This document shows, piece by piece, positions 1 through 64,000 of a DNA stretch of 64,000 bases. This DNA is from Bradyrhizobium sp. AZCC 1610 (GTDB taxonomy: Bacteria; Pseudomonadota; Alphaproteobacteria; Rhizobiales; Xanthobacteraceae): positions 6,667,001 through 6,731,000 of the forward strand of contig NZ_JAZHRR010000001.1 in NCBI RefSeq assembly GCF_036924515.1, read 5' to 3'. Below the pieces are notes generated by a model. The model ran no database searches. It was not told the DNA's origin and saw only the letters and a list, made by a program, of their open reading frames with translations. The position numbers and the translations under genes are program-made. Within the stretch, counting starts at the first letter, position 1, and each line of letters opens with the position of its first letter.

Positions 1-6
1 CGCCCC

Positions 7-1506
7 TCAAATCTTCTGATTATACGCGCCGACCTCCGGATGCGTGCGCAGCACGGAATCCATCGCCTCGAACATGTCGCGCATGCGCGCTTCGCTCACC
101 GGGCTCTCGACCACCACTACCAGCTCCGGCTTGTTGGATGACGCCCGCACCAAGCCCCAGCTTCCGTCTTCGACGGTAACACGCACGCCGTTGACGGTGA
201 CGAGATCGCGAATCTTCTGGCCTGCGACCTTGTCGCCGTTCTTCTGCAACGCTTCGAAATGCTTCACCACGGCGTCGGCCACGCCGTATTTGGTTTCGTC
301 GGCGCAATGCGGCGACATCGTCGGCGACGACCAGGTCTTCGGCAGCGCATCTTTCAGGTCCGCCATCGACTTATCGGAGGCGCGATCGAGCATCTCGCAG
401 ATCGCAATCGCCGAGACCAGGCCATCATCATAGCCACGGCCGAACGGCTTGTTGAAGAAGAAGTGGCCGGATTTTTCGAAACCCGCCAGCGCGCCCATCT
501 CGTTGGTGCGGCGCTTCATGTAGGAATGGCCGGTCTTCCAGTAGGCGGTCTTGGCGCCCTGCTTTTGCAGCACCGGGTCCGTCACGAACAGCCCGGTGGA
601 TTTCACGTCGACCACGAATTGCGCATCCTTGTGGATCGCCGACATGTCCCGCGCCAGCATCACGCCGACCTTGTCGGCGAAGATTTCCTCGCCGGTATTG
701 TCGACCACGCCGCAGCGGTCGCCGTCGCCGTCAAAGCCTAAGCCCACATCGGCCTTATGCTTGAGCACCGCGTCGCGGATCGCGTGCAGCATCTCCATGT
801 CTTCGGGGTTCGGATTGTATTTCGGGAAGGTGTGATCGAGTTCGGTGTCGAGCGGGATCACCTCGCAGCCGATCGCTTCCATCACCTGCGGTGCGAACGC
901 GCCTGCCGTGCCGTTGCCGCAGGCGACCACGACTTTCAGCTTGCGTTTCAGCTTCGGCCGCTTCGTCAGATCCGCTATATAGCGCGCCGGAAAGTCCTCG
1001 TGGAATTGATAGGAGCCGCCGGCCTTGTTGTTGAAATCGGCGTTGAGCACGATTTCCTTCAGCCGCGTCATCTCGTCGGGGCCGAAGGTGAGCGGGCGGT
1101 TGGCGCCCATCTTCACGCCGGTCCAGCCATTGTCGTTATGCGAAGCGGTCACCATCGCGACGCAGGGCACGTCGAGATCGAACTGCGCGAAATAGGCCAT
1201 CGGTGTCACCGCAAGCCCGATGTCGTGCACCTTGCAGCCCGCCGCCATCAGGCCGGAAATCAACGCGTATTTGATCGAGGCCGAATAGCCGCGAAAATCA
1301 TGACCGGTAACGATTTCCTGTTTAACGCCGAGTTCCCTGATCAGCGCGCCGAGCCCCATGCCCAGCGCCTGAACGCCCATCAGGTTGATTTCCTTCTCGA
1401 ACAGCCAGCGCGCGTCGTATTCGCGAAAGCCGGTTGCCTTCACCATCGGCCCGGATTCGTAGGCATAGGTATTGGGAACCAGCACGGATTTGGGCTTCGG
1501 GAACAT
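7..1506 (-). CDS. Phosphomannomutase/phosphoglucomutase
   Basis: An alpha-D-phosphohexomutase of 499 residues, full length for the bacterial PMM/PGM family. It interconverts the 1- and 6-phosphates of mannose or glucose in the cytoplasm and so supplies sugar nucleotides for polysaccharides. The phosphoserine loop TASHN is present (Ser about 122), as are the metal-binding loop GFDGDGDRCG in the middle and a sugar-binding loop FEKSGHFFF further on. The start is the ATG at 1506, preceded by AAGG. UDP-glucose dehydrogenase lies 3.5 kb away on the same strand, so a shared role in surface polysaccharide is plausible but inferred. Substrate preference cannot be read from the sequence. Confidence 0.93.
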   Translation of the reverse strand: MFPKPKSVLVPNTYAYESGPMVKATGFREYDARWLFEKEINLMGVQALGMGLGALIRELGVKQEIVTGHDFRGYSASIKYALISGLMAAGCKVHDIGLAVTPMAYFAQFDLDVPCVAMVTASHNDNGWTGVKMGANRPLTFGPDEMTRLKEIVLNADFNNKAGGSYQFHEDFPARYIADLTKRPKLKRKLKVVVACGNGTAGAFAPQVMEAIGCEVIPLDTELDHTFPKYNPNPEDMEMLHAIRDAVLKHKADVGLGFDGDGDRCGVVDNTGEEIFADKVGVMLARDMSAIHKDAQFVVDVKSTGLFVTDPVLQKQGAKTAYWKTGHSYMKRRTNEMGALAGFEKSGHFFFNKPFGRGYDDGLVSAIAICEMLDRASDKSMADLKDALPKTWSSPTMSPHCADETKYGVADAVVKHFEALQKNGDKVAGQKIRDLVTVNGVRVTVEDGSWGLVRASSNKPELVVVVESPVSEARMRDMFEAMDSVLRTHPEVGAYNQKI

Positions 1507-1628
1507 GGGGCAGCCTTGTCAATAAATTGCGAGGGAACACCGCAGCCATAGCGAATACGCCGGCCCGGCGATAGGCGGGACCGGCGCCTTGTGGCGGCTA
1601 ATTGCGGCGGATTGGTAACCGAGAAACC

Positions 1629-2144
1629 TTACTGTTCCAGCACCATCTTGCCGTTGGCGTATTCAAAACGCTTCAGCTTCGACAGGAACGACAGGCCGAG
1701 CAGGTTTTCCGACAGCGCCTCGTCGGGCAGCACCACGGCGTCGACGTCGCGCACCACGAGGCCACCGAGTTCGATCATGGCAAGCCGGGTGCGGGCGGCC
1801 TTGATGGTGCCGTTGGCGGTGGTGACGGTCGCATTGTAATCGCCGCGCGAGGGACGCAGGCCGAACCGCGCCGCGGACTTCTCGTTCAGCGCCACCAGCG
1901 AAGCGCCGGTGTCGATCATGAAATTGACGCGCTGACCTTCGATGCGGCCGTCAGTCAGGAAATGGCCGCGGGCGTCGCGGGGAATATTGAGGCTGCGGCC
2001 AGAGGCCTGCGCGACCGTTTGGGTGGGAGCTTTTGTCGGCGATGCGCTGGCGGAGGCCGGCGCCGGCGACATCTTGTCCGCCATCTGCGCCATGTAGGTA
2101 CCGAGACCGACGAGAACGGCGGCAACGATCATCAGGTTACGCAT
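1629..2144 (-). CDS. Retropepsin-like clan AA aspartic protease (TIGR02281-type)
   Basis: A 171-residue protein with one N-terminal hydrophobic segment (about residues 3-19), a low-complexity Ala/Ser/Pro linker (about 25-48) and a single retropepsin-like domain. The catalytic motif IDTGAS lies at 77-82, followed by the hydrophobic-Gly motif LLGLSFL near the C-terminus. One DTG motif per chain implies a dimer, as in other retropepsin-like proteases. The anchor suggests a periplasm-facing membrane protein. Substrates of this alphaproteobacterial family are not established. It sits 120 bp upstream of the phosphohexomutase gene on the same strand, with no other functional link visible. Confidence 0.85.
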   Translation of the reverse strand: MRNLMIVAAVLVGLGTYMAQMADKMSPAPASASASPTKAPTQTVAQASGRSLNIPRDARGHFLTDGRIEGQRVNFMIDTGASLVALNEKSAARFGLRPSRGDYNATVTTANGTIKAARTRLAMIELGGLVVRDVDAVVLPDEALSENLLGLSFLSKLKRFEYANGKMVLEQ

Positions 2145-2266
2145 TACGCCACACTCGATTGCCAGACCGCCGATAACATCACGCCTGGGGCCAAGCCGCG
2201 ATTAACAGAGGCGGCCAAGGCTGCCATTTTGACGAAAAGGATGAGTGAAGCGTTAACGCCCGAGAT

Positions 2267-2360
2267 CGTCATACGCGGGCTCGACCCGCGTATCCATCAA
2301 TCTTCAATAAAAGGCTTCCCTGAGGAGGGATGGATTGCCGGGTCAAGCCCGGCAATGACG
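2267..2360. repeat. Palindromic intergenic repeat, family B (copy 1)
   Basis: The two arms, CGTCATACGCGGGCTCGACC and the reverse complement of GGTCAAGCCCGGCAATGACG, form an imperfect inverted repeat around a short variable centre. Related copies occur at 4863-4953 and 11678-11779. It lies between convergent or tandem genes, as REP-like elements do. Confidence 0.8.
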
Positions 2361-2371
2361 GCTCTGCGCCC

Positions 2372-4849
<2,478 letters not shown>

Positions 4850-4862
4850 GGTCTCACCAACT

Positions 4863-4953
4863 CGTCATGCCCGGGCTTGTCCCGGGCATCCACGTCTTTT
4901 TGGTGCGGTTACAAAACAAGACGTGGATGGCCGGGACAAGCCCGGCCATGACG
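4863..4953. repeat. Palindromic intergenic repeat, family B (copy 2)
   Basis: CGTCATGCCCGGGCTTGTCC and its near-perfect inverse GGACAAGCCCGGCCATGACG flank an inner ACGT-rich pair (ACGTCTT/AAGACGT). It has the same architecture as the copies at 2267 and 11678, and fills the gap between hrpB and the UDP-glucose dehydrogenase gene. Confidence 0.8.
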
Positions 4954-4977
4954 AACTCCTGACGCCGCGTCGGCGCA

Positions 4978-6297
4978 TCAAGTTCTCGGGCCAGCCGCCC
5001 GGCCGACGCTGTCATAAGTGAAGCCATGGGCGGCCATGTCTTCGGATCGATAGATATTACGCAAATCCACCACGACGGGCTGCGCCATCTCGCTCTTGAT
5101 TCGCTCCCAGTCGAGCGCGCGGTATTGTACCCACTCGGTGACGATCACCATGGCGTCCGCCCCCTTCACGCACTCATACGGGTCGTCGCAATATTCGATG
5201 TCGGGCAATTCCTTGCGCGCCTGCTCCATGCCAACCGGATCGTGCGCGCGTACCTTGGCGCCCATGTCGAGCAGGCCGGTGATCAAAGGAATCGACGGCG
5301 CCTCGCGCATGTCGTCGGTATCCGGCTTGAAGGTGAGGCCGAGCACCGCCACGGTCTTGCCGCGCAGGCTACCGCCCGCCGCGTTGGAAACTTTTCGTGC
5401 CATCGCGCGCTTGCGGTTGTCGTTGACACCAAGCACCGCCTCGACGATGCGCAACTGCACATCGTGATCGAGCGCGACCTTGACCAGCGCGCGGATGTCC
5501 TTGGGAAAACAGGAGCCGCCAAAACCCGGGCCGGCGTGCAGGAATTTGGTGCCGATGCGGTTGTCGAGCCCGATGCCGCGCGCGACCTCCTGTACGTCGG
5601 CGCCGACTTTTTCGGAAAGATCCGCCATCTCGTTGATGAAGGTGATCTTGGTGGCGAGGAACGCATTCGCCGCGTATTTGATCAGTTCAGCGGTGCGCCG
5701 CGCGGTGAACATCAGCGGCGCCTGGTTGAGCGACAGCGGCCGGTAGACGTCTCCGAGCACCTTGCGCCCACGCTCGTCATCGGTACCGACCACGATGCGA
5801 TCGGGGAATTTGAAGTCGCGGATCGCAGCGCCCTCGCGCAGGAATTCCGGATTGGACGCAACCACGACGTCAGCCGATGGGTTGGCCTCAACGATCAGCC
5901 GCTCGACCTCATCGCCGGTGCCGACCGGCACGGTCGATTTTGTCACCACCACCGTGAAGCCGGACAGCGCGGCTGCGATCTCGCGCGCGGCGCTGTAGAC
6001 GTAAGTGAGGTCGGCATGGCCGTCGCCGCGCCGCGACGGGGTGCCGACCGCGATGAACACCGCGTCGGCTTCCGCGACCGGCGCGGTCAGGTCGGTGGTG
6101 AAATCCAGCCGCTTGGCCTTGACGTTGGACGCCACCAGGGCGTCGAGCCCGGGTTCGAAGATCGGGATTTCGCCTCTGCGCAGGGCTTCGATCTTGCCGG
6201 CATCCTTGTCCACGCAGGTGACATGGTGGCCGAAATCCGCAAAGCAGGCGCCGGATACCAGCCCCACATAGCCAGTGCCAATCATGGCGATTCGCAT
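4978..6297 (-). CDS. ugd: UDP-glucose 6-dehydrogenase
   Basis: Oxidises UDP-glucose to UDP-glucuronate with two NAD+, in the cytoplasm, for exopolysaccharide or lipid modification. It is 439 residues, normal for the family. The N-terminal NAD-binding fingerprint is MIGTGYVGLVSGACFADFG (from about residue 5). The catalytic-cysteine motif PGFGGSCFPKD is in the centre, and the C-terminal UDP-binding domain includes VLGLTFKPDTDDMREAPS. The ATG at 6297 opens the conserved N-terminus (MRIAMIGTGYVG). The acyltransferase gene is divergent from it across about 180 bp. Confidence 0.96.
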   Translation of the reverse strand: MRIAMIGTGYVGLVSGACFADFGHHVTCVDKDAGKIEALRRGEIPIFEPGLDALVASNVKAKRLDFTTDLTAPVAEADAVFIAVGTPSRRGDGHADLTYVYSAAREIAAALSGFTVVVTKSTVPVGTGDEVERLIVEANPSADVVVASNPEFLREGAAIRDFKFPDRIVVGTDDERGRKVLGDVYRPLSLNQAPLMFTARRTAELIKYAANAFLATKITFINEMADLSEKVGADVQEVARGIGLDNRIGTKFLHAGPGFGGSCFPKDIRALVKVALDHDVQLRIVEAVLGVNDNRKRAMARKVSNAAGGSLRGKTVAVLGLTFKPDTDDMREAPSIPLITGLLDMGAKVRAHDPVGMEQARKELPDIEYCDDPYECVKGADAMVIVTEWVQYRALDWERIKSEMAQPVVVDLRNIYRSEDMAAHGFTYDSVGRAAGPRT

Positions 6298-6476
6298 GAA
6301 ACAATCCGTATTTGATGGTTAACGCTAATCCCGATTTTGCGGGCGTCTTAGAGCATTTTTCAGCAAAGGGGAAACCGGAAAAAGCGCTCGATACCGGCAT
6401 GTCCTTTGTATGGATAAAGGAGAAAGCAACGGATCGGGCCGAAGATGCGGCCGCGTCGCACCGAAGAGGGACACCG

Positions 6477-7529
6477 ATGACCTTAAACGGCACATCCGCC
6501 AGACCTGAGCGCTCCACCCGTATCGACTGGGTGGACTATGCCAAGGGCATCTGCATCGTCATGGTGGTCATGATGCATTCGGTGCTGGGCGTGGAAAAGG
6601 CGGCCGGCGAGACCGGTTTCATGCATGCGTTCGTCATGTTCGCCCAGCCGTTCCGGATGCCGGATTTCTTCCTGATTTCAGGCCTTTTTCTCGCCGTCGT
6701 GATCGACCGCGACTGGCGCACCTATCTCGACCGCAAAGTCCTGCACTTCGCCTATTTCTATGTGCTGTGGATGACGATCCAGTTTGGCTTCAAGGCGCCG
6801 GGCTTCGCTGCCGAAAGCGGCTGGCGTCATATCGGCTTGCTGTATCTGGAATCCTTCATCGAGCCGTTCGGCACGCTGTGGTTCATTTATCTGCTGCCGA
6901 TTTTCTTCGTCGTCACAAAATTGTCACGCGGCATCCCCTCCATGGCGGTCTGGCTCGTCGCCGCAGCGCTGGAGACCGCGCATGTCGTGACCGGCTGGAC
7001 GGTGATCGACGAATTCTGCGCGCACTTCGTCTATTTCTATTCCGGCTATCTGTTGGCCTCTTACGTGTTCGCGCTGTCGGATCGTTCACGGGAGAAGCCC
7101 GCGCTGGCGCTGGCCGGACTGGCGCTGTGGACGTTCGTCAATAGCGGCCTCGTGATGTCGGGCTTCAGCGATTGGCCGCTGGTCTCGCTGGCGCTCGGCT
7201 TCGCCGGGGCCGGCGCCATCATCGTGATGGGCACGCTGCTGGCGCGCATGCACTGGCTCAATTTCCTGCGTTATTGCGGCGAGCATTCCATCGTCATCTA
7301 TCTCGCGTTCTTCCTGCCGATGGCGGTGACCCGAACGCTGCTGCTGAAGACCGGCCTGATCGCCGATATCGGGACGATCTCCCTGATCGTGACCGTTGCC
7401 GGCGTCGCGGGCGCGGTGGTGATCTGGCGGCTGGCGCTGGCGCTGCGCGCCGACTTCCTGTTCGAGCGCCCCGACGCATTCTGGATCGCGCCGAAAAAGG
7501 CTGCGCCTGCGTTGCAGCCGGCGGAGTAG
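6477..7529 (+). CDS. Acyltransferase family 3 membrane protein
   Basis: A 350-residue integral membrane O-acyltransferase of the OafA/NodX/OpgC type. It opens with the family motif RIDWVDYAKGICIVMVVMMH, whose His is the presumed catalytic residue, followed by about ten hydrophobic helices. Such proteins acylate surface or secreted carbohydrates, or succinylate glucans; the acceptor here is unknown. The ATG at 6477 was chosen because GAAGAGGG stands about 8 bp upstream; the reading frame stays open back to 6312, but that part resembles intergenic DNA. It is divergent from ugd, which fits an envelope-sugar role. Confidence 0.85.
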   Translation: MTLNGTSARPERSTRIDWVDYAKGICIVMVVMMHSVLGVEKAAGETGFMHAFVMFAQPFRMPDFFLISGLFLAVVIDRDWRTYLDRKVLHFAYFYVLWMTIQFGFKAPGFAAESGWRHIGLLYLESFIEPFGTLWFIYLLPIFFVVTKLSRGIPSMAVWLVAAALETAHVVTGWTVIDEFCAHFVYFYSGYLLASYVFALSDRSREKPALALAGLALWTFVNSGLVMSGFSDWPLVSLALGFAGAGAIIVMGTLLARMHWLNFLRYCGEHSIVIYLAFFLPMAVTRTLLLKTGLIADIGTISLIVTVAGVAGAVVIWRLALALRADFLFERPDAFWIAPKKAAPALQPAE

Positions 7530-7541
7530 GTTGTTGGTCCT

Positions 7542-7629
7542 GTAGCCCGGATGGAGCGCAGCGCAATCCGGGTTTGAACGCGCTGGCTCGCAGAAGCCCC
7601 CGGATTGCGCTGCGCTCCATCCGGGCTAC
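7542..7629. repeat. Palindromic intergenic repeat, family A (copy 1)
   Basis: The arms GTAGCCCGGATGGAGCGCAG and CTGCGCTCCATCCGGGCTAC are perfect inverse complements around a variable centre, giving a long cruciform-capable element. Other copies are at 14276, 41648 and 50222. It is placed just after the acyltransferase stop and could act as a transcript end. Confidence 0.85.
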
Positions 7630-7727
7630 GATTCTTGGCTGGGACGACGGCAATTTGGCTGTGCGGTAGCGACCAAAATCCACCTCCCAAGGCTGTCAAT
7701 CCGCGCAAAAATCCCTAAATTTCGGCC

Positions 7728-10700
7728 ATGCCGAAATCAGCCCCCAAAGCCGCCGCGAAACCCGCTCCCGCCGCCAAAGCCCCGGCCAAGGCAGAAACCA
7801 AGGCGCCCGCCAAACAACCCGCCAAGGGCGACCATGTCTTTCTGGTCGACGGTTCCGGCTACATTTTCCGCGCCTATCACGCGTTGCCGCCGCTGAACCG
7901 CAGATCCGACGGGCTGCAGGTCAATGCCGTGCTCGGCTTCTGCAACATGCTGTGGAAGCTGTTGCGCGAGATGCCCGAGGATAACCGGCCGACGCATCTG
8001 GCGGTCGTGTTCGACAAGTCGGAAATCACGTTCCGCAACAAGCTCTACCCCGATTACAAGGCGCACCGGGCAGCGGCGCCGGACGATCTGATCCCGCAAT
8101 TTGCACTGATCCGCGAGGCGGTGCGCGCGTTTGACCTGCCCTGCCTGGAACAGGTCGGCTTCGAGGCCGACGATCTGATCGCGACCTATGTCCGCATCGC
8201 CTGCGAGCGCGGGGCTTCTGCCACCATCGTGTCGTCGGACAAGGACCTGATGCAGCTCGTGACCGATTGCGTCACCATGTACGACACCATGAAGGATCGC
8301 CGTATCGGTATTCCGGAGGTGATCGAAAAGTTCGGCGTGCCGCCGGAGAAGGTGGTCGAGGTGCAGGCGCTGGCCGGCGACTCCACCGATAATGTTCCCG
8401 GCGTGCCCGGCATCGGCGTGAAGACCGCCGCGCAATTGATCATCGAGTATGGCGATCTGGAACAACTGTTGTTCCGCGCCGGCGAGATCAAGCAGCCGAA
8501 GCGGCGCGAGGCCCTGATCGAGAACGCCGAGAAGGCGCGGATTTCGCGGCAACTGGTGCTGCTCGACGACAAGGTCGATCTCGAAGTACCGCTCGAGGAC
8601 CTCGCCGTGCACGAGCCGGATGCACGCAAGCTGATCGCCTTCCTCAAGGCGATGGAATTCTCCACCCTCACCCGCCGCGTCGCCGAATATTCGCAGATCG
8701 ATCCGGCCGACATCGAGCCGGATGCGGGCAACAAGAGCGGCGCGAGCGTTTTCGCGGTGCCGCCCTCCGGCAAGAAGCCGGAAGGCTATTCCGAGGGAGC
8801 GACGCTGTTCGATGCCCCCGGCCCCTCTTCCGCCGCGCCCGCGAGCAAGGGAGCGGTCGCGCCGGGCAAAGGAGCCGACAAGCAGGACAAGGCCGCCAGC
8901 CACAAGGGAGCGCCGATCTCGCTCGCCGCGGCGCGCGCCGAAGCCGCGCGAAAACTGCCGGTCGACCGCAGCAAGTACCAGACCATCCGCAACCTGAATG
9001 AACTCAAAGCCTGGATCGCACGCGCCTACGATGCCGGCACTTTCGCGATCGACGCCAAGGCGAGCTCCGACAATCCGATGCAAGCCGACATCTGCGGCAT
9101 CGCGCTGGCGCTGGCACCGAACGATGCCTGCTATGTGCCCCTCACCCACAAGCAATCCGGCGGCGGTGCCGGCCTGTTCGACGCCGGCCTCGCGCCCGAC
9201 CAGATCAAGGCCACTGAGGCGCTGACGGCGTTGAAGCCATTGCTGGAATCATCAGGCATTCTCAAGATCGGCTTCGACATCAAGTTCAACGCCGTGATGC
9301 TGGCGCAGCACGGTGTCACCCTGCGCAATATCGACGACGCGCAATTGATGTCGTATGCGCTCGACGCCGGACGCAACTCGCATGCGCTGGAGTCGCTCGC
9401 CGAACGCTGGTTCGGCCATGCCGTCGTCAGCTATAGCGAGCTTATCGGCAACGGCAAGAACAAGCTCACATTCGATCAGGTCGCGATCGACAGGGCGACC
9501 GCCTACTCGGCTGAAAGCGCCGACGTAATCCTGCGGCTGCATCGCGTGCTCAAGCCGCGGCTCGCCGCCGAACACATGATGACGGTCTATGAGACGCTGG
9601 AGCGGCCGCTGGTCAGCGTGCTGGCGCGGATGGAGCGGCGCGGCATTTCGATCGACCGGCAGGTGCTGGCGCGGCTGTCGGGCGAGTTCGCCCAGACCGC
9701 GGCCCGCGTCGAAGCCGAGCTTCAGGAGATCGCGGGCGAGCCGATCAATGTCGGCAGCCCCAAGCAGATCGGAGACATCCTCTTCGGCAAGATGGGCATA
9801 ACCGGAGGTACCAAGACCAAGACCGGCGCGTGGTCGACCTCGGCGCAGATCCTCGACGAACTCGCCGAACAGGGCCACGAATTTCCGAAGAAGATCCTGG
9901 AATGGCGGCAAGTGTCGAAGCTGAAGTCGACCTACACCGACGCACTCCCTCAATATGTCCATCCGCAGACCCACCGCGTCCACACCACCTACGCGCTGGC
10001 AGCGACCACCACGGGACGGCTGTCATCGAACGAGCCGAACCTGCAGAACATCCCGGTGCGTACCGAGGACGGCCGAAAAATCCGCCGCGCCTTTATCGCG
10101 ACGCCCGGCCACAAGCTGGTGTCGGCGGATTATTCGCAGATCGAATTGCGGCTGCTGGCCGAGATTGCCGATATCCCGGTGCTGAAGCAGGCGTTCCGCG
10201 ACGGGCTCGACATTCACGCCATGACGGCGTCCGAGATGTTCGGCGTGCCGATCAAGGACATGCCGGGCGAGGTGCGCCGCCGCGCGAAAGCGATCAATTT
10301 CGGCATCATCTACGGCATCTCGGCGTTCGGGCTTGCGAACCAGCTCGGCATCGCCCGCGAGGAAGCTTCCGCCTACATCAAGAAGTATTTCGAGCGCTTT
10401 CCGGGCATCCGCGCCTATATGGACGAGACGCGGGATTTCTGCCGCACCAACGGCTATGTCACGACGCTGTTCGGGCGGAAGATGTACTACCCGGACATCA
10501 AGGCCTCCAACGCGTCGGTCCGCTCCTTTAACGAGCGCGCCGCGATCAACGCGCGCCTGCAAGGCACCGCCGCCGACATCATCCGCCGCGCCATGATTCG
10601 CATGGAAGATGCGCTGGCGGAAAAGAAACTATCGGCGCAGATGCTGCTGCAGGTGCATGACGAACTGATCTTCGAGGTGCCCGACGACGAGGTAGCGGCG

Positions 10701-10814
10701 ACGTTGCCGGTGGTGCAGCACGTGATGCAGGACGCGCCGTTCCCGGCGGTGGTGCTGTCGCTGCCATTGCAGGTGGATGCGCGGGCGGCGAATAACTGGG
10801 ACGAGGCGCATTGA
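7728..10814 (+). CDS. polA: DNA polymerase I (predicted proofreading-defective)
   Basis: A 1028-residue family A polymerase for Okazaki-fragment maturation and repair. An Ala/Lys/Pro-rich extension (1-33) precedes the 5'-nuclease domain (about 35-320; DGSGYIFRAYHALP, EADDLIATY, SSDKDLMQLV). A low-complexity linker (about 330-410) leads to the 3'-5' exonuclease-like domain (about 415-610) and the polymerase domain (about 615-1028; DYSQIELRLLAE at 801, RRAKAINFGIIYG at 851, QVHDEL at 975). Polymerase and 5'-nuclease motifs are intact. In the exonuclease domain, Exo I reads IDAK (Glu to Lys444), Exo II reads DIKFN (Asp to Asn521) and Exo III reads YSAES (Asp to Ser597), so proofreading is probably lost. 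The ATG at 7728 is the only reasonable start. Confidence 0.96.
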   Translation: MPKSAPKAAAKPAPAAKAPAKAETKAPAKQPAKGDHVFLVDGSGYIFRAYHALPPLNRRSDGLQVNAVLGFCNMLWKLLREMPEDNRPTHLAVVFDKSEITFRNKLYPDYKAHRAAAPDDLIPQFALIREAVRAFDLPCLEQVGFEADDLIATYVRIACERGASATIVSSDKDLMQLVTDCVTMYDTMKDRRIGIPEVIEKFGVPPEKVVEVQALAGDSTDNVPGVPGIGVKTAAQLIIEYGDLEQLLFRAGEIKQPKRREALIENAEKARISRQLVLLDDKVDLEVPLEDLAVHEPDARKLIAFLKAMEFSTLTRRVAEYSQIDPADIEPDAGNKSGASVFAVPPSGKKPEGYSEGATLFDAPGPSSAAPASKGAVAPGKGADKQDKAASHKGAPISLAAARAEAARKLPVDRSKYQTIRNLNELKAWIARAYDAGTFAIDAKASSDNPMQADICGIALALAPNDACYVPLTHKQSGGGAGLFDAGLAPDQIKATEALTALKPLLESSGILKIGFDIKFNAVMLAQHGVTLRNIDDAQLMSYALDAGRNSHALESLAERWFGHAVVSYSELIGNGKNKLTFDQVAIDRATAYSAESADVILRLHRVLKPRLAAEHMMTVYETLERPLVSVLARMERRGISIDRQVLARLSGEFAQTAARVEAELQEIAGEPINVGSPKQIGDILFGKMGITGGTKTKTGAWSTSAQILDELAEQGHEFPKKILEWRQVSKLKSTYTDALPQYVHPQTHRVHTTYALAATTTGRLSSNEPNLQNIPVRTEDGRKIRRAFIATPGHKLVSADYSQIELRLLAEIADIPVLKQAFRDGLDIHAMTASEMFGVPIKDMPGEVRRRAKAINFGIIYGISAFGLANQLGIAREEASAYIKKYFERFPGIRAYMDETRDFCRTNGYVTTLFGRKMYYPDIKASNASVRSFNERAAINARLQGTAADIIRRAMIRMEDALAEKKLSAQMLLQVHDELIFEVPDDEVAATLPVVQHVMQDAPFPAVVLSLPLQVDARAANNWDEAH

Positions 10815-10825
10815 ATAGATGCGTT

Positions 10826-10932
10826 CCCCGGATGCAGCGCAGCACGAAGTGATGCGCTGCTGGTCCGGGGTCCACTGGGTCCCGGCTCTGCGTCGCGTCA
10901 TTTCATGCCGCGCCGCGTCCGGGACACGCGAT
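10826..10932. repeat. Palindromic intergenic repeat after polA
   Basis: Nested inverted repeats: CCCCGGATGCAGCGCAGCAC pairs with GTGATGCGCTGCTGGTCCGG, and GGGTCCCGGCTCTGCG pairs more loosely with GCCGCGTCCGGGAC. This is a different sequence from families A-D but the same kind of intergenic palindrome. It fills most of the polA-lysE gap. Confidence 0.6.
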
Positions 10933-11033
10933 ATCTGCATTGCTCCGAACCATAGTCGCTCCATATCGGTGCAATTGCGCAATGGAATCGCTGTGTGTCG
11001 CGCGTTAGAAAGTGGTCATCTCGCGAGTCTCCC

Positions 11034-11669
11034 ATGCCCCATTTTTCCGTCTTGCTCGGTTTCGCGCTGGTCTCGCTCGGCATGGTGCTGACGCCGGGGC
11101 CGAACATGATTTACCTGATCTCGCGTTCGATCACGCAAGGGCCTGCGGCGGGGATCGTGTCGCTCGGCGGCGTTGCGCTCGGGTTCGTGTTCTACATGCT
11201 GTGCGCGGCGTTCGGCATCACCGCGCTGTTGTTTGCCGTGCCCTACGCCTACGACGCGCTGCGGTTTGCGGGGGCCGCCTACCTGCTGTGGCTGGCCTGG
11301 CAGGCGATCAAGCCCAATGGCCGCTCGCCGTTTCAGGTGAAGGAGCTCGCGGTCGACGGCCCGCGCAAATTGTTCGCGATGGGGTTCGTCACCAATCTGC
11401 TCAATCCGAAAATCGCGATGCTGTATCTGGCGCTGTTGCCGCAGTTCATCGATCCCACGGTGGGCAGCGTGCTGACGCAGTCGCTGGCGCTGGGTGCGAT
11501 CCAGATCGTCATCAGCGTCAGCGTCAACGCGATGATTGCGCTCGCCGCCGGATCGATCGCGCGCTTTCTCGGCACACGGCCGGGCTGGCTGTTGCTGCAG
11601 CGCTGGCTGATGGGAACAGTGCTGGCGGGGCTTGCGGTAAAGATGGCGTTCGAGGCGAAGCGGGCGTAG
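11034..11669 (+). CDS. LysE/RhtB family amino-acid exporter
   Basis: A 211-residue inner-membrane protein with about six hydrophobic helices, typical of LysE/RhtB exporters. The family signature MVLTPGPNMIYLISRSITQG is near the N-terminus, and a conserved GFVTNLLNPKIAMLYLALLP segment follows the cytoplasmic loop. Members export lysine, threonine, homoserine lactone or related solutes; the cargo here is unknown. The ATG at 11034 (MPHFSVLLGF) was chosen over an in-frame upstream start at 10995 because it opens directly on the first membrane helix, as in the family. It is single and not in an operon. Confidence 0.88.
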   Translation: MPHFSVLLGFALVSLGMVLTPGPNMIYLISRSITQGPAAGIVSLGGVALGFVFYMLCAAFGITALLFAVPYAYDALRFAGAAYLLWLAWQAIKPNGRSPFQVKELAVDGPRKLFAMGFVTNLLNPKIAMLYLALLPQFIDPTVGSVLTQSLALGAIQIVISVSVNAMIALAAGSIARFLGTRPGWLLLQRWLMGTVLAGLAVKMAFEAKRA

Positions 11670-11677
11670 CGCTCGCT

Positions 11678-11779
11678 CGTCATGCGCGGGCTTGACCCGC
11701 GCATCCATCGTCTGCGGCAGCAGACGGAAAGAAATTTCTGCGAAGAAGATGGCTTGCCGGGTCAAGCCCGGCAATGACG
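11678..11779. repeat. Palindromic intergenic repeat, family B (copy 3)
   Basis: CGTCATGCGCGGGCTTGACC pairs with GGTCAAGCCCGGCAATGACG. It fills the gap between the convergent lysE-type and GST genes, where it may serve as a bidirectional transcript end. Confidence 0.8.
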
Positions 11780-11784
11780 ATGGC

Positions 11785-12411
11785 TCAATCCAGCTTCGCT
11801 TCCATGCCGCGCTTGGTCGCCGGGCGGGCCATCATTGCGTTGTACCAGCGCTCGACATTCGGAAAATCCTTCAGCTCCACTTTGTGGCGCGGGTGGCGCC
11901 AGGCCCAGCCGAGGATGGCGAAATCGGCGACCGACAGCGCGTCGGCGACGAACTCTCGGCCTTCCAGGCGACGGTCGAGCACGCCATAGAGCCGGCGGGT
12001 CTCGGCCATGAAGCGCTTCAGGCCGTAGGCGCGGTCGGTTTCATTCTCCAGCGCGATGAAATGGTGCACCTGGCCGGGCATCGGTCCAAAGCCGCCCATC
12101 TGCCACATTAGCCATTCATAGACCGGGATACGCTCGGCGAGCGGCTTGGGCAGGAACTTGCCGGTCTTCTCGCCGAGATAGAGCAGGATCGCGCCGGACT
12201 CGAAAATACCGACCGGCTGGCCGCCGGGGCCGTCGGGATCGACGATCGCGGGAATCTTGTTGTTGGGGCTGAGCTTGAGGAAACCGGGCGCCATCTGCTC
12301 GCCCTTGGTGATGTTGACCGGGATCACCTTGTAGGGCAGCCCCATTTCCTCCAGCGCGACCGAGATCTTGCGGCCGTTCGGCGTGTTCCAGGTGTGCAGT
12401 TCGATCGTCAT
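11785..12411 (-). CDS. Glutathione S-transferase family protein
   Basis: A cytosolic GST-fold protein of 208 residues, resembling the YfcG/YghU (nu-like) group: HTWNTPNGRKISVALEEMGL forms the thioredoxin-like N-terminal part with a TPNG active-site region, and a C-terminal helical domain follows (AILGWAWRH). NKIPAIVD and FESGAILLYLGE are the glutathione-contact strands. YfcG-type enzymes have disulfide-bond reductase activity with two glutathiones; whether this copy does is inferred. The ATG at 12411 opens the family N-terminus. Confidence 0.9.
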   Translation of the reverse strand: MTIELHTWNTPNGRKISVALEEMGLPYKVIPVNITKGEQMAPGFLKLSPNNKIPAIVDPDGPGGQPVGIFESGAILLYLGEKTGKFLPKPLAERIPVYEWLMWQMGGFGPMPGQVHHFIALENETDRAYGLKRFMAETRRLYGVLDRRLEGREFVADALSVADFAILGWAWRHPRHKVELKDFPNVERWYNAMMARPATKRGMEAKLD

Positions 12412-12617
12412 TTACGGTTTCCCCAAAGGCAGGCTTTGTCCCTCCCGTTAGCGCGGAACCAAAGCGGCTTACAACCAGCCATTTTCGAATGTCGTCCCTG
12501 CATTCGCCGCGGCCACGGCAGGACATTGTGCCCTGTTGACGGCGCGGGATCGGCGCTGGAATGTCCCGGAAAGCGCCGATAGATTGCGGCCGGCTTGAAA
12601 CCCCCGGGGAAACCGCC

Positions 12618-13181
12618 TTGTCCAAATCAGCCTCCCGCGCCCGCCTCGCCGAGATCATCCGCAAGCGTTCGTTCGGCCGCGGCGAGATCACGCTGGCCTC
12701 GGGCCGCAAGAGCGACTTCTACTTCAACCTCAAGCCGACCATGCTCGACCCCGAGGGCGCGGCGCTCCTGGCCGAACTGACCTATGAGGCGTTGAAGGAC
12801 GACAATCTCGATTTCGTCGGCGGGCTGGAAATGGGCGCAGTCCCACTGGCGGGCGCAATCGCGCAGCTGTCCTGGCTCAAGGGGCATCCGATCGCAGCGT
12901 TCTTCGTGCGCAAGAAGCCGAAGGAGCACGGCGCCCGCCTCGCGGTGGAGGGGCTCGCCAAGGGCGAGACCTTGCAGGGCAAGCGCATCGTCATCGTGGA
13001 GGACGTCACCACCACCGGCGGCTCGGCGCTGAAGGCGGTTGAGGCCGTGCGCGATGCCGGCGGCGAGATCGTGCTGGTGCTCACCATGGTCGACCGCGAG
13101 GAAGGCGCGACCGAAGTCTTTGCCGAGGCGGGGCTCGAGTTTCGCTCGCTGTACAAGGCCGGCGAATTTTTGAAGGGGTGA
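12618..13181 (+). CDS. pyrE: Orotate phosphoribosyltransferase
   Basis: Transfers the phosphoribosyl group of PRPP to orotate in UMP synthesis. It is 187 residues if the TTG at 12618 is used. That start gives [17 protein letters not shown] at the N-terminus, matching the known Bradyrhizobium-type PyrE, and has GGGGAAA about 8 bp upstream; an in-frame ATG at 12561 would add 19 residues that look non-conserved. The PRPP-binding motif [20 protein letters not shown] is intact, as are [14 protein letters not shown] and [12 protein letters not shown] repeat of family D begins a few bases after the stop. Confidence 0.93.
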
Positions 13182-13186
13182 TTGCT

Positions 13187-13336
13187 CTCTTCTCCCTCGC
13201 CCCGCTCTTGCGGGGAGAGGGTCGGGGTGAGGGGCTCTCTCCGCGAGTCGTGAGAGTAGTGAGACCTGTACCCCGGATCGATGCTTCGCATCGCCGAGGC
13301 GATCCGAGCTCTCCCCCGCAAGCGGGGCGAGGTAAG
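13187..13336. repeat. Intergenic repeat, family D (copy 1)
   Basis: CCTCGCCCCGCTCTTGCGGG near the left end pairs with CCCGCAAGCGGGGCGAGG at the right end. The centre carries GGGGTGAGGGGCTCTCTCCG, also found in the copy at 27638-27794. An apparent ATG at 13281 for the next gene falls inside this repeat and is unlikely to be used. Confidence 0.75.
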
Positions 13337-13445
13337 AAGAAGCCCGCATTTCTTTTCCGCCCTCTCGCCCCCAGTAAAAGCTCATTTACCATCCCCCGTT
13401 AAGGTTACCCGAACTGAAGCCTTGGCGCTTCAGCGCGTTTGTTGG

Positions 13446-14267
13446 GTGGAGTTGGCGTTGCGTACAGAGTTGGCTTTTTCGCGCAGGCGGCGCCGCGCGA
13501 CCTTTGTGGCCGCCGTGACCCTTGCGGGTGCGCTCACGCTGACGCCCGGCAGCGTCTCCGCCGAGGGTCTGTTCGATTTCCTGTTCGGCGGCATCCAGAA
13601 ACAGCAGACGCGGCAGGCCCCCGCGCAGGCGAACTTCTTCGCCGATCCGTTCGGCATCAATCAACCGTCCCATCCTGCGCCGGCGCCGCGCGTCGCGGGC
13701 TCCGGACCTGCCTTCTGCGTGCGAAGCTGCGACGGCAAATATTTTCCGCTGACCATGCGCGGCAACGCCTCGCCGGTTCAGACCTGCCAGGCCTTCTGCC
13801 CGGCAAGCGTCACCAAGGTATTTTACGGCAGCAGTATCGACAGCGCGGCCGCGGGCAATGGCGAGCGCTATGCCGACAGCGAAAACGCCTACGCCTATCG
13901 CAAGGCGCTGAGCGCCGACTGCACCTGCAACGGCCGAAGCCCGTCCGGGCTGGCGCCGGTCGATCTTGCACTCGACACCTCGCTGCGCTCCGGCGACGTC
14001 GTCGCTACCACCGACGGCCTGGTGGCCTATACCGGCGTTCGCTTAGGCGCCGACCAGACGGCGGAATTCACCCCCGTCACCTCCTATCCCGGCCTCACGG
14101 CAGATGTCCGCGCCCGGCTCGGCGAAATGAAGGTGGCGCCGGTCAGCGCGGAGATGGTCGCGGCCAGCGCGCCGCTTCCCGAAACAAGACGCGACGTCGA
14201 GCTGCCGACCGCCTCCATACCGAAGACCGCCGCGCCGAAGCCGGCGAAGCGGGCGGAAGTAAACTAG
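13446..14267 (+). CDS. DUF2865 domain-containing secreted protein
   Basis: About 273 residues from the GTG at 13446. A basic stretch (RRRRRATF) is followed by a hydrophobic signal segment ending near SVSA, so export is likely. The central DUF2865 region carries conserved cysteines in FCVRSCDGKYFPL, CQAFCPAS and DCTCNGRS. The C-terminal part is Pro/Ala/Lys-rich. Function is unknown. The start is uncertain: TTG codons at 13422 and 13452 are alternatives, and an upstream ATG at 13281 lies in a repeat. It is common in Bradyrhizobium and relatives. Confidence 0.75.
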   Translation: MELALRTELAFSRRRRRATFVAAVTLAGALTLTPGSVSAEGLFDFLFGGIQKQQTRQAPAQANFFADPFGINQPSHPAPAPRVAGSGPAFCVRSCDGKYFPLTMRGNASPVQTCQAFCPASVTKVFYGSSIDSAAAGNGERYADSENAYAYRKALSADCTCNGRSPSGLAPVDLALDTSLRSGDVVATTDGLVAYTGVRLGADQTAEFTPVTSYPGLTADVRARLGEMKVAPVSAEMVAASAPLPETRRDVELPTASIPKTAAPKPAKRAEVN

Positions 14268-14275
14268 GCGATATC

Positions 14276-14355
14276 GTAGCCCGGATGGAGCGAAGCGAAA
14301 TCCGGGGCCGGTCTCGCACACTTTCCCGGATTACGCTGCGCTCCATCCGGGCTAC
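14276..14355. repeat. Palindromic intergenic repeat, family A (copy 2)
   Basis: GTAGCCCGGATGGAGCGAAG pairs with TGCGCTCCATCCGGGCTAC. It lies between the convergent DUF2865 gene and the next small gene and may act as a transcript end for both. Confidence 0.85.
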
Positions 14356-14366
14356 AAAGTCACCGC

Positions 14367-14798
14367 TCACCGCCCGACGATGACGCCGATCACGTTTGGC
14401 GCCGACAGATATTTTTCCTCGATCGCCGCACGCGTCGCGGCGCGGTTTTCCGGCGTCAGCAAGCCGCGCTTCTCGGCCAGGATCATCCAGCAATAGCCCC
14501 ACCAGTCGGTCAGCATGCCCTGATCGTCGACCAGGTCGTAGCCCGCTTGGGCTGCGAAGATTCGCGCCTGCGCTTCATCCAGCGCGTCGAGAAAGGCGTG
14601 GTCCTCGACCGAAAACAGCTCGTCGCTGAAATCGTCCGTGGTGTAACCCCACACCGACATGCAGACCGCGTTGAACTCGCGGTCGATCGCGTCATCGTCG
14701 ACGAGCCGGCGGCGCGAGGCCTGATGCAGGCGCGACAGCGAGCGCGCAAAATCGGCGATACGGGTGAGAGCAAACTGATCGAAGGCGATGGTGGACAT
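14367..14798 (-). CDS. Hypothetical 143-residue protein
   Basis: I do not recognise a family. It is a soluble, acidic, helix-rich protein without signal peptide or membrane segment. Tryptophans and aromatic residues cluster in a stretch around TDWWGYCWMILAEKRGLL, followed by a helix (ENRAATRAAIEEKYL). The ATG at 14798 (MSTIAFDQFALTRI) is a clean start. Codon use fits the surrounding chromosome, and no long reading frame competes on the other strand. It is monocistronic, divergent from the next small gene across about 170 bp. Confidence 0.7.
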   Translation of the reverse strand: MSTIAFDQFALTRIADFARSLSRLHQASRRRLVDDDAIDREFNAVCMSVWGYTTDDFSDELFSVEDHAFLDALDEAQARIFAAQAGYDLVDDQGMLTDWWGYCWMILAEKRGLLTPENRAATRAAIEEKYLSAPNVIGVIVGR

Positions 14799-14968
14799 GT
14801 AGTCCTCGCAAACTCGGATAGACCATAAATGTTGTGTCGGCGACGCGCCGAATCACAATGATATATCAAACACTTGCTAAAGTGTTCTTAATTTGTTCTG
14901 GTGGAGCGACAAAATATCTCCCATCAGAGGTTGTTTTTGGTGATTTGCCCCGCAAAGAATCGAGGGCG

Positions 14969-15199
14969 ATGGACGCGACACAGGCTACCCAGCTCCGGAC
15001 CCTGTTACTGGAGGCGGCCGACGCGATCGATCGCGCGAATGCGATCGTATCCACCCTCGACAGCGAAGACCGAGCCTTGCTTGCCACGCCTCTCGACGAG
15101 ATATCGTCCGCCTTGCATTTCGAACTGCTGCAAAAGCTCTATCTCCGCTACCCCGGGCTTGCCGAGGAAGGCGAAGATTGGGACGGCACCATGGTGTGA
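14969..15199 (+). CDS. Hypothetical 76-residue helical protein
   Basis: A small acidic protein, start ATG at 14969 with GAGGG just upstream; the frame is open back to 14834 but that part looks non-coding and AT-rich. It is predicted to be almost wholly helical (QLRTLLLEAADAIDRANAIV, then a second helix FELLQKLYLRYPGL) with an acidic end (EEGEDWDGTMV). No family recognised, no signal peptide. The spacing and strong ribosome site make it more likely real than not. Confidence 0.55.
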   Translation: MDATQATQLRTLLLEAADAIDRANAIVSTLDSEDRALLATPLDEISSALHFELLQKLYLRYPGLAEEGEDWDGTMV

Positions 15200-15218
15200 A
15201 CTGTCAGTGCCAATCGCC

Positions 15219-15449
15219 TCACATCGCCGACAACAGCTTGTCGCCGCAGTAATTGGCGTAGAACTTTCCGCCGCACTGCCGCTTGATCGCCGCGCAGCGC
15301 GCGGCCGGCGAAGCGCCTTGCGGGATGCTGAAGGAACAACTGAGGCCATCCGCGCTTTTGCCAGCCTTGCCTGCGGCAAAGGCTGCGCTGGTCGCGCTGA
15401 TGCAGACTACCAACAGCGCAGCGGCGGCGATCTCGATCGCTAATCTCAT
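15219..15449 (-). CDS. Small secreted cysteine-containing protein
   Basis: 76 residues. The N-terminus MRLAIEIAAAALLVVCISAT with a cleavage-like AAFA at about 21-25 looks like a signal peptide. The mature part is about 50 residues with four cysteines (LSCSFS, ARCAAIKRQCGGKFY, NYCGDK), which could form two disulfides in the periplasm. Function unknown. It ends close to the end of the convergent 76-residue gene at 14969-15199. Confidence 0.6.
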   Translation of the reverse strand: MRLAIEIAAAALLVVCISATSAAFAAGKAGKSADGLSCSFSIPQGASPAARCAAIKRQCGGKFYANYCGDKLLSAM

Positions 15450-15688
15450 GATAGGCCTCCCGCTTGTTCGAGAACGTCTCCTTCACGCGTACCGGCATCC
15501 ACCAGCCAAGTTCCGGCATCCCACAGCTTTGCATGAAATTATAGCACGAAAAGCGGTCGTGCCGTGCCGCGAAATCGGCCCGGTCCTTGCATAAAATCAT
15601 ACCAATGCGGTGAACACATACTTCCGGCTGGTTTCGATCGGGGGGCAAGGCGCGTATCTTCGCTTGAGTCTCAACTGCTAGGACTGAC

Positions 15689-18223
15689 GTGTTGCAGGAA
15701 CAAATCCCAGGAAACTCTCCGGCCAACTATCCGGCGCTGGACCAGCCGATGGACGAGCTGGCGCTGACCGAAATCAAGGGCGCAATCCTCGCCAAGCTCC
15801 GGCTTGCGATCGGCAAGGACGCCGGCATGGCGACACGGCGCGACTGGTACAAGGCCGCAGCGCTGGCGCTGCGCGACCGCATCGTGCACCGCTGGCTGAC
15901 GGCAGAAAAGGAGAGCTACGACGCCGGCAGCAAGCGGGTCTATTACCTCTCGCTCGAATTCCTGATCGGCCGTCTGTTCACCGACGCGCTGAACAATATG
16001 GGCCTGCTGCCGGTGTTCGAGGCGGCGCTCGGCGATCTCGGCGTCGGGCTTGACGACCTGCGCAAATGCGAGCCGGACGCGGCGCTCGGCAATGGCGGCC
16101 TCGGGCGGCTCGCGGCGTGCTTCATGGAGAGCATGGCGACGCTGGCCATTCCCGCCATTGGCTACGGCATCCGCTACGATTTCGGTCTGTTCCGCCAGAT
16201 CATCGCGCAGGGCTGGCAGCACGAATACCCGGACGAATGGCTGAGTTTTGGCAACCCCTGGGAGTTCCAGCGGGCCGAGGTGGTCTACCACATCCATTTC
16301 GGCGGCTTTGTCGACCACGTCGACGACCGCGGCCGCGACCGCGCCACCTGGCGTCCGGGAGAAACCGTGCAGGCTGTCGCCTACGACACCCCGATCGTGG
16401 GCTGGCGCGGCCAGCACGTCAACGCGCTGCGGCTATGGTCGGCGCGCGCGCCCGACCCGCTGCGGCTCGACGTCTTCAACACCGGCGATTATCTCGGCGC
16501 CGTCGCTGAAGAAGCGCGCGCGGAATCGATCTGCAAATTCCTCTATCCGAACGACGAGAGCTCCGCGGGGCGCGAACTCCGGTTGCGGCAGGAATATTTC
16601 TTCGTCTCGGCTTCCCTGCAGGATCTGGTCAAGCGGCACCTCGCTTCCGACGGGCAGTTGCGCAACCTCCCCTCCAAGGTCGCGGTCCAGCTCAATGACA
16701 CCCATCCGAGCCTCGCCGTCACCGAGCTGATGCGCATCCTGGTCGACCTGCACAATTTCCGCTGGGACGAGGCCTGGAAGATCACGGTGGCGACGCTGTC
16801 CTACACCAATCACACGCTGCTGCCGGAGGCGCTGGAGACCTGGCCGGTCGAACTGTTCGAGCGGCTATTGCCGCGGCATCTCGAAATCATCTACCGCATC
16901 AATACCGCGCATCTGGCGCTGGCAGATCAGCGTTGCCCTGGCGATATCGACTACCGCGCCTCGGTGTCGCTGATCGACGAGAAGTCCGGACGGCGGGTGC
17001 GGATGGGGCAGCTCGCTTTCGTCGGCTCGCACCGCATCAACGGCGTCTCGGCAATGCATTCGGACCTGATGAAGGAGACCGTGTTCCACGATCTCAACCA
17101 TCTCTATCCCGGCCGCATCACCAACAAGACCAACGGCATCACCTTCCGCCGCTGGCTGATGCTGGCCAACCCGAAGCTGACCGGCCTCATGCGCGAGGTC
17201 TGCGGCGACGCCGTGCTCGACGACTTCTCGCTGTTCGAGCGCCTCGAGGCCCGCGCCAGTGACAACGCATTCCAGCAGCGTTTTCGCGACGTCAAGCATC
17301 AGAACAAGGTGGCGCTGGCGCGGCTTATCAACGAGCGGCTCGGCATCAAGATCGATCCGTCGGCGCTGTTCGACATCCAGATCAAGCGCATCCACGAATA
17401 CAAGCGGCAATTGCTCAACGTCGTCGAGACCGTCGCGCTGTATCAGGCGATCAAGGACGAGCCGCAGCGTGACTGGGTGCCGCGGGTGAAGATCTTCGCC
17501 GGCAAGGCGGCGGCGAGCTATCGCTACGCCAAGCTGATCATCAAGCTGATCAACGACGTCGCCGAGGTCGTCAACAACGACCCCGACGTCTCGGGGCGGC
17601 TGAAGGTCGTCTTCCTCGCCGACTACAATGTCAGCCTTGCCGAGGTTATCATTCCAGCCGCCGATCTCTCCGAGCAGATTTCGACCGCCGGCATGGAGGC
17701 CTCCGGTACCGGCAACATGAAGCTGGCGCTCAACGGCGCGCTCACCATCGGCACGCTTGACGGCGCCAATATCGAAATCCGCGATCATGTCGGCGCGGAG
17801 AACATCGCGATCTTCGGCATGGAGGCCGGCGACGTCATGGTCCGCCGCAAGCAGGGCCTGGACGCCACGGATGTGATCAGCCGCTCGCCGCGGCTGGCGC
17901 GGGCCATTACCGCAATCGAGAGCGGCGCGTTCTCGCCCGACGATCCTGCCCGCTTTGCCTCGATGGGTCACGCGCTGCGCTATCTCGACCACTACATGGT
18001 CTCGGCCGATTTCGATTCCTACTACGCGGCCCAGCGCGGCATCGACGCCCGCTGGCAGGTGGTGCCGGCCTGGACCCGTGCCTCGATCCTCAACGTGGCG
18101 CGGATGCCCTGGTTCTCCTCCGACCGCACCATCCGGGAGTATGCCGAGGATATCTGGCACGTGCCGGTGCGCGCGGCCGCGCCGGTGCCGGAGACAAGCG
18201 CCCAGCGCGGGGCGACGCGGTAA
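15689..18223 (+). CDS. glgP: Glycogen/alpha-glucan phosphorylase
   Basis: Releases glucose 1-phosphate from glycogen or maltodextrin. 844 residues, full length. Conserved landmarks include YYLSLEFLIGRLFTDALNN, NGGLGRLAACFMESMATL, QLNDTHPSLAVTELMRIL, the pyridoxal-phosphate site EASGTGNMKLALNGALTIG and QIKRIHEYKRQLLN. The annotated start is GTG 15689; the conserved part begins a few residues on (MDELALTEIKGAILAKLRLA), so a slightly later start is possible. No other glycogen genes are nearby, which is unusual given that glg genes often cluster. Confidence 0.95.
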   Translation: MLQEQIPGNSPANYPALDQPMDELALTEIKGAILAKLRLAIGKDAGMATRRDWYKAAALALRDRIVHRWLTAEKESYDAGSKRVYYLSLEFLIGRLFTDALNNMGLLPVFEAALGDLGVGLDDLRKCEPDAALGNGGLGRLAACFMESMATLAIPAIGYGIRYDFGLFRQIIAQGWQHEYPDEWLSFGNPWEFQRAEVVYHIHFGGFVDHVDDRGRDRATWRPGETVQAVAYDTPIVGWRGQHVNALRLWSARAPDPLRLDVFNTGDYLGAVAEEARAESICKFLYPNDESSAGRELRLRQEYFFVSASLQDLVKRHLASDGQLRNLPSKVAVQLNDTHPSLAVTELMRILVDLHNFRWDEAWKITVATLSYTNHTLLPEALETWPVELFERLLPRHLEIIYRINTAHLALADQRCPGDIDYRASVSLIDEKSGRRVRMGQLAFVGSHRINGVSAMHSDLMKETVFHDLNHLYPGRITNKTNGITFRRWLMLANPKLTGLMREVCGDAVLDDFSLFERLEARASDNAFQQRFRDVKHQNKVALARLINERLGIKIDPSALFDIQIKRIHEYKRQLLNVVETVALYQAIKDEPQRDWVPRVKIFAGKAAASYRYAKLIIKLINDVAEVVNNDPDVSGRLKVVFLADYNVSLAEVIIPAADLSEQISTAGMEASGTGNMKLALNGALTIGTLDGANIEIRDHVGAENIAIFGMEAGDVMVRRKQGLDATDVISRSPRLARAITAIESGAFSPDDPARFASMGHALRYLDHYMVSADFDSYYAAQRGIDARWQVVPAWTRASILNVARMPWFSSDRTIREYAEDIWHVPVRAAAPVPETSAQRGATR

Positions 18224-18295
18224 ATCCCGGGACGCGGGAAGCCATTACCTCAGTCGTCATTGAATTCGGCAAAAGAGTCGCGATACTCCATCTAC

Positions 18296-18379
18296 CGTCA
18301 TTGCGAGGAGCGTAGCGACGAAGCAATCCATCCCTCCGCTTGCGGCGCCATGGATTGCTTCGCTCCGCTCGCAATGACG
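18296..18379. repeat. Palindromic intergenic repeat, family C (copy 1)
   Basis: CGTCATTGCGAGGAGCGTAG pairs with CTCCGCTCGCAATGACG, with an inner pair GAAGCAATCCAT/ATGGATTGCTTC. A second copy is at 53544-53628. Confidence 0.85.
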
Positions 18380-18425
18380 GCACTTGCGCCAACCCTGTCC
18401 CGCCTCTCAAGACCGAAGAGTATTC

Positions 18426-19244
18426 ATGCTGACCAAAGCCCCTCACCTGTTCGACGACGCCACGCGGGTCACCGCCGGCGATAGCTGCTGGCAGGGCAGG
18501 ACCAGCCCGGACTACTGGGCCTTTGTCGGCCCGTTTGGCGGCTGCACGGCCGCGACCATCCTGCGCGCGCTGATCGACCATCCGCAGCGGGCGGGCGATC
18601 CGCTGTCGCTGACCGTGAATTTCTGCGCGCCGATCGCCGAAGGCGGCTTCGATCTCGACGTTCGCCTGGTCAAGGCCAACCGCTCGAGCCAGCATTGGTG
18701 CGTGGAGATGACGCAGGGCGGCGGCGACGTCGCGACGCTGGCGACCGCGGTATTCGCCGAGCGCCGCCCATCCTGGTCGCACCAGCAGGCGGCTTTTCCC
18801 GGCGCTGCGCCATTTGAACAGGCGCGCGCGTTTCCGAACACGCCGATGACCTGGACACACCAGCATGATTTCCGCTTCGTCGAGGGCGAGCCGAGTTTCT
18901 ACGGCTCGCCGGCGTCCTCGCCGCTCGACGCGTACTCCAAGCAGTGGATCGGCGATCACGTGCCGCGAAAGATCGACATGCTGTCGCTGATGTCGATGTC
19001 GGACGCGTTCTTCGGCCGGGTGTTTCTGGTGCGCCGGGAATTGATCCCATTCGGCACGGTCTCGCTAACGACCTACTTCCACACGTCATCGGATGAACTG
19101 GCGGCCGAGGACATCACGCGGGTGTTGGCCGTGGCTGATGCCAAGATCTTCCACAGGAGCTATGGCGACCAGAACGGCGAATTGTGGTCGCCGTCGGGGC
19201 GCCTGCTCGCAACCACAACGCAAATCGCGTATTTCAAAGCGTAG
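18426..19244 (+). CDS. TesB-like acyl-CoA thioesterase family protein
   Basis: A 272-residue double-hotdog protein. N-terminal hotdog: RTSPDYWAFVGPFGGCTAAT then a long helix and the strands LSLTVNFCAPI and FDLDVRLVKANRSSQHWCVE. The C-terminal hotdog includes VSLTTYFHTSSDEL and VADAKIFHRSYGDQNGELWS. Such proteins hydrolyse acyl-CoA thioesters; the chain length is unknown. The start is the ATG at 18426; an in-frame ATG at 18384 would begin inside the tail of a repeat-rich gap. It is followed, after another palindromic repeat, by arginase. Confidence 0.82.
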   Translation: MLTKAPHLFDDATRVTAGDSCWQGRTSPDYWAFVGPFGGCTAATILRALIDHPQRAGDPLSLTVNFCAPIAEGGFDLDVRLVKANRSSQHWCVEMTQGGGDVATLATAVFAERRPSWSHQQAAFPGAAPFEQARAFPNTPMTWTHQHDFRFVEGEPSFYGSPASSPLDAYSKQWIGDHVPRKIDMLSLMSMSDAFFGRVFLVRRELIPFGTVSLTTYFHTSSDELAAEDITRVLAVADAKIFHRSYGDQNGELWSPSGRLLATTTQIAYFKA

Positions 19245-19248
19245 CGGC

Positions 19249-19341
19249 GTAGGGTGGGCAAAGGGCGCGTTTGCGCCGTGCCCACCATCTATCCGGCTGG
19301 TGATCTTTATCGGTGGGCACGCTACGCTTTGCCCACCTTAC
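19249..19341. repeat. Palindromic intergenic repeat (GTAGGGTGGGCAAAG type)
   Basis: GTAGGGTGGGCAAAG at the left pairs with CTTTGCCCACCTTAC at the right, with a second inner pair (GCCGTGCCCACC/GGTGGGCACG). It occupies the whole thioesterase-arginase gap and stops about 10 bp before the arginase ribosome site. Confidence 0.8.
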
Positions 19342-19363
19342 AATTCTTCGGAGGCCCCGCCTC

Positions 19364-20335
19364 ATGTCCGAACGCGCCAGCCGACCAAAGATCGCCCTGC
19401 TCGGCGTCCCCATCGAGATCGGGGCCTCACAACTCGGAACCTTGATGGGGCCGGATGCACTGCGCACGGCGGGCATCGGCCGCATCCTCGATCAGCTCGG
19501 CTTTGCCGTCGAGGACCACGGCAACATGGCCAAACCTGACGTTACTCCCGATGAGGGCGCGCCGCCGGCGAATGCCAAATATTACGACACGATCAAGGGC
19601 TGGATCCGCGCGCTCAGCGAGCGTTCCTATTCACTGGCGCGCTCCGGCGCCGTTCCGATCTTCATGGGCGGCGATCACTCGCTGTCGATGGGATCGGTGA
19701 ACGGCGTCGCGCGCCACTGGCACGAGCAGGGCCGGCCACTGTTCGTCATGTGGCTCGATGCCCATGCCGACTACAACACGCCGCAGACCACGGAAACCGG
19801 CAACATGCATGGCATGTCGGCGGCCTTTTTGTGCGGCGAGAGCGGCCTCGACGGGCTGCTCGGCAACCATCCCCGCGCCTCGATCGGTCCCGACAGGCTC
19901 GACCTGTTCGGCATCCGCTCGATCGACCCGCTGGAGAAGAAGCTGGTGTTCGAGCGCCGCGTCGCGATCGCCGACATGCGCGCGATCGACGAATTCGGCG
20001 TCGGCGTGCTGATCCGCAAGGTCATCGAGCGCGTGCGGGCGCAGAACGGCGTTCTGCACTTGAGCTTCGACGTCGATTTTCTCGATCCTGCCGTCGCGCC
20101 GGGCGTCGGCACCACGGTGCCGGGCGGCGCGACCTATCGCGAAGCACATCTCATCATGGAGCTGCTGCACGATTCGGATCTGGTGCGCTCGGTCGATATC
20201 GTCGAGCTCAACCCGTTTCTCGACGAACGCGGCCGCACCGCGCGTGTTGCCGTCGAACTGATCGGCAGCCTGTTTGGACTGCAGATCACTGATCGCCGCA
20301 CGCCGAGCAACGCGGTGCTTCCGGGTAACGGCTGA
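19364..20335 (+). CDS. rocF: Arginase
   Basis: Hydrolyses arginine to ornithine and urea. 323 residues, normal for the ureohydrolase family. All Mn2+ ligand motifs are present: GGDHSLSMGS, MWLDAHADYNT and SFDVDFLDPAVAPGVGT, plus the conserved C-terminal DIVELNPFLDERG. The ATG at 19364 follows a good GGAGG 10 bp upstream; the reading frame extends further back into a repeat. A strong bidirectional terminator follows the stop and separates it from the convergent pckA. Confidence 0.95.
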   Translation: MSERASRPKIALLGVPIEIGASQLGTLMGPDALRTAGIGRILDQLGFAVEDHGNMAKPDVTPDEGAPPANAKYYDTIKGWIRALSERSYSLARSGAVPIFMGGDHSLSMGSVNGVARHWHEQGRPLFVMWLDAHADYNTPQTTETGNMHGMSAAFLCGESGLDGLLGNHPRASIGPDRLDLFGIRSIDPLEKKLVFERRVAIADMRAIDEFGVGVLIRKVIERVRAQNGVLHLSFDVDFLDPAVAPGVGTTVPGGATYREAHLIMELLHDSDLVRSVDIVELNPFLDERGRTARVAVELIGSLFGLQITDRRTPSNAVLPGNG

Positions 20336-20350
20336 CGGCGTATCCACAAC

Positions 20351-20379
20351 AAAAGGGCGGCTCATGGAGCCGCCCTTTT
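20351..20379. terminator. Bidirectional rho-independent terminator
   Basis: AAAAGGGCGGCTC and GAGCCGCCCTTTT form a perfect 13-bp stem around the three-base loop ATG, with A and T tracts at both ends. It lies between the convergent arginase and pckA stops and should end transcription from both sides. Confidence 0.92.
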
Positions 20380-20405
20380 CAAATGTGTTCGTTATCGTTT
20401 GCCGG

Positions 20406-22022
20406 TTACTCCGCCGCGAGCTTCAGGTCCGGCGCGGCGGCGCGGACTTCGGCGTCGACCTGGGCTTCGAACTTGGCGAAGTTCTTCTGGAACATGCCGA
20501 CCAGGCTACGGGCGGTCTTGTCGAACTCGGCCTTGTCCTTCCAGGTATTGACGGGATTGAGAATCTCGCTCGGCACGCCCGGCAGCGCGGTCGGCACCGC
20601 AAATCCGAAATATTTGTCGGTGCGGAATTCGACGTTGCGCAGGCTGCCGTCGAGCGCGGCGGTCAGCAGCGCGCGCGTCACCTTGATCGGCATCCGGCTG
20701 CCGGTGCCGTATTTGCCGCTGGTCCAGCCGGTGTTGACCAGCCAGCAATCGACATTGTGCTTCGCAATCAGCTCACGCAGCATGTTGCCGTAGACGGAAG
20801 GATCGAGCGGCAGGAACGGCGAGCCGAAGCAGGTGGAGAATTCCGGCTGCGGCTCGTTGCCGAGACCGCGCTCGGTGCCGGCGACCTTGGCGGTGTAGCC
20901 GGACAGGAAGTGATACATCGCCTGCGCCGGCGAAAGCTTTGCAATCGGCGGCAGCACGCCGAAGGCATCGGCCGCCAGCATCACGACGTTCTTCGGCTGG
21001 CCGGCGCGGCCGGTGCGTGAAGCGTTCGGGATGAAGTCGAGCGGATAGGCCGAACGGGTGTTCTCGGTCTTCGACCCGTCGTCGAAGTCGACCACGCGGG
21101 TCCGCTCGTCCATCACGACGTTCTCAAGCACGGCGCCGAAGCGGCTGCTGGCCGCGAAGATCTGCGGCTCGGCTTCCTTCGACAGCTTGATGCATTTGGC
21201 GTAGCAGCCGCCCTCGAAATTGAAGACGCCGTCATTGCCCCAGCCGTGCTCGTCGTCGCCGATCAGGGTACGGTTCGGATCGGCCGACAGCGTGGTCTTG
21301 CCGGTGCCGGACAGGCCGAAGAAGATCGCGGTGTCGCCCTTGGGGCCGACATTGGCCGAGCAGTGCATCGGCATTACGCCCTTCGCGGGCAGATAATAGT
21401 TCAGCGTGGTGAAGACCGACTTCTTCATCTCGCCGGCATAATAAGACCCGCCTATCAGGACGATCTTGCGGGCGAAATCGATCGCGACGACGTTCTCCGA
21501 GCGCACACCATGCCGTTTGGGATCGGCGCGGAAGCTCGGCAGGTCGATGATGGTGAGTTCGGGCACGAAATCCTTCAGCGCGGACGCCTCGGGACGGATC
21601 AGCAACGTGCGGATGAACAGCGAGTGCCAGGCGAGCTCGGTGAAGACGCGCGTCTTGATCTGGAAGCTCGGATCCGCGCCGCCGTAGAGGTCCTGCGCAA
21701 ACAGCGTCATGCCTTCGGCATGCTTGAGGAAGTCGGCATGGAGCGCGGAGAACTGGTCCGCGGTGATCGACTGGTTGCCGGCCCACCACATGTTCTTGTC
21801 GGTGGTCGCATCGCGAACCGTGAACTTGTCCTTGGGGCTGCGGCCGGTGAACTCACCGGTGTCCGCACACAACGCGCCATCCGCCGACAATACAGCTTCA
21901 CCCGCGGAGAGCGAATATTGATAGAGCTGCGGCGCACCGAGATTCCAGTGCACCGATTTGAGATTCTTTAAGCCGAATTTGTCGGCGCCGAAGGCACCGT
22001 TGCGTAGACCCGTCTCTTGCAC
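20406..22022 (-). CDS. pckA: Phosphoenolpyruvate carboxykinase (ATP)
   Basis: Converts oxaloacetate and ATP to phosphoenolpyruvate, the committed step of gluconeogenesis from C4-dicarboxylates. 538 residues, full length. The P-loop is [14 protein letters not shown], followed by [10 protein letters not shown] (metal and ATP site); RSPKDKF lies near the N-terminus. The start is the ATG at 22022 ([17 protein letters not shown]). In rhizobia pckA lies beside chvI-chvG, as here, and ChvI-type regulation is described in relatives; no operator was identified in this sequence. Confidence 0.97.
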
Positions 22023-22305
22023 GAAGAAATCCTCCTCGAACCCGCGTTACTCGAATCGCGCGCCTGTCGCTTGACGCGCTCTGTCGCGGTGACCCCTGAA
22101 TATAGCCTTCCGGCCTCGGTCCGGCGACCTAATACTGATGAACGCTGGGCTTGCCAAGCCGATCCACGCGATTTGGTTTATTCCAGCGAGGGCGGTTGAT
22201 ATGCATCAATCGCTTGCTGCGGCGCTTTTCGTTGTTTTGCCGTCGTGGTTGCGCGACCATCCGTCACTGCCGACCGAAGATTGCTGCGACGCACAACAAA
22301 AAAAT

Positions 22306-22600
22306 TCAGCGCGCGGCGTCCTGTCCGTTTGGCGCAGATACCGCCCAATCGGCGTCGAGCTTCAGTTGCACAACGTCGCTCGCGGTGAGCAGGCCGCTTC
22401 GGAATGCTCAGCACCAGCATCACCGGCGACGAGACCGTGGGTGGCGAAATAGACAATGCCGCACTCGGCGAGCGGCGTGCGCTTGAGCGTGGTTTCGCCG
22501 GCGTCCTCGCCGCGGTGAATATCGGCAGCCGCGACGCCGAGGTTTTTGGCGACTGCGTCGAACTCGTCGGCGGCGTCGGATTTCATGCGGGCCTTCGCTG
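22306..22600 (-). pseudogene. Remnant of a CHAT-domain (caspase-like) protein
   Basis: Three reading frames on this strand together spell a CHAT domain. Frame one gives DEFDAVAKNLGV, then LAECGIVYFATHGLVAGD with the catalytic-His motif ATHG (around 22421-22447). After a small deletion the sequence continues in another frame as LVLSIPKR, and after a further deletion in a third as GLLTASDVVQLKLDADWAV. It then ends at a TGA at 22306, before the SACNT segment that should carry the catalytic cysteine. No N-terminal TPR part was found. The gene is dead and its direction is toward pckA. The rest of the 22023-22687 gap contains the pckA upstream region and nothing else recognisable. Confidence 0.75.
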
Positions 22601-22687
22601 GTCACCGTTGCGCGGACATGGGTTAGGTCGCGGAAACTTCCGCACCCGTTAAAATCCGCAATCGATGACAGCAAACATTAACCCTTG

Positions 22688-23422
22688 TTAGCCCTTGGCC
22701 CGCGCCTCACCCGCCAGCCGAACCAGCATCTTGCGCAATGCCATGGCGCTGGCGACCCGTTCCGGGAAATCAAGCCGCAGCGTCGCGCTGCCGGCCTGCA
22801 AGTCCATGCCATCAGGATCGCAGCCGGTGCAGCGCCAAACGGCAGGCTCTGCCCCCAGCAGTTTGGTCGCATAGAGGTTCATCGCCTCGCGGTGATCCTC
22901 GTTCATATGCTCGACGGCACCCTGCTCGGCTTCCAGCAAATCGGCGGCATCGCCGATCTCGGTCAGAAACTGCTCTGGCTTGAGGTCGATGATGCGGCCA
23001 AAACCGGCGACCAGGTGCAGGCCTGACGGGGCAATCTGAAAGAACGAAAAGTCCTTGAAATCCACAAAGGTTTCCGCGGATGGATGGGCGTTGAGGTAGC
23101 GCCGCCGCAGGATTTTCGCAGCCTCCCCTGTGGCCTCCTCGGCCCGGCCCGCCAGCATGATTCGCGCGCCCTCCAGGGGATCGCCGGCGGCGCGCTCGTC
23201 CAGCATCAGCGATACGCGGCTGTCGCCGAAAATATTTTTCGTATGCAGCGCGAGCCGCGAAATCAGCAGAATCGGGGACGCGTCGGCGTGGCTTGCGACG
23301 TTAACCAACGAGCAATAGGGATCGCCGCTTTCGGGCATAAGGGTGGCGAGCGCGCCCTGCCGGCTGCGCCGCAAGAGCGAACGGGCGAGTTTGGAAGCAT
23401 CAAAATCTGAGGTCGGCTGCAT
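22688..23422 (-). CDS. HugZ-like pyridoxamine 5'-phosphate oxidase-fold protein
   Basis: A 244-residue protein with an N-terminal split-barrel FMN/heme-binding domain (LARSLLRRSRQGALATLMPE, then PILLISRLALHTKNI and RIMLAGRAEE). A C-terminal DUF2470/HugZ-type helical domain carries EHMNEDHREAMNLYATKLLG. Relatives take part in heme utilisation, but substrate and cofactor here are unproven. The ATG at 23422 (MQPTSDFDASKLARSLL) was chosen over an in-frame start 27 bp further out. It lies between pckA and chvI, where many relatives have nothing or another gene. Confidence 0.85.
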   Translation of the reverse strand: MQPTSDFDASKLARSLLRRSRQGALATLMPESGDPYCSLVNVASHADASPILLISRLALHTKNIFGDSRVSLMLDERAAGDPLEGARIMLAGRAEEATGEAAKILRRRYLNAHPSAETFVDFKDFSFFQIAPSGLHLVAGFGRIIDLKPEQFLTEIGDAADLLEAEQGAVEHMNEDHREAMNLYATKLLGAEPAVWRCTGCDPDGMDLQAGSATLRLDFPERVASAMALRKMLVRLAGEARAKG

Positions 23423-23640
23423 GGTTCCCTTCCGGGCATCTTGTTGCAAAAAGGGGGCTTTTCTCCCCCAGACAGGGTGCTATATGGGGACGGCGTATCC
23501 CCGCAGGAGCGTTTTGCGGAACTCGGTCACACTTCAGCCCAGCTTGCATTGCTCGTTGACTGTGTACACGAAGCCCATTTATGCGGCGTCTGGCTGATTT
23601 GCCCGCCGTTTAAGCCACTCTCTTATTCGAAAGCAGGCTC

Positions 23641-24342
23641 ATGCCCACAATCGCCCTGGTCGATGATGACCGCAACATTCTCACTTCCGTGTCGATCGCG
23701 CTCGAAGCCGAAGGCTATCGCATCATGACCTACACGGATGGTGCTTCGGCGCTCGACGGCTTCCGCACTTCGCCGCCGGACCTCGCGATCCTCGACATCA
23801 AGATGCCGCGCATGGACGGCATGGAAACGCTACGCCGGCTGCGGCAGAAGTCCGATCTGCCGGTGATCTTCCTGACCTCCAAGGATGAAGAGATCGACGA
23901 ATTGTTCGGTCTCAAGATGGGCGCGGACGATTTCATCCGCAAGCCGTTCTCGCAGCGCCTTCTGGTCGAGCGCGTCAAGGCCGTGCTCCGCCGCGGCCAG
24001 CCCAAGGATCCAACCGCCGTGCCGAAGGAGCCGGATGCGCGCGCGCTCGACCGCGGCCTGCTGCGGATGGATCCAGAACGTCATACCTGCACCTGGAAGA
24101 ACGAGCCGGTGACGCTGACGGTGACGGAATTCCTGATCCTGCAGGCGCTGGCGACGCGGCCCGGTGTGGTGAAAAGCCGCAACGCGCTGATGGACGCGGC
24201 CTATGACGATCAGGTCTATGTCGACGATCGCACCATCGACAGCCACATCAAGCGCCTGCGCAAGAAGTTCAAGGTGGTGGACGACGATTTTGAAATGATC
24301 GAGACGCTGTATGGCGTCGGCTATCGCTTCAAGGAAGCCTGA
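23641..24342 (+). CDS. chvI: Two-component response regulator ChvI
   Basis: An OmpR-type regulator of 233 residues with an N-terminal receiver (phosphoacceptor Asp in [13 protein letters not shown], Lys in [14 protein letters not shown]) and a C-terminal winged helix ([44 protein letters not shown]). In alphaproteobacteria ChvI and ChvG sense acid or envelope signals and control exopolysaccharide, motility and carbon genes. It begins the operon that runs through chvG, hprK, the EIIA gene and ptsH. Confidence 0.95.
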
Positions 24343-24434
24343 TCTGCGTTTTCCGGGCGGATGTGCCGACTGACACATCCGCCCGCTCAGCGTAGAATTA
24401 CAGAGCGGCGCATCACAACCGGCAGTCTCAGCCA

Positions 24435-26252
24435 TTGCTAGATCGAACGCAGCCCGATCCCAGCCTGAACCACGAGGAAGCCCCCGAGCTCCGCGATCGG
24501 GATCGCATTGTCGACGATAATGCGGGCGAGAAGGGCTGGCGGCGGCCGCTCGGCTGGTTGCGCCGGGCTGGGCAATTCTTCTTCGCGCTCTCTTTCTCCA
24601 GCCTCACGCGCCGGATCGTTTCGCTCAATCTGGCGGGCCTCGTCGCGCTGGTGGCGAGCATTCTCTATCTCTCGCAGTTCCGCGCCGGCCTGATCGACGC
24701 GCGCGCGCAGAGCCTTCTGGTGCAGGCCGAAATCATCGCCGGCGCGATTGCCGCCTCCGCCACCGTCGAAACCAACACCATCACCATCGATCCGGACCGC
24801 CTGCTCGACCTCAAGCCCGGCGAAAGCTACGGCGCGCCGGATGAATCCTCAGGTCTCGATTTTCCGATCAATCCGGAGCGCGTCGCGCCGGTGCTGCGGC
24901 GGCTGATCTCGCCGACCAAGACTCGCGCGCGCATCTATGGCGGCGACGGCGGCATGATCCTCGACAGCCGCAGCCTCTATGGCCGCGGCGACGTGTTGCG
25001 TTTCGAACTGCCGCCGCCGTCGACGGAGAAACCGGGTTTCGTCGAGCGCGCCACGATCTCGATCCGCACCTGGCTCAATCGCGGCGACCTCCCGCTCTAT
25101 CGCGAGCTGGGTCCGGAAAACGGCAAGGGCTACCAGGAAATCGTGCAGGCGCTCGACGGCGTCAAGAGCAGCATGGTGCGGGTCAACGACCGCGGCGAGG
25201 TGATCGTCTCGGTCGCAGTGCCGGTGCAGCGGTTCCGCGCCGTGCACGGCGCGCTGATGCTCTCGACGCAGGGCGACGACATCGACCAGATGGTCACCGC
25301 CGAGCGGCTGGCGATCCTGAAGGTTGGCGGCGTCGCCTCCGCGGTCATGATCGTGCTGTCGCTACTGCTGGCGAGCACGATCGCGGGTCCGGTGCGGCGA
25401 CTGGCCGACGGCGCCGAGCGCGTCCGCCGGCGCATCCAGACCCGCGTCGAGATTCCCGATTTCACCCGCCGCCGCGACGAGATCGGCCATCTGTCCGGCG
25501 CGCTGCGCGACATGACGAATGCGCTCTATAGCCGCATCGAGGCGATCGAGATGTTCGCCGCCGACGTCGCCCATGAATTGAAGAACCCGCTGACCTCGCT
25601 GCGGTCGGCGGTGGAGACGCTGCCGCTGGCGCGCAACGAAACCAGCCGTGCGCGCCTGCTCGAGGTGATCGAGCACGATGTCAGGCGGCTCGACCGGCTG
25701 ATCTCGGATATTTCCGACGCCAGCCGTCTCGATGCCGAATTGCAGCGCCAGGACATGGCGCCGGTCGACCTGCGCCGGCTCTTGACGACGCTCACGTCGG
25801 TCGCCAACGAAACCCGGCTCGGCCACGACGTCGCGGTCGAGGCGCGCTTCGAGGGCCGCGGAGCCACCGACACGTTCTCGGTACCGGGCCATGATTCCCG
25901 GCTCGGGCAGGTGATCTCCAACCTGCTGTCCAACGCGCAATCCTTCTCCAATCCCGGCGGGAAGGTGCGCGTCACCTGCCGCCGCGTGCGCTCGGAAATC
26001 GAAATCGTCGTCGATGACGACGGGCCGGGCATCGGCGAGGATGCGCTGGAGCGCATCTTCGAGCGCTTCTACACCGACCGGCCGCATCAGGGCTTTGGCC
26101 AGAACTCGGGCCTGGGACTTTCGATCTCCAAGCAGATCATCGAAGCGCATAACGGGCGGGTCTGGGCGGAAAATCGCCACGGCCCGGCCGACGCCGACGG
26201 CAAGCCGACGGTGGTCGGCGCACGGTTCGTGGTCAGGCTGCCCACACCATGA
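24435..26252 (+). CDS. chvG: Sensor histidine kinase ChvG
   Basis: A 605-residue membrane sensor. After a charged cytoplasmic N-terminus come two membrane helices (about 67-83 and 300-320) enclosing a periplasmic sensor region of about 215 residues, then a HAMP linker and the dimerisation/phosphoacceptor motif FAADVAHELKNPLTSLRSAV. The ATP-binding domain has N (LSNAQSFSNPGG), G1 (VDDDGPGIGEDALERIFERF) and G2 (GLGLSISKQI) boxes. The start is TTG 24435; the chvI-chvG gap is about 90 bp. The gene overlaps hprK by four bases. All kinase motifs are intact. Confidence 0.95.
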   Translation: MLDRTQPDPSLNHEEAPELRDRDRIVDDNAGEKGWRRPLGWLRRAGQFFFALSFSSLTRRIVSLNLAGLVALVASILYLSQFRAGLIDARAQSLLVQAEIIAGAIAASATVETNTITIDPDRLLDLKPGESYGAPDESSGLDFPINPERVAPVLRRLISPTKTRARIYGGDGGMILDSRSLYGRGDVLRFELPPPSTEKPGFVERATISIRTWLNRGDLPLYRELGPENGKGYQEIVQALDGVKSSMVRVNDRGEVIVSVAVPVQRFRAVHGALMLSTQGDDIDQMVTAERLAILKVGGVASAVMIVLSLLLASTIAGPVRRLADGAERVRRRIQTRVEIPDFTRRRDEIGHLSGALRDMTNALYSRIEAIEMFAADVAHELKNPLTSLRSAVETLPLARNETSRARLLEVIEHDVRRLDRLISDISDASRLDAELQRQDMAPVDLRRLLTTLTSVANETRLGHDVAVEARFEGRGATDTFSVPGHDSRLGQVISNLLSNAQSFSNPGGKVRVTCRRVRSEIEIVVDDDGPGIGEDALERIFERFYTDRPHQGFGQNSGLGLSISKQIIEAHNGRVWAENRHGPADADGKPTVVGARFVVRLPTP

Positions 26253-26770
26253 CGCCGGTTGCGAGCGTGCACGCCTCCGCTGTGCTGGTGGGCAATCGCG
26301 CCGTGCTGATCCGCGGGCCGTCAGGCGCCGGCAAGTCGCGGCTGGCCTTCGACCTGATTCTCGCCGGACGCGGCGGACAGCTTCCGCCGGCCGTTCTGGT
26401 TGGCGATGACCGTGTCCATCTCGACACAGTCGCCGGAGAATTGTGGGTCCGGCCGGCGCCGGAACTGGCCGGCCTGATCGAGGTCCGGGGCCTCGGCATT
26501 CGCCATTGTGACTTTGTTGGGGCGGCGGTGATCGGCCTGATCGCCGACCTCGCAGCCAGCGACGCGGAGCGGCTGCCGCCGCCCGAAGCGCTCTCCATCA
26601 GCCTAAACGGTGTTTTATTACCGCGAATCCCCGTCGGAACAGGCTATGACCCCCTCCCGTTGATTGCAGCTGCCCTGACAACAACCGCAAGTTCAGGTTC
26701 CCTCCAACCTTTGGATGATTGTTCGAAGGGGATTGGTAACCATATAAGCCCCAATATCGCCACCGAATAA
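26249..26770 (+). CDS. hprK: HPr kinase/phosphorylase (short alphaproteobacterial form)
   Basis: A 173-residue HPr kinase with only the catalytic domain, as usual in alphaproteobacteria; Gram-positive HprK has an extra N-terminal domain. Walker A is GPSGAGKS (23-30), followed by VLVGDDRVHLD and the signature EVRGLGIRH; ISLNGVLLPRIPVG is at the C-terminal end. It phosphorylates a serine of HPr, and HprK activity links PTS status to ChvG/ChvI in relatives. Its ATGA start overlaps the chvG stop, so the two are probably translationally coupled. Confidence 0.93.
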   Translation: MTPVASVHASAVLVGNRAVLIRGPSGAGKSRLAFDLILAGRGGQLPPAVLVGDDRVHLDTVAGELWVRPAPELAGLIEVRGLGIRHCDFVGAAVIGLIADLAASDAERLPPPEALSISLNGVLLPRIPVGTGYDPLPLIAAALTTTASSGSLQPLDDCSKGIGNHISPNIATE

Positions 26771-26902
26771 ACCGGCACAGGCCCCACTGTTTACCGCCAA
26801 ATACCGGAACTATAGCCAAGATGCCCTCTTGCGCGGGGCCTCTGGATGGTCAAAGTGGCGCGTTCGTGCGGTGCACCAAAAAGCACCCGCGAGGAGTTTC
26901 CG

Positions 26903-27304
26903 ATGATTGGTCTAGTGCTTGTGACCCATGGGCGCCTTGCCGACGAGTTCAAGGCGGCGCTCGAACATGTCATGGGTCCGCAAAAACAAATTGAAGCCAT
27001 CACGATTGGAGCCGAGGACGACTCCGATCTGTGTCGAAGCGATATCATCGAAGCGGTGAATCGCGTTGACAGCGGTGATGGTGTCGCGATCCTCACCGAC
27101 ATGTTCGGCGGCACGCCTTCCAACCTTGCGATTTCCTGCATGAGCCGCCCCAAGGTGGAAGTGCTCGCAGGCATCAATCTTCCCATGCTGGTCAAGCTCG
27201 CCAAGGTGCGCGAAGAGCGCTCGCTTCCCGACGCCATCGCCATGGCCCAGGAAGCCGGCCGCAAATACGTCACCATCGCCAGCCGCGTGCTCGCCGGCAA
27301 ATGA
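26903..27304 (+). CDS. PTS EIIA component, mannose/fructose type
   Basis: A 133-residue EIIA of the mannose (Man) family. The phospho-acceptor His is in LVLVTHGRLADEF near the N-terminus (about residue 9), and TDMFGGTPSNLA is the conserved loop. No EIIB, EIIC or EIID is nearby, so it is presumed regulatory rather than a sugar transporter part, as in other alphaproteobacteria. The ATG at 26903 follows GAGGAG at 26891; the frame extends upstream to 26846 without similarity. The last four bases overlap the HPr start. Confidence 0.93.
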   Translation: MIGLVLVTHGRLADEFKAALEHVMGPQKQIEAITIGAEDDSDLCRSDIIEAVNRVDSGDGVAILTDMFGGTPSNLAISCMSRPKVEVLAGINLPMLVKLAKVREERSLPDAIAMAQEAGRKYVTIASRVLAGK

Positions 27305-27627
27305 GCGACGAGGCCTCGCCCGAAAAGGAACTCGGGCCGAGCGTGCCTGCGGGCGCCATTTCGCGGGAACTTCAAATCATCAACAAGCGCGGCCTGCACG
27401 CGCGGGCCTCGGCCAAGTTCGTCCAGATGGTCGAACGCTTCAATGCCGAAGTCTGGGTGACGCGCGGCAGCGAGACCGTCGGCGGAACCTCGATCATGGG
27501 GTTGATGATGCTGGCGGCGGGACCGGGAACCTCTGTCACGGTCTCCGCGATCGGCCCCGATGCGCAGCAAGCGGTGGATGCGATCGCCGCGCTGGTCGCT
27601 GACAAGTTCAACGAAGAAGGCGTGTGA
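27301..27627 (+). CDS. ptsH: HPr phosphocarrier protein
   Basis: A 108-residue HPr with an extra N-terminal segment of about 20 residues before the HPr fold. The EI-phosphorylated histidine lies in IINKRGLHARASAKFVQ (His33). The HprK-target serine is in GGTSIMGLMMLAA (Ser64). Together with HprK and the EIIA it makes an incomplete, regulatory PTS; EI (ptsP) is not in this window. The four-base ATGA overlap with the EIIA gene indicates one transcript. Confidence 0.95.
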   Translation: MSDEASPEKELGPSVPAGAISRELQIINKRGLHARASAKFVQMVERFNAEVWVTRGSETVGGTSIMGLMMLAAGPGTSVTVSAIGPDAQQAVDAIAALVADKFNEEGV

Positions 27628-27637
27628 TTCTGTTCGG

Positions 27638-27794
27638 CTCCCTCGCCCCGCTCTTGCGGGGTCGAGACGAGCGAAGCTCGCTCTTAGAGGGTTGGGGTGA
27701 GGGGCTCTCTCCGCGAAGCCGGTGCGAATTGATGGACCTGTACCCCCCGGATCGCTTCGCAATCCGACCTCTCCCCGCGAGCGGGGCGAGGTAA
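27638..27794. repeat. Intergenic repeat, family D (copy 2)
   Basis: CTCCCTCGCCCCGCTCTTGC at the left and GCGAGCGGGGCGAGG at the right pair as arms, and the shared block GGGGTGAGGGGCTCTCTCCG matches the copy at 13187. An insertion (GAGACGAGCGAAGCTCGCTC) with its own small palindrome is unique to this copy. It separates ptsH from the convergent SDR gene. Confidence 0.75.
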
Positions 27795-27815
27795 ACCAGA
27801 GCCATTCCAAATCTA

Positions 27816-28613
27816 TCAAAACGGATTGGTGACAATCCCGCCGTCGACACGAAGCGCGGCGCCGTTGGTGGCGCTGGAGGCTTTCGAGCAGACGTAGCAA
27901 ATCAGGTTGGCGACCTCTTCCGGCTTGGCGTAACGCTGCAGCAGCGATGCCGGGCGGCGTTCGGTGAAGGTGCGCTGGACCAGATCGTCGACGGTGGTTC
28001 CGGCAGCCTCGGCGCGCGCGGCCAGGCGGACCGGCGCCATCTCGACCCAGGTGGGGCCCGGCATCACCGAATTGACTGTTACGTTGGTGCCCTTGGTGGT
28101 CTCCGCTGCGCCGCGCGCGATGACGAGCTGCGCCGACTTCGAGAAACCGTAATGCACCATCTCCTTCGGTATATAGACGCCGGACTCGCTGGAGACGAAC
28201 ACGACGCGGCCCCAGTCCTTGTTATCAAGCATCCGCTTCAAATAATGCCGGGTCAGCCGGACCCCGCTCATGACGTTGACTTCGAACATTTTGGTCCAAT
28301 CGGCGTCTTCGATCTCGAAGAAGCCCTTCGGCTCGTAGATGCCGAGATTGTTGACGAGGATGTCGACGTCGGGGAATTGCTCCACCAGCGCGGCACAGCC
28401 CGCCGCATGGCCGAGATCAAACGTCGCCGCGTGCACCTTGGCCGACGGTGCGGCCTGTTGGACTTTTGCCACGGCCTCGCCGACCGCCGCCTTGTCGCGC
28501 CCGTTGACGATCACCTCCGCACCCATTTGCGCAAGCCCGATTGCGGTCGCGAGCCCGATGCCGCGCGTCGAACCGGTGACGAGCGCCGTCTTGTCCGTCA
28601 GGTCGAGATCCAT
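27816..28613 (-). CDS. SDR family NAD(P)-dependent oxidoreductase
   Basis: A 265-residue short-chain dehydrogenase/reductase with classical motifs: cofactor-binding TGSTRGIGLATAIG, NNLG in ILVNNLGIYEPKGF, catalytic Ser in VVFVSSESGVYI, and YGFSK (Tyr and Lys). The PGPTWVEMAPV loop follows, and a C-terminal GAALRVDGGIVTNPF. The first residue after the cofactor strand is NGRD, which hints at NADP preference but is not decisive. Substrate unknown. Located 30 bp from the glycosyltransferase gene, the two might share a transcript. Confidence 0.9.
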   Translation of the reverse strand: MDLDLTDKTALVTGSTRGIGLATAIGLAQMGAEVIVNGRDKAAVGEAVAKVQQAAPSAKVHAATFDLGHAAGCAALVEQFPDVDILVNNLGIYEPKGFFEIEDADWTKMFEVNVMSGVRLTRHYLKRMLDNKDWGRVVFVSSESGVYIPKEMVHYGFSKSAQLVIARGAAETTKGTNVTVNSVMPGPTWVEMAPVRLAARAEAAGTTVDDLVQRTFTERRPASLLQRYAKPEEVANLICYVCSKASSATNGAALRVDGGIVTNPF

Positions 28614-28643
28614 GCGTTACCCCTTTTGATTTTCTTGTAGCCG

Positions 28644-30254
28644 CTATTTGGCCGGCGGCACGATGAAGATGTTCCAGGCCGTCGCGGGGCCGGGCATGCC
28701 CAAGAAGAATCGCCGCGTGGTCATCACCATGCGCTCGCCATTGGCGGCATGGGTCTTCATCCACGCCTCGCATTTTTCGAGCTTCCAGTCGCCGACCTCG
28801 CAGATGCCGATGAAGCCCGATCGCTTCGCTTCGTCGAGCGAAGTCAGGCCGGACGACCATGGCTCGTCAGGGGTCAGCGGCGCCGGATGATCGGGGCTGT
28901 AGAAGGTGACGGGCTGGCCGGTATCGGTATAGGCCGCAACCACCGGCCAGCGCGAATGAAAGCGCGTGTGCCAGGCTTCCGTCAATTCGCGGGCGAGTTC
29001 GGAACGCGCCCGGTAGGTCGCGCCTGCGGTGCGCTTTTCGCCGAGTTCATAGGCGACGATCTTTGGCGATGCCGCCAGCACGACGAGCGAAATCACCAGC
29101 CAGGTCGCCGTCAGATTCAACAACGCGATTTTCCGGACCCGCACCGCTGGGATCGCGATCAGCGCGAGCGGCAGCAGGAAGAACAGCGGGATGCCCCAGT
29201 CGGTCTTGATGTAGACGTGGAATATCAGCGCGCCGAGTGGCGGCCCGATCGCCACCACCGCCTGGATGATCCAGACATTGAGCGCCTGAGACATGTTCAC
29301 GCCCGAATTGGCGCCACGCGCCAGAGCCGGAAACGGCGTCAAGCGGAGCGGCCGCCAGCCAAGCGCGATCGCGCCGAGCACCACCGGCAAGGCCAGCAGC
29401 GCGAGATTATGCAAGACATAGCCGAGTGCGAGATCGTCGATCATCGCGCGGTCAGTGAGGGAGTAGGTATCGCCGGCATAGGTGAGCGGGACGAAATTGA
29501 CCTGCTTCAGCCACATCAAATGCGGCAGCATCGCCACCACTAGCGTGGCAATCGCGACCCACGGCGCCGGCGAGCGCAGGAATTGCAGGCGCGCGGGATG
29601 GATCAGCGCGGCAAGGCCGATGGCGCCGATCATGGTCAGCACCCAGTATTTGGTCATCAGCGCCAGCGCACCGGCGAGCCCGAGCCACACGCCGGACCTG
29701 ATGCTGCGCTTCTCGAACGCGTCGAGATAAGCCAGCACGACGAGCGGCAGCGTGACGAGCTGCAACAGGTCCGGATTGTACTTGAAACCCTTGAAGTTGA
29801 AGATCGGATAGAGCGCCAGCATCACCACGACGAAGAACGCGCGCCGGCGATCGACCACGCGCAACGCCAGCAGCCAGCAGATCACGAGCCCGCAAGCCAG
29901 CGTCGCCATCGCCAGCGCATAGGTCGCCCAGTCGGTGACCGGAAACAGCATGAACCAGGCGCCGGCGACCCATCCCGACAGCGGCGGGTGCTTGCCATAG
30001 CCGAGGAGGAACTTCTGTCCCCAGGCGTAGGCTTCCGCGACGTCCATGTGAACGTCCTGCCCGGTCTTCAGATTGACCAGGATCAGCGTCCACAGGACCG
30101 CGTGAACCACGGCAAAGCCGGTCACCAGCCACAGGCCGGCCATAGGTTCGGTCTTGGGATCGCCGGCGCGCGAGGCCAGCCACGCCCCGAGCCGCCGGAT
30201 CGTGGGAATGCGCTTGCCGCGCGCGGCCGTGGGCAAAATGGATGCAGTCGACAT
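28644..30254 (-). CDS. Glycosyltransferase family 39-like membrane protein
   Basis: A 536-residue inner-membrane glycosyltransferase of the PMT/ArnT-like fold. About ten to twelve hydrophobic helices fill the region up to residue 410; the periplasmic first loop carries the acidic and aromatic residues typical of the fold (MDVAEAYAWGQKFLLGYGKH, PPLSGWVAGAWF). The C-terminal part is a soluble periplasmic domain. Such enzymes transfer sugars from lipid-phosphate donors to lipids or proteins. The acceptor is unknown. The start is ATG 30254. Confidence 0.85.
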   Translation of the reverse strand: MSTASILPTAARGKRIPTIRRLGAWLASRAGDPKTEPMAGLWLVTGFAVVHAVLWTLILVNLKTGQDVHMDVAEAYAWGQKFLLGYGKHPPLSGWVAGAWFMLFPVTDWATYALAMATLACGLVICWLLALRVVDRRRAFFVVVMLALYPIFNFKGFKYNPDLLQLVTLPLVVLAYLDAFEKRSIRSGVWLGLAGALALMTKYWVLTMIGAIGLAALIHPARLQFLRSPAPWVAIATLVVAMLPHLMWLKQVNFVPLTYAGDTYSLTDRAMIDDLALGYVLHNLALLALPVVLGAIALGWRPLRLTPFPALARGANSGVNMSQALNVWIIQAVVAIGPPLGALIFHVYIKTDWGIPLFFLLPLALIAIPAVRVRKIALLNLTATWLVISLVVLAASPKIVAYELGEKRTAGATYRARSELARELTEAWHTRFHSRWPVVAAYTDTGQPVTFYSPDHPAPLTPDEPWSSGLTSLDEAKRSGFIGICEVGDWKLEKCEAWMKTHAANGERMVMTTRRFFLGMPGPATAWNIFIVPPAK

Positions 30255-30327
30255 GGCTCGTGCCTAGCGCGTTTTTGCGGCTGGTGAAATCAGCTTGGCG
30301 TGAACGAAGGCCTTAGCCGCCCCGGAT

Positions 30328-31095
30328 TCATTTGCCCAGAAGTTCCGGACGATACTCGAAGTGCATGGTGTCGTAGTGATACCACTTGCCGCCCCAGATG
30401 AATCCGTGGCGCTCGAAGATGTCGACAATCTGTTGCGGCATTCGGTTCTTGTAGGAAATGGACTTGCCTTTTTCCGCCCACAGCCAGTAGTCCGAGTACT
30501 TCAAGTTCAAGTCGATGGCGGCGGCGTAGCCGTGCATACTCATCTTCCCGGTATCGGCGACGTTACGGCACGACAGGACGCCCGCGATTGGAAATGCGGC
30601 CGCGCGCACCGCGGGATCCAGCGCATCGATCTCCGCAGACACCTGCTTGAGGCGCTCGGCCACGCCATTGACCCGTGTGACCTGGACCGGTTTGCCCCAT
30701 GATCGGGGTAACCAGATAATCGTCACGAGATTCCGTTTGACCTCGCCCGCATTGCAGTCGCCATACATTTTTTTGAAGAAGGCCTCGTTCCGGAATCGTC
30801 CAGGATCGACATTTGGAGCAGGCAGCGCAGATGCTCCCGTGGGATATGCCAGCCGCATCTGATCGAGAATGGACGCATTGCGTAACAACTGCTCGAACGA
30901 CTTCTCGGCAACGCCGTCGTCCACGGGCATGATGGTGCCGTCGCGCCAAGTAATCGTCTTGTCGTCGTGCCCTGACAGAGCATCGGGATAGGCGCGAACG
31001 AGCCGATCCAGCAGCCTGCCTCTGCTTTCGCCATGCGCGAACGCTGGCATGAGCGCTAGAACGGCAAAGGCACAAACCGCCCACCGCGTGGCCAT
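30328..31095 (-). CDS. M15-family D-Ala-D-Ala carboxypeptidase-like peptidase
   Basis: A 255-residue periplasmic protein: signal peptide at 1-22 (AVLALMPAFAHG), then a zinc peptidase of the VanY/M15 type. The zinc ligands are His188 and Asp195 in SMHGYAAAIDLN and His245 in HYDTMHFEYRPEL. The domain occupies the C-terminal half; the N-terminal half (23-120) has no recognised domain. A role in peptidoglycan trimming is inferred. The ATG at 31095 abuts the end of the caspase-like gene at 31096, so both are probably on one transcript. Confidence 0.85.
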   Translation of the reverse strand: MATRWAVCAFAVLALMPAFAHGESRGRLLDRLVRAYPDALSGHDDKTITWRDGTIMPVDDGVAEKSFEQLLRNASILDQMRLAYPTGASALPAPNVDPGRFRNEAFFKKMYGDCNAGEVKRNLVTIIWLPRSWGKPVQVTRVNGVAERLKQVSAEIDALDPAVRAAAFPIAGVLSCRNVADTGKMSMHGYAAAIDLNLKYSDYWLWAEKGKSISYKNRMPQQIVDIFERHGFIWGGKWYHYDTMHFEYRPELLGK

Positions 31096-32454
31096 TCAAC
31101 GCTTCCCGGCCTGCTCGATCAGCGCGATATTGGCCTGTTCGGTCGCATTGAGCCTCGGATTCCAGGTGTTCGGTGCGTACCAGGAGAACCGCTCGAAGCG
31201 CGCCTTGAGATCGGCAGCTTCGAAATAGCGACCCCTGCGGGCAAAAATCTCGTTGCGGGCGATCCGAAGGTCGTCCTTGGACATTCGCTGCAGATCGCCG
31301 GGCGTCAGCAGGCGGCGGTCGGAATCAGGAAAGATGAAGCCGCTCTGCACTGCGCCCCCGCCAGACTCGAACCGATCGATCAACGCGACGTTCGCGCGCT
31401 CGACCGCGTTGAGGTCGGGATCCCATGTGTGCGGAGCGTACCAGGCGAACTTGCTAAATCGCGCGGTGAGGTCCGGCGCATTGAAGTAGCGGCCGCGCCG
31501 GGCAAAGATTTCATTGCGGGCGATCCGCCGATCGTCCTTGCTGAGCTTGCTGAGATCGCCCTCGGAAAGATGGCGGCTGTCCGAGTCCGGGAAGATGAAA
31601 TCCGGCTGCGCGCGCGCAACCGGCGATGCGAGTGGAGGCAGGTTTGTTGTCGGCGGCAGCACCGTTGACGACGGGTCAGCTGTTGCAACCTGCGCCGGCG
31701 CGTTGCCGGAAAAGTAAAAGGTCCCATCGATCGGCGAGGTCGATACCCAGGGTTGCTGCGCGCTTCCGGTGGCACGTTTGACGACCAGGCCGACCTGATT
31801 GAAGGTCTGCAGCACATCGAGCCCGGGTTTTTGCATCGTCTCGACCAGCGCTCGCGTGTAGGGGCTATGTCCGTCATCGCCATCCAGCGCGACGTTGCCC
31901 GGCTGAGTCGCGTAGGACAGCAGTGTGCCTTCCGGTGCGCGGACTTGGGCGAGACCACCGTCAGCGGTGCGAAGCCCGCGTCCGCCGAACGGGTTGTTCC
32001 TGCAGGCGTCCAGAATCACGATATTGAGCCGCGTTCCCGCCCCTTCCATCTGGCGAAGCACCAGATTGACATCGACCATCTGGAAATCGACGTCAGCCTC
32101 GCGCGTGGGATTCGCCGAGACCGGAACCAGATAATTCGTTCCACGGACCTGGATGCCGTGGCCTGCGTAGTAGAACAGCGCGACGTCCGCGCCCATCAGC
32201 TGACTGCCGAAGCGCTGGACGGCGGTGTCGAAGCCTGCCTTGTCCAGCTCCACCTGGGCCTGTCCGCCAACCAAGGTGAAACCCAGCCGCTTCAGCGTGT
32301 CGGCCACCAGCAGCGCGTCGCTCTTCGGATGCTCCAGCCGCGATACGTTCTGATAGGCCGAATTGCCGACGACCAGCGCTACGCGCTTTTCGGCAACTGC
32401 CGGCGAGACGAAAAGCACGGCGAGCAGCCCTGCGGCAAGAGTGGTCCAGCGCAT
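31096..32454 (-). CDS. Caspase-fold (peptidase C14-like) protein with two YARHG domains
   Basis: A 452-residue exported protein. Residues 1-21 form a signal peptide. Residues about 23-248 form a caspase-like domain opening with RVALVVGNSAY, with catalytic His99 in YYAGHG and Cys151 in DACRNNPF; both catalytic residues are present. A Pro/Thr-rich linker (256-285) leads to two YARHG-type repeats at about 287-362 and 373-447, each with RIARNEIFARRGRYF and a WYAP motif. The ATG at 32454 (MRWTTLAAGLLAV) is the start. The long frame running upstream is antisense to lepA and is not coding. Role unknown; YARHG domains are found in exported proteins of bacteria. Confidence 0.88.
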   Translation of the reverse strand: MRWTTLAAGLLAVLFVSPAVAEKRVALVVGNSAYQNVSRLEHPKSDALLVADTLKRLGFTLVGGQAQVELDKAGFDTAVQRFGSQLMGADVALFYYAGHGIQVRGTNYLVPVSANPTREADVDFQMVDVNLVLRQMEGAGTRLNIVILDACRNNPFGGRGLRTADGGLAQVRAPEGTLLSYATQPGNVALDGDDGHSPYTRALVETMQKPGLDVLQTFNQVGLVVKRATGSAQQPWVSTSPIDGTFYFSGNAPAQVATADPSSTVLPPTTNLPPLASPVARAQPDFIFPDSDSRHLSEGDLSKLSKDDRRIARNEIFARRGRYFNAPDLTARFSKFAWYAPHTWDPDLNAVERANVALIDRFESGGGAVQSGFIFPDSDRRLLTPGDLQRMSKDDLRIARNEIFARRGRYFEAADLKARFERFSWYAPNTWNPRLNATEQANIALIEQAGKR

Positions 32455-32613
32455 CGTCGGATCCAGGTTTTCGATGGCGCCAGATCTAGCAGAAAGACAC
32501 CCGGAAATCGATAACCGGAGGCCCCGGAAAAGCCCGGCTGATTCGTCTCCACACCCCCTTGGAATACAGCAAGATGGTTGCCGCACGGGGGTGTGAATGC
32601 TATCCCGCGCCCC

Positions 32614-34425
<1,812 letters not shown>

Positions 34426-34638
34426 GGCGAATGCTCAACCGCCAAAGCATGATGAGATTGGGTCCGGTCTGAGGCTTCCGTGACCGGACAACAAAAATAT
34501 CGAAAACAACCCCATGCAAAGTAGCCGCCGATTGCCGGCGTGATGCCTCACGGGCAAATCAGCGGCACGACGCCATCATCGCAGCGCGTGTGATCGGTGG
34601 GGCGCTTGCCAAATTCATCGGAACCGACGCAATCCAAC

Positions 34639-34739
34639 ATCACGCTCAAACGCATGCTTCTGGAGATGCGGCAGCAGTTCGGCAAGGTCGACATCCCGCA
34701 GGAAGCGTTCATTGCGGCGCTGAAGGTGGGTAGCTGAGG
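34639..34739 (+). pseudogene. Degenerate duplicate of the lepA 3' end
   Basis: This sequence matches the end of lepA (34305-34430): CATCACGCTCAAACGCATGC here against CATCACGCGCAAACGCAAAC there, and CGGCAAGGTCGACATCCCGC in both. It keeps the stop region TAGCTGAGGC. A block of about 30 bases present in lepA is missing, and single differences are scattered. It ends at 34739, one base before the stop codon of the convergent chimeric gene. The gap from 34426 to 34638 contains no other feature that I can name; it shows an AT-rich stretch (ACAAAAATATCGAAAACAAC) before the copy. Confidence 0.8.
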
Positions 34740-36329
34740 CTATTTAGAGGGTGGCGGATGGCGCTTCGATTGATTTTTGATCCAGTCGAGAGTCTGATTC
34801 AACCAGTTGAGCTCCCTCCCCTTGGCAGCTAACCGCCGCAGCTGGGATTCTAGCGAAATTACAAATCCTAGCTGCGCTGTTGAGTGCTCCGCTAGTTTAT
34901 TGAAAAAAGCGGCTATCTCGGTATCGGAGGCCTTATCCAGACCCCGCGTAACCAAGGAGGCCACAATCTCAAAAGACTTGGATCGCTTTAATCCTTCGCC
35001 CGCAACGAGTACGGTCGCGCCGGCACCAACTATGAGAGCGGCGGAACCCGAAGCAACTGCTCCAGCAGATAGCGCGGCAAGAACCGCCGCGGTAGAAACG
35101 GTGATCGCAACGTTCTTGATGGTCGCATCAGCTACAACTCCTGAGCGTTCAAGATTCGAGCCTTTTCCAATTTCTTCTGTTGTACCTAAAACAAACGCTG
35201 CAGCCGCTTGATCGATAATGTGTGGCTTATTTTGTAAGCTCCGCGCGAACTCGACAGCTGCTTCGCGATACTCGATTTCTTCCTTTGGATTCCGCTGGAA
35301 ACGTTCTTCGTCAGCTAGAAATTCGGTACCCGCAGCGGTAGAGAGTACAAATGTACCGTGCAGGTGCAATAGACTTTCAACTGCTTCGTGGACCTGCGTA
35401 TCTAGAGAGGGCAACTCTTCCTCTGATATCTTTTTCTTGGTAGCCCTATCTGCATTAGCTAGCCTAACACCTTCGACATAGAGAAGAGCAAAATCAATAT
35501 CTTCGAGTTTTTGATCTACAAGCTTCGAGTATGCAATAGCGCGATCTCGCAGATGCCAATGAGGTACATTGCCCGCACCAAGGCTAGTTACCAAACCTGT
35601 CGAAATATCTCTCAGGTTCGGGTGTAACTTTCTCAGACGATCAACATTGTTGCCTTGTCGATCAAGAAACTGAGGCGGAGCGAATGATATCACGCCACGC
35701 TCATTAATTTCAAAGTGAGGGCCGTGGCCTTGTTTTGGCGGAATCGGAGGAGGCACGTCTCGCGTCTCGGCTTCATCCATCAGCCCCGAACCTTGTGCCG
35801 TGACGAAAGTGCGGAACGTCGCCTCGCAGGCTTTCGATTTAAAGTTGGGGCCGAAAAGGTCGCCCTTGATCATGTTGATGTCCGGCAGACGCCGGATGAG
35901 TTCCCAATCGGATAAGCTAGCGGCTGGCGTCGGGTCATCAATTGTCAGCGTGCCGCACCGTACCGTGTACTCTTTACCCGGTTCCAAAAAAGCTGGAATG
36001 GCTTCCGGCGGCAGCGGGTCCGGAGGACCGGTGATGACACCCTTTGCAAGTAGGTCCTGCCAATCGGTGAAAGAAAAACCTAATTGGACATCCTCACCGA
36101 GCGTAAAGGTACCCGCGCGATCAAATTCGCGTCGCAACCGGAAGTACCAAGCATCAGTTATCTGTGTCTTAGTTGCATTCAGCATCCCGATCACGCCGAT
36201 GGTCCGACGATATTCATCGAGATCGGTCTTATGAATTGCGGGATCGCCCGCTCGGATCCAGATTCGGCAGGTGCTGTCGGTTGTCGCACCGACCACTGGA
36301 CCCAGCCCCGGTGGACGCAAGCTTGCCAT
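34740..36329 (-). CDS. Chimeric protein: PhoD-type N-terminal module fused to an unrecognised helical C-terminal region
   Basis: 529 residues. Residues 1-175 are closely similar, mostly identical, to the N-terminal module of the PhoD-like protein at 37846-39642 (MASLRPPGLG, TDSTCRIWIRAGDP, RRTIGVIGML, ASLSDWELI). The similarity stops at ATFRTF, just before the metallophosphatase core would begin. Residues 180-529 belong to no family that I recognise. They are acidic to neutral and helical, with a Gly/Ala-rich hydrophobic stretch at 405-445 that could span a membrane or pack internally. The C-terminal half is AT-richer than its neighbours. The metallophosphatase motifs are absent, so phosphatase activity is not expected. 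The start ATG 36329 has GGGGGAGGAAGC before it. Confidence 0.8.
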   Translation of the reverse strand: MASLRPPGLGPVVGATTDSTCRIWIRAGDPAIHKTDLDEYRRTIGVIGMLNATKTQITDAWYFRLRREFDRAGTFTLGEDVQLGFSFTDWQDLLAKGVITGPPDPLPPEAIPAFLEPGKEYTVRCGTLTIDDPTPAASLSDWELIRRLPDINMIKGDLFGPNFKSKACEATFRTFVTAQGSGLMDEAETRDVPPPIPPKQGHGPHFEINERGVISFAPPQFLDRQGNNVDRLRKLHPNLRDISTGLVTSLGAGNVPHWHLRDRAIAYSKLVDQKLEDIDFALLYVEGVRLANADRATKKKISEEELPSLDTQVHEAVESLLHLHGTFVLSTAAGTEFLADEERFQRNPKEEIEYREAAVEFARSLQNKPHIIDQAAAAFVLGTTEEIGKGSNLERSGVVADATIKNVAITVSTAAVLAALSAGAVASGSAALIVGAGATVLVAGEGLKRSKSFEIVASLVTRGLDKASDTEIAAFFNKLAEHSTAQLGFVISLESQLRRLAAKGRELNWLNQTLDWIKNQSKRHPPPSK

Positions 36330-36597
36330 GCTTCCTCCCCCAATTGAAATCTCGCACCAATCTAGGACGTAGCATCCTACACATACAACGTGAAGTCGAT
36401 TCTGTCTCTGCTTCACGTGCGCCTGACCGCGTCCCACTGCAACCGTCCGTTCGATCAAATTGAAACTGGACTTCAGATTCTTGATTTGACGCGTTTTCTT
36501 GAAGCGGGTCGGTCTCTGCGCACGTCTTGATCGGCGACGGCGAATAGGCCACCATTACCCCGCGCATACAAACAACATCACACGCGCAAGGAAACGC

Positions 36598-37827
36598 ATG
36601 AGCAAGTCCTCCAGATCTTCCTACGGCTGGGTTGTGGTTGCTGTGGGCGCGCTGATGACCTGCGTCGCGTTCGGGTCGATGTTGTCGCTGGCCGTGTTCC
36701 TGCAGCCAATTTCGGAGACGATGGGCTGGTCGCGCAGCGGCGTGTCGGCGGCGGCCACGATTGACTTTCTTGCCATGGGACTGTCGGCGTTCTTCTGGGG
36801 CGCGCTGTCCGACCGGTTCGGCACCCGCATCGTCGTACTATCAGGCACGCTGCTGCTCGGCGCCGGGCTGATCGGGGCGAGCCAGGCCACGAGCCTGTGG
36901 CAGTTCCAGCTGGCGTTCGGCGTCTTGATTGGGATTTCGGCCGGCAGTTTCTACGCGCCGATGGTTGCAGCGGCGAGCGCCTGGATCGAACACCACCGCA
37001 GCCTCGCCGTTGCGCTGGTAACCGCCGGCATGGGCGTTTCCCCGCTGACGGTCGCCCCGTTCGCGAGCTGGCTGATCACGACCTATGACTGGCGCACGGC
37101 GATGCTGGTGATCGGCATTGTCGCATTGGCGCTGTTGATTCCGGCTTCGTTGCTGGTGCGACAGCCGCCGGCGCCGTCAACATCGGCTGCTGCAAATGGG
37201 GCGGGCGTGCCTGAGGGGCAGCAGTGGACCGTCGGGCAGGCGCTGCGAACACCACAATTCATCATCCTGGCAGGAGCGCATTTCGCCTGCTGCGCAGCGC
37301 ATTCCGGACCGATCTTCCACCTGGTGAGTTACGCCATGATCTGCGGCATCGCGCCTTTGACCGCGGTCACCGTCTACAGCCTTGCCGGCTTCTCCGGCCT
37401 CGGCGGCCGGCTGCTGCTCGGCGTCCTGGCCGATCGCTTCGGCGCCAAGCACGTTCTGGTCGGCGGCCTGTTCGTGCAGGCTATGTCGATCGCCACCTTT
37501 CTCGCGGTCGGCCAGCTCGGCGAATTCTACGCGCTGTCGGTGATCTTCGGTCTCGCCTATGGCGGCGTGATGCCGCTCTACGCCGTGCTGGTGCGTGAAT
37601 ATTTCGGCGTGCGCATCATGGGCAGCATGTTCGGCGCCGTCTCCGCCTTCGCCAGCCTCGGCATGGCGCTGGGCCCGCTCGCCGGCGGATGGGTGTTCGA
37701 CACCTTCCACGCCTACAACTGGCTCTATGTGGGGTCCTTCGCGATCGGCATGGCTGCGGTCGCCGTGGCGCTGAGCTTCCCGTCAGCCAAGCGACCGTCG
37801 CTCGATCTGGGGCGGGCGGCGGCGTGA
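36598..37827 (+). CDS. MFS transporter (oxalate/formate antiporter-like clade)
   Basis: A 409-residue major-facilitator protein with about twelve hydrophobic helices. The inter-helix motif SDRFGTRIVVL between helices 2 and 3 and its repeat LADRFGAKHVLV after the middle loop mark the family. Substrate unknown. The ATG at 36598 was chosen because AAGGA stands about 6 bp upstream. It is divergent from the chimeric gene across about 270 bp and ends about 20 bp from the stop of the convergent PhoD gene, so it sits inside the paralogous pair. Confidence 0.82.
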   Translation: MSKSSRSSYGWVVVAVGALMTCVAFGSMLSLAVFLQPISETMGWSRSGVSAAATIDFLAMGLSAFFWGALSDRFGTRIVVLSGTLLLGAGLIGASQATSLWQFQLAFGVLIGISAGSFYAPMVAAASAWIEHHRSLAVALVTAGMGVSPLTVAPFASWLITTYDWRTAMLVIGIVALALLIPASLLVRQPPAPSTSAAANGAGVPEGQQWTVGQALRTPQFIILAGAHFACCAAHSGPIFHLVSYAMICGIAPLTAVTVYSLAGFSGLGGRLLLGVLADRFGAKHVLVGGLFVQAMSIATFLAVGQLGEFYALSVIFGLAYGGVMPLYAVLVREYFGVRIMGSMFGAVSAFASLGMALGPLAGGWVFDTFHAYNWLYVGSFAIGMAAVAVALSFPSAKRPSLDLGRAAA

Positions 37828-37845
37828 ATTGAGCTTTGGCCTGCG

Positions 37846-39642
37846 TCAGCTCCAACTGGCGAGTTGAAGCGTATTGATCAGTGGCTGCTTGTTGTTGTCA
37901 GGACCAACAAGAACCGGGTTACCTTCCTTGTCAAACACGCGCACGGTGAGCGTGCTCGCCGCCTTGTCGAGATCGATACGCGTGAAATTATCCTCCTGGG
38001 TGTAACCGAACGATTTGTAATGCATGGCCGCATCCGTTCCGATCGGGAACGGGTCACTCTGCTTGGCATCCCGCGAATTGTGCACGTAGTTGTTGGGGTC
38101 GCCATCGGCGAACGGGAACGGCCAATAGAATGCAGAAGAGGTAATCGAGAACGCCTTGAGGCCCTTGGCGTCCTTGCCATCAAACTCGATGACCGCCGTA
38201 TTCGAGCAGTGAATATCACCGGCGAGAAACACGACGTTCTGGATCTTTTCATCGACGATATGCTTCAGCAAGGCGAGCCGGGTGTTCGGATAAGCCGGCC
38301 AGCTATCGCTGTCATTGCGGCGGTCGCGATTCCAGTATTCGCCGAACAGCATGTTGTCTGCGGTCTTTGACTTGATCCCCTTTGTCATTCCTTGAACAGG
38401 CGCGATGCGCTCGCTCATGTCGTTCGGAACGAAAACACTCGAGGTAACTATAAATTTCGGCACGTTCTTGCGCTGCTTCTGCTGCACCGAAAGCCAATCG
38501 AGCAAACGCTGGAGCTGGCCGGGATGATCCGGATCGATGCTCGGGCGACCCAGCAAATGGTTGTCGCGCAGGCCGACCTGATCGTCCTTGAAGCGTTGCG
38601 TCCGCGTGTCGAGCACGAAGGTCGGATAACCGCCGCACTCGAACGTGTAATAGAATAGTTGCCCGAACGTGCGCGGGCTGTGACTCCACTGGTAGCTCTG
38701 ATAGGCGCCGATGGCGATATTGAAGAGATGGTGCTGTCCCTGGTCCGTGACCCGGTCTTGCGTCCAATTGTCCTCGATTTCGTGATCGTCCAGAATCATG
38801 TAAGTGGTCGAGCTGCGCAGGAGCTGACGCAGATTCGGTCCGCTATAGGCGGTCAAATACCGCTCCTGGAATTCCTCGAAGGTGTCGGCCCTCAGAATCG
38901 GAATCATGCGGTTCAGCATGTCGGCATAAACCTGGTCCCCACACATCATGGTATAGCGGGCCGGCTTGCCCAAGGGGCCGCCTTTGAAGTGCGCCTGCAT
39001 CGGTCCGAAGATTCGATCGGCTTCCTTGATCTTCCACAACAGACCCGGATAACGGCAGGAGCCGAGCAGAAAGGACAGGGAGTCTTCGACCGCGCCGGCC
39101 GCCGCTGGGAAGGTCCGGAACGTGGCCTGACATTCTGTTTCCTTGAAATTAGGCCCGAGCAGTTCGCCCTTTATCTTGTTGATATCTGGCAGACGTTGGA
39201 TCAGCTCCCAGTCGGACAGGCTGGCGGCGTTCGGCATAGGGTCGTCGATCGTCAGCGTACCGCACCGCACTGTGTATTGCTTGTCCGGCTCCAGCGGCCT
39301 GGCAATGGCTTCCGGCGGCAGCGGAGCCGGAAGACTGTTGATGACGCCCTTGGCAATCTGTTCCTGAAAGTCGGTCGAATAAAAGCCTAGCTGAACGTCC
39401 TTGCCGAGCGCAAAAGTGCCCGTGCGATCGAATTCGCGCTGCAAGCGGAAATACCACGCATCGGTCACCGTCGCCTGGGGCTTGCTTGTGTCCAGCATCC
39501 CGATCACGCCGATCGTTCGGCGATCTTCATCGAGGTCGGCCCTGTGGTCCGCGGGATCGCCGGCACGAATCCAGATGCGGCAGGTGCTGTCCGTCGTCGC
39601 ACCGACCAACGGTCCCAGTCCCGGAGGGCGCAAGCTAGCCAT
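37846..39642 (-). CDS. PhoD-like alkaline phosphatase family protein
   Basis: 598 residues. An N-terminal PhoD-associated module (about 1-178) precedes a metallophosphatase core with GSCRYPG (194), GDQVYAD (235), ILDDHEIEDNW (283) and, near the C-terminus, FLAGDIHCSNTAVIEF. PhoD enzymes are Ca/Fe phosphodiesterase or phosphomonoesterase proteins. No Tat or Sec signal peptide is visible, so it is probably cytoplasmic, unlike classical PhoD. The start ATG 39642 gives the same first ten residues as the chimeric neighbour. It faces the MFS gene. Confidence 0.88.
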   Translation of the reverse strand: MASLRPPGLGPLVGATTDSTCRIWIRAGDPADHRADLDEDRRTIGVIGMLDTSKPQATVTDAWYFRLQREFDRTGTFALGKDVQLGFYSTDFQEQIAKGVINSLPAPLPPEAIARPLEPDKQYTVRCGTLTIDDPMPNAASLSDWELIQRLPDINKIKGELLGPNFKETECQATFRTFPAAAGAVEDSLSFLLGSCRYPGLLWKIKEADRIFGPMQAHFKGGPLGKPARYTMMCGDQVYADMLNRMIPILRADTFEEFQERYLTAYSGPNLRQLLRSSTTYMILDDHEIEDNWTQDRVTDQGQHHLFNIAIGAYQSYQWSHSPRTFGQLFYYTFECGGYPTFVLDTRTQRFKDDQVGLRDNHLLGRPSIDPDHPGQLQRLLDWLSVQQKQRKNVPKFIVTSSVFVPNDMSERIAPVQGMTKGIKSKTADNMLFGEYWNRDRRNDSDSWPAYPNTRLALLKHIVDEKIQNVVFLAGDIHCSNTAVIEFDGKDAKGLKAFSITSSAFYWPFPFADGDPNNYVHNSRDAKQSDPFPIGTDAAMHYKSFGYTQEDNFTRIDLDKAASTLTVRVFDKEGNPVLVGPDNNKQPLINTLQLASWS

Positions 39643-39883
39643 CGTATTCTCCCCCGATACCTTTCGATCAGATGAAATTAGCCCACAACTTCAACGTAAA
39701 GTCGAGTGCCCCTGAGCGGCCACTGGCGCCCCGTCGCGCGTTGACAATGCCATGGAAGACCGCCCGGGCAAGACTCGGGCGCGATGCCTTGTGCGAAGGA
39801 CGCGATCCCATTGCCTTGATCGAGGGCGGCGGATGGGTCACCATCGCGGCTAAGCCCAAGAACAAGAGAATGCGAGGAAGCGC

Positions 39884-41056
39884 ATGAACAGGCATCCCGG
39901 CCTCGACCTCGTCGAGCGTGCACGCGCGCTGGCGCCATTGATCGTGCGCGACGCCGACGAGATCGAGCGGACGCGCCGATTGACGCCAGCGGTGACACAG
40001 GCGCTGATCGAGAACGGGCTTTACCGCGCACTGCTGCCGCAAAGCTTTGGCGGCGCCGAGGTGCCGCTCGAAACCTTCATGCAGATGCAGGAGGAAATCG
40101 CCAAGGCGGATGCCTCGACCGCGTGGTGCCTTGGCCAGTGCAGCGTCTGCGCCATGACCGCGGCCTATCTCGATCCCGACGCCGCCAACGAAATCTTCAA
40201 CGTCGCGCCCGGCATCCTGGCCTGGGGCGCGATCAACCATGAAGTGCAGGCGGTTCCGGGCGGCTACAAAGCCAGCGCACGCTGGGATTTTGCCTCCGGC
40301 TCGCGGCAGGCAAGCTGGTTGGGCGCCCATGTCCGCGTTGTCGAGGCCGATGGCACGCCGCGGCGCAAGCAGGATGGCTCGCCGGAGATCCGTACCATCC
40401 TGTTTCCGGTGACCAGCGCCACCATGTATGACGTCTGGGACGTGATTGGCTTGCGGGGCACCGGCACCGATTCCTATTCGGTCGACGACCTCTTCATCCC
40501 TGAAAAATTTGCAGCGCTTCGCGACGAACCCCAGGCCCGGCGCGAAAACGGGCCGCTGTACAAGCTCTCCACCAACATGGTGTTTGGTATGGGCTTTGCG
40601 GCAACCTCGCTCGGCGTCGCCCGCGCGACGCTCGACGCGGCGATCGACCTTGCCCGCGCCAAGACGCCGCAGGCGCTGAACGCGATGCGCGACAACAATG
40701 CCGTGCAGGGATTGATCGGCCGCACCGAGGCGACCTTGCGCGCGGCGCGCGCCTATCTCTACGCGACCGCGGCCGAAGTCTGGCGCGATCTGGCGGGCGG
40801 CGGGGCCACCACGGAAGCGCATCGCGTAGCGCTTCGCATCGCCACCACCTGGACCATCCATCAATCGGCTGCCGTCGTCGACACCGCCTATCACATGGCG
40901 GGCGCCACGGCCGTATTCAACGCCAACAAGTTCGAGCGCCGCTTTCGCGACATGCATGCGATCGCGCAGCAGATTCAGGGCCGCCACGCCCATTATGAGG
41001 ATGCCGGCAAGGCGATCCTGTCAGGCGATCTCGATACGCCGCCGACGGCGCGTTGA
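39884..41056 (+). CDS. Acyl-CoA dehydrogenase-like flavoprotein (HsaA/flavin-monooxygenase clade)
   Basis: A 390-residue protein of the acyl-CoA dehydrogenase fold. The N-terminal helical domain carries LIENGLYRALLPQSFGGAEV and the central beta domain GLRGTGTDSYSVDDLFIP; the C-terminal helices carry RRFRDMHAIAQQIQGR. The pattern (STAWCLGQ near 90) resembles the two-component flavin-dependent hydroxylases (HsaA, HpaB type), which use reduced flavin, rather than classical ACADs. Substrate unknown. The start is the ATG at 39884, four bases into the end of an upstream 71-codon frame that I consider spurious. Confidence 0.8.
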   Translation: MNRHPGLDLVERARALAPLIVRDADEIERTRRLTPAVTQALIENGLYRALLPQSFGGAEVPLETFMQMQEEIAKADASTAWCLGQCSVCAMTAAYLDPDAANEIFNVAPGILAWGAINHEVQAVPGGYKASARWDFASGSRQASWLGAHVRVVEADGTPRRKQDGSPEIRTILFPVTSATMYDVWDVIGLRGTGTDSYSVDDLFIPEKFAALRDEPQARRENGPLYKLSTNMVFGMGFAATSLGVARATLDAAIDLARAKTPQALNAMRDNNAVQGLIGRTEATLRAARAYLYATAAEVWRDLAGGGATTEAHRVALRIATTWTIHQSAAVVDTAYHMAGATAVFNANKFERRFRDMHAIAQQIQGRHAHYEDAGKAILSGDLDTPPTAR

Positions 41057-41174
41057 GGCGGCCGTCCCGGTTCGGGCGGTGCGAAGGCGCCAATAATGCT
41101 CCAGTCTTCACTTCCGCCTGTCTCCTCCGTGCTTTAGGCTACGCGCAACAGTCTTGGCGGGTGCCGACAGGCGG

Positions 41175-41651
41175 ATGAAGAAGCCAACAGAGAGAACCGC
41201 AAGGCGCGTAGTGGCGCGGCCGCGCGGGCATTTTGCAGAGCCCGCGGTGGATGCGATCTTCAGTGCCTACCCCACTCCGGTCAAAGCAAGACTGCTCGCG
41301 CTGCGCCGGCTGATCTTCGACACCGCCAAGACGACCAAAGGCGTCGGCGCTCTTGAGGAGACCCTGAAATGGGGGCAGCCGAGTTATCTCACGACCGAGA
41401 GCAAGAGCGGCAGCACGATCCGGATCGACCACGTGAAGGCGGAAGCCGGCCGGTACGCGGTCTACTTCCACTGCCAGACCGATCTGGTCGAGACCTTTCG
41501 CGAACTCTATCCGGAACTGCGGTATGGCGGCAACCGTAGCATTCTGCTCGACGCTGGCGAGGAGGTGCCCGAGAAAGCGTTGCGCCACTGCATCGCGCTG
41601 GCGCTGACATATCATGCGCGGAAGCGGAAGACGGCCAATAGACGCGCGTAG
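41175..41651 (+). CDS. DUF1801 domain-containing protein
   Basis: A 158-residue soluble protein. The DUF1801/YdhG-like signature is IFSAYPTPVKARLLALRRLI then TLKWGQPSYL and YAVYFHCQTDLVETFRELYP. The ATG at 41175 (MKKPTERTARRVV) is used in place of a TTG seven codons upstream, which adds only basic residues. The family function is not established. It stands alone, with a family A repeat beginning at its stop. Confidence 0.82.
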   Translation: MKKPTERTARRVVARPRGHFAEPAVDAIFSAYPTPVKARLLALRRLIFDTAKTTKGVGALEETLKWGQPSYLTTESKSGSTIRIDHVKAEAGRYAVYFHCQTDLVETFRELYPELRYGGNRSILLDAGEEVPEKALRHCIALALTYHARKRKTANRRA

Positions 41652-41748
41652 CCCGGATGGAGCGAAGCGCAATCCGGGACAGACTGGTGGACTGCACCTG
41701 GTCCGCTGCGCGATGGCCCCGGATTTCGCTTCGCTCCATCCGGGCTAC
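41648..41748. repeat. Palindromic intergenic repeat, family A (copy 3)
   Basis: GTAGCCCGGATGGAGCGAAG pairs with CTTCGCTCCATCCGGGCTAC exactly, with a looser second pair CGCAATCCGGG/CCCCGGATTTCG inside. It lies between the convergent DUF1801 and GGDEF-EAL genes and overlaps the DUF1801 stop codon. Confidence 0.85.
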
Positions 41749-41752
41749 GCCA

Positions 41753-43576
41753 CTACGCCACCAGTGCCGCGCCATAGCCGCCCTGCGTCTTCAACATGCT
41801 CACGATCTCCGCGCTGGGCCGCGCGCGGCTGAACAGAAAGCCCTGCCCCTCGTGGCATCCCTCGTTGCGCAGACAGTTTAATTCGGCTTCGGTCTCGACG
41901 CCCTCCGCCGTGATCGTGACGCCCAGGCCCTTGCCGAGGCTGATGATCGAACGCACGATCGCCTGCGCGTCGGGGTTGGCGGCGAGGTCGCGCACGAAGG
42001 ACTGGTCGATCTTGATCTTGTCGAACGGAAAGCTGCGCAGGTAGCTCAGGCTGGAATAGCCGGTGCCGAAATCGTCCATCGAGATGCGAACACCAAGCGC
42101 GCGCAGCGCATGCAGGGTCGCCAGCACCTCGCTGCTCTTTTCCAGAAGCAGCGTCTCCGTGATCTCGAGTTCCAGGCGCCTCGCCGGCAGGCCGGATTGC
42201 TTCAGCGTATCCGTTACCAGCGACAGCAGATTGCCGAGGCGGAACTGCAGCGGTGACAGATTGACCGCGACGTGGACATCGTCGGGCCATTGCGCCGCAT
42301 CCGTGCAGGCGCGGCGCAGCATCAAACCGCCGACGGCGTTGATCAGTCCGGTTTCCTCCGCAACGGGGATGAATTCGGCCGGCGAGATCATGCCGCGCTC
42401 GGGATGCGGCCAACGCACCAGCGCTTCGAAGCCGGTGATGCGCCCGTTCGAAAGATCGACCAGCGGCTGGTAATAGGGCCGCAGCGCATCGCCCTGGACG
42501 GCCTCGCGCAGCTCGGTTTCGATCTTGCGGCGGGTCTGGGCTCGCGCGTCCATTCCGGCCTCGAAGAACGAGAATGTGCCGCGCGAATCGTTCTTGGCGC
42601 GCGACAATGCGAGGTCGGCGTTCTTCAACAGCTTCTCGGATTCGTCGCCGTCGCCGGGCGACATCGCAATGCCGATGCTGGCGCCGATCACGACGGAATG
42701 CCCGTCCAGAAGATAGGGGTCGCCGATTGCGTCCAGCAGGCGCCTCGCCAGGAACGCCGCATCCTCAGGCCGCGTCACCCCGCTCTGGACGATTGCGAAT
42801 TCGTCGGAGTTGAGCCGGGCCAGCGCATCGTCGTCGCGCAGCATCGATCGCAATCGCTTGCCAACGCCGCCCAGGAGCTTGTCGCCGATGCCGTGGCCGA
42901 GCGTATCGTTGACCGCCTTGAAATGGTCGAGGCCGAGCACGAGCACCGCCACCTGCTCGGCGTTGCGGCGTGTGCGCAGCAGGATATCGTCCATCTGCTG
43001 ACGCAGCAAATTGCGGTTCGGCAGCCCGGTCAGGCCGTCATGCTCGGCCATGAAAGTCAGCCGCGCCTCGGCGCGTTTGCGTTCGGTGGTGTCCATCAGC
43101 GCCAGCAGGATCGCAGGCCGATCGCCATAGACGAGTTGGCGTGAAAAGATCGCCAGATCGATCAGCGTGCCGTCGGCCCGGACATGCTTCCACGTGCGCG
43201 CAGTGCGCTCGTCGCCGGTCCATGGCAGCTCGGCGTCGAAGGCCTGCAGGCTGCGGATCGTCAGCTTCTCGAATTCGCTGCGGCTGTAACCATAGTGCTG
43301 GATCGCAGCGTCGTTGACGGCGAGAATGCGTTCGTCGCCCATCGCGCAGACGATCATCGGAACCGGATTGCTGTCGAACAGCAGCCGGAACGAGGCCTCG
43401 CGCTGTTTCAATTCGGTGATATCGACGCGCAAACCGATGATGCAGCCATCATCGGTCTGCGAGCGACGCCCGCGTTTGGCGGGAGGCTTGGGCCCGGATT
43501 TTACCGGCCGACCGCGAAAGCGGACAATCGCCGCCTGCTTGGGCTTCCCTGCTGTTGTTCGCTTCTTCGTCGACAT
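41753..43576 (-). CDS. PAS-GGDEF-EAL protein, probably a c-di-GMP phosphodiesterase
   Basis: 607 residues, cytoplasmic. A basic start and the tail of a PAS/PAC segment (GCIIGLRVDITELKQRE at 44-60) precede one PAS domain (about 62-165), then GGDEF (about 170-335) and EAL (about 350-600). The EAL catalytic motifs are intact: FEALVRW (383-389), ELEITETLLLEK and MDDFGTGYSSL (500-510). The GGDEF signature is degenerate, NSDEF at 256-260, so cyclase activity is unlikely. The ATG at 43576 is 86 codons into a longer frame whose first part looks unlike any protein. A complete N-terminal PAS fold appears to have been lost. Confidence 0.87.
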   Translation of the reverse strand: MSTKKRTTAGKPKQAAIVRFRGRPVKSGPKPPAKRGRRSQTDDGCIIGLRVDITELKQREASFRLLFDSNPVPMIVCAMGDERILAVNDAAIQHYGYSRSEFEKLTIRSLQAFDAELPWTGDERTARTWKHVRADGTLIDLAIFSRQLVYGDRPAILLALMDTTERKRAEARLTFMAEHDGLTGLPNRNLLRQQMDDILLRTRRNAEQVAVLVLGLDHFKAVNDTLGHGIGDKLLGGVGKRLRSMLRDDDALARLNSDEFAIVQSGVTRPEDAAFLARRLLDAIGDPYLLDGHSVVIGASIGIAMSPGDGDESEKLLKNADLALSRAKNDSRGTFSFFEAGMDARAQTRRKIETELREAVQGDALRPYYQPLVDLSNGRITGFEALVRWPHPERGMISPAEFIPVAEETGLINAVGGLMLRRACTDAAQWPDDVHVAVNLSPLQFRLGNLLSLVTDTLKQSGLPARRLELEITETLLLEKSSEVLATLHALRALGVRISMDDFGTGYSSLSYLRSFPFDKIKIDQSFVRDLAANPDAQAIVRSIISLGKGLGVTITAEGVETEAELNCLRNEGCHEGQGFLFSRARPSAEIVSMLKTQGGYGAALVA

Positions 43577-43895
43577 CGCAACGCCTACTCCGCGCAATTG
43601 TGCGGGCGATGTTTGCAGATAAGTATCTGAAAAAAAGGTATCTCTTGCCGCAGAAAGGGCACACGTGCAGCCACATTCACTGCCCTGCCGGAAAGTCATG
43701 CGCACGCTCTGCGTGTATCGATTTTGACACAAATCGCAAGTTCCCGGGGCAAAATCGTCGCGCTCGCACAACAGGCCTGCGACGCGCGCCCCGGATGCAC
43801 AAGGAATGCGCGAAACGCCGCGCGTGCTCATGACTATACGTCAACGATCGACAGGGTTATCGCGCGGTTAAGAACGGTGGCGACATAACGCCTGT
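43577..43895. other. Intergenic region between the PAS-GGDEF-EAL and FAD monooxygenase genes
   Basis: 319 bases without a supported gene. The frames crossing it are rich in Cys and Arg and resemble no protein. The left part holds a TATCTGAAAAAAAGGTATCT stretch near 43620-43640 which may be promoter DNA. Nothing further is recognised. Confidence 0.5.
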
Positions 43896-45080
43896 TCAAC
43901 TCAAGGCAGCCGCCGCGGCTTGCGCTTCCGGCACGACGTCATGATCGTAAAGCCGCCTGCGAAACGCCGCATGCGCTGATATCTCGGCATCGCGAACGCC
44001 GAGATCGGCATAGGAGGAGTCGTAGCGCATGCCGTTCTCGCGCGCACCGCGCTGAACCGCCGCCACGCGCTCACGTCGCAGCCGCTCATACGCAAGCAGC
44101 GCCGCCGGCACGCTGGCGCGTGACATCAGCGCCAGAATTGTCGCCAGCGCCATGCCGTCCTCGATCGACTGGTTGGCGCCCTGGCCGAGATGCGGCAGCA
44201 TCGGGTGCGCGGCATCGCCGAGCAGCGTCAGCCGACCGCGCGTCCAGGTCGGCAGCGGCTCGCGGTCGTACAGCGCCCAGCGGAATGTCTTTTCAACCTG
44301 GCTCAGCAGGGTCCCGATACGCGGGTCCCAGCTCTCGAACTCGCGGCGGAGCACGTCGGGATCTCCCGGGGCCGACCATGATTCCTTCATTTCCGCATCG
44401 GCCGGCACGAAGCCGACATAGTTGATGAGTTCGCCGGACCGCACCGGAAAGGTGAGGAAATGTTTTCCCTTGCCGAGCCACATCTGCCAGCAATCAGTCG
44501 GCCAGTGCGGAATGCGTCGATGCGGCAACACGCCACGATAGGCGACGGACCCGTGAAAGACCGGCCGCGACGGCGGCGCGGCAAAAGGCCGGAGTTCGGA
44601 GTGGATGCCATCGGCTGCAATGACGACGTCGCCTTCGGCCACCGCACCGTTGGCGAATGACACGCGCGCGACCTCGCCCGCCTGCTCAAAGCCGATACCG
44701 CGATGTCCCGTGCGCACCACGCCTGGTGGCAATGCGTTCGACAGCATCTCGACGAGGTCGGCGCGATGCATGCCGAAGGTGGCGTTCCAGCCCGCGGAGT
44801 CCGTCACCTGGACCGGGGCTATCGGCGCGCCGTCGTGGCGAAAATAGTGAGAGCCGTGGCCGACCCTGGCGCCCCATCGTTCCACCTGAGGGCCGAGGCC
44901 AACCCGCTGCAACTGGCGCACGCTGTTCGGCGTCAGGAATACCCCTGCCCCGACCTCGCCGAGCGCAGGGGCCTGCTCATAGACGAAAACACGGAAGCGC
45001 TGAGCAATCAGCGCGTTCGCGGCGAAGAGCCCGCCAATTCCGCCTCCAATGATCACGACAGTGAGCTGCGGCTGCCTCAT
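43896..45080 (-). CDS. FAD-dependent aromatic hydroxylase-like monooxygenase
   Basis: A 394-residue group A flavoprotein monooxygenase resembling salicylate or 3-hydroxybenzoate hydroxylases. The N-terminal Rossmann fingerprint is VVIIGGGIGGLFAANALIA, the DG motif is VVIAADGIHSELRPF and the FAD-ribityl motif is LLGDAAHPMLPHLGQGANQS. These enzymes hydroxylate an aromatic ring using NAD(P)H and O2; the substrate is not identifiable. The ATG at 45080 (MRQPQLTVVI) is preferred to the start four codons upstream. It is divergent from the Bug receptor gene across about 120 bp, which could suggest a shared substrate. Confidence 0.87.
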   Translation of the reverse strand: MRQPQLTVVIIGGGIGGLFAANALIAQRFRVFVYEQAPALGEVGAGVFLTPNSVRQLQRVGLGPQVERWGARVGHGSHYFRHDGAPIAPVQVTDSAGWNATFGMHRADLVEMLSNALPPGVVRTGHRGIGFEQAGEVARVSFANGAVAEGDVVIAADGIHSELRPFAAPPSRPVFHGSVAYRGVLPHRRIPHWPTDCWQMWLGKGKHFLTFPVRSGELINYVGFVPADAEMKESWSAPGDPDVLRREFESWDPRIGTLLSQVEKTFRWALYDREPLPTWTRGRLTLLGDAAHPMLPHLGQGANQSIEDGMALATILALMSRASVPAALLAYERLRRERVAAVQRGARENGMRYDSSYADLGVRDAEISAHAAFRRRLYDHDVVPEAQAAAAALS

Positions 45081-45198
45081 TGTCCCACGCAAAAAATGCT
45101 TCGGAAGCTTGCTCGTTCAAGCTATCCTTCCTTGCTGCAAACACCAAGCGCCGACAGCTCAGACTGGACGGAGTAAAACGGCAGCGGGAGGAGTTTGA

Positions 45199-46200
45199 AT
45201 GCCCGGCTCTGCGCCAGCTTTGCTTCCCGTCCGCCGTAAATTGGCGGTCCTGACGCTGCTTCTGGCCTTCGCCGCGCATGGTCACACGCCGGCGCTGGCC
45301 GGTGATTACCCGGACCGTGCCGTAAAAATCGTCGTTCCATTTCCGGCCGGAGGAACGGCCGACGCGATTCCACGAATTGTCGCCGACTGGCTGTCACGCA
45401 AATGGAGCCAGCCGGTGGTCATCGAGAACCGCACGGGCGCCGCCGGAAACATCGGCGCCGAACAGGTCTACCATTCGGCGCCCGACGGCTACACCCTGCT
45501 CTCGTCACCGCCGCCGCCGCTTGTGATCAATCACAATCTGTACCCCAAGCTAGGCTTCGATCCGACAAAGTTCGAGCCGATTATCGTCATGGCCCAGGTG
45601 CCAAATGCGCTGATCGTCAACCCGAACAACATCAAGGCATCGAGCGTGCCCGAGTTGATCGAATACCTGAAAGGCAATTCCGACAAAACCATCTGCGCCA
45701 CGCAAGGTAACGGCACGACCTCGCATCTGACCTCGGAGCTGTTTCAACTGCTGGCAAAGGTAAAGCTGCGGCACATTCCGTATCGCGGCTCGGCGCCAGC
45801 GCTGCAGGGTCTTGTCGCCGGCGACGTCGATGTCATGTTCGACAATCTCGGCGTCTCGCTGGCGCTGGTTCAGGCCGGCAAGCTGAAACTGCTCGCGGTG
45901 GCCTCGCCCGACCGTCTGCCGGCGCTGCCGGATGTACCGACGATGGCCGAAACGCTGCCGGGTTTTGAAGCGGTCGCCTGGTACGGCATCGTGGCGCCGC
46001 CCAAAACTCCGAAGAGCATCGTCGACAAGATCAATGCCGATGTGAACGAGGCATTGCGCCAGCCCGAGGTGCAGGACCAGCTCAAGAAACTATCCGTCGC
46101 AATTTTCGGCGGACCGGTCGACAGGACATCCGCCTATATGCGCGAGGAAGTCGACCGGTGGGCCGCGGTGATCAAGTCGGCCAATATCGAGCTGCAGTAG
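45199..46200 (+). CDS. Bug-family tripartite tricarboxylate transporter substrate-binding protein
   Basis: A 333-residue periplasmic solute receptor. Signal peptide at about 1-33 (LAVLTLLLAFAAHGHTPALA). The mature part begins with YPDRAVKIVVPFPAGGTADA, the Bug family signature, and continues with GAAGNIGAEQVYHSAPDGYT and VDVMFDNLGVSL. Family members bind carboxylates or aromatic acids. No TctA or TctB membrane partner is adjacent, as is common for orphan Bug receptors. The divergent monooxygenase gene gives a hint of an aromatic ligand, but that is inference. Confidence 0.88.
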   Translation: MPGSAPALLPVRRKLAVLTLLLAFAAHGHTPALAGDYPDRAVKIVVPFPAGGTADAIPRIVADWLSRKWSQPVVIENRTGAAGNIGAEQVYHSAPDGYTLLSSPPPPLVINHNLYPKLGFDPTKFEPIIVMAQVPNALIVNPNNIKASSVPELIEYLKGNSDKTICATQGNGTTSHLTSELFQLLAKVKLRHIPYRGSAPALQGLVAGDVDVMFDNLGVSLALVQAGKLKLLAVASPDRLPALPDVPTMAETLPGFEAVAWYGIVAPPKTPKSIVDKINADVNEALRQPEVQDQLKKLSVAIFGGPVDRTSAYMREEVDRWAAVIKSANIELQ

Positions 46201-46347
46201 GTCGCCGCCTCAATTGATCTCAATCCGCGTGTTACGTGGTTCGGCGCAGCCGGGAGCACTGGCTGTGCGGCGATCAAGCGATTGCGACAGCTTCGCCTGT
46301 CCCACGTTCTCGATTTCATGGTATGCTCGGATGAATAGAGTGATCCG

Positions 46348-47325
46348 ATGATATCTCGCCTGCTTCTGATCCCGCTCATAACCCTAATGGCCGCCGTCAA
46401 TGCCACGAGCGCATGGACGCAGGACAAGGGCACGGTCAACCCGAAGCCGCTGCCGCCGCTCGCCAATCCCAACGATCCCAAGATCGCCGCCAAGGAGCTG
46501 TTCGGCCGCAAAGCGCTGCCGGCGGCGATGCCGACGCGCGTGCACGGCTTCTATGCCCATGGCTGTATCGCGGGCGCGGAAGGGCTGCCGATCAACGGCG
46601 ACACCTGGCAGGTGATGCGGCTGTCGCGCAATCGTTACTGGGGACATCCCGACCTGATCGCGCTGCTCAAGCGGCTCGCCGCCAAGGCGCGCAGGGATGC
46701 CGGCTGGCCGGGCATATTGGTCGGCGACATGTCGCAGCCGCGCGGCGGGCCGATGCTTACCGGACACGCCAGCCATCAGGTGGGGCTCGATGCCGACATC
46801 TGGCTGACGCCGATGCCGAACCGGCAACTGTCGCGCAACGAGCGCGAGGAAACGTCCGCCGTGATGATGGTGCGCGCCGACCGGCTCGACATCGATCCGC
46901 ACGCCTGGACGCCGACTCATCTGGCGGTGATCCGCGCCGCTGCGCTGGAGCCGAGTGTCCAGCGCATCTTCGTCAATGCGGCGATCAAAAAGGCGCTGTG
47001 CCGTGAAGCCAGGGGCGACCGCCACTGGCTCCACAAGGTACGGCCGATGTACGGCCACGACTATCACTTCCACATCCGCATCAAATGCCCGCCAGGGGCC
47101 GGCGAATGCGAAAGTCAACCCGAGCCGAACGAGGGCGAAGGCTGCAGTGCGGGCGACCTTGCCTACTGGTTCAGCGATGCCGTGCTGCACCCGAAGCCGC
47201 CAAAAGTGCCGCCGAAGCCGAAGCCGCCGATGACGATGGCGGAGTTGCCACCCGCCTGCAGGGCGGTGCTGAACGCGCCGGATGCCAAACACGAAGTGTC
47301 AAGCAGACCCACCGGAGAACGATGA
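46348..47325 (+). CDS. mepA: Penicillin-insensitive murein endopeptidase (MepA-type)
   Basis: A 325-residue periplasmic peptidase of the LAS/M74 group that cuts D-Ala-DAP cross-links in peptidoglycan. Signal peptide at about 1-24. Zinc-site motifs: LTGHASHQVGLDADIWLTP (His and Asp) and YGHDYHFHIRIKCPPGAG (C-terminal His pair). C-terminal extra sequence after about 275 is Pro/Lys-rich (PPKVPPKPKPPM). The last four bases overlap the start of the next gene, and the two are probably co-translated. Confidence 0.93.
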   Translation: MISRLLLIPLITLMAAVNATSAWTQDKGTVNPKPLPPLANPNDPKIAAKELFGRKALPAAMPTRVHGFYAHGCIAGAEGLPINGDTWQVMRLSRNRYWGHPDLIALLKRLAAKARRDAGWPGILVGDMSQPRGGPMLTGHASHQVGLDADIWLTPMPNRQLSRNEREETSAVMMVRADRLDIDPHAWTPTHLAVIRAAALEPSVQRIFVNAAIKKALCREARGDRHWLHKVRPMYGHDYHFHIRIKCPPGAGECESQPEPNEGEGCSAGDLAYWFSDAVLHPKPPKVPPKPKPPMTMAELPPACRAVLNAPDAKHEVSSRPTGER

Positions 47326-47846
47326 TGAAGATTTGGTCCCTGATTGCATCGATCGCATTCGTCACGAGCGTACACGCACAGACGCCGTATTCCGGGATGC
47401 AGACGCGCCCGATCAAGGCGCTTTCCGAGCAGCAGATTGCCGACCTCGGCGCCGGCCGCGGAATGGGCCTGGCGCTCGCGGCCGAACTGAATGGCTATCC
47501 GGGGCCATCGCACGTTCTCGAACTCGCCGACAAGCTCGCACTCTCCGCCGAGCAGCGTGCCAACGTGCAGCGCCTGTTCGATTCCATGAAGGCCGAAGCA
47601 ATGCCGCTGGGCGCGAAGCTGATCGAGCAGGAAGCCGAACTGGACAAGCAGTTTGCAACCCGCACGGTCACGCCGGAAAGTCTGAAGGCGTCCACCGCGG
47701 CCGTTGCGGCGACGCAGGGGATATTGCGCGAAACCCATCTGAAATACCATTTGTCGACCGGAAGCATCCTGACCCCGTCGCAGATGACAAAGTATGCGGA
47801 ATTGCGCGGTTACGGCGGCGGGCACAAGCGACACCACCACCATTGA
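47322..47846 (+). CDS. Spy/CpxP-like periplasmic protein with His-rich tail
   Basis: A 174-residue protein with a signal peptide (about 1-19, MMKIWSLIASIAFVTSVHA) and a helical mature part. SAEQRANVQRLFDSMKAEAM and a second helix SLKASTAAVAATQGILR resemble the LTxxQ helices of Spy/CpxP/ZraP proteins. It ends GHKRHHHH, which may bind metals. A role as periplasmic chaperone or metal sensor is inferred. The ATG at 47322 overlaps the mepA stop by four bases; the longer upstream frame is a shadow of mepA. Confidence 0.8.
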   Translation: MMKIWSLIASIAFVTSVHAQTPYSGMQTRPIKALSEQQIADLGAGRGMGLALAAELNGYPGPSHVLELADKLALSAEQRANVQRLFDSMKAEAMPLGAKLIEQEAELDKQFATRTVTPESLKASTAAVAATQGILRETHLKYHLSTGSILTPSQMTKYAELRGYGGGHKRHHHH

Positions 47847-48047
47847 CACCCCGGCTGCACCTTGCAGGCCGGTGCAGCCGCCTTTACCTCCTCTTCCATC
47901 CTGACTATTGTCAGGGCTGGCGACATCCCGATCGACCGCAAGTCCTCCAGGGAATACCGGAACGGCGCTTCCGACAGTCGCCTTAACCCAACCAACGCCT
48001 GTCTTGCGCGCGGTAACCGCGGCTCGCAATCATGCATGGAGCGCCCG

Positions 48048-48833
48048 ATGAATCGTCTTGCCGGCCTTTTCGTGGCCTTCGCCGTATCGTTAGCGGTCAT
48101 TCCGCCCCCCGCCGCCGCGCAGGACAAGTCGCTGACGATCTTTGCCGCGGCCTCGATGAAGAATGCGCTCGACGAGATCGACGCCGCCTATACCGCGAAG
48201 TCGGGGGTCAAGATCACCGTCAGCTACGCTGCGAGTTCTGCGCTCGCCAAGCAGATCGAACAGGGCGCACCGGCCGACGCGTTCATCTCCGCCGACACCG
48301 ACTGGATGGATTACGCGACGTCGAAAAAGACGATCAATGAATCGAGCCGGATCAATCTGCTCGGCAACAGCATCGTGCTGATCGCGCCAAAGGATTCCAA
48401 GGTCGACAATCTCACCATCGGCCCCGGCTTCGATCTCGCGAAGCTCGCGAGCGACGGCAGGATCGCTACCGGCGATGTCAAGTCAGTGCCGGTCGGCAAA
48501 TACGGCAAGGCGGCGCTTGAGAAGCTTGGTTCATGGCAGGCCGTCGAAGCTAAATTCGCCATGGCCGAAAGCGTGCGCGCCGCGCTGACGCTGGTCGCGC
48601 GCGGCGAAGCGGTGCTGGGTATCGTCTACTCGACCGACGCCAGGGTCGAGCCCGGCGTCAAGATCGTCGGCACGTTCCCGGCCGATTCCCATCCGGCGAT
48701 CGTCTATCCCGTCGCGGCGACCACCACCGCAAAACCGGAGGCCTCGGGCTATCTCGCCTTCCTGCGCTCGACGGCGGCGAGGACCATTCTTGAAAAATAC
48801 GGCTTCAAGTTCCTCGTCAGCCCTTCCACCTGA
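48048..48833 (+). CDS. modA: Molybdate ABC transporter substrate-binding protein
   Basis: A 261-residue periplasmic molybdate/tungstate receptor. Signal peptide about 1-25 (LFVAFAVSLAVIPPPAAA). FAAASMKNALDEIDAAY, SYAASSALAKQIEQGAPADA and VGKYGKAALEKLG match the ModA family, and a C-terminal conserved GYLAFLRSTAARTILEKYGF is present. The ATG at 48048 follows GGAG about 7 bp upstream; an in-frame ATG four codons further up is also possible. The stop overlaps the start of modB by one base. Confidence 0.95.
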   Translation: MNRLAGLFVAFAVSLAVIPPPAAAQDKSLTIFAAASMKNALDEIDAAYTAKSGVKITVSYAASSALAKQIEQGAPADAFISADTDWMDYATSKKTINESSRINLLGNSIVLIAPKDSKVDNLTIGPGFDLAKLASDGRIATGDVKSVPVGKYGKAALEKLGSWQAVEAKFAMAESVRAALTLVARGEAVLGIVYSTDARVEPGVKIVGTFPADSHPAIVYPVAATTTAKPEASGYLAFLRSTAARTILEKYGFKFLVSPST

Positions 48834-49528
48834 TGTTCGATATCTCGCCCGCCGAATGGACGGCCATCCTGCTGTCCCTGCGCGTCGCCATCATGGCGAC
48901 GCTGGTGGCGACGCCGTTTGGCATCGCGCTGGCGTGGCTGCTGGCGCGGCGGGAGTTTTGGGGCAAATCGTTTCTTGATGCTCTGGTCCATTTGCCGCTG
49001 GTGCTGCCGCCGGTCGTCACCGGATATCTGTTGCTGCTGACCTTCGGCCGCCGCGGCCTGGTCGGCGCGTGGCTCGCCGACCATCTCGGCATCGTGTTCG
49101 CGTTTCGCTGGACCGGGGCGGCGCTGGCCTGCGGCATCATGTCGTTCCCACTCCTGGTGCGGCCGATCCGGCTGTCGATCGAGGCGATCGACCGCCGACT
49201 GGAACAGGCATCGAGCACGCTCGGCGCTGCACCGTGGCAGGTGTTCGCCACCGTGACCCTGCCGCTGGCGCTGCCGGGCGTACTCGCCGGCATGGTGCTC
49301 GGCTTTGCCAAGGCGATCGGCGAGTTCGGCGCCACCATCACCTTTGTCTCCAACATCCCCGGCGAGACCCAGACCATCTCGTCCGCGATCTATTCGCTGA
49401 TCCAGACCCCAGACGGCGACAGTGCGGCCGGGCGGTTGGTTGTCGTTTCCACCGTTATCGCAATGGGCGCCCTGATCGCATCCGAATGGTTCGCGCGGCG
49501 CGCCACCAAACGCCTGCACGGGAATTGA
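48833..49528 (+). CDS. modB: Molybdate ABC transporter permease
   Basis: A 231-residue inner-membrane permease with about five to six helices. The cytoplasmic EAA loop, which docks on the ATPase, is GFAKAIGEFGATITFVSNIP. LVLPPVVTGYLLLLTFGRRG and LGAAPWQVFATVTLPLALPG are family signatures. The ATG at 48833 overlaps the last base of modA and its stop is 2 bp before modC, so modA-modB-modC form a single operon. Confidence 0.95.
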   Translation: MFDISPAEWTAILLSLRVAIMATLVATPFGIALAWLLARREFWGKSFLDALVHLPLVLPPVVTGYLLLLTFGRRGLVGAWLADHLGIVFAFRWTGAALACGIMSFPLLVRPIRLSIEAIDRRLEQASSTLGAAPWQVFATVTLPLALPGVLAGMVLGFAKAIGEFGATITFVSNIPGETQTISSAIYSLIQTPDGDSAAGRLVVVSTVIAMGALIASEWFARRATKRLHGN

Positions 49529-49530
49529 CC

Positions 49531-50190
49531 ATGCTCCGCGTCGACGTCACCAAACAGCTCGGCGAATTCTCGCTGGAAGCCGCGTTCGAAAGCCAGGGCC
49601 GCGTCACTGGCCTGTTCGGCGCGTCCGGCGCCGGCAAGACTTCGCTGATCAACATGATCGCCGGACTCTTGCGGCCCGATCGCGGCATTATCGCGCTCGA
49701 CGGCGAAACGCTGGATGACACGGCTGCAGGTGTCCACGTGCCGCCGCACCGGCGGCGGATCGGCTACGTGTTTCAGGACGCGCGGCTGTTTCCGCATCTC
49801 GACGTACGGCAAAACCTCGACTACGGCCGGCGCATGAATGGCCTTGCCGTGGATACGGCGCAGCACGCGCGCGTCACCGACCTGCTCGCCATCGGCCATC
49901 TGCTCGACCGCCGGCCCGGAAAACTCTCCGGCGGCGAGCGCCAGCGCGTCGCGCTCGGCCGCGCGCTGCTGTCAAAACCGCGCCTGCTGCTGCTCGACGA
50001 GCCGCTGGGGTCGCTCGACGAGGGCCGCAAGGAGGAGATTCTCCCCTATCTGGTACGGCTGCGCGACGAGGGCATTCCGATGGTCTATGTCAGCCACGAC
50101 GCCGCCGAACTGCGTCAACTGGCGACGCAGATCGTCATGCTCCAGCGCGGCCGCGTGACCGCGCTGGGCGGCGTCAAGGTGCTAACTTAG
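49531..50190 (+). CDS. modC: Molybdate ABC transporter ATP-binding protein (short form)
   Basis: A 219-residue ABC ATPase with Walker A GASGAGKTS, Q-loop FQDARLFPHLDVRQNL, signature LSGGERQRVALGRALL, Walker B LLLLDEPLGSLDEG and switch His YVSHDAAEL. It ends GGVKVLT, right after the nucleotide-binding domain. The roughly 130-residue MOP/TOBE molybdate-binding domain of longer ModC proteins (about 350 residues) is absent, so feedback regulation through that domain is not expected. The ATG at 49531 is 2 bp after modB. Confidence 0.93.
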   Translation: MLRVDVTKQLGEFSLEAAFESQGRVTGLFGASGAGKTSLINMIAGLLRPDRGIIALDGETLDDTAAGVHVPPHRRRIGYVFQDARLFPHLDVRQNLDYGRRMNGLAVDTAQHARVTDLLAIGHLLDRRPGKLSGGERQRVALGRALLSKPRLLLLDEPLGSLDEGRKEEILPYLVRLRDEGIPMVYVSHDAAELRQLATQIVMLQRGRVTALGGVKVLT

Positions 50191-50221
50191 GTGAGGACGG
50201 TTCGTAGGATGGGTGGAGCCT

Positions 50222-50309
50222 GTAGCCCGGATGAAGCGAAGCGCAATCCGGGACAGTTTCAAACGCGGATCAACCCGCCCCGGGTTTCGCTGCGCTTCAC
50301 CCGGGCTAC
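50222..50309. repeat. Palindromic intergenic repeat, family A (copy 4)
   Basis: GTAGCCCGGATGAAGCGAAG pairs with CTGCGCTTCACCCGGGCTAC. It lies between the convergent modC and ilvD and may end both transcripts. Confidence 0.85.
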
Positions 50310-50327
50310 GAGGCTACCCTCAGAATC

Positions 50328-52172
50328 TCACTCCGGAACGATGCGCACCGCGCCGCGGGCAGCACTCGTCGTCAGTGCCGCATAGGCCTTCAGCGCCATC
50401 GTGACATTGCGGCTGCGCTTCCTGGCGGGCTTCCACGCCTCCGCTCCGCGGGCCAGCATGGCTTCGCGGCGCTTTGCCAGCGTGACGTCATCGACCACGA
50501 GGCTGATCGAACGCGCGGGGATGTCGATCTTGATGCGGTCGCCATCCTCCACGAGGCCGATCAAACCGCCTTCAGCGGCCTCCGGCGAGATGTGGCCGAT
50601 CGACAAGCCCGACGAGCCGCCAGAGAAGCGCCCGTCGGTGATCAGCGCGCAGACCTTTCCGAGCCCCTTCGATTTCAGATAGCTGGTCGGGTACAGCATT
50701 TCCTGCATGCCGGGGCCGCCGCGCGGGCCCTCGTAGCGGACCACGACGACGTCGCCGGCCTTGATCTTGTTGCCGAGAATCCCTTCGACCGCTGCGTCCT
50801 GGCTTTCGAAGATGCGCGCCGGCCCCTCGAACTTCAGGATGCTCTCGTCGACACCGGCGGTTTTGACGATGCAGCCGTCCAGCGCGAGATTGCCCGACAG
50901 CACCGCAAGGCCGCCGTCCTTTGAATAGGCGTGCTCGGCGTCGCGGACGCAACCGGTCGCACGATCGGTATCAAGCTCCTCGAACCGGCGTTCCTGGCTA
51001 AACGCCACTTGCGTCGGCACATTGCCCGGCGCGGCCATGAAGAATTTGCGGACGCTTTCGCTCTTGGTCCGCTTGATGTCCCAACGGCTGAGCGCATCCT
51101 CCAGCGTCTTGGAGTGCACCATCGGCAGGCCGCGGTTGAGCAGGCCCGCGCGGTCGAGCTCGCCGAGAATGGCCATCACGCCGCCGGCACGGTGGACGTC
51201 TTCCAGATGCACATCCGCCACCGACGGCGCCACCTTGCAGAGAACAGGCACCCGCCGCGACAGGCGGTCGATATCCTGCATCGTGAACGGCACCTGCCCT
51301 TCATAGGCCGCCGCCAAGAGATGCAGCACCGTGTTGGTCGAGCCGCCCATGGCGATGTCGAGCGTCATGGCGTTCTCGAATGCCTTGAAGTTTGCGATTT
51401 TGCGCGGCAATGCGGTTTCGTCGTCCTGCTCGTAATAGCGACGCGCCAGATCGACGATCAGGTGCCCGGCTTCGACGAACAAGCCCTTGCGGTCGGCATG
51501 CGTCGCCAGCACCGAGCCGTTGCCCGGCAGCGCCAACCCCAGCGCCTCGGTGAGACAGTTCATGGAATTGGCCGTGAACATGCCCGAGCACGAGCCGCAG
51601 GTCGGGCAGGCCGAGCGCTCGATCGCTTCGACCTCGGCGTCGCTGACGTTGCTGTCGGCGGCCGCGACCATGGCGTCGATCAAATCGACCGCGCGGACCT
51701 TGCCCTTGAGATTGACCTTGCCGGATTCCATCGGTCCGCCCGAGACGAACACGGTCGGGATGTTGATCCGCAGCGCCGCCATCAGCATGCCGGGCGTGAT
51801 CTTGTCGCAGTTGGAGATGCACACCATGGCGTCGGCGCAATGCGCGTTGACCATGTACTCGACGCTGTCGGCGATGATCTCGCGCGACGGCAGGCTGTAG
51901 AGCATGCCGTCATGACCCATGGCGATGCCGTCATCGACCGCGATGGTGTTGAACTCCTTGGCGACGCCGCCGGCTTTTTCGATTTCGCGGGCGACAAGCT
52001 GGCCGAGATCCTTCAGGTGCACGTGGCCGGGCACGAACTGGGTGAAGGAATTGACCACGGCAATGATCGGCTTGCCAAAGTCCTCATTCTTCATGCCGGT
52101 GGCGCGCCAGAGGCCGCGTGCGCCCGCCATGTTGCGGCCGTGGGTCGTGGTCCGGGAACGGTAGGCGGGCAT
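50328..52172 (-). CDS. ilvD: Dihydroxy-acid dehydratase
   Basis: A 614-residue Fe-S dehydratase in branched-chain amino-acid synthesis (valine, isoleucine). Cluster cysteines lie in [12 protein letters not shown] and in [18 protein letters not shown]. The mobile loop [19 protein letters not shown] is present near the C-terminus, and [19 protein letters not shown] at the N-terminus. The ATG at 52172 ([17 protein letters not shown]) is the family start; the longer frame upstream overlaps the CoA-transferase gene in another frame. Confidence 0.97.
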
Positions 52173-52308
52173 AGTCTGTCCTTTTGGATCGGGAAAGGCG
52201 TCTTTTAGACGGTGAACCGGATCGATCAAAGCGGCTTGGCGCAGGGTCGCCATGCGCTGGCCCACCCAAAATGGGACAGGGCTAAGCGCGCCCCTGCTCG
52301 GGCTACCG

Positions 52309-53502
52309 CTAGACGACCTCGCGCGCACGCAGTTCCGCGATCGCCTTCGCGTCATAGCCGAGCGAGGCCAGCACCTCCTCGGTGTGGGCGCTGAGCGCGG
52401 GCGCCATCCGATCCAGCCGGCCGCCGCCATGGGCGAGCTGAAAGCCGCTGCCGGCAAAGCGCAGGCGCCCATAGGGCGTATCGATCTCCTGAATGGCGCC
52501 GCGCGCGGCGATCTGCGGGTGATCGATCACCTCCTCGATCTTCCAGATGCTGGCGCAGGGCGCGCCGGCGGCCTCTAGGATCTTTTCCCACTCGCGCGGG
52601 TCCTTTTTCGACAGCGCCTCCTCGATGATGGCCCGCAGCGCCGGCTCGTTTTCCTGGCGCGCAAACCAGTCGGCGAAGCGCGGGTCTTCCAGGGCATCAT
52701 CACGGCCGAGCGCGGTCATCAGCGCGCGGTATTGCTTCTCGCTGTTCACCGCGAGCAGCAGATAGCCCTCGCCCGCCTTGAACAGATTGGCAGTCGGCCG
52801 GCGGCTTACCGCCTGGTTGCCGGAAAGCTGCTGGCGATGGCCGGCAACCGAGTAATCCGCGACCTGCCCGGACAGGAACGCCAGTGTCGCCTCCAGCATG
52901 GAGACATCGACCATTTGCCCCTTGCCGGCATGGGTGCGCTGGAACAGCGCACTCGACACGGCGAAGGCCGCGGTGGCGCCCGACAGAACGTCGCAGACCG
53001 CAAAGCCGGCGCGCGTCGGCCCGGTCTCGGCATGGCCGGTGATCGACATGATGCCTGACAACGCCTGGATCTTGCCGTCATAGCCGGCGCCCGATCGTTC
53101 CGGCCCGGTCTGGCCAAAACCTGAAATGGCGCAATAGATCAGCCGCGGATTGATCGTGGAGAGTGCGGCGTAGCCGATGCCGAGCTTGTCCATCACGCCG
53201 GGGCGGAAATTCTCCATCACCACGTCGGCTTGGGCTACGAGTTGCTTGACGATGGCGATCGCCTCCGGCTTCGAGAGGTCGAGCGTCAGGCTGCGCTTGT
53301 TGCCGTTGATCGCCTGCCAGCCCGGCGCCAGGCCGCGCTCGGCCCATTCGCGGCTCAGCGGCGTGCGCCGCATGTCCTCGCCTTCACGCCGCTCCACCTT
53401 GATGACGTCGGCGCCAAGCAGCGCGAGCTGGTAGCTCGCATAGGGGCCGGCCAGCACCTGCGTGAAGTCGAGAATCTTCACGCCTTCGAACGGTCGGGTC
53501 AA
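52309..53502 (-). CDS. CaiB/BaiF-type class III CoA transferase
   Basis: A 397-residue class III CoA transferase with [22 protein letters not shown] at the start, [11 protein letters not shown] and [19 protein letters not shown] in the N-terminal fold. The presumed catalytic Asp is in [11 protein letters not shown]. The C-terminal part has [20 protein letters not shown]. Class III enzymes move CoA between carboxylic acids; donor and acceptor are not predictable here. It is followed 136 bp later, on the same strand, by ilvD; the gap suggests separate transcripts. Confidence 0.9.
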
Positions 53503-53543
53503 ATGGACGTCCTCCTGAGATTCTTACTCAAGGCTATATTTGG

Positions 53544-53628
53544 CGTCATTGCGAGGAGCGAAGCGACGAAGCAATCCATTCTTTCTTTGGGCGGAGAGAT
53601 GGATTGCTTCGCTACGCTCGCAATGACG
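53544..53628. repeat. Palindromic intergenic repeat, family C (copy 2)
   Basis: CGTCATTGCGAGGAGCGAAG pairs with CTACGCTCGCAATGACG, with the same inner GAAGCAATCCAT pair as the copy at 18296. Confidence 0.85.
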
Positions 53629-53647
53629 GCTGCGGCGCGGTCCGAAA

Positions 53648-54577
53648 TCACGCCGCCCGGTTGCCGCGCGCGATTTCCTTCTGCTTGTCGAACTCGGCAC
53701 GGCGCCGAGCCAGTTCTTCCGGGCTCATCTGCGCGACGTTGTTGTAGTCGAGCTTCCAGGAGGCATCCTCGCTCCAGCGCAGCGGCGACTGCATCGTGGT
53801 GCGGGAGCCTGCCGCGGACTCCAAAAGCCGCAGCGCCAGTTCGAGCGTCAGCGCTTGCGATTCCACGTCATGCGGCTTGCCGGCGGAGTTGCCGAGCGGG
53901 AAATCCGAGAACAGGAAGCGCGGCACGGCCGCATGTTCGACGATATCCTTGGCGCAGCCCGTGACGACCGTAGCGATCCCGTTGGCTTCGAGATGACGCG
54001 CCACCAAAGCTGACGTCTGGTGGCAGACCGGGCAGTTCGGGACGATGACGGCGACATCGACCTTGTCGGCCTGGCAGCGGGCGAGAATATCCGGCGCGTC
54101 GACATCGATGGTGACGCGGTGGCTGCGATTGGTCGGCGCACCGAAGAAGCGCGGCGCGACCTCGCCGATACGCCCCGAAGCGGCGGCTTTGAGGAGCTGC
54201 GGCAATGGAAACCAAGTGCCGCTGTCGGTAGCTGTCGTGTGCTTGCGGTCGTAGCCGATATGCGAGATCCGCAGATCGTGCTGCTTGGCGGTGTCGCCGT
54301 CGTAGACCTGGTAGAACTTGGCGCTGCCATTGTAGGCCGCTCCGGGACCCTGATCGCCCTTGGTGGGATCATACTTCGCGGCGGTCGTGACGATGGTCAC
54401 GCGCGACTGCGCGAGCGGCTTCTTCAGCGGCTGGAACGGCGCATCGACATAATGCGCCCAGCGGTAGGGCGTGGTGTAGCCGATCGCGGCGTAATAATCG
54501 CGGGTCCGCTGCATATAGGGAATCGCGGCATCGTGGTCGGGCGCAAAACCGAGCTGATCGTCGAGGGGGCCGGACAT
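53648..54577 (-). CDS. Glycine/sarcosine/betaine reductase selenoprotein B-like protein
   Basis: A 309-residue protein resembling the GrdB/PrdB-type reductase family. The redox site of GrdB (a selenocysteine motif) is here a plain cysteine pair, NCPVCHQTSALVARH with Cys182 and Cys185. No in-frame UGA occurs in the gene. Other visible features are TIVTTAAKYDPTKGDQ and LRISHIGYD in the N-terminal half, and a charged helical C-terminus. GrdA and GrdC/D partners are not nearby. Aerobic alphaproteobacteria carry stand-alone members whose reaction is unknown. The start is the ATG at 54577. Confidence 0.8.
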   Translation of the reverse strand: MSGPLDDQLGFAPDHDAAIPYMQRTRDYYAAIGYTTPYRWAHYVDAPFQPLKKPLAQSRVTIVTTAAKYDPTKGDQGPGAAYNGSAKFYQVYDGDTAKQHDLRISHIGYDRKHTTATDSGTWFPLPQLLKAAASGRIGEVAPRFFGAPTNRSHRVTIDVDAPDILARCQADKVDVAVIVPNCPVCHQTSALVARHLEANGIATVVTGCAKDIVEHAAVPRFLFSDFPLGNSAGKPHDVESQALTLELALRLLESAAGSRTTMQSPLRWSEDASWKLDYNNVAQMSPEELARRRAEFDKQKEIARGNRAA

Positions 54578-55477
54578 TGTTGTGTCTCTCCTGCGTTTCC
54601 ACCGTCAGGTCATCGAATGACCTTCGGCTAAGCTAATGATAGTCCGCCTATTCCTCAACCGTCGAAATAGCCGCTCAAAACCCGCGACCGACGACCAAAG
54701 ATCGGCCTCAAATGGCCTCAACAAGCCCAGACGCACCTCTACGCTCGCAGGCGACGCGCGCCCCGAGTTGATGCGACGGCTCTTTGTCCCTCGAAGTAAC
54801 GAGGGCGCAGGGAAGACCGGGTGCGCGCTGCACCCGCGGTCTCGTGTGCAATGTGCACAAAGAAGTGCGCACACGAGCATACAGGTCCAGCGGAGAGCAT
54901 CCGGCCTTCCCTGCGCAATGGTTTGACGGCTTATGGCGCGCTCTTCCCGGAGACGAATTCCTCTTGCCTCCGTCGCTGCCGGATTGACGGCCGAACGAAT
55001 CCGGTTGGATTCGATCGGCCTCCGCCAGCTTGACACCAGCCACGGGTGCCAGAACCACACGCTTTTGCCGTACGCAACAACGCCGCTCGTCCTGCGCGGA
55101 TCGATTGCTCACGAGCCCCAAGACAAAGCTTGAGGCCGCCCTGCAATGTCTCGCGCGCGCGGGCGCCTCGCGTCCACCGCAACCCGCACTCCACGTATCG
55201 TGACGACGCGTACGCCCCTCTTCGATGAGGCGGGATGGCGCGAAGATGGAGCTGATTTGGGGGAAATGAGAAGCGGAATATTTTTGCCGCGCAATCTGGA
55301 CGACCCAAATCGCGTTGAAATGGCTGGCGAAATTCGATCTTTCGCGCAGCGGGTTTGGCGGTGTTTTTGGAAGCAAGACCGTGCGACCGTGGGCCGAAAC
55401 GCTCACTGATTTGCCCATCGGCAATCGGCTTTCAGTTCGTGGAAGGGAATTAGGCCGCTGGACTGCACCCCATAGGT
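54578..55477. other. Long gene-poor region
   Basis: About 900 bases with no gene I can support. Overlapping frames of up to 238 codons exist on both strands but have no recognisable motif, are rich in Arg, Ser and Cys, and look like chance reading of GC-rich DNA. The block around 54780-55000 resembles intergenic sequence that recurs in Bradyrhizobium genomes (recognition from memory, unverified). Confidence 0.5.
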
Positions 55478-55584
55478 GAATTACGGTGACAGTGGAATTA
55501 CGGTGACAGTGCAGTTAACCGACAGATCGCGTCATTGCCGGTCCGGAAAGTCGTATAGGTAAATAGTTGAGTGCACCGTAATTC
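55478..55584. repeat. Dispersed element, family E (copy 1), left border of the nuoD segment
   Basis: The motif GAATTACGGTGACAGTG occurs twice in tandem at the left (55478 and 55495). It is followed by a unique core GACAGATCGCGTCATTGCCG then TATAGGTAAATAGTTGAGTG and the reverse end GCACCGTAATTC. The core recurs in the same orientation at 58955-59028. See the element at 61202 for the compact form. Confidence 0.8.
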
Positions 55585-55599
55585 CTGACTACAGCAGCA

Positions 55600-55836
55600 T
55601 TACGTCTTACCCTTTGGCACCAAGCGACCTTCATGAATTTCATGGCTGACGGCCTGTTTTTCGTCGGGAGGGGACAGGCGTTCCACCAACCGCGTCCCGC
55701 TCCAGAGCTCCGCGGGCTGCTGGCCCACCATCTGCTTTGCCCACACGATAGCGTTCTCGTCAGTGTCGCAGACGAACGAGCGGGAGCTTTTGAAATGGCC
55801 GTCCGAGCCAATGAGGTAGGCGCGATATTCCGCCAC
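55600..55836 (-). CDS. Small hypothetical protein, YRAYLIGSDGHF type
   Basis: A 78-residue soluble protein. It starts MAEYRAYLIGSDGHFKSSRS and contains VCDTDENAIVWAKQMV and AELWSGTRLVERL. This pattern, a short strand-rich start then a helix and ELWSG, recurs in many small Bradyrhizobium and rhizobial proteins of unknown function. ATG 55836. The frame is intact. Confidence 0.72.
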   Translation of the reverse strand: MAEYRAYLIGSDGHFKSSRSFVCDTDENAIVWAKQMVGQQPAELWSGTRLVERLSPPDEKQAVSHEIHEGRLVPKGKT

Positions 55837-55878
55837 AGTAACCTCTCTCTCCCAAACGAGGCCGCCGTTGCGGCCGCC

Positions 55879-56106
55879 TTACCGGACCTCTAGTTCTTTG
55901 ATTGCCAGAGCCGAAAGCTGCGCCGCATCATGAACACCAGTTTGCGCGATCCTGATGATCTTCTTCGCAATCATTTCCGTTAGAGGATCGTCGCGATCCT
56001 TGACGCAGAGGGTGTGCAGCGTTTGCTCGTATGCCGCTATGATGCCGTTAACCTCTTTCGGCCCCAGCCCCAAGGAAGAGTTCTCTAATAGGCGATAAAT
56101 TGCCAT
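55879..56106 (-). CDS. Hypothetical 75-residue helical protein
   Basis: Starts MAIYRLLENSSLGLGPKEVN and continues as two helices (GIIAAYEQTLHTLCV, LTEMIAKKIIRIAQTG). It ends DAAQLSALAIKELEVR. No known domain, no signal peptide. Similar short proteins occur in Bradyrhizobium accessory regions. Its first 59 bases overlap the end of the next gene upstream on the same strand. Confidence 0.65.
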   Translation of the reverse strand: MAIYRLLENSSLGLGPKEVNGIIAAYEQTLHTLCVKDRDDPLTEMIAKKIIRIAQTGVHDAAQLSALAIKELEVR

Positions 56107-56317
56107 TTCTATTTGATCCTCTCTTGGTTGCTTTGGGGGCCGAGGCCAGACACTCGATCATATGAGAAGCTGTCTCGGCTCGCCGGGCTTTACGAACCAG
56201 GAGCTCGCGCTCAAACCCCGGTGGGATATCTTGAGCCTGCCTGCGTAACAGCGTCGCCTCTTCTGCAAGGCGTTCTTTAAGGGATGTCGTTTGTTTGAAA
56301 CGGCTACGCTTTGGCAT
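56048..56317 (-). CDS. Hypothetical 89-residue basic helical protein
   Basis: Begins MPKRSRFKQTTSLKERLAEE at the ATG 56317 and continues with LLRRQAQDIPPGFERELLVR and KARRAETASHMIECL. A widely distributed small family in rhizobia has this start and usually ends soon after this helix; here the frame runs on for about 25 residues into the next gene. This may mean a lost stop codon. An upstream in-frame ATG at 56383 adds 22 residues and is less likely. Function unknown. Confidence 0.7.
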   Translation of the reverse strand: MPKRSRFKQTTSLKERLAEEATLLRRQAQDIPPGFERELLVRKARRAETASHMIECLASAPKATKRGSNRNGNLSPIRELFLGAGAERG

Positions 56318-56587
56318 GCGCTGCTCCATCCATGCGAGGTTTGCAGGAGCGCGACTGGCGGTCTCATCAGAGATGAAAGCCACGTACCGAGCGGTGCTAG
56401 CGATATATCCGAGCGGTGATAACCAAATATGCGCGACCTTGAGAAGCGCCAGAGTTTAAACATTAACTTTCTGTCACTCCGTCCTTTCGGACATGGAGCG
56501 TGCGGAGCGCGGCCGCGGCCCCGCCAGGCCCCGGCTAGAATTTATCGCCTTGAGGGCCATAATGGTTCTGTGTGCGGAGTCGCGGAC

Positions 56588-56785
56588 ATGCCTCTAACAG
56601 GGCCAATCCCCGAGGGCAGACCGTTCTTTTGTCCCCATTGCGGGGCATTGTATTCAGTGACGGACTCGCGGCAACCCAAAGGTGACACTGCGGCAAAATG
56701 CGTTGTATGCACGCAAACCATGGTCGAATGGGCCTCGACGGAGAGTCGAGTTTATAAGCTCGTTCATCGGCCCGAAGATGAGTGA
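56588..56785 (+). CDS. Small zinc-ribbon-like protein
   Basis: 65 residues from the ATG at 56588 (MPLTGPIPEGRPFFCPHCGA). Two CxxC pairs, CPHC at about 15-18 and CVVC at about 38-41, suit a zinc ribbon; the C-terminal part is VEWASTESRVYKLVHRPEDE. Small proteins of this form are typical orphans in Bradyrhizobium. The last bases (GTGA) overlap the start of a possible short gene that follows. Confidence 0.68.
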   Translation: MPLTGPIPEGRPFFCPHCGALYSVTDSRQPKGDTAAKCVVCTQTMVEWASTESRVYKLVHRPEDE

Positions 56786-56955
56786 TCACCGCAAGCGCCC
56801 CCGACCCATCGGCAAGCTCATGCCGCCGGCAAGCACAGGTCGAGGAGACCCGGCGCGTGCTGCGGGAGGCATGCGACGCGGTCGACCGCGCGATTGACGA
56901 TCAGGTGGCGACCATGCACCGAAGCTCGAAAGCGGGGTGCCAAGGTCCTCAATAA
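56782..56955 (+). CDS. Possible 57-residue helical protein
   Basis: A short frame from GTG 56782 to TAA at 56955. The GTGA overlap with the stop of the zinc-ribbon gene is the arrangement of coupled genes. The sequence includes AQVEETRRVLREACDAVDRA followed by IDDQVATMH, an amphipathic charged helix, and ends SSKAGCQGPQ. No family is recognised and the N-terminal part is low complexity, so it could be a chance frame. Confidence 0.38.
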   Translation: MITASAPDPSASSCRRQAQVEETRRVLREACDAVDRAIDDQVATMHRSSKAGCQGPQ

Positions 56956-57116
56956 GCGAGCCAAAGATATTCTAGCCAGTCGATGGAGCCGGACCTGCCG
57001 TCGGACAGGCAATTATCCAGTTGTGCGCGTCGCATTGCAATCCCATTCATCCCGATGCTGGTGCCTTTTCCATCGCTTCGTTGGCAACGGAATTACCCGT
57101 AAAGAGTTATGATCAT

Positions 57117-57332
57117 ATGCCGACCCGTAAGCCGCCGCCCACTCTGCATCCCATGAAGGATTTCGATCCTTCGGAGCCGGCGATCCTTCATGATCTGATA
57201 TCAGATAGAATCATCACTTGGAGCGGCGAAGATGCTGCGGCCTTCCACCGTGCCCACATTGAAAGAGCGGACGGGACCGTCGCCTGGAACGAATTCGTGT
57301 TCGACGGCTGGGGAAACGTACTTGGTGGTTAG
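57117..57332 (+). CDS. Hypothetical 71-residue protein
   Basis: From ATG 57117 (MPTRKPPPTLHPMKDFDPSE). It continues LISDRIITWSGEDAAAFHRA and ends WNEFVFDGWGNVLGG. No known domain. Predicted small alpha/beta soluble protein, no signal. The adjacent gap 56956-57116 and the following 257 bases to nuoD show no other gene. Confidence 0.5.
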   Translation: MPTRKPPPTLHPMKDFDPSEPAILHDLISDRIITWSGEDAAAFHRAHIERADGTVAWNEFVFDGWGNVLGG

Positions 57333-57589
57333 GAGATAAACGCAGCATGCGAGCGGATCCGGAGAGGCGTTTAACCTTTCAGGGATCGTTCCGAGCCCAA
57401 GCTACGTGCAATGCTTGAGTAAGACGAAGAATGCTGAGTACGGAAGATGCTGAGGACGAGAGTCTGTCCGACCGAGAAAATCCTCAGGATCGGTCCTTCG
57501 GTTAGCCGGAGACGAGCCCGACGCGCCGACCCCCCCCTGATGAAGAAATCCGCCCCAATGCTAGATCGCGGTTCTTTTTCGATCGGTGT

Positions 57590-58780
57590 TCAGCGATCGA
57601 TCTCCCCGAACACGATGTCCAGCGAACCGATGATCGCCGACACGTCGGCCAGCAGGTGGCCGCGACTCAGGAAATCCATTGCTTGCAGATGCGCGAAAGA
57701 GGGCGCCCGGATCTTGCACTTGTAGGGTTGGTTGGTGCCATCGGAGACGAGATAGACGCCGAATTCGCCTTTGGGCGCTTCGACAGCTGCATAAACCTCT
57801 CCGGCGGGAACACGGTGGCCTTCGGTGTACAGCTTGAAGTGCTCGATCATTGCTTCCATCGAGCGTTTCATGCCGCTGCGTCGCGGCGGCGCTATCTTGT
57901 TATCTTCTATTATCACAGGCCCCTGTCCCTCGATAGCGCGCAGCTTGTCGATGCATTGTTTCATGATGCGCACCGACTGGCGCATTTCTTCCATACGTAT
58001 CAGGTAGCGATCGTAACAATCACCGTTCTTTCCGATCGGGATGTCGAAATCGAATTCAGGGTAGCATTCGTAAGGCTGCGCCCTGCGCAGGTCCCAAGCG
58101 GCGCCGGAGCCGCGCACCATGACGCCGGAAAATCCCCAGCCCCAAGCCTCCGCGAGCTTGACGACGCCAATATCGACGTTGCGCTGCTTGAAAATGCGAT
58201 TGTTGGTCAGCAGGCCTTCGAGATCGTCGCAAACTTTCAGGAACGGATCGCAGAATGTCCAGATGTCATCGATCAGCTTAGTCGGCAGATCCTGATGAAC
58301 CCCGCCAACGCGAAAATAGTTTGCGTGCATGCGCGCGCCCGATGCACGTTCGTAAAACACCATCAATTTCTCGCGCTCCTCGAACCCCCACAACGGCGGC
58401 GTAAGTGCGCCAACATCCATTGCCTGCGTCGTGATGTTGAGCAGATGCGAGAGCAGGCGGCCAATCTCGCAATAAAGCACCCGTATCAGTTGACCCCGTC
58501 TGGGAACGGTGATGCCAAGAAGCTTCTCGGTGGCCAGACAAAAAGCATGCTCCTGGTTCATTGGCGCAACGTAATCTAGCCGGTCGAAATAAGGCAGCGC
58601 CTGCAGGTAGGTCTTGTGCTCGATCAGCTTCTCCGTTCCGCGGTGAAGCAACCCAATATGCGGGTCGACGCGTTCGACGACCTCACCGTCGAGCTCGAGA
58701 ACAAGCCGTAGCACACCGTGGGCCGCCGGATGCTGTGGCCCGAAATTGATAGTGAAATAGCGAACGGCGGCTTGGGCCAT
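57590..58780 (-). CDS. nuoD: NADH-quinone oxidoreductase subunit D, stand-alone copy
   Basis: A 396-residue complex I 49-kDa-type subunit, near full length. It has [78 protein letters not shown] and [15 protein letters not shown], all conserved in quinone-site subunits. No other nuo gene is in the window, so it is separate from any complete complex I operon; a second full set is expected elsewhere. It is flanked by the direct repeats at 55478 and 58955. Whether it is expressed or replaces the operon copy is unknown. Confidence 0.93.
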
Positions 58781-58954
58781 AACGACCTCACATCCCAGGA
58801 ACGTCTCTTGTTCTAGTGGGTTCCAGAGAATCGGCCGAAAATGTCAAACCGCCGAAGGGGTCGATTTTTGGCCACATCTGCGCGGAGAAAGTCTGACCGC
58901 GACACGGCACCGGGCGGTTTACCGGCGTGAGGGGATCGTCGTTGGCGAGTCGAC

Positions 58955-59047
58955 AATTACGGTGACAATGCAATTAACCGACAGATCGCGTCATTGCCGG
59001 TCCGGTATAGGTAAATAGTTGAGTGCACTGTCAGTGCAGTGCATTTA
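58955..59047. repeat. Dispersed element, family E (copy 2), right border of the nuoD segment
   Basis: AATTACGGTGACAATGCAAT then CGACAGATCGCGTCATTGCC and TATAGGTAAATAGTTGAGTG run parallel to the copy at 55496-55575, with a 7-base gap (AAAGTCG missing) and two substitutions. The end GTGCACTGTCAGTGCAGTGCA is rearranged. The rest of the 58781-59083 gap holds no gene. Confidence 0.8.
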
Positions 59048-59083
59048 ACTTTCATATTGCGTCATTGATGGGCGCGTAACTCC

Positions 59084-59414
59084 TCAGTCTGTCATCTCCA
59101 GCTCAAGCCGGGCGTCTTTCCTGGTTTTTGCTTCCGATATTTCGATACAAACTTTCTCACCCAAGGCATTGAGATAGCCAAACAGACGGTCGTAAGTATA
59201 ACCGGCAAAATGCCCGCGCAAAAGCTTTGGGCACATCCGGTTGAGCAAGACCGAGCAGCGACGCGGCCTTGGCTTGGGTCAGGCCCTTTGATTTGATCCG
59301 AGCGGCAATGCGCAGGACAATATCCGCCTTGATGGAATGTTCGGCAGCATTAGGAAGACCGATATCCGCAAACACGTTGCCGCTGCTCTTTGTAACTCTG
59401 ACTTTATTTCTCAT
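59084..59414 (-). pseudogene. Frameshifted HTH antitoxin (HigA/XRE type)
   Basis: The 5' part reads MRNKVRVTKSSGNVFADIGL, then helix-turn-helix sequence GLTQAKAASLLGLAQPDV. After PDVPK the frame changes: the reading frame in use gives an unrelated tail, while a shift by one base, apparently one extra C in GTGCCCAAAG, restores KLLRGHFAGYTYDRLFGYLN, then ALGEKVCIEISEAKTRKDAR, ending at TGA 59084. That restored protein would be a typical XRE antitoxin. The four-base overlap with the partner at 59411 is the usual toxin-antitoxin arrangement. Confidence 0.75.
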
Positions 59415-59560
59415 TCTCTCTCCGCCAAGCTCTCGGCTTCTTTCAATCTGCGCTTGATCATGTCGATTTCGGTCTTCGGCGTCGAAATACCCTTCTTGGG
59501 CTTTTTCTGAAAGGCACTCCCCGCTGTCCGCTGCCTGAAGGAACTCCGTTTCGAACCAAA
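59411..59560 (-). pseudogene. Truncated HigB-like (Gp49-type) toxin, 3' part
   Basis: The only recognisable part is the C-terminal tail, SAFQKKPKKGISTPKTEIDM then IKRRLKEAESLAERE, which matches RelE/HigB (phage Gp49-like) toxins. Upstream, the frame runs antisense to the DUF805 gene and has no toxin sequence, so the N-terminal two-thirds including the catalytic fold is gone. The left end shares four bases with the antitoxin start. The upper boundary of the relic is approximate. Confidence 0.65.
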
Positions 59561-59617
59561 TCTGCCGCCGTACCGACCAATCAAAGCACCCGAGAGGACG
59601 CCCCTGGCGAGGATGCG

Positions 59618-60091
59618 ATGAAACTGCAGAAGATCCTTTTCAGCTTCGCCGGCCGGATCGGCCGCCGCACCTATTGGCTGGCAATCCTCGCCCTGATCGT
59701 CGCGGTGCTGGTCTTGACCTTCGCACCCTTTCTCCTCAAAAGCGAAGAGGCGGCCGTGCTGTTGGTCGCCTTGACCTCGCAATTCATATGGCTCTTAAGC
59801 CTGTGGCCGATACTGGCCGTGGGCAGCAAGCGATTGCACGACCGCAACAAGAACGGCTGGTGGCTGCTGATTTTCTGGCTGCTCCCCTTCGCCCTGTTCT
59901 GTGTCGGCTTCAGCATCGATTTCTTTGACGACCCCAACACCGTCCGCCGAAGCGGATATTTCTCGACCGGCTCGATCCTGATTTTTGCGAGCCTTCCGCC
60001 CGCGCTATGGGGCATCGTCGAGCTCGGCATTCTGCCGGGCACCAAGGGGCCGAACCTGTACGGCGCCGACCCGGCGCAACAGCTGGCTTGA
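59618..60091 (+). CDS. DUF805 family inner-membrane protein
   Basis: A 157-residue protein with three to four membrane helices. DUF805 landmarks are LFSFAGRIGRRTYWLAILAL near the N-terminus and SKRLHDRNKNGWWLLIFWLL between the second and third helices, ending LPGTKGPNLYGADP. The function of DUF805 proteins is unknown. ATG 59618 matches the family start. It is located immediately beyond the truncated toxin. Confidence 0.88.
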   Translation: MKLQKILFSFAGRIGRRTYWLAILALIVAVLVLTFAPFLLKSEEAAVLLVALTSQFIWLLSLWPILAVGSKRLHDRNKNGWWLLIFWLLPFALFCVGFSIDFFDDPNTVRRSGYFSTGSILIFASLPPALWGIVELGILPGTKGPNLYGADPAQQLA

Positions 60092-60127
60092 AAACCGCTT
60101 TGCGTCCCGCGGAGCCCTGTGCACTCG

Positions 60128-60184
60128 AATTACGGTGACAGTGCACCAAACTTGCTGCGAGTTAAGTGCACTGTTCACCGTAAA
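60128..60184. repeat. MITE-like 55-57 bp element, family E (copy 3)
   Basis: The terminal inverted repeat TTACGGTGACAGTGCAC at the left is answered by GTGCACTGTTCACCGTAA at the right, with one extra T. The centre CAAACTTGCTGCGAGTTAA matches the element at 61202, so the pair flanks the SRPBCC-ArsR genes. Confidence 0.85.
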
Positions 60185-60249
60185 TCCCATAGCGACTGTC
60201 GTCCGGCCCACCGGAAGCGGACAACGCGTACCAGATTTGTTCGTATTCG

Positions 60250-60753
60250 TTAAGTAGCGTTACTGCGTTCGACGTGCTGCGCCAGTTTCTCGAGGGTCTG
60301 ATAACCGAATTCGACCGCGCCGAATCCGATCCCCGCGTCGCGCTGAGCCTTCGTCGGATGCAACTGCCGCAAAGTGATGACGGTCTTGCCGTCGCTCTGC
60401 TCATCGAACGTGATGGTGGTGCGGAATATGCCAGGATCGTTGTCTTTGTCGGCGCCATGATCGATCTCGATCAGGTGCGGCCTCTCGATGCGCCGGAATT
60501 GCATCCGATTCGTATATCGCTTGCCGTCGGGAGCGATCATATCGAACCGCCATTCGCCGTTGACGCGAATATCCATTGACTTTGTCTCGACCCTAAAACC
60601 GGCCGGACCAAACCATTGGGGGAGATGGCGCGGATCAACCCAGGCGGAGAAAACCAACTCTCGTGGCGCGTTGATCACGCGCGAGAGGACGATCTCTCGA
60701 TCGAGCGCCCAAGTGGACAGGGACGTTTCATTTTGACTTGCGTTTGCGGGCAT
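60250..60753 (-). CDS. SRPBCC (AHSA1-like) protein
   Basis: A 167-residue protein with the START/Bet v1-like fold. It opens ALDREIVLSRVINAPRELVF, typical of AHSA1 proteins, and continues WFGPAGFRVETKSMDIRVNG and LIEIDHGADKDNDPGIFRTT. Many members are encoded beside an ArsR repressor, as here; they bind small hydrophobic ligands or act as chaperone co-factors. The 26-base overlap with the ArsR gene upstream indicates co-transcription from the ArsR promoter. Confidence 0.88.
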   Translation of the reverse strand: MPANASQNETSLSTWALDREIVLSRVINAPRELVFSAWVDPRHLPQWFGPAGFRVETKSMDIRVNGEWRFDMIAPDGKRYTNRMQFRRIERPHLIEIDHGADKDNDPGIFRTTITFDEQSDGKTVITLRQLHPTKAQRDAGIGFGAVEFGYQTLEKLAQHVERSNAT

Positions 60754-61093
60754 TAGACTTTTCCTCTTTCTTCAGTTTCTCAACGTACATTTCCAGTCGA
60801 TCCAGTCGTTGCTCCCAGATCTCCCTTTGGGCCGCCAACCAAACCTCGACGGTTGCGAGAGCTTCCGTCTGCAATGAGCACATCCTGACGCGACCGGTCT
60901 TCTCGGACGCAACGAGGCCGCTGCTCTCTAGAATGCGGATGTGTTTCATCAGGCTCGGGAGCGCCATTTCGAACGGCTTCGCCAGTTCTCCGACGGATGC
61001 CTGGCCATCACATAGTCGCATGACGATCGCACGACGGGTCGCGTCAGACAGGGCCCCGAAAACGTGGTCGAGTTGCATTGATTGGTTAGCCAT
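60728..61093 (-). CDS. ArsR-family transcriptional regulator
   Basis: A 121-residue winged-helix repressor. The motif DATRRAIVMRLCDGQASVGE leads into the helix-turn-helix and LMKHIRILESSGLVASEKTG is the recognition helix and wing. The metal-binding cysteine motif CxCxC of ArsR/SmtB sensors is absent, so it probably responds to another ligand. The ATG at 61093 (MANQSMQLDHVFGALSDATR) is preferred to one 12 codons upstream. Palindromes GTTAGC/GCTAAC overlap and precede the start, fitting autoregulation. Confidence 0.9.
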   Translation of the reverse strand: MANQSMQLDHVFGALSDATRRAIVMRLCDGQASVGELAKPFEMALPSLMKHIRILESSGLVASEKTGRVRMCSLQTEALATVEVWLAAQREIWEQRLDRLEMYVEKLKKEEKSNARKRKSK

Positions 61094-61102
61094 AAAGCTA
61101 AC
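61085..61102. promoter_or_regulatory. Putative ArsR operator 1
   Basis: GTTAGC-CATAAA-GCTAAC, a perfect 6-bp palindrome with 6-base spacer, spanning the ArsR start codon. A related site lies 33 bp upstream. ArsR-type repressors bind such imperfect dyads; binding is inferred from position. Confidence 0.6.
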
Positions 61103-61134
61103 TATAGTGGAGACACAAACGTGTGTCAATAAAA

Positions 61135-61152
61135 GTTAGCCAGACGGCTAAC
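61135..61152. promoter_or_regulatory. Putative ArsR operator 2
   Basis: GTTAGCC-AGAC-GGCTAAC, a perfect 7-bp palindrome with a 4-base spacer, upstream of the ArsR gene. It shares GTTAGC/GCTAAC half-sites with operator 1, which supports one regulator. Confidence 0.6.
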
Positions 61153-61201
61153 TAATAGATAGTGAGCACCGCGTCGTCGATCGAGTTCGCCAGAATTACG
61201 G

Positions 61202-61256
61202 AATTACGGTGACAGTGCACCAAACTTGCTGCGAGTTAAGTGCACTGTCACCGTAA
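61202..61256. repeat. MITE-like 55 bp element, family E (copy 4)
   Basis: TTACGGTGACAGTGCAC (61204-61220) and GTGCACTGTCACCGTAA (61240-61256) are perfect 17-bp terminal inverted repeats around a 19-base centre. It is nearly identical to the element at 60128. The short tandem GAATTACG before it (61193) resembles a partial copy, as at 55478. Confidence 0.88.
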
Positions 61257-61320
61257 CCCTTGCGAATCCCAATGCTGAGCAGGGCAGACCGCGCTCGACA
61301 CAGCGGCCGCCTGATAAAGC

Positions 61321-61677
61321 CTAATATCCGTCCGGCGGTGCGATATCTCGGAAGAGCCTGCCCGGGCCTCGAACGGTGCGCGCCGCGGGCTGTACGCGCC
61401 AGCTTGTCCAAAGCTTCTCGTCCGATGTGCAGTACAAGAGATATTCCCCGGGGTTGCGCGACGATTCGCGTCCCGCGGCCTGACTGCAGGCAGAGACTTT
61501 GTTTAGAGTGAGGACGTCCCTGATCTCTTGCGTAACCTCCAGCCAGGGACCGGGAAATCGCTCCGATGGCAACCGCATCGGACGAGCATCGGCCGTGCCA
61601 AGCAAACACGTCAGACCCAACAGCGCCAAGCTGCAATGATAAGCCGCTCGGAGTGGCTTGCGCGGAACTGATTCCAT
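61321..61677 (-). CDS. Hypothetical secreted protein, 118 residues
   Basis: From ATG 61677 (MESVPRKPLRAAYHC), preceded by GGAGCAGCGATC as ribosome site. The N-terminal hydrophobic stretch LALLGLTCLLGTADA is a plausible signal peptide. The mature part has no recognised domain; it includes PGPWLEVTQEIRDVLTLNKV and two cysteines (SACSQ, LLYCTSD). Function unknown. Confidence 0.6.
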   Translation of the reverse strand: MESVPRKPLRAAYHCSLALLGLTCLLGTADARPMRLPSERFPGPWLEVTQEIRDVLTLNKVSACSQAAGRESSRNPGEYLLYCTSDEKLWTSWRVQPAARTVRGPGRLFRDIAPPDGY

Positions 61678-61782
61678 GATCGCTGCTCCTTTTCCGCCGT
61701 CGGCGGACGCTCGGTTGCACACTTTGGTATTTGGCGACTTAAGCTGGGAACTGTTCGCCCGGACGCGTTCTGCTTCGGAAAC

Positions 61783-62550
61783 TCAGTGATGACCGAACGC
61801 TGCGGCCTCATCGACCCCGCCGACCACCTTCGCCAATGCCGCTTCATTGGATCGCACGAACAAAAAGCGGGACGCGACGGATATTTCTGCGTCGGCGCTG
61901 CCATCTTGGCCGATCAGGATTAGTCCCACTCCACCATTGGCTACAGTTAAAATGACGGGCTCGCCTGTCCACGTCTTGATTGGCTCCATTCCGATGATGA
62001 GAAATTCACCGATCGGCTGGTCAAAAAATTGGAGCCTCAATTGCGGCGCGACCTCTGCCGCCGCAAGTCCGAAACCTAATTGTTGAGCCCGCGCATAAAT
62101 GTCCGCCAGCCGCACAGTACCAGTCTGAAAGCCGAGTTCGGCCGCCGACACCGCAAAAAGCTCCACGCTTGCTTTCGCAGTGCCGACGGTAAAAGCCGGT
62201 CGAGCGAGAATTTCCTCGGCCAAGCCTCCGATGCTGCAGCCTGCTGCATCCAGCGCGTTAAGGAGAGCAAACGAATTTGCAAACGTCCCTACTGTAATCG
62301 TTCTCCACACCGGAACAGCGAAGGCGGATTTGACTAGAATCGGCGGAGTATTAGCTGAGGGAGCTTTCCTGAGCGTCAAGCGGTTCTGCAGGACGTCTCG
62401 CGCCGTACATTGAGCACTGGCTTCGCTCGCGAAGAGGACGATGCACACGGTGCAGAGCATCGCAACAAGGAGAATACCGCCACTTTGTCTTCGTATCGAA
62501 CAATGCGGTATGGCGTGGTAACCGCTTTCCTTGCCAGCAGTTCGGTCCAT
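61783..62550 (-). CDS. Hypothetical exported protein, 255 residues
   Basis: From ATG 62550. A hydrophobic segment GILLVAMLCTVCIVLFASEA at about 25-44 with ASAQ following looks like a signal peptide or anchor. The mature sequence is strand- and loop-rich with TARDVLQNRLTLRKAP, VWRTITVGTFANSFALLNAL and GEPVILTVANGGVGLILIGQ. No family recognised. Gap to the preceding gene is about 100 bp; the two may be co-transcribed. Confidence 0.6.
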   Translation of the reverse strand: MDRTAGKESGYHAIPHCSIRRQSGGILLVAMLCTVCIVLFASEASAQCTARDVLQNRLTLRKAPSANTPPILVKSAFAVPVWRTITVGTFANSFALLNALDAAGCSIGGLAEEILARPAFTVGTAKASVELFAVSAAELGFQTGTVRLADIYARAQQLGFGLAAAEVAPQLRLQFFDQPIGEFLIIGMEPIKTWTGEPVILTVANGGVGLILIGQDGSADAEISVASRFLFVRSNEAALAKVVGGVDEAAAFGHH

Positions 62551-63016
62551 AGCGACCTACTTGCGCATGTTATAGCGCGCGCCAATGCAATTGCTTCAGT
62601 ATGGTCCGCCCGCTGGTTCTCGGCAGGGCAAGCCTGTTATTCAAGAATAAGCGTTTGGGTCTCACTGCAATCTGAGTTCTCGAACGACCAGGTTGAGAAC
62701 AGCGCGCCGCTTTCAAAACGGAACCGACGCGACATCGGATCAAAGGATACTGCGGTGGCGCTTTGCGGTATGTGAACTGGTTTACATCCACTCAAAACGT
62801 TCCTTGCCGGTATGTCGCTTATTGTGAAGGTTTTCGGATGCCGGCCCCATGACGGTGGGGCAGCGCGCACGGGGCCGGCGCCCGCAAACCTCGAACGCTT
62901 GCTACGTGCTGTAGGTCACACGTGAACGCCGGTTCATAAAAATCCCTCGAACTTTCTCCTTATCGGGCGCGTCTTACAGGCATGTCAGGCAATCACGCCT
63001 GGAATGGAGAACACCA
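62551..63016. other. Intergenic region upstream of the His/Gly-rich gene
   Basis: 466 bases with no supported gene. GGCCCCATGACGGTGGGGCA near 62842 and GCACGGGGCCGGCG near 62868 form a GC-rich partial inverted repeat that could fold into a hairpin. The last 20 bases before 63017 contain GGAATGGAGAACACCA, the ribosome site of the next gene. Confidence 0.5.
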
Positions 63017-63322
63017 ATGTTTCGCAAGATTTCCCTCGCTGCTGTCGCGGCTCTCGCTCTGACCGCGGCTGCGGTTGCGCCGGCGTTTGCCGGCGGCGGG
63101 CACGGTGGTCATGGCGGACACGGTGGGCATGGTGGGCATGGTGGTGGGCACGGTGGCCACGGTCACGGCATGCATCACGGCCATGGTCATCATGGCCATC
63201 ACGGTCACTGGGGCCATCGCCACTTCGGGCCGTCGTTCTATGTCGGCGGAAGCTGCTACAAGACCATCTTCACCAAGTATGGTCCGCGCACTGTGAACGT
63301 CTGCGCGCCCGACATCTATTGA
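63017..63322 (+). CDS. Secreted His/Gly-rich small protein
   Basis: A 101-residue protein with a signal peptide (1-25, MFRKISLAAVAALALTAAAV then APAFA). Residues 26-70 are a run of GGHGGHGG and HGHH repeats with more than fifteen histidines, which may bind Ni, Zn or Cu. The C-terminal part GPSFYVGGSCYKTIFTKYGP has two cysteines (80 and 96). Function unknown; a metal-buffering role is only inferred. The ATG is preceded by GGAG. A terminator follows the stop. Confidence 0.72.
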   Translation: MFRKISLAAVAALALTAAAVAPAFAGGGHGGHGGHGGHGGHGGGHGGHGHGMHHGHGHHGHHGHWGHRHFGPSFYVGGSCYKTIFTKYGPRTVNVCAPDIY

Positions 63323-63340
63323 TGGCATAGCGCATGAACG

Positions 63341-63373
63341 GGAAAGGCCTCGGCCGGCGGCTGGGGCCTTTTC
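63341..63373 (+). terminator. Rho-independent terminator after the His/Gly-rich gene
   Basis: AAAGGCC and GGCCTTTT form the stem around a GC-rich loop TCGGCCGGCGGCTGG, with a T tract after the right arm. It lies between the two convergent genes and could stop both. Confidence 0.75.
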
Positions 63374-63377
63374 TCAT

Positions 63378-64000
63378 TCAGACTCCGGCCACCGACGACC
63401 AGACATCCGCAAGCTTGCGTTTGAAGGCCTGCCGGCGTGTCAGGGGCACGGCCTCTTCCTCATCCTCGGGGAGCCGAAGGCCGACCATGTTAACCCGGCC
63501 GCCACTGATGCTGCGTGCGACAAGAACGATGGGATCAAGCGCGAGCTCGGCGCCTTCCTTCGGCGCGTGATCAAGATGAATGTCGAAGTAATCCGATAGC
63601 GTCAGCTTCGCCTGCTCTTCGCCTACGGAAACGCCGTAGATCTCGGCCAGTTCGCCGAGCGTGTGTTCGCCCGATACCATGAAATCGCCGAGCAGATGCG
63701 GGTCGGGCGCCGAGCTCGGCGCCATGTCGACGAAGAAGCGATCCAGCGCCTCGGCCTTTTCCGGCGGCGCCAGCAGATAGAGGTAGTCGCCGGCCGCAAC
63801 CGGGTCGGCCTCGACCGGCGAGAGGATCCGCTCGTCGCGGATCACCAGCGTCGGCTTCGACCAGGATGGCAGCAGGCCACGCCGGAAGTAGAGGCTCTTC
63901 GGCCGCACCGGATAGCCGACCAGTTGCTGTTCGAGCTGGCCCGGCAGATCGAGCTCGACGCGCCGCGGGCCGCGGTCGACGCGCGGCAGCGCCACGTGCA
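63378..64000 (-). CDS. Potassium/proton antiporter (NhaP2/CvrA-like), C-terminal part
   Basis: The C-terminal 205 or more residues of a CPA1-type antiporter, running off the window edge at 64000 with the frame still open. The visible part starts VALPRVDRGPRRVELDLPG and has a regulatory TrkA-C-like segment (RDERILSPVEADPVAAGDYL, YLLAPPEKAEALDRF). It then has DPHLLGDFMVSGEHTLGELA and a CorC_HlyC-like end (GRVNMVGLRLPEDEEEAVPL). The membrane half lies beyond the window. NhaP2 relatives exchange K+ or Na+ for protons. Confidence 0.8.
   Translation of the reverse strand, partial: HVALPRVDRGPRRVELDLPGQLEQQLVGYPVRPKSLYFRRGLLPSWSKPTLVIRDERILSPVEADPVAAGDYLYLLAPPEKAEALDRFFVDMAPSSAPDPHLLGDFMVSGEHTLGELAEIYGVSVGEEQAKLTLSDYFDIHLDHAPKEGAELALDPIVLVARSISGGRVNMVGLRLPEDEEEAVPLTRRQAFKRKLADVWSSVAGV

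Follow-up and report, generated by a model that had tools for sequence, protein, structure and literature searches.

DNA polymerase I of Bradyrhizobium sp. AZCC 1610 very probably carries a non-catalytic 3′–5′ exonuclease domain, and the site seems to have been lost repeatedly in the family

In teaching, proofreading by DNA polymerase I (Pol I) usually counts among the standard contributions to the fidelity of bacterial replication. The polA gene of Bradyrhizobium sp. AZCC 1610, located in the window (the whole stretch of 64,000 nucleotides analysed here), raises the question whether this enzyme can proofread at all, and whether its state is peculiar to the strain or common to its relatives. 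The gene encodes a single chain in which all four Pfam parts scored above the cut-off (PF02739, PF01367, PF01612, and PF00476), that is, a 5′–3′ nuclease domain, an exonuclease fold, and a family A polymerase domain are joined as expected for a bacterial PolA. A search of the 7.75 Mb single-contig genome revealed no second PolA. The gene, its domains, and the residues of interest are the following:

7728..10814, + strand: polA, DNA polymerase I, 1028 aa; complete ORF, sole PolA match of the genome
7836..8624, + strand: 5′–3′ nuclease domain, residues 37–299, intact (Pfam PF02739 and PF01367)
8976..9563, + strand: 3′–5′ exonuclease domain, residues 417–612; catalytic site decayed, fold predicted to be kept
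9051..9053, + strand: D442, equivalent of E. coli D355, the sole metal ligand retained (Klenow alignment)
9057..9059, + strand: K444, replacing E357 (Klenow alignment)
9069..9071, + strand: D448, replacing L361 (Klenow alignment)
9276..9278, + strand: D517, replacing N420, an acidic gain near motif II (position compared across relatives)
9288..9290, + strand: N521, replacing D424 (Klenow alignment)
9516..9518, + strand: S597, replacing D501 (Klenow alignment)
9660..10805, + strand: polymerase domain, residues 645–1026, intact (Pfam PF00476, 519 bits)

DYSQIELR (at residue 801), RRAKAINFGIIYG (at 851), and QVHDELIFEV (at 975), which we take to be the polymerase motifs A, B, and C, are all present, and so are EADDLI (at 146), SSDKDL (at 169), and GDSTDNVPGVPGIGVKTA (at 217), presumably the motifs of the 5′-nuclease. 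The intactness of these parts, claimed previously from the letters of the window, was thus borne out by all six motifs of the 1028-aa protein. Among the relatives with a lost exonuclease site, none of the 87 near-invariant positions of the 5′-nuclease domain and none of the 162 of the polymerase domain were decayed.

The residues of the exonuclease site were paired with those of E. coli by phmmer alignment to the Klenow fragment (chain 1d9d_A), where the E. coli numbers were counted from the chain start at 324, in agreement with those given in the accessible part of PMC3121766. Instead of the D-E-D-D carboxylates that serve as the four metal ligands of DEDDy exonucleases, AZCC 1610 PolA has D442, K444, N521, and S597, so that the residues and positions given in the sequence-only reading, according to which only the first Asp is left, proved to be correct. 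The fifth residue of the DEDDy set, Tyr (E. coli Y497), is kept as Tyr593, and the aromatic residue F473, which stacks on the 3′ base in Klenow as described in the accessible part of PMC8867116, is matched by Tyr569; this position is Phe or Tyr in 115 of the 116 rows with an intact site. L361, a residue of E. coli Pol I needed for single-stranded DNA binding in the exonuclease site (PMC7952088, accessible part), is replaced by D448. Altogether, 2 of 18 selected site residues are retained, although the rows from which this residue set was picked also served to define the intact and lost classes, hence the contrast is partly built in. Neither this figure nor the L361 change had been pointed out in the sequence-only reading. 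The two classes are not perfectly separate, since two named loci counted as lost keep 15/18 and 17/18 of the site residues. The exonuclease fold of AZCC 1610 PolA is predicted to be kept, and the loss of metal ligands from a retained (predicted) fold is the pattern of naturally exonuclease-deficient Pol I enzymes of the H. pylori and Bst type.

Exonuclease-deficient Pol I is known already as a kind, with examples noted in every bacterial clade according to the accessible part of PMC3121766, on which the following statements on Helicobacter also rest. The H. pylori enzyme (HP1470), like that of AZCC 1610, is a bona fide PolA with a likely preserved exonuclease fold, and the equivalents of D424 and D501 are missing in both; however, H. 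pylori Pol I also lacks D355, while AZCC 1610 keeps D355 but lacks E357. H. pylori Pol I, having three of the four ligands missing, was devoid of exonuclease activity when given mismatched primers; it extended mismatches and passed lesions, yet it was accurate on undamaged DNA, and it contributes to mutation. This enzyme was characterised in vitro, whereas that of AZCC 1610 is known from its sequence. H. pylori is described there as lacking homologues of translesion polymerases and showing no evidence of an SOS response, and its close relative H. hepaticus as having the site. The large fragment of Bacillus (Geobacillus) stearothermophilus Pol I is another close known system of the exonuclease-deficient type. 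E. coli Pol I shares with AZCC 1610 PolA the domain order, the (predicted) fold, and the polymerase and 5′-nuclease motifs but, unlike the latter, has all four ligands and proofreads.

Of the 146 genomes in the genus group of Bradyrhizobium, 143 yielded a PolA match, and the exonuclease site was read in 94 of these. None of the 94 has all four ligands together: E357 and D424 are kept in none of them, D355 in 24, and D501 in 14. The 12 named Bradyrhizobium loci, some of which come from the same genomes, have all lost the site as well. The sequence-only reading had left two branches, a loss shared by the lineage or a raised error rate specific to this strain. The alignment across the genus and its neighbours, which it had proposed and which showed the E357 and D424 equivalents lost throughout the Bradyrhizobium rows read, decided for the former (94/94 genomes and 12/12 named loci without an intact site) and left the latter without support. 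Among 74 rows of the genus, 28 distinct end-states of the site were found. A basic residue (Lys or Arg) occupies position 444 in 80/94 genomes, and an acidic one position 442 in 83/94; based on these counts, a basic side chain at 444 may replace the metal ions in the Bradyrhizobium site.

A site with three ligands missing could still work if carboxylates at shifted positions had taken over, and acidic residues have indeed been gained in the genus at positions 517 and 569, the only exonuclease positions that were acidic in ≥60% of Bradyrhizobium rows and ≤20% of intact rows. Position 517 is Asp in 59/94 Bradyrhizobium rows, including AZCC 1610, and position 569 is Glu in 61/94. However, in the lost rows of other genera of the family, D517 is commoner where D521 is kept (19/26) than where it is lost (19/48), AZCC 1610 has Tyr and not Glu at 569, and its L361 equivalent is also gone. 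The search for shifted carboxylates, regarded beforehand as what could overturn the reading, thus yielded no gained residue that behaves like a replacement ligand in relatives, and substitute carboxylates were rejected; that the site functions through them is very improbable. As separate observations, the change of the N420 equivalent to Asp is recurrent (59/94 in Bradyrhizobium, 38/74 in the other lost rows of the family, and 0/116 in intact rows), and the F473 equivalent (residue 569) is Glu in 61/94 genomes of the genus but Tyr in AZCC 1610. With three of the four ligands and L361 gone, the site decayed, and no replacement carboxylate in sight, the sequence data argue for the earlier view that this Pol I cannot proofread, and the 3′–5′ exonuclease domain is very probably a non-catalytic scaffold now. 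A trace of metal binding would be possible, since D442 is kept and D355 and D501 persist in 24/94 and 14/94 rows of the genus.

Outside Bradyrhizobium, all four ligands were found in 50 of 124 members of other genera of its family (74 were not intact), as well as in 40/45 rows from the order but outside the family and 26/27 from the class but outside the order; the rows of these two sets had mostly been taken by best score and not drawn at random. Compared with these counts, ligand loss in Bradyrhizobium (0/74 intact, or 0/94 on the wider reading) is more frequent than expected by chance. Of the 47 genera of the family that were read, 17 had only intact sites, 26 only lost ones, and 4 were mixed (g12, g25, g34, and g38). 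Among 80 named loci, 52 are intact, including those of Rhizobium, Agrobacterium, Xanthobacter, Pseudolabrys, Kaistia, Bosea, and the sole named Afipia, while the losses beyond Bradyrhizobium include Mesorhizobium, an Ensifer, Sinorhizobium americanum, Pseudorhizobium pelagicum, Methylopila, and Kumtagia. The named Mesorhizobium loci are changed, among the ligands, at E357 or D501 only. In Mesorhizobium (L064, L066, L067, L295, L296, L301–L303, and L320) there are at least two different partial losses, either of E357 (to Arg) or of D501 (to Gln or His), accompanied by partial decay in the remaining site. A Phyllobacteriaceae metagenome PolA (L326) has lost D501 alone and has 17/18 site residues intact; the loss would be either very recent or an artefact of assembly. 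As mere background, a crude phylum-wide screen for motif III, a single motif that also gave spurious hits (two outside polA in the AZCC 1610 genome), matched 172 of 249 genomes and, by hand count, 48/50 of the class genomes that belong to other orders; outside the class, many genomes gave no hit, which may or may not reflect loss.

The number of losses was estimated on a tree of 184 rows built from the 5′-nuclease and polymerase parts only and rooted on the family f28, whose bootstrap values had not settled. This tree took 20 of the 74 Bradyrhizobium rows; the 80 named loci, the class rows, and five rows of f42 and f14 were omitted. Three of these five had been placed inside the Bradyrhizobium family by a first and quicker tree (223 rows). 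Six rows of f18, f45, and f50 that also fall inside the family on the tree were kept and counted as outside it. Unordered changes required 16 steps on the 184-row tree versus 20 on the first one. If loss is irreversible, the resolved 184-row tree needs 17 losses, 14 of them in the family; after collapsing the branches under 95, at least 15 losses remained overall (12 of these in the family) and at most 23, and when each ligand could be lost at most once per path, 21 losses were obtained, 17 in the family. These are gene-tree counts that could be altered by the rows of other families lying inside the family and by scattered congeners. Even so, the exonuclease site seems, from these sequences, to have been lost repeatedly across the family. 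Bradyrhizobium and six other genera form a clade of 46 tree rows (bootstrap 96, but a low SH-aLRT of 45), in which no row keeps E357 or D424, and therefore the loss of these two ligands is probably older than the genus Bradyrhizobium.

Two of the mixed genera are nearly together on the careful tree, as their six rows each fall under nodes of 7 (g38) and 8 tips (g34), while the common nodes of g25 and g12 include 61 and 21 tips, respectively. The first tree grouped g25 (support 92). Within-genus loss thus depends on the genus codes taken from the genomes, and the PolA tree leaves it unconfirmed in the case of g25 and g12. Other congeners were also found apart, namely L140 and L166 (g13), L141 and L190 (g30), L117 (g28), and L256 (g12), besides the scattered g25; transfer of polA or weak resolution could account for the scatter in g12, g13, g25, g28, and g30, and misassigned assemblies are a further possibility for the six rows named.

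The site might have become dispensable if another 3′–5′ exonuclease had taken over Pol I proofreading. The AZCC 1610 genome has three PF00929 matches, and the two that were read are DnaQ genes with complete-looking DEDDh motifs, by which replicase proofreading is still present. However, the mean count of DnaQ-like (PF00929) proteins is lower, not higher, in the lost members of the family (1.68, n = 77) than in the intact ones (2.04, n = 50; p 0.008, kinship ignored). By plain group means, with kinship likewise ignored, genomes are larger in lost members (p 0.048) and Ku (PF02735) is weakly more frequent (p 0.08). Independent pairs on the tree, a test of low power with nine pairs on supported branches, showed no association of loss with the DnaQ-like count, Ku, genome size, or third-position GC, and compensating DnaQ-like nucleases, Ku end joining, genome size, and GC were rejected as correlates on this basis. 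We regard compensated loss as quite unlikely. It is worth recording that a Ku gene lies about 0.2–1.1 kb from polA in five of six sampled genomes of the genus g20 (G164, G205, G226, G244, and G260) and about 5.5 kb away in the sixth (G275).

Relaxed constraint is the simplest reading of the repeated loss, while selection for lesion bypass is a possible cause. According to the latter, a Pol I without proofreading would be favoured for passing abasic sites or oxidised pyrimidines during repair synthesis. The lesion bypass by H. pylori Pol I and its contribution to mutation (PMC3121766, accessible part) fit this explanation, as does the placement of 17 of the 21 losses (each ligand lost once per path) in the family, which makes up 47% of the exposed branch length (p 0.002, in a post hoc test on a non-random sample). 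On the other hand, no shared change occurs elsewhere in PolA at near-invariant positions (0/87 and 0/162), no correlate of loss was found, and the 28 scattered end-states in 74 Bradyrhizobium rows look like drift after loss, so we hold adaptive loss to be a rather unlikely explanation. A broader proposal, that one family repeatedly discards PolA proofreading, even within genera, under selection for synthesis that continues beyond damage, with the exonuclease domain retained for structural necessity and the Bradyrhizobium site maybe rebuilt around an internal salt bridge, is unlikely as a whole.

With the exonuclease domain as a non-catalytic scaffold, anatomy and precedent suggest that Pol I of AZCC 1610 would fill Okazaki and repair gaps with normal synthesis and 5′-end removal, while its own 3′ end would go uncorrected and mismatches there would stay. 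Such mismatches would either be built upon by further synthesis or be dealt with by mismatch repair and by DnaQ, the proofreader of the replicase, which is intact and would act in trans; in this way the loss of proofreading would be tolerated. The exonuclease domain would be under selection solely for its structural role within the Klenow core. Compared with E. coli Pol I, extension of mismatches and passage over small lesions should come more easily to this enzyme. In E. coli, loss of the Pol I exonuclease makes a mutator with lagging-strand bias (work cited in the accessible part of PMC3121766); by analogy, a cost would be expected in Bradyrhizobium, presumably borne by mismatch repair.

Among the matches listed in a search of the open-access literature, which is weak evidence, none reported a loss of proofreading by the PolA of Bradyrhizobium or of other members of its family. 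The new elements here are the loss in every Bradyrhizobium read, the apparently repeated losses in one family, and decay confined to the exonuclease site of a domain whose fold is predicted to be kept. Consequently, a Klenow-type proofreader should not be assumed in Bradyrhizobium, Mesorhizobium, and some Ensifer/Sinorhizobium. A family whose genera, and even congeneric species, differ in the site through a dozen or more separate losses would provide a natural experiment on the value of Pol I proofreading: near relatives that keep or lack the site may be compared for the rate and spectrum of mutation, for lesion bypass, and for lagging-strand bias.
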